IMG/VR virus record: IMGVR_UViG_3300027782_000404
Coordinates: 1-21,882 of that record
Reading direction: 5' to 3' (one strand)
Source: a virus
Length of the DNA: 21,882 nucleotides
Shown here: piece by piece, positions 1 through 21,882 of the stretch
How positions within the stretch are numbered: the first letter of the stretch is position 1
Layout of the letters: each line of letters opens with the position of its first letter
The notes under the pieces: model-generated
Told to the model about the DNA's origin: nothing
What the model saw: the letters and a program-made list of their open reading frames with translations, nothing else
Databases searched by the model: none
Program-made: the position numbers and the translations under genes

Positions 1-356
1 GAGAAATTATAAATTCTGGAGAAAGAACATACGTCGAGTGGATGAAACGACAGCAGAGTTTGACCTACTTGTTCAAAGAACAATCGGAAGAATTACTCTC
101 GGAAACAAAATTAGAAGATGCTTTCAACTGCTCGAAAGGTCATCCACAAGTTCTAAAAAAATTTCTGGGCGGGAAGATTTCACCTGAGGTTCTGGTAATT
201 TATGATATAATATTCCAGTTCGGGAATGTGTTTGATAAGAAACTTTTGGACCCAGTGTGGGAAACCGTAAGTTTAAAAATCAAGAAGTACAAACCATTTC
301 TAAATATTGATAAGTTTCAGTACAAAAAACTTTTACGGGAAATTGTAAATGAGTAA
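1..356 (+). CDS. 59: gp59 DNA helicase loader, C-terminal part (5' end outside window)
   Basis: The frame is open from base 3 to the stop at 354-356, giving about 117 residues, and it continues upstream of the ATG at 42, so that ATG is internal and the true start lies outside the window. The C-terminal half resembles the end of T4 gp59 (217 aa): an all-helical stretch with 'DPVWETVSLKIKKYKPFLNI', matching T4 'DNLVWNNYSIKLKAYRKILNI'. In T4, gp59 binds forked DNA and gp32-coated ssDNA and loads the gp41 replicative helicase, coupling recombination intermediates to replication. Position just upstream of gp32 matches the T4 order 59-32, except that one gene is inserted between them. The stop overlaps the next start by 8 nt (ATGAGTAA), implying translational coupling. 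Identification is by remembered similarity and gene order. Confidence 0.85.
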   Translation, partial: EIINSGERTYVEWMKRQQSLTYLFKEQSEELLSETKLEDAFNCSKGHPQVLKKFLGGKISPEVLVIYDIIFQFGNVFDKKLLDPVWETVSLKIKKYKPFLNIDKFQYKKLLREIVNE

Positions 357-681
357 ATTCTTTGATTCCGAATTAATTCAGGAAGAACTTGAAGAAATAA
401 ATGAACTTCAAAAGTTCATCTATGGAAGCATTCTGTCCTTTGGTTCGATGACCCGTGAAGATAAACTGGAACATATTGAAAAAATGACTTTGTTGCTGGA
501 AAAGCAACGCATTATGTACACAAGACTTTCTCTTTCTGATGACCCACAAGCGGTTGAGATGAAAGAGAATCTCCGCAAATCTGTGGCAATTATGGGATTT
601 CCTCCTGACACAGATATGAATTTACTTTTCAATAGCATGACTAAAACAATTGAGTCTCTCAAGCAATTTCTTGACAAGTGA
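349..681 (+). CDS. DUF1825 family protein (cyanobacterial/cyanophage conserved)
   Basis: This is a 110-aa acidic, helix-rich protein beginning MSKFFDSELIQEEL. The 'FFDSE' opening, the helical 'MTREDKLEHIEKMTLLLEKQ' segment and the overall length fit DUF1825, a family of unknown function found in cyanobacteria and their T4-like phages. No catalytic motif, signal peptide or membrane segment is visible; there are no Cys residues, and the protein looks like a small helical bundle with a likely coiled-coil segment around residues 35-60. Its start overlaps the gp59 stop by 8 nt, so it is probably co-transcribed and translationally coupled with gp59. Its last codons contain the -35 box of the gp32 promoter. 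The context suggests a link to replication or late transcription, but that is inference from position only. Confidence 0.75.
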   Translation: MSKFFDSELIQEELEEINELQKFIYGSILSFGSMTREDKLEHIEKMTLLLEKQRIMYTRLSLSDDPQAVEMKENLRKSVAIMGFPPDTDMNLLFNSMTKTIESLKQFLDK

Positions 682-699
682 GACCATCCTTGCTATACT
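671..699 (+). promoter_or_regulatory. Sigma70-type promoter for gene 32
   Basis: TTGACA at 671-676 is followed after exactly 17 nt by TATACT at 694-699, with an extended -10 TG at 691-692. This is a near-consensus host sigma70-type (early) promoter. The -35 box overlaps the last codons and stop of the DUF1825 gene. Expected start of transcription is around 706, which gives gene 32 its own short transcript independent of gp59 and DUF1825. Confidence 0.7.
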
Positions 700-742
700 A
701 TCCAAGTAATCCAACAAATCCAAATTTACCCAACGAATCCAA
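700..742 (+). promoter_or_regulatory. Unstructured, G-poor 5' leader of gene 32 with repeated AATCCAA
   Basis: Between the -10 box and the gene 32 ATG there are only two G residues (706 and 735). The heptamer AATCCAA occurs three times, at 708-714, 717-723 and 736-742, the last abutting the ATG. No Shine-Dalgarno sequence is present. T4 gp32 is known to repress its own translation by binding a leader with a pseudoknot and an unstructured AU-rich tract. This leader could be an analogous single-stranded operator without the pseudoknot; that role is inferred. Confidence 0.45.
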
Positions 743-1657
743 ATGTCTTTTTCTGATCTTAAGAAACAATCCAAACTTGGTTCCCTGACCGCAAAACTGG
801 TCAAGGAAGTTGAAAAAATGAATAATAACACATCATCTGGCGATGATCGTGTATGGAAACTAGAATGTGATAAGGGCGGCAACGGTTATGCTGTCATTCG
901 TTTCCTCCCTGCTCCTAACGGTGAAGATCTACCGTTTGTGAAACTGTACTCTCATGCCTTCCAAGGTTCTGGTGGTTGGTATATTGAAAATTCTCTTACC
1001 ACTCTCAATCAGAAAGACCCTGTATCAGAACTGAACTCTGAACTGTGGAACAACGGTACTGATGCTGGTAAAGAAGTGGCACGTAAGCAGAAACGCAAAC
1101 TGACTTATGTGAGCAACATCTATGTGGTCAAAGACCCTGCAAATCCTGCTAACGAAGGTAAAGTCTTTCTGTATAAGTTCGGCAAGAAAATCTTTGATAA
1201 ACTGACTGCTGCTATGCAACCAGAGTTTGAGGATGAGACTCCTATCGATCCGTTTGACTTCTGGCAAGGTGCTAACTTCAAACTGAAGGCAAAGAATGTT
1301 GCTGGATATCGTAACTATGATTCTTCAGAGTTTGCAGCACAAGGTGCTTTGCTGACCGATGATGATGAGATGGAAGCAGTCTGGAAGAAGCAGTATTCTC
1401 TTGCTGAACTCGTTGCTGCTGACCAGTTCAAGTCTTATGATGAACTGAAGAAGCGCCTTGATTATGTTCTCGGCAACAAGACTGCTCGTCGTCAAGATCC
1501 TGAGGTTGCTGATGAGGAAGAGACTTCTCGCGGTCCAGTTCGTGACCTTGATGAAGATCTTCGCACCGAACTGAGTAATCTGAGTTCTTCCAAGTCTTCT
1601 TCTTATGATGAAGATGAAGATGATACTCTGTCCTACTTCGCAAAGTTGGCAGAATGA
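743..1657 (+). CDS. 32: gp32 single-stranded DNA-binding protein
   Basis: This 304-aa protein is close in size to T4 gp32 (301 aa) and has its three-part plan. A basic N-terminal arm (residues 6-20) corresponds to the cooperativity domain. An OB-fold core spans about 35-215, with segments 'GGWYIENS', 'VVKDPANPANEGKVFLYKFG' and 'FDFWQGANFKLKAKNV' that align with T4 'GKWYIETC', '[20 protein letters not shown]' and 'CPWEGANFVLKVKQV'. An acidic Ser/Asp-rich tail from about 255 would contact gp59, polymerase and other partners. It coats ssDNA in replication, recombination and repair. The T4 zinc ligands are not conserved: only His71 remains in the region of the T4 His-Cys3 site, and the single Cys (42) lies elsewhere. 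Codon use (CTG, AAC, GGT, CGT, TTC) looks more biased than in neighbours, as expected for an abundant protein. Confidence 0.95.
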   Translation: MSFSDLKKQSKLGSLTAKLVKEVEKMNNNTSSGDDRVWKLECDKGGNGYAVIRFLPAPNGEDLPFVKLYSHAFQGSGGWYIENSLTTLNQKDPVSELNSELWNNGTDAGKEVARKQKRKLTYVSNIYVVKDPANPANEGKVFLYKFGKKIFDKLTAAMQPEFEDETPIDPFDFWQGANFKLKAKNVAGYRNYDSSEFAAQGALLTDDDEMEAVWKKQYSLAELVAADQFKSYDELKKRLDYVLGNKTARRQDPEVADEEETSRGPVRDLDEDLRTELSNLSSSKSSSYDEDEDDTLSYFAKLAE

Positions 1658-1689
1658 TACTTTAGGGATTTGATGCCCTAGTATTTTCT
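1657..1689 (+). terminator. Putative rho-independent terminator of gene 32
   Basis: ATAC (1657-1660) pairs with GTAT (1681-1684), and TAGGG (1663-1667) pairs with CCCTA (1676-1680), with a 2-nt bulge and an 8-nt loop; a T-rich TTTTCT follows at 1684-1689. The T-tract is on the + strand side, so it would end the gene 32 transcript. It sits at the convergent junction and overlaps the 3' end of gene 53. Confidence 0.5.
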
Positions 1690-2318
1690 GTTCGAATTAA
1701 ATTAGGATTCACATACTGCGATGACTTGTCATAAGTCATCGCTTTTCTCATATCTGATATAAATTGCTGCAAGTATATTTTTTTCAGAATATAGATCCCA
1801 CGCTTTTTATTATTTTTTTCAACTTCATATTCATAATTACTAATACCAGACACAACCTGACTTTGAGTCAAATTTTGAGTTGGTATACTTGGATTTGGAA
1901 TTGTAAAAGTTGAATCAACAACTTTACCTGCTGGAAGAATCAAACGACCTTTAGAGTCTTTAATTTGTTGAGTTTCATAATGATGAATGTCATTTAAAGA
2001 TTCTCCATAAATGGATTCTGCATAATTGTAAACATCTCTATCAGAAAGTGGCCACTGGTCTCTGACTCTTGTAATTCCAGAACTAATTAATACTACCCAA
2101 TCATATTGACTGCTTCCATAAAGTTCTTCTGCTACAGTATCTGGTCTAGAACCATCAGGAATTTGATATTTGTCAAAGAGAGTGACAACATTCTGTAAAT
2201 CATCACGAAGTTTAGCACGACGGAATATATTCTTTACAACAACATATTCATCAGATGCTTGTCTGCTTGATAAAAATGATTGATATTCTAAATTTGGTAG
2301 TTCTCTGAAATAAGTCAT
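1662..2318 (-). CDS. 53: gp53 baseplate wedge protein
   Basis: This 218-aa protein resembles T4 gp53 (196 aa), the wedge component that joins neighbouring wedges and clamps them around the hub during baseplate assembly. Recognisable features are an N-terminal 'FRRAKLRDD' region, the segment 'DGSRPDTVAEELYGSSQYDW' (residues ~54-74; T4 has 'GSPRPEELANAIYGNPQLYW'), a Trp-rich stretch near residue 89 and a C-terminal 'IYILKKIYLQQFISDMRKAM' that parallels the T4 helix 'IKIIAKSDINSFMNDLIRIM'. It is the last gene of the minus-strand cluster; its ATG overlaps the gp48 stop by one base (TAATG). It converges on gene 32 with only 4 nt between the stops. No transmembrane segment is seen, consistent with a cytoplasmically assembled virion part. 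Confidence 0.85.
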   Translation of the reverse strand: MTYFRELPNLEYQSFLSSRQASDEYVVVKNIFRRAKLRDDLQNVVTLFDKYQIPDGSRPDTVAEELYGSSQYDWVVLISSGITRVRDQWPLSDRDVYNYAESIYGESLNDIHHYETQQIKDSKGRLILPAGKVVDSTFTIPNPSIPTQNLTQSQVVSGISNYEYEVEKNNKKRGIYILKKIYLQQFISDMRKAMTYDKSSQYVNPNLIRTENTRASNP

Positions 2319-3223
2319 TAGTATCCAACTCCGGTTTTGCCTTGACCACTTTCGTAATCTTCTGCGTAAATAGGTGTTAATTCTTGGAAAGATAAAGTTA
2401 ATTGCATATGAACTGGTGTTGCATCAGAGTATGTTGCATAAGTTCCAGATGCAGTATAATTTACACTCATACTTGTAAGAGCACAAATCTTAAATTTATT
2501 CAAGAATGGATGTTGCTTATTTCCACTCATATATTGTAAGCGAAAAACTTCTGGTGACTTGAGAAAGAGACCTGCTGCATCTCCAGAATTTAAACCTTTT
2601 TTAGCAGCAGAATAATATTTAAAATTTCGAATAATTTGTTTGATTTCTTCTGATTCTGAGTCATCTCTGGGGACCATATCAAATTGAAATGTAACTGGAG
2701 ATCTTAATTGAATTCCAGTAAATAAAAGTTCAATATTTTGATTGAAAGTAACTCCCTGCGATCTTGAGATAATTGACCCAGCATCTTGCTTTCCTAATGC
2801 TGCCTGAACAGCAGCAGCAGCAAATCCTGCTTGAATTGCTCCTTGCCCAACTCCAGTTTGCGCTGCGTTTGCAACTTTACCTACAAAATTAATTCCTTTT
2901 TTGAATGCATCTGCAAATCCACCTTTAATTGCACCAGTTGCTATATCATATACTGCACCTTCTAATGGATTTAGAGTTCCAGTTCCCCATTCAGAAGAAT
3001 TTTGGTCACTAATTCCTTCTGGAATTGGCAATATCACACTTCCTAGAATATCCTGATTTCCTTGACCTGCATATATCTGCCCATATGTTTGGTCTGATGA
3101 ATTCAAAGCAAAAGAATTCCCCTGAGTTCCAAGTCCCGGAGGTTTATATCGAATAAAATCAATCTTTAAATAATCATCACTTTCACGAAGTTTTGCTTTT
3201 GGATATCTATATGAGAAAGCCAT
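2318..3223 (-). CDS. 48: gp48 baseplate tail tube cap
   Basis: This 301-aa protein matches the gp48 pattern. A Ser/Gly/Asn-rich N-terminal half contains the segment 'ILGSVILPIPEGISDQN' (T4 gp48 has 'PIANILLPRS'). An Ala-rich helical central part (residues ~95-150) follows. The C-terminal tube-like fold includes 'PVTFQFDMVPRDDSESEEIK' (T4 'KVFTWDLTPRSTEDLMAI') and the ending 'HMQLTLSFQELTPIYAEDY' (T4 'PSTFTLEITMREIITLNRAS'). In T4, gp48 caps the hub-wedge dome and, with gp54, nucleates tube polymerisation. The protein is somewhat shorter than T4 gp48 (364 aa). It lies in the operon gp4 - 115-aa protein - gp48 - gp53; its start follows the upstream stop by 10 nt and its stop overlaps the gp53 start. 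Confidence 0.8.
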   Translation of the reverse strand: MAFSYRYPKAKLRESDDYLKIDFIRYKPPGLGTQGNSFALNSSDQTYGQIYAGQGNQDILGSVILPIPEGISDQNSSEWGTGTLNPLEGAVYDIATGAIKGGFADAFKKGINFVGKVANAAQTGVGQGAIQAGFAAAAVQAALGKQDAGSIISRSQGVTFNQNIELLFTGIQLRSPVTFQFDMVPRDDSESEEIKQIIRNFKYYSAAKKGLNSGDAAGLFLKSPEVFRLQYMSGNKQHPFLNKFKICALTSMSVNYTASGTYATYSDATPVHMQLTLSFQELTPIYAEDYESGQGKTGVGY

Positions 3224-3233
3224 TTATATTTTT

Positions 3234-3581
3234 CTAACTATTTATCCGTATTCTTCCATATGGAATCTTTCTTAAATCGCCAACTTCATTTCTATCTACT
3301 ATATGTAGAGGTCCAATAACTTCTTCCATCGTATATTGCCTCTGCTCTCCCCAGTGGAAGTTAATTCCACTAAATCCCCAAGAATAAACATTTGTGACTG
3401 CAACTAATGGATTTGCATCATATCTAATTCTAAGTGTTTTTGGTCTATAGACAAATGTATAAAATTTACCTGCTTCTGCCTTAGTGGCAGTTTGCTTTAA
3501 GACATCTAAAATTTCCAGCATCAAATCATCTGGATCTTCAGTTCCAATAAGTTTTTTAACCAGACCTTTGACGCGATTCAT
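3234..3581 (-). CDS. Conserved hypothetical protein, probably tail or head associated
   Basis: This 115-aa protein was not matched to any named T4 product. The N-terminal 35 residues are helical and acidic/basic ('EDPDDLMLEILDVLKQ'); the rest looks beta-rich with many aromatic residues ('FYTFVYRPKT', 'VYSWGFSGINFHWGEQRQY'). There are no cysteines, no signal peptide and no obvious catalytic motif. Its ATG overlaps the gp4 stop by 4 nt, and it is sandwiched between gp4 (head completion) and gp48 (baseplate), so it is probably expressed late with them and may be a small virion or assembly protein. I believe homologues occur at this position in other marine T4-like phages, but I cannot confirm that here. 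Confidence 0.6.
   Translation of the reverse strand: MNRVKGLVKKLIGTEDPDDLMLEILDVLKQTATKAEAGKFYTFVYRPKTLRIRYDANPLVAVTNVYSWGFSGINFHWGEQRQYTMEEVIGPLHIVDRNEVGDLRKIPYGRIRINS
3239..3246 (-). promoter_or_regulatory. Possible late promoter box upstream of gp48
   Basis: Read on the minus strand the bases are GATAAATA, one mismatch from the T4 late -10 consensus TATAAATA. It ends 15 nt upstream of the gp48 ATG, which would leave a leader of only about 9 nt, and it overlaps the 3' end of the upstream gene. In AT-rich DNA such an octamer can occur by chance, so support is weak. Confidence 0.25.
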
Positions 3582-4012
3582 ATTCCTAATTCGGTTTCTG
3601 TAATTACTTTGAACTCATAACCTCTATCAATACACCATTCTTTTGCTGCTTCCCACTTTGCTTGATTCTTTGCATATTCATATACTTCACTAATATATCT
3701 CTTAGTTTGTCTTTGTGGTTTTTGTGGTGGAGCAGTTTGTTTTTTGGGTTTAATCTCAATCATATACTTCTTAATTGTCCCATTAGATTCTTTGACTTTT
3801 ATAAGAAAATCTGGAAAATATCTATGCACTTTACCATCCACAGGAGACCTATATCCAATACACATTTCCTCACTTTGCCACTCTAAAATTCTTTCATTTG
3901 TATCACAATAAACACAAAATTTGCGTTCCCAAAGAGAACGGTAGATTATATTCGTGGGATCTCCTTTATATTTTTCTGGGTGAGAAGGTTTATATTTTCC
4001 CTTATATGACAT
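3578..4012 (-). CDS. 4: gp4 head completion protein (TnsA-like nuclease fold)
   Basis: This 144-aa protein is close to T4 gp4 (150 aa, also called gp50/65), needed to finish DNA-filled heads before tails join. Shared features run in order: 'GKYKP.HPEKYKGD' (residues 4-18), 'IYRSLWERKFCVYCDTN' (23-39), 'YRSPVDGKVHRYFPDFLI' (54-71), 'YMIEIKPK' (83-90) and 'YEYAKNQAKWEAA'. The arrangement Asp68 ... Glu86-Ile-Lys88 is a PD-(D/E)XK nuclease signature, and the family is related to the TnsA N-terminal endonuclease domain. It is the first gene of the minus-strand cluster, with a late-type promoter box in the 40-bp divergent gap just upstream. It overlaps the next gene by 4 nt. Confidence 0.9.
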   Translation of the reverse strand: MSYKGKYKPSHPEKYKGDPTNIIYRSLWERKFCVYCDTNERILEWQSEEMCIGYRSPVDGKVHRYFPDFLIKVKESNGTIKKYMIEIKPKKQTAPPQKPQRQTKRYISEVYEYAKNQAKWEAAKEWCIDRGYEFKVITETELGI

Positions 4013-4019
4013 CTAAATA
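4012..4019 (+). promoter_or_regulatory. Late promoter box (TCTAAATA) for the tail operon
   Basis: TCTAAATA differs by one base from the T4 late -10 consensus TATAAATA. Transcription would start near 4026, giving a leader of about 27 nt before the GTG at 4053. The same octamer faces the other way at 4045-4052, so this is half of a divergent pair. T4 late promoters have no -35 box and are recognised by gp55 with gp33 and gp45. Confidence 0.55.
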
Positions 4020-4044
4020 ACTACAATAACAGAATCATAATAGG

Positions 4045-4052
4045 TATTTAGA
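4045..4052 (-). promoter_or_regulatory. Late promoter box (TCTAAATA) for the gp4-gp53 operon
   Basis: Read on the minus strand this is TCTAAATA, identical to the octamer at 4012-4019 on the other strand. Transcription would start near 4038, about 26 nt before the gp4 ATG at 4012. The identical sequence and near-symmetrical spacing of the two boxes make a chance occurrence less likely. Confidence 0.55.
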
Positions 4053-4904
4053 GTGCCTACTCAGCCAAGAAGAATATCAGACATTAAACCATTAATAACT
4101 AATCTTGCTCAAACTTCTCACTATCAGGTGCAGTTTGGAAGTCTTCCTCCTGAATTAAGTTCATATCTTTTAGGAAAAGGAGTTGATTCTAGATTTATTG
4201 CAGAAGATGCTGGTCTTTTATGCTACTCTGCAATTCTTCCCACAACAAGTCTTGCAACTGCAAATGTTAGTGGAAATTTTACGGGAATCACAGAAAGATT
4301 TGCTCATACAAGACAGTATGATTCAATATCTCTTGATTTTTATGTTGATAAAAATTACACGGCTTTGAAATTTTTAGAATGCTGGATGGAATTTATTGCA
4401 AGTGGATCTACAAATCCAGTTGGGTTGGCTAATGAAAATGCACCAATAAGTGTAAATGCTAATAATTATTTTATTCGAATGCAATATCCTGCATTCTACA
4501 AAGCAAATGCGGTAAAGATTGTTAAATTTGATAGGGATTATAAGAAAGAAATTGAATATAATTTTAGAGGATTATTTCCTTCTGCCATCAGCTCTATACA
4601 AGTTAGTTATGTTTCTTCTGATACTCTAAAAATGTCTGCTACATTCCAGTATGACCGTTATATTGCTGGTAAAGCGACAAGTTTAAGTCAATTGATTGGG
4701 AATAATAATAATCTAAATCCTAATAACCCAAAAGTATCACAATCTAATATAAATTCTGTACAATCTTTGGATGATATTAGTAAAAAAATAGTAGATTCTC
4801 AGAAGCAAGTCTCTAATACTGATTATTCTAAAGTTTTTACTCCATCTTCTCCAAGCAATCAATCAAATCAGACTACTTCGGGTGATTGGTGGAGAGCACT
4901 TTGA
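4053..4904 (+). CDS. 54: gp54-like baseplate tail tube initiator
   Basis: This 283-aa protein starts at a GTG (4053) that follows AGGT at 4042-4045 with 7 nt spacing; no in-frame ATG gives a better start. Residues ~20-215 look like the gp19/gp54 tail-tube fold: 'HYQVQFGSLP', 'ATANVSGNFTGITERFAHTR' (T4 gp19: 'INVAGDRTFDDW'), 'YDSISLDFYVDKNYTALKFL', and a later strand pair ending 'LKMSATFQYDRY' (T4 gp19 'IQTFEVTLALDYW'). The last ~70 residues are Asn/Ser/Gln-rich and end in 'DWWRAL'. Length fits gp54 (about 320 aa in T4) better than gp19 (163 aa), and gp48, its T4 partner, lies in the divergent operon. In T4, gp54 sits on the gp48 ring and starts tube polymerisation. It could instead be another tube paralogue. 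Confidence 0.65.
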   Translation: MPTQPRRISDIKPLITNLAQTSHYQVQFGSLPPELSSYLLGKGVDSRFIAEDAGLLCYSAILPTTSLATANVSGNFTGITERFAHTRQYDSISLDFYVDKNYTALKFLECWMEFIASGSTNPVGLANENAPISVNANNYFIRMQYPAFYKANAVKIVKFDRDYKKEIEYNFRGLFPSAISSIQVSYVSSDTLKMSATFQYDRYIAGKATSLSQLIGNNNNLNPNNPKVSQSNINSVQSLDDISKKIVDSQKQVSNTDYSKVFTPSSPSNQSNQTTSGDWWRAL

Positions 4905-4912
4905 TATTGAGT

Positions 4913-4920
4913 AATAAATA
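4913..4920 (+). promoter_or_regulatory. Late promoter box (AATAAATA) upstream of gene 26
   Basis: AATAAATA matches the T4 late -10 consensus in 7 of 8 positions. It lies in the short gap between the gp54-like stop (4904) and the gp26-like start (4947); a start near 4927 would leave a leader of about 20 nt. Confidence 0.45.
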
Positions 4921-4946
4921 ATTATAACTAAATTTTATAGGTTATT

Positions 4947-5666
4947 ATGCCTTTACCAAAGATTGCCACACCAACATATGAGTTGGAAATTCCTTCAATT
5001 AAAAAGTCAATTAAATATCGTCCCTTTCTTGTAAAAGAAGAAAAGATTCTTATTATTGCGATGGAGAGTGAAGATCCAAAGCAAATTACTGAAGCAGTAA
5101 AAACAGTAATTGGGAATTGTGTTCTTACAAGAGGAATTAAGATTGAGCAACTTTCAACGTTTGATATTGAATATTTGTTCTTAAATATTCGTGGAAAGTC
5201 AGTTGGTGAGCAGGTTGATGTTCTTATTACTTGCCCTGATGATGGAGAAACTCAAGTTCCTGTAAGTATTAATCTTGATGATATTAAAGTTCAAGTTGGA
5301 GAAACTCATAGTAGAGATATTAAACTTGATGATACTCTAACATTAAGAATGAAGTATCCTTCTATGCAGGAGTTCATTAAAAATAATTTCAATAATGAAA
5401 GTGAGATTAGTGTTGATGATACTTTTGATATGATTTCTTCTTGTGTCGAACAAATCTATAGTGAAGAAGAATCTTGGTCTACATCTGATGTGACCAAAAA
5501 AGAAATCCTAGAATTTCTTGGAGATTTGAGTTCGAAGCAGTTTAAGGATATTGAGAAGTTTTTTGAAACGATGCCTAAACTTTCTCATACAATTAAAATC
5601 AAAAATCCAAATACTGATGTGGAAAGTGAAGTAGTTCTTGAGGGTTTAACATCTTTTTTCGCGTAG
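4947..5666 (+). CDS. 26: gp26-like baseplate hub/tail assembly protein (T4 baseplate family)
   Basis: This 239-aa protein resembles T4 gp26 (208 aa), of the T4 base-plate family that includes gp26 and gp51. The N-terminal region shows 'SIKYRPFLVKEEKILIIAME' (residues ~19-38), then 'DIEYLFLNIRGKSVGE' (~70-85; T4 has 'LVEYLFVKLRIISVGE') and a beta-rich middle. The C-terminal half is helical ('FLGDLSSKQFKDIEKFFETM'). A weak AGG lies 5 nt before the ATG. The gene ends TCT TTT TTC GCG TAG, where the in-phase T TTT TTC is a canonical -1 slippery heptamer followed by a hairpin. A -1 shift after residue 238 would add 60 residues and give a 298-aa form. Position between a tube-like gene and tape-measure-like genes matches tail assembly chaperones of other phages, so an assembly rather than virion role is plausible. 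Confidence 0.8.
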   Translation: MPLPKIATPTYELEIPSIKKSIKYRPFLVKEEKILIIAMESEDPKQITEAVKTVIGNCVLTRGIKIEQLSTFDIEYLFLNIRGKSVGEQVDVLITCPDDGETQVPVSINLDDIKVQVGETHSRDIKLDDTLTLRMKYPSMQEFIKNNFNNESEISVDDTFDMISSCVEQIYSEEESWSTSDVTKKEILEFLGDLSSKQFKDIEKFFETMPKLSHTIKIKNPNTDVESEVVLEGLTSFFA

Positions 5667-5693
5667 GAATGGCGCATGAAGATCTTGCGTCAT
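5654..5693 (+). promoter_or_regulatory. Putative -1 programmed ribosomal frameshift signal (slippery heptamer plus stem-loop)
   Basis: T TTT TTC at 5654-5660 is in the correct phase for tandem -1 slippage in the gp26 frame. An 8-nt spacer (5661-5668, containing the zero-frame TAG) follows, then a perfect hairpin: ATGGCGCA (5669-5676) pairs with TGCGTCAT (5686-5693), 8 bp with one G-U, around a 9-nt loop. The -1 frame is open through CGC GTA GGA into the ATG of the 57-aa ORF. All elements are read directly from the sequence; frameshifting itself is inferred. Confidence 0.6.
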
Positions 5694-5842
5694 ACTACAA
5701 AACTAATTTTGCCTTGATTCAGCATCATAAATATTCTTTAACAGAGCTGGAAAATATGATTCCTTGGGAAAGGGAAATTTATATTGGTCTTCTCCAGCAA
5801 TACATCGAAGAAGAAAATCTGAAGAACCAATCAAATGGCTAG
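5669..5842 (+). CDS. 57-aa ORF, probable C-terminal extension of gp26 by -1 frameshift (T-like domain)
   Basis: This small ORF translates as MAHEDLASYYKTNFALIQHH through to a Gln/Asn/Gly end. It appears helical, with two segments: 'SYYKTNFALIQHHKYSL' and 'LENMIPWEREIYIGLLQQYI', followed by an acidic tail. The short helical form with a central 'PWERE' resembles the small T parts of phage tail chaperones, though I cannot assign a family. Independent initiation looks poor because AGGA directly abuts the ATG with no spacing and the ATG lies in the 5' arm of a hairpin. Its stop overlaps the next start by 8 nt (ATGGCTAG). It is in the -1 frame relative to gp26, so it is more likely made as a gp26 fusion than alone. 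It could otherwise be a free protein at the position of T4 gene 51. Confidence 0.7.
   Translation: MAHEDLASYYKTNFALIQHHKYSLTELENMIPWEREIYIGLLQQYIEEENLKNQSNG
5727..5733 (+). promoter_or_regulatory. Possible internal late promoter box (ATAAATA)
   Basis: ATAAATA preceded by C lies inside the 57-aa ORF, about 100 nt before the next gene. It matches 7 of 8 bases of TATAAATA. Location inside a coding region and AT-richness make this uncertain. Confidence 0.2.
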
Positions 5843-7325
5843 TATTGGATCACCAATCAAAGGACCTCTTATAAACATTAATGCAACAACGGTTTCCCGT
5901 TCGGTCATTTCTGGCGGCGGTGGAGGGGGACTTGTAAAAAGGGATGAAAGTGCTCTTGTTGCTAAGCAAACGGCTATTGTTGCTCAACAAACAAGTCAAA
6001 TTGTATCTCTTCGGGATCAAATACAAACTGTTCGTGTAGAAGTTCTTAATATTAATAATGGTCTGAATGGTATTGGCGCACAATTGGCAGCAGATAGTGC
6101 CTTAGAAAAGCAGCAGATTTTAGTAGATAAAGAGAATGACCGAAAGTTAAATGAAAGAAAAGTTAGAATTGGTAAAGAAAATCAATTAGAAGCAAAAATT
6201 ACGAGTGCTCTTTTAAAACCAATAGCATCTATTCAACAAAAAGTTGGTGGTGTATTCTCAAGAATAATGAGTGCTATTCAAATTTTATTTCTTGGATGGT
6301 TGACCAATCAAGGAATTGAAGCACTTAAAGCAAATGCAGCAGGAAATAAGACAAAATTACAACAAATTTTCCAAGCAATTGTTAATGGAGTTACTGCTGC
6401 AGGTCGTGGATTTTTATTTGTTAATAGAGTATTTGGAAATATTACTAGGTTAATTATTAACGTCACTAAAGGAATTGTTAGATTAACTGCTGGATTGATT
6501 GGTGGAATCTTTCGTGGTATTGCCGATCTTACCAAGATGGGAATTGAGGGAGTTAAAGGTCTTCTTGGAATTGGTAAAGTAGCAAGAACTGCAGAAGCAG
6601 GAGTAGATGCTGCAAGAGTAGGTGGAGGTTTATTAAAAGCAGGTGGAAAGGCGGGAGGAAGACTTGTCCCTCTTCTTGGTGCTGGATTAGATTTTACTTC
6701 TGCCTATCAAAATTTTAAAGAAGGTGATATTGGTGGAGGTGCTCTTGCTGCATCTGCCGGAGTATTAAATGTGGCATCTTTGGCACTTCCAGTTTTAGAA
6801 ATTCCAGCTCTTGCAGTTACTGGTGCTTCAATAACTCATGATTTGACCAAACCTTCTACACCACCACCTACAACTAAATCAAAAGCAGGTGCTTATCCAC
6901 AAACACAAGCTGTTCCACAAAAAAATACAAAATCATCCAAAAAACCACAAGCACCATCTCAACCACAAGCACCAATTGCACCAACTGTTAATAATTTCCA
7001 ATTAGGAATGATCGGTCCTACGGCACAAAATGCTCAAGAACAAAGTGCCGCAACTACAACTTCACAAGAACAATCACCACAAACTTTACAATTCAATATT
7101 CCTCAGGCACAAGTTCAAACTCCACAAGTTACACCACCAAATGTTGGAGCACTTCCAGAAGCAAAACCAAACCTAATTATGGCACAATCTGCTGTTGCTG
7201 CAAATAATCAACCTCAAACTCCACCATCATCAAAACCATTAACTGATGTTCCTCTGATTAATTCATCAAATCCTGATAATTTCTATACATTATATTCTCA
7301 AGTCAATTATAATGTGGTAATGTGA
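5835..7325 (+). CDS. Tape-measure/hub-like structural protein (496 aa)
   Basis: I recognise no named T4 homologue. Residues 1-35 are Gly/Ser-rich with a run of six glycines. Residues ~38-130 form a Gln/Lys/Glu-rich stretch with coiled-coil character. Residues ~130-335 alternate hydrophobic helices ('IQILFLGWLTNQGIEAL', 'NITRLIINVTKGIVRLTAGL') with Gly/Ala-rich stretches that could insert in or cross a membrane. Residues ~338-475 are a Pro/Gln/Ala linker, and the last ~18 residues begin 'NPDNF'. The layout (coiled coil, hydrophobic centre, tail that could dock on the hub) and the place between the gp26/small ORF pair and gp27 suggest a tape-measure or hub-lumen protein, like T4 gp29. The start overlaps the preceding stop by 8 nt, and the stop is 1 nt from the next ATG. 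Its termini resemble those of the next protein. Confidence 0.55.
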   Translation: MASIGSPIKGPLININATTVSRSVISGGGGGGLVKRDESALVAKQTAIVAQQTSQIVSLRDQIQTVRVEVLNINNGLNGIGAQLAADSALEKQQILVDKENDRKLNERKVRIGKENQLEAKITSALLKPIASIQQKVGGVFSRIMSAIQILFLGWLTNQGIEALKANAAGNKTKLQQIFQAIVNGVTAAGRGFLFVNRVFGNITRLIINVTKGIVRLTAGLIGGIFRGIADLTKMGIEGVKGLLGIGKVARTAEAGVDAARVGGGLLKAGGKAGGRLVPLLGAGLDFTSAYQNFKEGDIGGGALAASAGVLNVASLALPVLEIPALAVTGASITHDLTKPSTPPPTTKSKAGAYPQTQAVPQKNTKSSKKPQAPSQPQAPIAPTVNNFQLGMIGPTAQNAQEQSAATTTSQEQSPQTLQFNIPQAQVQTPQVTPPNVGALPEAKPNLIMAQSAVAANNQPQTPPSSKPLTDVPLINSSNPDNFYTLYSQVNYNVVM

Positions 7326-7326
7326 T

Positions 7327-9228
7327 ATGGTAGTAGCATCTCCCCTCAACATAGGAAAGTCTACAAATCCACTAAGATCTGTTGGTGGGGCAATTTCTGG
7401 TGCAAATAGAACAATCAAAAATATCGGTGGGATTTTATTTCGTAGAACTAAATTTAAAAGAGAATCAATTGCAACTTCAAAAACCTTAACAAATAAAAGA
7501 ATTGAAAATGAGAATAGGGCAGATAGAGAAAGTGAATTAGAAGCACCAAATCTTACAAAAACGCGAGCTGGAGCATTAAATTTAGCAAATAATTCTGGAG
7601 GTAGTTTTTTAGATAGAATTATTGGATTCCTAGGATATACTACTGCTGGATGGATTTTGAATAATCTTCCAACTTGGATTGGATTGGGTAAAGAATTTAT
7701 TGCTAGAATACAAAAAGCAGGGCAAATTATTAGTTCTGTTGCTAATGATGCAATTAATATAGTCGGTGGATTTGGTAATGTATTGGGAGCAGTTGGGAAA
7801 AATATTTTATCATTTGATATACTTGATAGTTCAAAGCGTCTACAAAATGCAGTAGGAGATTTGAATGCATCATTTGAAGATATGGGTAAACAATTTAATG
7901 ATGGATTCAAATTAGTTTCGACTCCATTAACTACCAAATCAGGAGAAGGAAGTTATAGTGGAGCAAATGTTCCATCTACAGGAACACCTTCCACTAATGA
8001 AGGTGCTTATCCAGAAACTCCGATGCCTTCTGGTGGCCAATTGTATGAGTCTAAAGGTGGTCAAAAAATAAAAAGATCAGAATTTGGAAGAGGATTTAAA
8101 GTAAAAGATAATCTTGGATCTGGAAAAAGTGCTTTTGGTCATACCGGACAAGATGTTCCTATGGAGACGGGAACACCATTATCACTAGTTGCTACAGGTG
8201 TAGTTGTTGAGGCATCAACTGGGTATAATGGCGGATATGGAAATTTTGTTGTTATAAAACTTGATGATGGTCGATATATCAAAATCAATCACCTATCTAA
8301 AATTTTAGTTAAACAGGGTGATAAAGTTGGAGCTGGGTCTGGTGCAAATGGTGGGGTTAGAGTTATAGGTTTGGTTGGATCATCTGGTCTTTCAACTGGA
8401 CCTCACATGCACCTTGATGTTGGGACTGGATATAATAGGAGTTCTGCAGCTATTACTGGATTAATGAATCCAGCAGAATTTATATTAAATGGGGGAATTG
8501 TTAGAGGTGGAGATGTTAAATCAACTGGTAAAATAAGTCAAACATCATCCGGACCTAAACCTCCAGTTTCTCAACCACGAAATGCATTAATTGGAAAAGC
8601 AGCACCTTCTGGTGGAACATTATCAACTGATCAGTTAGTTTCTCTTGCAAAGCAAGCTGGATTTAATCAGAAAAATGCTGTGATAGCTGCAGCAGTTGCA
8701 AAAGCAGAGAGTGGAGGAGGATCTTCAAAAGTTAATGATAATCGAAGGACAGGTGATTTATCTTATGGATTGTGGCAAATTAATATGATTGATAAGTTAG
8801 GACCTGAACGATTAAAACAATTTGGAATTTCTTCATATGAACAATTAAAAGATCCATTAACCAATGCTAAAGCAGCATTTATTTTATCTGGCGGATCTAA
8901 TTTTAGTCCATGGTCTGTTTATAAATCTGGTAAATATAAACAATTTCTACCAGAGGCACAAAAAGCAGCAGGCATCTCACCATCACAATATTCATCAGCA
9001 CAAGTTGCAGTATCCTCTCCACAACCATCATCCAACACACCACAACAACTAACACCAGAAAGAACGGGGCAGGATATACTTGTCTTTGATACTGGTGCTG
9101 GTCAATCTCCACCCCCTGCAGCGCCTTCTGGTGGCGGTGGTGGAGGAGCACCTGCTGCTCCCGATAATTTTACTATGGTAAATAACTTTATTAAGAAACA
9201 ACTTCTTTTAGATTTGGTGTATCTATAA
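7327..9228 (+). CDS. Virion-associated protein with M23 peptidase and lysozyme-like domains (633 aa)
   Basis: Residues ~1-200 resemble the preceding protein: a basic N-terminus, then hydrophobic helices ('IIGFLGYTTAGWILNNLPTW'). A Gly/Pro/Ser linker leads to a peptidase M23 (LytM-type) domain at about 255-385, with HxxxD (His272, Asp276), an 'NHLSKI' motif, 'KQGDKVGAGS' and HxH (His360, His362), i.e. the zinc ligands and catalytic histidine. A second linker is followed by a lysozyme/soluble-transglycosylase-like domain at about 440-545 with 'AKAESGGGSS' (Glu461 as candidate catalytic acid), 'SYGLWQIN' and 'AAFILSGGSNFSPW'. The end has a Gly-rich linker and 'PDNF' plus 19 residues. It would cut peptide stems and glycan strands of the host wall at infection, taking over the role of the T4 gp5 lysozyme. 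The stop overlaps the gp27 start by one base. Confidence 0.8.
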   Translation: MVVASPLNIGKSTNPLRSVGGAISGANRTIKNIGGILFRRTKFKRESIATSKTLTNKRIENENRADRESELEAPNLTKTRAGALNLANNSGGSFLDRIIGFLGYTTAGWILNNLPTWIGLGKEFIARIQKAGQIISSVANDAINIVGGFGNVLGAVGKNILSFDILDSSKRLQNAVGDLNASFEDMGKQFNDGFKLVSTPLTTKSGEGSYSGANVPSTGTPSTNEGAYPETPMPSGGQLYESKGGQKIKRSEFGRGFKVKDNLGSGKSAFGHTGQDVPMETGTPLSLVATGVVVEASTGYNGGYGNFVVIKLDDGRYIKINHLSKILVKQGDKVGAGSGANGGVRVIGLVGSSGLSTGPHMHLDVGTGYNRSSAAITGLMNPAEFILNGGIVRGGDVKSTGKISQTSSGPKPPVSQPRNALIGKAAPSGGTLSTDQLVSLAKQAGFNQKNAVIAAAVAKAESGGGSSKVNDNRRTGDLSYGLWQINMIDKLGPERLKQFGISSYEQLKDPLTNAKAAFILSGGSNFSPWSVYKSGKYKQFLPEAQKAAGISPSQYSSAQVAVSSPQPSSNTPQQLTPERTGQDILVFDTGAGQSPPPAAPSGGGGGGAPAAPDNFTMVNNFIKKQLLLDLVYL

Positions 9229-10568
9229 TGTCAATTAAAAGGTCTATATTTGAAGAATTATTATTAGAATCAAACGATCAGAGTAGAACGATTGATGTTT
9301 CTGGCGGAGCAATATCGATTGATTATTATGAAGATATTTTTTCTCCGATGATTACTGCAACAGTTAAAGTTGTGAATACTGGCAGTTCAATTGCTCCGGA
9401 AGATAATACGGATGGAGAGAAGCAATCCATTTATAATGGTCTTCCCCTAAGAGGTGGTGAAAGAATTTCGATGAAGATTTCTGGAAATTCTGCAACCAAT
9501 AAAGGATTGGATTTTTCAAAGAACGAAAAAGATTATTTTTATGTTTCTAGTATTACTGATGTAATTTCGGAAACTCAACAAGAAAGTTTTACTCTCCATT
9601 TAGTATCAAGAGAAGCAATTACAAATCTAACAACAAGAGTTGCAAAGAAATATCCAACATCATTAACAATTGATGAATCAGTTCGTAAAATTTTGACTGA
9701 CTATTTGAAGACAGACAAAATTGGAACTCTTGAGAAGTCTTCAAACAAATATGGATTTATTGGTAATTTAAGAAAACCATTCACAGTTTTAATTTGGTTG
9801 GCATCAAAGGCAGTTCCAGCAAGTTCTGGAAATGGAACTGCTGGATTTGTTTTCTATCAAACTCAGGAAGGATTTCAGTTTAGATCAATTGATGGATTAA
9901 TTCAACAAAAACCAAAAGCAACTTATACTTATAGTCAGGCAACGGTTAATTATGATGAAAGTGGAAAAACTGAGAATGACTTTAAAATTCTAAATTATAT
10001 CACAGAGAGAAATCAAAATCTGATTGAAAAACTTCAATTGGGAACTTATTCAAGTCATAGAATGTTCTTCAATCCATTAGATTTTTCATTCTCAAAATAT
10101 GAAGAAGGTATTTTTAAACTTGGAGATTATGTAGGCAAGGCAAAAAATCTTGGAAGTCAATTAAAACTTCCAAAAATTTCAAGTACTTCAAATCAAACTT
10201 TAGGTGATACGCCAACCAGAATTCTTACCGCAATTCTTGATGTTGGTACGATGGAAAAGGATGCATCAACGGATATAAATTCTGATCCAAAATTATATCA
10301 ATCTCAAGCATTAATGAGATATAATATTCTTTTTACTCAAAGTTTGAGTATTGTCGTTCCTTGCAATACAAATCTAAGAGCAGGTGATATTATTGAGTGT
10401 CAATTCCCAAGAATTTCTCAATCAGATGCCAAAGAATATGACAAGGAGCAAAGTGGACTATATATGATTAAGGAGTTATGTCATCATTTCGATTCTGAAA
10501 ATTCTTATACATCGATGAAATTAGTAAGAGATACATTTGGAATTAACGTGGAGGAAAAACAGGGATAA
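9228..10568 (+). CDS. 27: gp27-like baseplate hub protein
   Basis: This 446-aa protein has the order and features of the tail hub family (T4 gp27, 391 aa; relatives in type VI secretion VgrG N-termini). Beta-rich segments 'FSPMITATVKVVNTGSSI', 'YFYVSSITDVISETQQESF' and 'FTLHLVSREAITNLT' form the first half. The middle has 'SGNGTAGFVFYQTQEGFQFR' (T4 has 'VGSDKFVFVWQDIMGVNM'). The last part, with 'SIVVPCNTNLRAGDIIECQF' and 'GLYMIKELCHHFDSENSYT', corresponds to T4 'NLTPGVKIIFND' and '[20 protein letters not shown]'. In T4 a gp27 trimer forms the torus holding the gp5 spike and joins the tube. Its place immediately before gp5 supports the call. The gene abuts gp5 directly, stop then ATG without spacing. 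Confidence 0.8.
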   Translation: MSIKRSIFEELLLESNDQSRTIDVSGGAISIDYYEDIFSPMITATVKVVNTGSSIAPEDNTDGEKQSIYNGLPLRGGERISMKISGNSATNKGLDFSKNEKDYFYVSSITDVISETQQESFTLHLVSREAITNLTTRVAKKYPTSLTIDESVRKILTDYLKTDKIGTLEKSSNKYGFIGNLRKPFTVLIWLASKAVPASSGNGTAGFVFYQTQEGFQFRSIDGLIQQKPKATYTYSQATVNYDESGKTENDFKILNYITERNQNLIEKLQLGTYSSHRMFFNPLDFSFSKYEEGIFKLGDYVGKAKNLGSQLKLPKISSTSNQTLGDTPTRILTAILDVGTMEKDASTDINSDPKLYQSQALMRYNILFTQSLSIVVPCNTNLRAGDIIECQFPRISQSDAKEYDKEQSGLYMIKELCHHFDSENSYTSMKLVRDTFGINVEEKQG

Positions 10569-12848
10569 ATGATCGATCAATCATCACTTAAAACTAATTT
10601 TATTGGAAGAGATGGATTCCGCTGGTGGGTTGGACAAATTCCACCACTATCTTCTATGGGAAAGCAAGTAGAAGGTGGTGGTTGGGGAAACCGATTTAAA
10701 GTCAGAATTATTGGATATCATCCTTATAGTGCAGCAGAACTTCCTGATGAAGATTTACCCTGGGCACAGTGCTTAATTCCAACCACAGCAGGAAGTGGGG
10801 CAGCAAATTGTGCAACTGGTGTTCAATTACAACCTAGTGATATAGTTCTTGGATTCTTTTTGGATGGAGATAATGCACAAATTCCTGTAATTCTTGCCAC
10901 ATTTGGTAGAAGTAATTCAGTTCCATCAACAGATTATTTGGGGCCATTTGTTCCTTTTACAGGATACTCTGATAAGATTCAAAAGAATGGTGGATTGGCA
11001 TCTAATGAATCTAGTGAAGTAAAGAAAACATCAAATCCATCTCCAAGAGATGTTTCTCCCGAACAAGCAAAACAGATTTCTCCTGATGAAAAATCAACAA
11101 GTGACTCTATTGGTTCAACTGTAATTCTTGCAAATACGATTAATAATACAAAAGTCGCAGGAATTAAAAATGAAGTTAGTAATTTACTTAAAAAAATCAA
11201 AAGATTTTTGAACAAAGCAAAAAATGTTGCTCAAAAAATTAAACAAGAAATTAAAAAATCTGTAGATAAGATTGTATCGATTGCAAATGATTTTGTTGGC
11301 AGCTCATTTAATTTTTTATATAAGCAATTAGAAAAATTATTGAAGAAAGGTTTAGATTTCTTATATAAACAAGTTTTTTCCACTATTTTAGCAGCAACAG
11401 CGAATCCTGCAGCAGCACATCTTGCTGGTGTTGCTGCTCAAACTGCTATGGTTAAACCTGTATCAATTTTAGAAAAAGCAGTTTCTTGTGTTGCTGGGGC
11501 AGTCATAAGTGGATTGAAAAGTGTAGTCTCTGGATTACTTAATTCTGTCGTTGACAATATATCGAGATTTGTAGGTTGTGCTGCAGAGCAGTTTACTGGA
11601 TCATTACTAAACAGTATTATCGATAAAATTGAAAGTGCTATTTCCGGACCTATTGCGGGTGTTGAAAAACTCTTACAATTCTTTTCTGATTTTAGTGTTG
11701 GGGGAGTAATAAGAAGCGTAGTTGATGGAATTAAATCAGTTGGATCTGCTTTTGATTGTAATCAGGATAAGAGTAGTTTCCAAGGTTTGGTAAATGAATG
11801 GGTAGTTGGTTCAGGTCCAAAGTTTAGTGGTGCTGATCCTTTTCAAAATATTCTAAAAGCAATTAATATACAAAATAGCACAAAACCAATTACTGAATTT
11901 AATTTAGCACCAACAGATAGTATTGTTCTTAATAATCTATTGTCTACAGTAAAAATTGCTTCTAACGTTGGTATTAACGATACTACAATTAATCTACAAT
12001 CTCTGGATAATATTTCTTCTGATGGACTACTAAGTTCTGATTATGAAATTATGAAGATTAATTCGGTAAATCAATCTACAAATCAAATTGTAGTTCAGAG
12101 GGCATATAGTGGAATTACAACTACCTATACTAGTGGATATGATTTGAATGTAATTGATAATAGAGTAGAACCACGAAATACTACAACTACTATAAAACAA
12201 TCTCCTACAAATTTATTTAAAAACTCTTTAGGTAATTGCTTTACTGGTGTTCCAACAAATTGTAGTGCCCCAACAATTAATATTTTTGGTGGAGGAAGTT
12301 CTGGATCTGGAGCAACTGCAATTCCTTTACTGGGATCTATCGTTGGAGATACTGCAAGTATTATAGGAGTTAAAGTTACAAATGGTGGTTCTGGATATGA
12401 TTACCCACCATTTGTAGAAATTGTTGATAATTGTGGTCAGGGATATGGTGCTGTTGCAAGAGCATTAATTAATGATGCTGGGCAAGTTGAATCAATCTAT
12501 ATTGTTTCTGAAGGTGAAAATTATCCTATAGAAAACTTTATAGATATAGAAAATATGGAACGTGTAGGAGGTATTTTTGAGTATTCAGTCTCTGATGTTG
12601 TTGTTGACTTTGGTGGATCTGGATATGAGAATGGAGATACGGTAGTTGACAATCTTGGAAATACCTATTCAACGCAAGTTGTAAATGGATCAATCTATCA
12701 GGTTATACCTCTAAATAATGTAGTTCAATCTGCTCCTGTTCTGACTGTTCAAACAAAAACTGGGTCTGGAGCAGTTCTTCGCCCATTACTTGCAAGTCCA
12801 AACTTTACCGGCGAAGTTCAACAAAGTATCGATTGCCCCACAAAATAA
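10569..12848 (+). CDS. 5: gp5-like baseplate hub protein, OB-fold, no lysozyme domain
   Basis: This 759-aa protein has an N-terminal OB-fold of gp5/VgrG type (residues ~12-118): 'FRWWVGQIPPL', 'NRFKVRIIGYHPY', 'DLPWAQCLIPTT', 'GFFLDGDNAQIPVILATFGR'. T4 gp5 then has a lysozyme and a beta-helix; here neither follows. Instead there is a charged helical region at ~195-270 rich in Lys, an Ala/Gly/Val-rich part at ~275-400, and a beta-rich C-terminal third with three 'GGSGY' motifs (near residues 607, 682 and a degenerate one between). That repeat type is common in phage baseplate and fibre proteins. The protein is therefore a hub plug that probably holds the separately encoded spike that follows. 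It has several Cys pairs, unusual among its neighbours. Adjacent genes abut without spacing. Confidence 0.75.
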   Translation: MIDQSSLKTNFIGRDGFRWWVGQIPPLSSMGKQVEGGGWGNRFKVRIIGYHPYSAAELPDEDLPWAQCLIPTTAGSGAANCATGVQLQPSDIVLGFFLDGDNAQIPVILATFGRSNSVPSTDYLGPFVPFTGYSDKIQKNGGLASNESSEVKKTSNPSPRDVSPEQAKQISPDEKSTSDSIGSTVILANTINNTKVAGIKNEVSNLLKKIKRFLNKAKNVAQKIKQEIKKSVDKIVSIANDFVGSSFNFLYKQLEKLLKKGLDFLYKQVFSTILAATANPAAAHLAGVAAQTAMVKPVSILEKAVSCVAGAVISGLKSVVSGLLNSVVDNISRFVGCAAEQFTGSLLNSIIDKIESAISGPIAGVEKLLQFFSDFSVGGVIRSVVDGIKSVGSAFDCNQDKSSFQGLVNEWVVGSGPKFSGADPFQNILKAINIQNSTKPITEFNLAPTDSIVLNNLLSTVKIASNVGINDTTINLQSLDNISSDGLLSSDYEIMKINSVNQSTNQIVVQRAYSGITTTYTSGYDLNVIDNRVEPRNTTTTIKQSPTNLFKNSLGNCFTGVPTNCSAPTINIFGGGSSGSGATAIPLLGSIVGDTASIIGVKVTNGGSGYDYPPFVEIVDNCGQGYGAVARALINDAGQVESIYIVSEGENYPIENFIDIENMERVGGIFEYSVSDVVVDFGGSGYENGDTVVDNLGNTYSTQVVNGSIYQVIPLNNVVQSAPVLTVQTKTGSGAVLRPLLASPNFTGEVQQSIDCPTK

Positions 12849-13418
12849 ATGGCAGAAAGACCGAATCAAAATATCTACAAAAGACAATTAATTAGTTTCA
12901 ATCCTAATTTTAGAATTGATACTGCCAATCCTCAAATGGGATTAAGTGGTAGTGATGTTTATAAGATGTATGGAGTTACTGATGATGGAAATCAGTCATC
13001 CATTTCATTAAGTAGCAGTGGAAAGGTTTCTTTTTTAAATGATAGAACGATTGAAATTGTTGCAGGAGAAAAAAACGAAGGAAAGAGTGTTGATATAGTT
13101 ATTATTGGTAAAAATGGTGATGTTTGCATCACGGCAGAGCGAACTGGAATGGTTCGTATCAAAGCAAATACTATTATGCTTGATGCTGATGAAGATATTC
13201 ACTTAAAAGCGGGAAGAAGTATTAATATGAATGCAGGATCTGGTAGAATTTTACAGCAAGCAAATAAAATTGATGTGAGTGCAACAACAGGAACTCTGAT
13301 GCAAGCTATGGGGCAAAGTTTTGTTAGTAGTGTATTTTCTGGAAGTTTTGTTGGACCTGATGTTCTTCAAGCTTCGATTGGTGGAATCTTAAAGGCAGCA
13401 GTAGATACGGTACTCTAA
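12849..13418 (+). CDS. gp5 C-terminal-like beta-helical spike protein
   Basis: This 189-aa protein has the repeat pattern of the triple-stranded beta-helix that ends T4 gp5 and VgrG. From residue ~78 to ~145, short strands alternate at about eight-residue spacing: 'VDIVIIGKNGDV', 'CITAERTGMVRIKA', 'NTIMLDADEDIHLKA', 'GRSINMNAGSGRI'. The N-terminal 40 residues (Asn/Pro/Arg-rich) are less ordered and could attach to the gp5-like hub; the C-terminal 40 are small and hydrophobic. As a trimer it would form the membrane-piercing needle. Its ATG directly follows the gp5 stop and its stop is one base from the next start, so the stoichiometry with gp5 is probably maintained by coupled translation. Confidence 0.75.
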   Translation: MAERPNQNIYKRQLISFNPNFRIDTANPQMGLSGSDVYKMYGVTDDGNQSSISLSSSGKVSFLNDRTIEIVAGEKNEGKSVDIVIIGKNGDVCITAERTGMVRIKANTIMLDADEDIHLKAGRSINMNAGSGRILQQANKIDVSATTGTLMQAMGQSFVSSVFSGSFVGPDVLQASIGGILKAAVDTVL

Positions 13419-13419
13419 A

Positions 13420-16400
13420 ATGGCAGATATTACAGTAACAGGTAATGAGGCTTATTTTAACGAAGATGCCAAGTTCTTTAAGGATGTTTATATTTACGGG
13501 AACTTATATGGCGATTTCATAGGTAAAAGTAATGGTATTTTTGAAGGAGATATATCTGTTGCTGGAAATGCAACATTTAAAAGTGATGTTGATATCGTAG
13601 GAATACTTACTGTTCGTAAAAGATTGGAGGTTGGCGTTGGTGGAACTATATTAACAACATCAAGTGGAAGTATTGGTATAGGAACAACAAATCCACTACA
13701 AAATTTAAAATTACAGATAAATGATGTAGGAACTTCTGTAGTAGTGGTTACTGGAATAGGGTCTGTGGGAATTGGAAGTACAAATCCAGAACAAAAACTT
13801 GATGTTTCTGGAAGCGTAAAAATAACCAAAGACATATATGATTCTTTGAACAGTTCTGGAAATATTGGAGGATTTTTAACAAAGGATGTACAAGGAATTA
13901 AATGGACTGATTTTACACCATCATTCACCGAGGGTATTTTTGTTTATAATGAAGGATTATTAGTTGGCGTTAGTTCTTTTAGGGGTCTTAATCTCATAGC
14001 TGGTGGAATCGCTACTAGTGGAATTAGAAACTCTAAGGTAGGATTAAATGTTGGTATAGTAACTGATTCAATACAAGCATTTCCAAATCCCTCAAATCCC
14101 AGTATTGCAGATGTTTATACTTTTGATGTTTGGGAATTAAGTGGTAGTAATATCTACAGAAATTCTAGAGTAGGAATTAATAATGCAAATCCAAACTATG
14201 ACCTTGACGTAACTGGAACAGCATATATAAGTCAAACTTTAGAGGTTGCTGGTTCTACATTACTTAATGATATATTAAATGTTGGCGGTGCTACATCTCT
14301 TAGTAATACATTATATGTTGGCGCCGCTGCTACGATTTTTGGTGCCACAGTTCTTCAAGATACTTTAGGTGTTACTGGTGCTACAATACTTATCAGTACT
14401 TTAGAGGTTAATGACCATACAACACTCAAAAATAGATTAAATGTTGGTGGTGCTACTACAATTGGTGGTCCTACAGTTCTCTTTAATACATTAAATGTCG
14501 GTAGTGCCACTACACTTAACAGCACTTTAAGAGTTGTCGAAGGAACGAATCTTGATGGTACATTATCTGTTGGTGCCGCTACTACAATTAATAGTACTTT
14601 GAGGGTTACTGCCGGAACAAATCTTAATAGCACATTAAATGTTGGTGGTGCTACGAGTATTTCTAGTACATTAAGAGTTGATGGGGCAACATCTCTCAAT
14701 TCAACTCTTCAAGTTGGGATTGGTGGAACAGTTATTACCACAACAGGTATTGGATCTGTCGGTATTGGAACTAATGCTCCGATTAAAGATATTGATTTGG
14801 CAAAAAGCGTTTTGCTTAGAAAAGGACTTTATGATAGTAATCGTAATGTAGGATATGATACTAATTTTTATCAAACTCCAAGATCAGTATTAACTCAGGT
14901 TGGAGTTGGAACAACTGGTGAGATTATTGGTGGTAGATTTTTTGATGCTGCGAATATAATTCGTTTGAATCTTGATTTCATTGCAGCAGAAGCTATTGGA
15001 TTTCTTACAAGTACGAGTTATAAGAGTCCTGCATTTGTTGTTCCTGGTGTTGGTGGAGTATCTACATGTAGAAATGATATTAAGAAAATTTTAAAGGCAA
15101 TTACTCTTGATATTACTAAGGGAGGGAACTCACAATCTGTTGGTGCTGGTTTATCTTATTATAATGGACCTTCACTAATTCATATTACTGGTAATGATAT
15201 AAATGGATATTCAATTAAAGATGCTACGATTGTTGCAATCACAACAGCGGCACAATTGGCAAGGTATGTAATTAATAATGTTACGCTACCAATATCCTAT
15301 CAAAGTGGTGTAAGTAGTATTCGTCAAGTAAGAGATTTAACTTTACAAGATGATGCTGCTGTTGGTTTTAATACAAGTTTAAGTGGATGCTCAAATGTAG
15401 TGTCAGCAATTACTGTTTGTGCTGGCATTGTAACTACAATTATTGGTGGTGGTCCATCAGCATCACCAAATATTACTTATCCAGATGGTAAGGTAATTTG
15501 GGCACCGGCAGGAGCAGACTCTAGAAATTTAATTTGGGTTTCTAAGTATGGTAATGATGATAATGGTGGTAAAACAGAAGGTGATGCCAAACTCACAATT
15601 GCTGCTGCTTGTGCAATTGCTGAACCTGGAGATACTGTTATGATTCGCTCTGGAGTATATTATGAAAATAATCCAATTGGATTAAGAACAGATGTATCCG
15701 TAAGTGGGCAAGATTTAAGACTTGTTACTGTTGTTCCCAAGAACTTAGGTAAAGATGTTTTCCATGTAAGAAGAGGATGTCTAATTGAAAACATGAACTT
15801 TACTTGTGATACTGGGCAATCCAATCCTGGGGGAGGAGCATTAGCATTTCCACCAATAACATCAGATATAGTGTCCGGAAAATCTTATGGCGCTGTATCT
15901 GGATATCTTGCTCCCGGACCTGCAACAGAAGGTCCAAGTGGAAGGTGGAGATCACCATATGTAAGAAACTGTACTAATTTCATGCCATTAAGTATTGGTA
16001 TGAAGATTGATGGAGACCATGCAGTTTCCTCCACAATTGGTGCAGACCTTAAGTGTATGGTTTGTGACTCATTTACACAATATAATGAGGCAGGTATTGG
16101 AGTTTCAATTACAAATAATGGATATGCACAGTTAGTTTCCATTTTTACAATCAACTGTGATAAGGCAATCTATGTCGATACTGGTGGACAGTGTGACCTT
16201 ACAAACTCTAACTCATCATTTGGCAATTATGGTCTTTATGCAGTTGGTTTAGGTAGAACAGAATTTACTGCAAAAGTAAATACAACGACAACTGCAGAAG
16301 CAGGTACGATCATCTTCAAGAATGTTAGTGATGGTTCTCAAGTTAGGCGACCTTATGATGGTCAAGCATTATGGTTTAAAATTAATCTTTCAAATTATAC

Positions 16401-17106
16401 AACTGGACAAACTGGAATTATTACTGCACCATTGCAAAGATTGCAAAGTATTGGAATAGGTACTACTGGTGTTTCTGGATATAGTCAGTCTGCTCCTCCA
16501 GATATTACAATTTATGATGCCAACACAAATAGTACAGACCCATTAGGACCAGAAGGAATTGTTGCAGAATTATCTCCAACAATTAGTGATGGTGGGGCAA
16601 TTACTGCCGTTGATTTGGTTAATAGTGGGAGAAATTATCTTTCATCACAAAATATGAAAGTTAGAATTAATGGTGCTCCAACAAATGATTTGACTGCGAT
16701 TATGGAGCCAATTTATTATACAGTTTCTGAAGCAACATCTCCGACTGTTTCTGGTATCACAACAGTAACATTAAATGAATTTGTTCCATATCTTGTTTAT
16801 GCTGAAGATGATATTGAAATGAGAAGAATTAGTAGAATTCTTACAAGTGGTCATTCATTTGAATATATTGGTACTGGCACAGACATAAATACTTCAACTC
16901 CTTTGAAGGGTGCTGTGCCCATCAAAGAAAATGAAATTGTTGCTTTAGATGGAGCTCAGATACCATATACCAGTACTGACCAAAAAGGCAACTTTAATAT
17001 TGGTGAAGGTATTCGAGTAGATCAAACAACTGCAACAATTCGTGGAAGAGATTTTAGTAAAGCAATACAGGCAGAAGTTACACCTTTAATTCTTGCGTTG
17101 AGATAA
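13420..17106 (+). CDS. Large beta-helical baseplate/tail-fibre protein with pectate-lyase-like domain (1228 aa)
   Basis: The N-terminus (1-75) has short beta repeats ('YIYGNLYGDFIG', 'GNATFKSDVDIVGILTV'). Motif 'GSIGIGTTNP' starts at residue 83 and 'GSVGIGSTNPEQKLDVSG' follows at ~112. Residues ~270-435 are a run of roughly 12-13-residue 'TLNVGGATTLNS' repeats, probably a trimeric beta shaft. From about 705 ('LIWVSKYGNDDNGG', 'AEPGDTVMIRSGVYYENNPI') to about 985 comes a right-handed beta-helix of pectate-lyase type; I cannot see a clear catalytic set, so it may only be structural or bind polysaccharide. The C-terminal ~100 residues ('SGHSFEYIGTG', 'YTSTDQKGNFNIGEGIRVDQ', 'AEVTPLILALR') are a module I recall from many cyanophage structural proteins. 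Related large proteins have been annotated VrlC-like in cyanophages; this link is from memory. Likely a peripheral baseplate or short-fibre protein. Confidence 0.7.
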   Translation: MADITVTGNEAYFNEDAKFFKDVYIYGNLYGDFIGKSNGIFEGDISVAGNATFKSDVDIVGILTVRKRLEVGVGGTILTTSSGSIGIGTTNPLQNLKLQINDVGTSVVVVTGIGSVGIGSTNPEQKLDVSGSVKITKDIYDSLNSSGNIGGFLTKDVQGIKWTDFTPSFTEGIFVYNEGLLVGVSSFRGLNLIAGGIATSGIRNSKVGLNVGIVTDSIQAFPNPSNPSIADVYTFDVWELSGSNIYRNSRVGINNANPNYDLDVTGTAYISQTLEVAGSTLLNDILNVGGATSLSNTLYVGAAATIFGATVLQDTLGVTGATILISTLEVNDHTTLKNRLNVGGATTIGGPTVLFNTLNVGSATTLNSTLRVVEGTNLDGTLSVGAATTINSTLRVTAGTNLNSTLNVGGATSISSTLRVDGATSLNSTLQVGIGGTVITTTGIGSVGIGTNAPIKDIDLAKSVLLRKGLYDSNRNVGYDTNFYQTPRSVLTQVGVGTTGEIIGGRFFDAANIIRLNLDFIAAEAIGFLTSTSYKSPAFVVPGVGGVSTCRNDIKKILKAITLDITKGGNSQSVGAGLSYYNGPSLIHITGNDINGYSIKDATIVAITTAAQLARYVINNVTLPISYQSGVSSIRQVRDLTLQDDAAVGFNTSLSGCSNVVSAITVCAGIVTTIIGGGPSASPNITYPDGKVIWAPAGADSRNLIWVSKYGNDDNGGKTEGDAKLTIAAACAIAEPGDTVMIRSGVYYENNPIGLRTDVSVSGQDLRLVTVVPKNLGKDVFHVRRGCLIENMNFTCDTGQSNPGGGALAFPPITSDIVSGKSYGAVSGYLAPGPATEGPSGRWRSPYVRNCTNFMPLSIGMKIDGDHAVSSTIGADLKCMVCDSFTQYNEAGIGVSITNNGYAQLVSIFTINCDKAIYVDTGGQCDLTNSNSSFGNYGLYAVGLGRTEFTAKVNTTTTAEAGTIIFKNVSDGSQVRRPYDGQALWFKINLSNYTTGQTGIITAPLQRLQSIGIGTTGVSGYSQSAPPDITIYDANTNSTDPLGPEGIVAELSPTISDGGAITAVDLVNSGRNYLSSQNMKVRINGAPTNDLTAIMEPIYYTVSEATSPTVSGITTVTLNEFVPYLVYAEDDIEMRRISRILTSGHSFEYIGTGTDINTSTPLKGAVPIKENEIVALDGAQIPYTSTDQKGNFNIGEGIRVDQTTATIRGRDFSKAIQAEVTPLILALR
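14230..14727 (+). repeat. Degenerate coding repeat, 'TLNVGGATTL' type
   Basis: About a dozen imperfect copies of a 12-13-residue unit with consensus T-L-x-V-x-x-A-T-x-L/I follow one another in the 1228-aa protein. At DNA level 'aatgttggtggtgctac' and 'acattaaatgt' recur with variation. The pattern fits a beta-helical or beta-spiral shaft. Confidence 0.7.
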
Positions 17107-17107
17107 G

Positions 17108-17773
17108 ATGGCAGTCGCACCAGTCAATAAATTTATAACTCTTGCAGTTCCAGTTGCACCAGGAGAGCAAACAGTCTACTCCACACCAACTGGAGTTTCT
17201 GCAATTATTCTTTATGCACAAGTAGCAAATGTTTCTACTGGAACAACTTATCCAACAGTTACTTTTACTCATCGAAGAAAATCAAATAGAACAGGAAATA
17301 TTAGAAATATTAGAGTTATAAAAGGAACAGAAGTTCCTCCGAATGATAATTTGATTATTATTGATGGTAGACTAGTCTTAGAAAGAACTGCACTTATTTC
17401 CGATTCGATTGTAATTGAAGGAACTCAATCGGGAATTGTTACAGTTACAAATTGTTTATATAATAATAATACTGGAGTGACCACAGTTACGACATTAACT
17501 CCTCACAATTTCTCCTCTGGTAGTGAAATTACCATGAGTGGATTGGCGTTCACTTGTTCACCTGGAGCGAGTGGAATTACAACAACAATTTATCCATCCC
17601 CACAATCATCCTTCACAGTAACTTCAATTACTGGAAGTGTGGGGACATCACTTACATTTACTACAAATACTGGAGCAATTGCTGGAATTGCTCATACTTA
17701 TGTAAGTGGTGGTAAGGTTGGACCGCTTCAAATGGAATTTATTTGCAGTATTCTGGAAAATAGCACAGTATAA
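17108..17773 (+). CDS. Structural protein with inserted beta-domain (221 aa)
   Basis: No named family was recognised. Residues 1-115 read as a beta-rich domain ('NKFITLAVPVAPGEQTVYST', 'VSAIILYAQVANVSTGTTYP', 'NLIIIDGRLVLERTALISDS'). Residues ~118-205 appear to be a separate module ('TTLTPHNFSSGSEITMSGLA', 'FTCSPGASGITTTIYP', 'GIAHTYVSGGKVG') of a type I recall in many marine phage fibre and structural proteins. The last 15 residues, 'LQMEFICSILENSTV', look like the final strand of the first domain, so the module may be an insertion into the parent fold. The gene starts 2 nt after the preceding stop and ends 2 nt before the fibre gene, so it probably connects or stabilises these two large proteins. 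Confidence 0.6.
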   Translation: MAVAPVNKFITLAVPVAPGEQTVYSTPTGVSAIILYAQVANVSTGTTYPTVTFTHRRKSNRTGNIRNIRVIKGTEVPPNDNLIIIDGRLVLERTALISDSIVIEGTQSGIVTVTNCLYNNNTGVTTVTTLTPHNFSSGSEITMSGLAFTCSPGASGITTTIYPSPQSSFTVTSITGSVGTSLTFTTNTGAIAGIAHTYVSGGKVGPLQMEFICSILENSTV

Positions 17774-17775
17774 TA

Positions 17776-20700
17776 ATGGCAAAATACGGTAGTGGTAGTA
17801 AAAAGGTAACTCCTAATGTTGGTCTACGCACCAGTAGATATCAATATTTGACACTTGAGGATGCTGAACCTAATTTGGGATTTACTAGTGAGAAAGTATT
17901 GCCAATTAAAGATAATTATTATCAATTAGTATCTTTTGATGGGGGAACAGTATATGATAGATATTGGCAAGTAGCTCCTGCAGGAATTATTACTGGTATT
18001 TCCGTATTTGATGAAGGTGGTATTGTAGGTACAGGAAATAGTATTAACAAACTTGATTTTCGTGGAAATATTATTACTGCTACTGCAAATGATTTTGGAA
18101 CAATTTCAACAATTACGGTTGCACCACCAGGAAGTGATACGCAACTTATCTATAATTCTGGTGGAAATTTTGCAGCATCAGCAAATCTAAGATTCTCTTC
18201 AAATATACTTTCTGTTACTGGACTTGGAAGTTTTTCTCAGGGTTCTTATAATCAAAATGTAAGAATTGGTGTTGCAAGTAATAATGTAATTGATACAACA
18301 AGTGGTAATTTAGTTCTTGATGCAAATAGTGGTATTACTTCAATTAAGAGCGTTCTACTGGCAGGAATCACAACATTTAGTGGATCTAATTCATCAAATT
18401 TAGTTACACTTTCTCAGACTGGAACTGGTAATGCTTTATTTGCAAATGGAACTGTAATTAGTGGTCTGGGATCGATTGGAGTTGGGACAACAGTTCCAAC
18501 ACAAGAACTTGATGTAAATGGAGATGTCCGTATAAGAGGAACAATTTATGATTATAACAACCAACCAGGAAATAATAGCGATATTCTCATAAAGAATAGT
18601 GTTGGTGGGTTGGAGTGGGTAAATCAATCCACAGTTGAAACTGGTGCTGGTGGTACATATACAAATATTCAGTATCACACCTATGCTGGAAAACTGGGCG
18701 GTGCTCCCAATTTTGTATATGAATCTAATACTAGTAGGGTCGGTATAGGAACTACAATTCCAACAAGTACACTTACAATCTTTGGTTCTTTTGCAACAGG
18801 TTTAACTGCAAATACACTTTCTGTCACAAACGATTCTGATGGAATTGTAAGGCTAGGTGCTGCTATTATTAGTACTCCAACAGGAACTGGAAGACTTAAT
18901 ATTCAAGATAGACAGGGAACTTATTTATCCCTATACGTTTCAACTGGATTAGTAGGAAGATTGAATGCTGTTGGATCTGCTGGATCGGATCTTGCATTAG
19001 AAGTTGGTGGAACTGAAAGATTGAGAATACTTGGAGCAAGTGGCAATATTGGTATAGCAACTACAAGTCCAGCAGCAAAACTTCATGTTGTTGGTGATGC
19101 ACAAGTCGATGGTAATATAAGAGTTGGTATTTCTACTACATCAAACTATATTGCTTTTAGGGGAACTTATGGTGATGATTCATCACTTTATACACATACC
19201 TTTATTGGTGAAAGAATATATGATTATAGTGGAGGTGGTGAAAGATCGGAACTTTTATTATTTAAAGGAAATGATTATGCTGATGGTTCTTCTGGTCCAG
19301 ACAGAATTCGTTTAGCAGCAGGAGAATTTAGATTTGATACTATTAATACTTATATTGCTGGTACTTTTGAGCAAGTAGCAACAAGTGCAAATATCACCAA
19401 TAAGATGATTCTTACTGGTGATGGAAATCTTGGTATAGGAACCACAGTCCCAATATCAAAACTTGATGTTAATGGTAATGTTAGAGTCGTTGGAGTTCTT
19501 ACTGCAACAAGGGGAGCAAGATTTAATAATATAGATGTTGGAATTTCGGATGCTAATACAATCAGCACTCCTACTGGAAATTTAACTCTCGATTCTTTTG
19601 CAGGAACAACAGTTATTAAGGATATTCTTTCTGTAGATGATACATCAGCAACAACAAGTACAACTGATGGGGCACTTGTTGTTAAAGGTGGCGTCGGTAT
19701 TGCAGGAAGTCTTAATATTGGTGGGCATATTGCAGTTGGCAGTACTTTTGGAGTTACTGGAACTTCATTTTTAAAGCAATCAATTATATCTGGTATTGCA
19801 TCCTTTACAAATACAACCGAATCAACAAATAAAGATACTGGATCAGTTATTGTTGAAGGTGGAGTTGGAATTGAAAAGAATTTAAATGTTGGTGGCGCAT
19901 CATCGATTAGTGGTATTACAACATTCGGATCTAATGTCCTTCCTTTCAATAATTCAACTCAAAATATTGGTAGTGAATCTCAAAAATGGAGTAATGTTTG
20001 GGCAACTACATTTAATGGAAAATTCCTAGGAAATGCAGACACCGCTGGTTATGCAACCACGGCAGGTATGTCAACCAATCTTATTGGAACTGTAGTTGGT
20101 TCAATTCCTTATCAATCTGGAAATAATCAGACTTCATTTACTCAAGTTGGAACTGCCAAATCTTTACTACAATCAAATGGTACAAGTGCTCCTACATGGA
20201 TTAATCCTGGTACTTTGAATGTTGCATACGCATCTAGTGCAGGCATATCAACTAATCTTGCAGGCGGTAGTCCTGGAGTTGTTCCTTATCAAAATAATAC
20301 GGGAATAACCTCATTTACTCAAGTTGGAACTGCTAATTCATTATTACAATCTAATGGTACAAATGCTCCTACATGGATAGATCCAGGAACATTAAAAGTT
20401 GCATATGCATCATCCGCAGGTATTTCAACAAATCTTGCGGGTATTGGTATTACTGGAGCAATTCCTTATCAATCTGGAAATAATCAAACTTCATTCACTC
20501 AAGTTGGAACTGCTGGGTCATTATTGCAATCTAATGGTTTGAATGCACCTACGTGGGTAGAACCATCTGGATTGTCGGTCAAATTTGCTGGTTATGCAAC
20601 TACCGCAGGTATAGCAACCAATCTTAAAGGTATTTCTGGAAATATTGGTCAAGTACCTTGGCAATCTGGAATTAGTACTACTACATTTACTACTGGTGGA

Positions 20701-21882
20701 TCTACCGGACAATTGTTACAATGGGGTGGTGCTACTGGACCTACTTGGGTTAGTCCATTAGGATTATTTGTTCAAAATGCTGGATATGCGACTACAGCAG
20801 GTATTGCTACTTACGCTACTAATGCTGGTGTAGCAACTTATGCAACGAGAGCTGGTTTATCAACTAATCTTGTAAGTATTGCTGCTACTGGTCAAGTACC
20901 TTATCAATCCGCAGACAATACAACTTTATTCACTACTGGTGGAATAGGTGGTAATTTATTGCAGTATAATGGTCTAGGTGGTCCTATTTGGACTTCACCA
21001 CAAGGTCTAACAATTGGATATGCTCTTACAGCAGGCATATCAACGTATGCAACTAAAGCAGGTATTGCTACTTATGCTGATAATGCTGGCATAGCAACCA
21101 ATCTTAAAGGTATTTCTGGAAATATTGGTCAAGTACCTTGGCAATCTGGAATTAGTACTACTTCATTTACTACTAGTGGTATTAGTGGATCTAGTTTATT
21201 GCAATATGGTGGAATCACGGGCCCCACATGGGTCGCACCAACAAATCTTACGGTCCAAAATGCTGGATATGCCGATAATGCTGGTATAGCAACTCATCTT
21301 AAATTAGGTGCTCAGGGAAGTATTCCTTATCAAACTTCTAGTAGTCAAACTACATTTTTAGCAGCTACTGGATCAAGTGGTTTTGTATTAACATATGATA
21401 CAACATCTAACGCACCTAAATGGGTCGATCCACTAAATTTTAAGGTTAAATCTGCTGACTATGCCGATAATGCTGGTATAGCAACTAATCTTAAATTAGG
21501 TGCTCAGGGAAGTATTCCTTATCAAACTTCTAGTAGTCAAACTACATTTTTAGCAGCTACTGGATCAAGTGGTTTTGTATTAACATATAATACAAGTCTT
21601 AGTCGACCTGAATGGATTAATCCACTAAATTTTAAGGTTAAATCTGCTGACTATGCCGATAATGCTGGTATATCAACTAACATTAAAGGTGGTTCTGGCG
21701 GGTCTATTCCATATCAAACTTCTAGTAGTCAAACTACATTTTTAGCAGCTACTGGATCAAGTGGTTTTGTATTAACATATGATACAAGTCTTGGTCAACC
21801 TAAATGGGTCGATCCACTAAATTTTAAGGTTAAATCTACTGACTATGCCGATAATGCTGGTATATCAACTAACATTAAAGGT
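17776..21882 (+). CDS. Long repeat-built tail fibre protein (3' end outside window)
   Basis: The frame is open from the ATG at 17776 to the last base, 1369 codons with no stop, so the C-terminal tip is missing. The N-terminal ~80 residues ('MAKYGSGSKKVTPNVGL', 'YYQLVSFDGGTVYDRYW') probably attach to the baseplate. The shaft has 'GSIGVGTTVPTQELDVNG' at residue 232, 'NIGIATTSPAAKLHVVG' and 'NLGIGTTVPISKLDVNG', then two 'GALVVKGGVGIAGSLNIGG'-type modules and 'NIGSESQKWSNVWATTFNGK'. From about residue 760 it is made of 59-64-residue repeats with the pattern 'IPYQSGNNQTSFTQVGTA', 'LLQSNGTNAPTWIDP', 'AGISTNL'. This architecture is typical of cyanophage receptor-binding fibres. The closing repeats are nearly identical at DNA level. 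Host-receptor contact is inferred from the architecture. Confidence 0.8.
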   Translation, partial: MAKYGSGSKKVTPNVGLRTSRYQYLTLEDAEPNLGFTSEKVLPIKDNYYQLVSFDGGTVYDRYWQVAPAGIITGISVFDEGGIVGTGNSINKLDFRGNIITATANDFGTISTITVAPPGSDTQLIYNSGGNFAASANLRFSSNILSVTGLGSFSQGSYNQNVRIGVASNNVIDTTSGNLVLDANSGITSIKSVLLAGITTFSGSNSSNLVTLSQTGTGNALFANGTVISGLGSIGVGTTVPTQELDVNGDVRIRGTIYDYNNQPGNNSDILIKNSVGGLEWVNQSTVETGAGGTYTNIQYHTYAGKLGGAPNFVYESNTSRVGIGTTIPTSTLTIFGSFATGLTANTLSVTNDSDGIVRLGAAIISTPTGTGRLNIQDRQGTYLSLYVSTGLVGRLNAVGSAGSDLALEVGGTERLRILGASGNIGIATTSPAAKLHVVGDAQVDGNIRVGISTTSNYIAFRGTYGDDSSLYTHTFIGERIYDYSGGGERSELLLFKGNDYADGSSGPDRIRLAAGEFRFDTINTYIAGTFEQVATSANITNKMILTGDGNLGIGTTVPISKLDVNGNVRVVGVLTATRGARFNNIDVGISDANTISTPTGNLTLDSFAGTTVIKDILSVDDTSATTSTTDGALVVKGGVGIAGSLNIGGHIAVGSTFGVTGTSFLKQSIISGIASFTNTTESTNKDTGSVIVEGGVGIEKNLNVGGASSISGITTFGSNVLPFNNSTQNIGSESQKWSNVWATTFNGKFLGNADTAGYATTAGMSTNLIGTVVGSIPYQSGNNQTSFTQVGTAKSLLQSNGTSAPTWINPGTLNVAYASSAGISTNLAGGSPGVVPYQNNTGITSFTQVGTANSLLQSNGTNAPTWIDPGTLKVAYASSAGISTNLAGIGITGAIPYQSGNNQTSFTQVGTAGSLLQSNGLNAPTWVEPSGLSVKFAGYATTAGIATNLKGISGNIGQVPWQSGISTTTFTTGGSTGQLLQWGGATGPTWVSPLGLFVQNAGYATTAGIATYATNAGVATYATRAGLSTNLVSIAATGQVPYQSADNTTLFTTGGIGGNLLQYNGLGGPIWTSPQGLTIGYALTAGISTYATKAGIATYADNAGIATNLKGISGNIGQVPWQSGISTTSFTTSGISGSSLLQYGGITGPTWVAPTNLTVQNAGYADNAGIATHLKLGAQGSIPYQTSSSQTTFLAATGSSGFVLTYDTTSNAPKWVDPLNFKVKSADYADNAGIATNLKLGAQGSIPYQTSSSQTTFLAATGSSGFVLTYNTSLSRPEWINPLNFKVKSADYADNAGISTNIKGGSGGSIPYQTSSSQTTFLAATGSSGFVLTYDTSLGQPKWVDPLNFKVKSTDYADNAGISTNIKG
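20611..20682 (+). repeat. Exact 72-bp direct repeat, copy 1
   Basis: These 72 bases recur without a mismatch at 21091-21162, 480 bp downstream, and encode 'IATNLKGISGNIGQVPWQSG' and the next few residues. The flanking units differ, so this copy was probably exchanged or duplicated recently. Confidence 0.85.
20785..20865 (+). repeat. Three 27-bp (9-aa) subrepeats, YATTAGIAT type
   Basis: Three consecutive nine-residue units read YATTAGIAT, YATNAGVAT and YATRAGLST. They extend one fibre repeat beyond the usual length. Confidence 0.75.
21019..21099 (+). repeat. Three 27-bp (9-aa) subrepeats, second cluster
   Basis: Units YALTAGIST, YATKAGIAT and YADNAGIAT run head to tail, like the cluster at 20785-20865 but with different codons and residues at variable positions. 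Confidence 0.75.
21091..21162 (+). repeat. Exact 72-bp direct repeat, copy 2
   Basis: This copy is identical to 20611-20682. It begins at the last codons of a 9-aa subrepeat cluster and ends inside the 'SGIST' segment. Confidence 0.85.
21271..21882 (+). repeat. 192-bp tandem repeat array (three full units, fourth begun)
   Basis: Units start at GCCGATAATGC at 21271, 21463, 21655 and 21847, a constant 192-bp (64-codon) period. The central part of each unit (from CAAACTTCTAGTAG to TTAACATA) and the end (CCACTAAATTTTAAGGTTAAA) are identical in the three copies. Differences cluster in two places: just after 'AGI.TN' and at the 'YDTTSNAPKWVD' position. The array continues past the window edge. Confidence 0.9.

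Follow-up and report, generated by a model that had tools for sequence, protein, structure and literature searches.

Facing T4-type late promoters very probably occupy the 40-bp gap at the gene 4 junction of a cyanophage-like myovirus

The window, by which we mean the whole stretch of 21,882 nucleotides analysed here, is part of the genome of a T4-like myovirus that stands close to cyanophages (phages of blue-green bacteria). Two sets of particle genes diverge from a 40 bp gap within it. Leftward from position 4012 lie gp4, a gp2-like gene, gp48 and gp53, and rightward from 4053 lie a tail-tube-type gene, a gp26-like gene and further tail genes (Table 1). Near the left end a DUF1825 (PHROG 468) protein is encoded at 349-681, flanked by gp59-like and gp32-like genes, in what we take to be the slot where T4-like phages often have gene 33, and a CTAAATA is found at 300-306, 42 nt upstream of it. 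At the right end, an open frame of 1369 aa (17776-21882) reaches the end of the window and carries many imperfect repeats of 177-192 nt; it probably encodes a tail-fibre-type protein made of repeats.

Table 1. Features at the gp4 junction and in the flanking genes (window coordinates).
Feature	Position	Strand	Evidence or remark
gp53 baseplate wedge gene	1662..2318	-	PHROG 232
gp48 baseplate tail-tube cap gene	2318..3223	-	PHROG 230
gp2-like gene (DNA end protector family)	3234..3581	-	PHROG 429, E 5e-15
ATAAATA, additional late-promoter-like element, 15 nt before gp48	3239..3245	-	
gp4 head-closure (head completion) gene, first of the leftward operon	3578..4012	-	PHROG 218, E 1e-60; ATG 4012
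CTAAATA, putative late-promoter -10-type element (-12 to -6), tail operon	4013..4019	+	conserved in 128/128 evaluable loci
Predicted transcript overlap, 15 complementary 5'-terminal nt	4025..4039		from T4 geometry (PMC1524935, PMC7892883)
TAGG, weak putative Shine-Dalgarno-like sequence, 8 nt before GTG 4053	4041..4044	+	from sequence
CTAAATA, putative late-promoter -10-type element, gp4 operon	4045..4051	-	one base short of GTG 4053; conserved in 128/128 evaluable loci
Tail-tube-type protein gene (gp54-like position), first of the rightward operon	4053..4904	+	PHROG 45, Pfam Phage_TTP_2; GTG 4053
ATAAATA, additional late-promoter-like element, 26 nt before the gp26-like gene	4914..4920	+	
gp26-like baseplate hub protein gene	4947..5666	+	PHROG 150, Pfam T4_baseplate

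The gap between the gp4 ATG and the tail-tube-type GTG is filled by a pair of TCTAAATA octamers, at 4012-4019 (+) and 4052-4045 (-), with 25 nt between them (4020-4044). These positions, the spacing and both start codons are as the original prediction gave them. Its description of the promoters as divergent is right for the genes, which do diverge, and wrong for the promoters, which face each other (the + element comes first, then the - element), each predicted transcript crossing the other's -10 element. The T at 4012, the first base of the octamer on the + strand, is part of the gp4 ATG, and the conserved, informative unit is therefore the heptamer CTAAATA. From element to start codon the distance in the window is 32-33 nt, the typical range elsewhere being 14-33 nt.

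The abundance of the octamer is not noteworthy: the window has four copies where 1.96 ± 1.10 are expected (not significant), and 9 of 100 shuffles match or exceed this number. Two of the copies are the junction pair, and the other two (299 and 12710) lie inside coding sequence. Similarly, a matrix trained on the late promoters of relatives gave 6 hits in the window and 5.9 in shuffles, i.e. no excess. Conservation at this position is another matter. Loci were gathered from IMG/VR by protein similarity to gp4 or the tail protein (n = 131), and the strict facing pattern CTAAATA-N(8-30)-TATTTAG is present in 128 of them; the remaining three reach a contig end before the junction, which makes 128/128 evaluable loci, and the reversed control pattern occurs in 0/131. 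After thinning to below 80% nucleotide identity in gp4, 47 gp4/tube junctions were left. A facing [A/C]TAAATA pair is kept in 45 of these, with C on both sides in 33, while the bases between the two elements vary and gp4 is near saturation at its fourfold-degenerate sites (agreement in 40% of comparisons). Each of the 14 contigs searched has the facing CTAAATA pair exactly once; divergent gene pairs themselves are few, with only two in the large relative G005 and one in G007. That an AT-rich octamer simply arose in an AT-rich gap would be compatible with the window count, but it is refuted by conservation in every evaluable locus alongside near-saturated synonymous sites, and we give it virtually no credence. 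The pair is thus set apart from chance by position and conservation, despite its ordinary number.

The pair also persists where its neighbourhood has been broken up. The gp4 and tail matches are far apart in six loci, and the promoter pair is intact in each. Extra sequence or an ORF splits the pair from gp4 in L019, L103, L113, L118 and L122, the pair staying beside the tail gene, and in Krischvirus MIZ3 an intact pair remains beside the partner gene. In L019, L103 and L113, the partial sequences of ORFs inserted between gp4 and the pair resemble homing endonucleases by eye, and a homing endonuclease is annotated in a comparable insert of Krischvirus MIZ3 (L470).

The identity of the elements was addressed in two large relatives, G005 and G007 (contigs of 213 and 175 kb), in which gene starts were called by a simple longest-ORF rule and the junction itself was left out of the counts. 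Across both, 60 of the 134 ATAAATA sites precede a same-strand start by 10-45 nt, and the motif is the top-ranked permutation of its letters; for CTAAATA the figure is 17 of 51 sites, with rank 1 of 105 letter permutations. GTAAATA (2/95) and TTAAATA (3/120) are at background level. Since [A/C]TAAATA marks gene starts and G/TTAAATA does not, the elements are very probably late promoters of the T4 type. Both junction sites have the TAAATA core with A/C at -12, at leader distance upstream of virion genes (gp4 and the tail-tube-type gene). T4 late promoters depend on gp55, gp33 and gp45. Homologues of gp55 (5e-19) and gp45 (2e-28) are encoded by G005, the window itself being a fragment; neither was found in G007, a possibly incomplete contig. 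The positional enrichment of [A/C]TAAATA and the conservation of the pair support the original proposal that the two octamers are the late promoters of the two operons, and on this sequence evidence they very probably are.

A further claim, that TCTAAATA marks the late-promoter preference of this phage, did not hold. In the two relatives ATAAATA outnumbers CTAAATA upstream of starts (60 against 17), the window too has ATAAATA ahead of gp48 and of the gp26-like gene, and the leading T at 4012 belongs to the gp4 start codon. C occupies -12 in only 22% of the other elements in the two relatives, yet it is found on both sides in 33 of the 47 dereplicated junctions, and junction elements with C at -12 are possibly a promoter subclass. 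For annotation, the clade uses C as well as A at -12, and an element may begin within the opposite start codon.

The T4 late element TATAAATA occupies -13 to -6 (PMC1524935), T4-type late promoters have no -35 element (PMC2988020), and the late element of S-PM2 is NATAAATA (PMC2984593). Like those of T4, the window's elements are short, AT-rich, of -10 type, without a -35, and ahead of late virion genes, and in T4, too, the divergent genes 4 and 53 have a facing pair of elements between them. The window differs in having C instead of A at -12 and a tail-tube-type gene instead of gp53 as partner; the inner spacing is 25 bp versus 7 in T4, so that the predicted transcripts would overlap in the window. 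Cyanophage late promoters (NATAAATA in S-PM2 and Syn9) are of the same motif class and serve late virion genes, and S-PM2 has facing elements at its gp4/tube junction as the window does, whereas the window has C at -12 on both sides. CTAAATA as a late element is already known from the Aeromonas phage Aeh1, where it starts at -12 (PMC1524935), and this heptamer is common to the window. In contrast to the window, the elements at the gp48/gp4 junction of PX29 (the Aeromonas phage examined for the Aeh1 type), CC2, 65 and Vibrio CZ01 are back-to-back, and ATAAATA is the commoner form genome-wide in the window's relatives. In the open-access literature we found no paper on facing late promoters at T4 gene 4/53.

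Taken alone, the junction would fit either a promoter or a translation signal, as each element is next to one start and precedes the other by 32-33 nt. TATTTAG(A) adjoins both starts in the window, as it does in almost every relative, and it could be a ribosome-binding or start context whose promoter look is a by-product. However, outside the gp4 junction no start codon in G005 and G007 adjoins the reverse complement of CTAAATA/ATAAATA, whereas the forward element shows strong enrichment in the 10-45 nt preceding starts; leader structure is unremarkable. We therefore rejected a translation signal, which is very unlikely, on the grounds of the confined abutting form and the upstream enrichment of the forward one. 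The octamers also form a perfect 8-bp inverted repeat, as would half-sites for a dimeric protein or the arms of an RNA stem. Against such an operator or hairpin, arm spacing ranges from 7 to 26 bp, arm order is swapped in other lineages, neither predicted transcript contains both arms, and the same heptamer precedes single late genes; this origin of the repeat is extremely unlikely. RNA structure in the leaders was rejected as well (z of -0.7 and 0.2).

Two late promoters facing each other thus remain the preferred reading, and the two diverging particle-gene sets are very probably switched on by these start signals in the 40-base gap. The mechanism that we infer, from promoter activity and sigma recognition through start sites to steric exclusion, would run as follows. 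A sigma factor of the gp55 family, helped by gp33 and the gp45 clamp, would recognise both elements, each CTAAATA being set against the opposite gene's start codon, and RNA would begin inside the gap. With T4 geometry (octamer at -13 to -6) the predicted starts are about 4025 (+) and 4039 (-), ±1, within 1 nt of the 4026 (+) and 4038 (-) proposed originally, and would give the overlap in Table 1. Each RNA would cross the other promoter's -10 element and reach its operon with a leader of about 27 nt, the rightward RNA running into the tail tube, gp26 and onward, the leftward into gp4, gp2, gp48 and gp53. T4 late polymerase unwinds -12 to +2 (PMC7892883), which would place the two unwound regions next to each other, at 4013-4026 and 4038-4051, while the clamp extends the activated T4 complex 13 bp upstream (PMC2988020). 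With 25 bp between the elements, a polymerase bound to one would cover the other, and only one direction would fire at any instant. Simultaneous occupancy by two polymerases, each with its upstream clamp, would be sterically implausible, and it is this geometry that backs the original proposal that the two sites could not be filled together.

Face-to-face divergent promoters in bacteria have crossing transcripts and mutually excluding polymerases. By comparison, the element in the window is of the phage late-sigma type and, so far as is known, constitutive during the late phase; no site for a regulator was identified at the junction.

Across the T4 family, the gene facing gp4 changes by lineage and may be tube, gp48, gp2 or gp53. 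Facing elements are present in 178 of 186 distinct gp4/tube junctions, P-SSM2 and S-PM2 among them, with a single element in the other 8. The gp4/gp48 junctions of marine phages such as Syn19 have them in 44/52, and the gp4/gp53 junctions of T4 relatives in 5/5; in T4 itself two TATAAATA face each other with 7 bp between. Proteus, Acinetobacter, Klebsiella P545 and Krischvirus phages also have facing elements. In Aeromonas 65, CC2, PX29 and Vibrio CZ01 the elements are instead back-to-back with 0-9 bp between, as they are in all 11 gp4/gp2 junctions of pelagiphages, and P-TIM40 has no pair at its annotated junction. The facing geometry is therefore not required at the junction. As orientation differs by lineage, the conserved property is a tight late promoter pair rather than one orientation: judged from sequence, such an overlapping pair is found at gene 4 in most T4-like lineages sampled, and its orientation flips between them. 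Nor are facing pairs as such a general signal, since facing TAAATA pairs are not enriched across the T4 genome (6 per strand; reversed control, 11). Some annotated starts at these junctions may need revision. The back-to-back elements of pelagiphage gp2/gp4 (L161, L408-L432) are only about 5 nt from the annotated starts, which suggests leaderless mRNAs or misplaced starts. In L165 (S-RIM44) and L461 (Klebsiella KP5) an upstream ATG beside the pair or element fits better than the annotated gp4 start, which appears to have been placed too far downstream.

What keeps the promoters so close can be considered in terms of space or of control. The distance from element end to start codon has a median of 26-27 nt at the junction and 21 elsewhere. 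From these leader distances, a facing pair needs roughly one leader plus one element and a back-to-back pair about twice that, or about 55-75 bp; the gaps observed are 30-50 bp for facing pairs and 54-73 bp for the back-to-back pairs of Aeromonas/Vibrio. Compaction is sufficient to explain the facing arrangement, and we consider it highly probable, from the sequence, that the gap (4013-4052) holds two facing T4-type late promoters with packing as the most economical reason. Alternatively, the overlap itself may have been selected, one engaged polymerase making the two operons share initiations so that their output is balanced or switched over time. The elements are at most 26 bp apart when facing and 0-9 bp when back-to-back, which would mean exclusion in every lineage seen, and the 13 bp upstream extension of the T4 complex by the clamp points the same way (PMC2988020). 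However, a tuned coupling would probably not allow the observed variation in spacing (7-26 bp) and even in orientation, the internal late-promoter-like elements at 3239-3245 and 4914-4920 in both operons would dilute the effect, and compaction predicts the same gap sizes. Selected competition is therefore a tentative idea and on balance unlikely.

An improbable extension would make the gene 4 junction of T4-like phages a conserved direction selector, with one late initiation zone shared by both directions, only one of which could be used at a time; replication, by setting the polarity of the gp45 clamp, would determine which virion operon is fired. If this were true, the balance between the left and right operons would be coupled to fork direction. 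The junction provides a conserved natural case, including in the well-studied T4, for questions of promoter interference with sigma-gp55 and of clamp polarity.

Follow-up and report, generated by a model that had tools for sequence, protein, structure and literature searches.

The tail-fibre gene at the end of an uncultured virus record carries a tandem array of nine repeat units, the last three of which are near-identical. We analyzed the complete IMG/VR record IMGVR_UViG_3300027782_000404, hereafter the window (21,882 bases), which covers only part of a genome. In our judgement the array is probably the growing part of a modular tail-fibre shaft in a T4-like cyanophage, in which units multiply and exchange segments by recombination. 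Each unit (mostly 59-66 aa) would comprise a small beta-domain and a linker, as suggested by a low-confidence structural model. Exact tracts shared between units (up to 101 bp) would allow expansion, contraction and exchange by unequal homologous recombination or slippage, and none of these changes would shift the reading frame, the unit length being a multiple of three bases. A divergent unit type would have multiplied recently in this lineage to yield unit 7 onwards, up to unit 10 or beyond; two places within the unit would have received segments copied from other units, hence the clustered differences. The outcome would be fibres that differ in length and mosaic composition. From sequence comparison we infer recombination as the mechanism, the donor units and the role in the shaft; we also infer that unit number may affect receptor reach, host range or adsorption.

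The record and its tail-fibre array

The window is part of a T4-like cyanomyovirus (Kyanoviridae). It encodes a gp32-type SSB (gp32-like protein, PF08804), T4-like baseplate genes including a baseplate hub/lysozyme (PHROG), and a row of tail-fibre genes; no RNA or tRNA genes were found in the window. The best named DNA match for positions 9228-17200 was Synechococcus phage S-SRM01 (Kyanoviridae), at 73.9% over 35% of the query. The nine repeats of the last fibre ORF (Table 1) are 59-81 residues long, follow the pattern IPYQ...W and lie in a frame that is open through all of them, and are in-frame tandem copies of a domain in a tail-fibre gene. The start of type A units was placed 12 residues before the IPYQ motif. 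The record ends inside the array, so the nine units of the window are a lower bound.

Table 1. Features of the array-bearing fibre gene (positions in the window)
Feature	Position	Strand	Remarks
Tail-fibre ORF	17776..21882	+	1369 aa, open at contig end; nine repeats
Units 1-3 (type A, 59-64 aa)	20068..20616	+	71-72% identical to each other
Units 4-6 (type B)	20617..21270	+	9-residue spacer repeats in units 4 and 5; nearest L017 units 4-6 (86-92%)
Unit 4 tract	20611..20682	+	Exact copy in unit 6 (21091-21162); sister's unit 4 differs there
Unit 7	21271..21462	+	192 bp (64 aa), register of the earlier note
Unit 8	21463..21654	+	92.7% identical to unit 7
Unit 9	21655..21846	+	Identity 87.0% to unit 7, 88.5% to unit 8
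Start of further unit	21847..21882	+	36 bp, then contig end
Variable window 1, codons 7-19	21289..21327 (unit 7), 21481-21519 (unit 8), 21673-21711 (unit 9)	+	
Constant block, codons 20-42	21328..21396 (unit 7), copies from 21520 and 21712	+	
Variable window 2, codons 43-53 around Trp	21397..21429 (unit 7), 21589-21621, 21781-21813	+	

Tandem Repeats Finder (TRF) identified a 192-bp period with 3.2 copies at 21261-21879, and the register starting at 21271, in frame with the ORF, holds three complete units followed by the first 36 bp of another. Pairwise comparison revealed 14 base differences between units 7 and 8, 25 between units 7 and 9 and 22 between units 8 and 9, which confirms the near-identical 192-bp units (87-93% identity) with two clusters of differences described in the earlier note. 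The changed codons are 7-19 and 43-53, plus codon 62, and not a single base differs among the three units in codons 20-42. When differences were placed at random on a ring, clustering as strong as that observed was never obtained in 20,000 trials for units 7/8 and 7/9 (P = 0.0006 for 8/9), by a statistic, the two longest clean gaps, that was picked after inspection of the data. Exact tracts of 101, 76 and 69 bp are shared among units 7-9. The upstream units reach at most 77% identity to any other window unit, compared with 87-93% within units 7-9, and the claim that they have diverged far more is therefore correct. For five of the six upstream units the best paralogue was 71-77% identical; unit 5 had no unit of the window among its four best matches, the fourth of which was 69.4% identical.

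Family searches matched other parts of the fibre or gave weak matches. No Pfam family matched the fibre ORF of the window at E values up to 1, and no Pfam model matched the repeat in the window and four sister fibres. Among PHROGs, the fibre of the window matched phrog_9563 alone, outside the array. In the sister arrays, phrog_6968 was matched weakly in three fibres (best 7.6e-9) and phrog_14978 in two (best 2.9e-8); both families are of unknown function, and the repeat may already belong there. The adjoining fibre gene (13420-17106) has a tandem repeat of its own, of 36 bp (12 aa), with 2.0 copies by TRF in the window and 6.8, 8.9, 9.4 and 13.1 copies in sisters (L005 1333-1670, L017 4594-4914, L018 4627-4871 and L020 4426-4896). 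These counts differ between the window and its sisters, so this second fibre also seems variable in repeat number.

Array history and unit number in related fibres

A scan with the fibre N-terminus found six loci. Four sisters were 93-97% identical (L017, L018, L020, and L019, which lies on the same contig as L005) and have complete fibre ORFs of 1627-2141 aa. The two remaining loci, at 53% identity, had no unit in their fibre ORFs, and in one of them (L021) the ORF is cut by the contig end. Counting with a unit HMM revealed 12 units in L017, 13 in L005, 21 in L020 and none in L018, set against 9 in the cut fibre of the window. Peptidase_S74 (PF13884) forms the C-terminus in L005, L017 and L020 (E 1e-15 to 1e-16). 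The L018 ORF gave no Pfam match, S74 included, and the window itself stops before its C-terminus. In L018 (8001-13094) the N-terminus is 96% identical and other modules are present in the fibre, the C-terminal part of which has probably been exchanged. Between the N-terminus and the array of the window, at 18762-19513, DNA similarity to L017 stops and then returns, which suggests a swapped fibre segment.

Units 1, 2, 4, 5 and 6 of the window were nearest to the same-numbered units of L017 (85-93%, DNA), and unit 3 had L017 units 1 and 3 at nearly the same distance (73.6 and 73.2%). The orthology of unit 6 is not reciprocal, since L017 unit 6 is closer to its own unit 7 than to unit 6 of the window. 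Units 7-9 were nearest each other, and their next best match among the 55 units of four fibres was at 65%. The nearest unit came from the same array for 11 of 13 units in L005 and for all 21 in L020 (two ties). With units 7-9, this pattern points to expansion and homogenisation of arrays within each lineage. Synonymous difference was 0.06-0.13 among units 7-9, 0.18-0.31 for the five same-numbered pairs of window and L017 units and 0.124 for the fibre N-terminus. An IMG/VR scan with two of units 7-9 returned relatives of no more than 52% protein identity, a result from which near kin of the record may be left out. The earlier proposal of a recent expansion or homogenisation is supported by units 7-9 being the most alike and by the L017 counterparts of the five upstream units; judged on sequence, a recent, lineage-specific expansion of units 7-9 would fit best.

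We then used the gene directly upstream of the fibre (17108-17770) as a marker; 174 relatives were found, and the best 80 were kept. The longest ORF following the marker was taken automatically as the fibre ORF, giving 81 ORFs with the window, from records that are not independent, several being one phage from several samples. Fifty-three of the 81 ORFs were complete (558-2141 aa), 13 of these with units. At least one unit was present in 17 of the 81 records, with counts of 21, 13, 12, at least 9 (the window), 5, 5, 4, 4, 4, 2, 2 and 1 (six records); the remaining 64 had none, and 24 of those are cut by a contig end. Collagen-like repeats occupy the same slot in other phages, as judged by a Pfam Collagen match in L022 and by motif count alone in L054-L057 and L117-L122.

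Copy number differs between close relatives, the count of the window itself being a lower bound. Two records with markers 97.4% identical (L075 and L081) have 5 and 4 units, with further differences too, and L023 and L026 have 5 units each. Among 29 contig pairs with a 100% identical marker, the fibres were identical in 22, agreed to the end of the shorter in 5 and differed in 2. One differing pair, L071 and L074, differs by 3 residues. The other, L101 and L104, shares about 18.4 kb with 0 substitutions and has a 189-bp length difference (three 63-bp motifs) in the fibre, located in another fibre repeat (21-aa motif; fibre aa 342-405 of L101). A 151-bp exact repeat at this site means that the shorter assembly might be a collapse, and the pair is a possible natural length variant or a possible assembly collapse. 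Both identical-marker pairs in which the present repeat occurs (L081/L127 and L059/L061) have equal unit numbers. Since identical-marker pairs mostly lack a fibre difference, unit number does not change at every turn. The suggestion that unit number varies fibre length is supported by the sister counts of 12, 13, 21 and 0, and by whole-repeat differences in some close relatives.

The near-identical units at the contig end might instead have been produced or mis-joined by a short-read assembler. The record does stop inside the array, and its last 100 bp contain a 44-bp exact repeat, a level of repetition equalled by 22% of interior 100-base pieces of the last 3 kb. Contig ends are also crowded on this side of the marker in the 80 loci: per 1.5 kb there were 11, 12 and 10 ends downstream compared with 0, 3 and 1 upstream, or 33 versus 4 within 4.5 kb, about 8-fold. 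We nevertheless consider an artefact improbable, because the units differ from each other by 14-25 bases within one open frame, which is more than an assembler should invent, and because three sister contigs cross the same gene with like arrays, a stop codon and an S74 end. The least certain part is the last 36 bp alone. The simplest reading of the window's end is that assembly stopped there in the ordinary way, leaving the real unit number hidden. Contig ends cut 27 of the 80 fibre ORFs. Among 28 cut fibres, the window included, 15 had an exact repeat of at least 25 bp (last 100 bp against the preceding 3 kb) but in only 8 did the end exceed 95% of the interior pieces of that stretch in repetition; repeats thus explain some breaks, and not clearly all. 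Three contigs of 224-258 kb (L094-L096) have the same end point in the fibre. Because assemblies of this phage group frequently break off within or close to the fibre gene, short-read viromes may under-report variation in fibre length.

Origin of the clustered differences

A growing array of recombining units would account for the two variable windows as segments copied from other units. The earlier note had instead suggested that they could be exposed loops, and a corresponding explanation is diversifying selection on two such loops, with duplication followed by point mutation of receptor-facing residues while the rest of the unit stays under purifying selection. In its favour, pN/pS was close to 1 over whole units 7-9 (0.08/0.06, 0.14/0.13 and 0.12/0.12), whereas same-numbered window and L017 units gave far lower values (0.01/0.25 to 0.10/0.25). 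Raised values were, however, also found in other recent paralogue pairs (L017 1/2, L017 6/7 and L020 16/17). Synonymous changes are restricted to the same two places: between units 7 and 9 they affected 5.5 of the 19 synonymous sites that lie in codons 5-19 and 42-52, and none of the 26 outside (Fisher P = 0.003 with 5.5 rounded to 6, 0.0095 with 5; limits drawn after inspection). Selection on amino acids alone would leave silent changes spread over the whole unit, and their confinement to the variable windows goes against it. Measured by the N-terminus synonymous yardstick (0.124), the clean blocks, again picked after inspection, were only mildly surprising (P = 0.03).

Variability across the family is not raised at these places. 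In 46 units of three sisters, mean entropy was 1.36 bits at the positions that vary in units 7-9 and 1.30 bits at the others (P = 0.74). By region it was 0.90 bits in variable window 1, 1.13 in variable window 2 and 1.37 and 1.91 in the constant blocks, and of the 15 positions that vary most across the family, 12 sit in blocks that are constant in units 7-9. Loop hypervariability as a property of the family is not borne out by these entropies. With silent changes confined to the variable windows and family entropy not raised there, the claim of hypervariable loops found no support at the sequence level, and the variable windows read as mosaic patches. We regard loop selection as unlikely overall; a pN/pS near 1 leaves room for some selection on the fibre protein.

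The predicted structure is compatible with exposure of the two places. An AlphaFold monomer model of units 7-9 (34-row alignment, pLDDT 67, pTM 0.30) was of low confidence, and the fibre protein probably forms a trimer, which makes a monomer model weak evidence. Each unit was modelled as four short strands (pLDDT about 66-88) with a linker around or below 50. Variable window 1 was mostly linker up to the first strand, and variable window 2 covered the turn between strands 3 and 4 plus strand 4; the two may accordingly be surface-exposed as linker and hairpin turn, at low confidence, a placement that counts in favour of loop selection. Sequence searches for solved-structure relatives (E up to 1) gave none, as did Foldseek at E 0.001, and VIA-align gave 0 of 44 aligned chains at Z 2; given the weak query model, these structure-search negatives say little. 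BFVD returned 5 matches at E 0.001 with TM-scores below 0.3, four without an informative name and the fifth annotated as a lambda Stf side-tail-fibre repeat.

Short variable windows between constant blocks of a tail protein also resemble the product of a diversity-generating retroelement, which would write the variable windows from a template. This reading is scarcely credible here. Adenines of the template unit account for only 3-8 of the 14-25 changes per direction, in units of which unit 7 is 32% A, and 14 of 30 variable columns have no A. In addition, the constant block occurs in the three units alone and has no minus-strand copy in the record, itself a partial genome. Changes are not confined to adenines, and the base pattern rules against a retroelement target protein.

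Possible traces of exchange between units were found in the window and are consistent with recombination within the array. In unit 9, 32 of the 51 bases of the patch in variable window 1 match L017 11700-11731, the start of unit 10, at 31 of 32 positions, and a further stretch of 32 bases agrees with an L005 unit at 30 positions. This is only suggestive of a donor further down the array, and a family-wide motif would fit too. For variable window 2, no donor was found among the compared loci. Units 4 and 6 share an exact tract of 66 bp inside unit strings, or 72 bp read directly from the sequence. The first third of unit 4 has unit-6 alleles that are absent from the sister's unit 4 (site-pattern runs test, 0 of 20,000), and the tract is a probable conversion tract from unit 6. 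It points to recombination between units, like the patches of the variable windows. The shared-tract scan added the next unit's 60 bases to each unit, which made values of exactly 60 bp an artefact, and larger values alone were used. A candidate conversion between L017 units 1 and 2 was rejected; despite a 117-bp exact tract, it fell short of significance in the runs test (P = 0.26). More broadly, the fibre slot behind this baseplate gene could, in cyanophages, be a standing, recombination-driven generator of length and mosaic variants, with natural populations polymorphic in unit number, arrays concerted within lineages and fibre length itself selected, a view we hold only tentatively and with some doubt.

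Comparison with known fibre duplications

Among cyanophages, Synechococcus phages S-B05 and S-B43 have 2 recognisable units each, which belong to the same family and form short arrays in another gene context. The tail fibre-like proteins of S-B05, S-B43, RN05-S and RB11-B matched the array region at 38-45% identity, likewise with short arrays. The P-SSM2 tail fibre-like protein lies downstream of the same baseplate region; it is 40% identical at the N-terminus and, at E 1e-5, does not match the array. Among the open-licence papers matched, no title or opening of an abstract concerned this repeat.

Tetart and colleagues reportedly described, in 1996, duplications of a T4 tail-fibre adhesin domain that expanded host range. 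The duplicated adhesin is presumably gp37. When the two systems are set side by side by description, both involve a small fibre domain duplicated in a T4-like phage; the duplication in T4 is in the adhesin, whereas here it is probably in the shaft. The T4 fibre duplications are cited in both PMC6365445 and PMC2248197.

The Enterococcus phage EfV12-phi1 acquired tail-fibre tandem duplications in 4 of 4 coevolving replicates and in none of the phage controls, according to PMC6365445. As in that myovirus, whose duplications arose in coevolution with the host, the window has in-frame tandem copies of variable number in a tail-fibre gene. In contrast to its 1.8-kb copies, observed in the laboratory, the units here are 0.19 kb, occur in uncultured cyanophages and are deduced from comparison. 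Xanthomonas phages OP1, Xp10 and Xop411 are described in PMC2248197 as differing by duplicated fibre domains tied to host range. Their small fibre domains are, like ours, duplicated differently among related phages; theirs are three domains near the N-terminus, whereas here up to 21 units, all from one domain family, lie between the N-terminus and a C-terminal chaperone. For cyanophage evolution, PMC6224464 reports mutations in tail-fibre and baseplate genes.

Duplication of fibre domains is an established kind of change, documented before in laboratory evolution and in a small number of isolates. The array of the window is a natural member of this class with a different domain, and adds a phylogenetically ordered case in which copy number ranges from 0 to 21 units among fibres with 93-97% identical N-termini.
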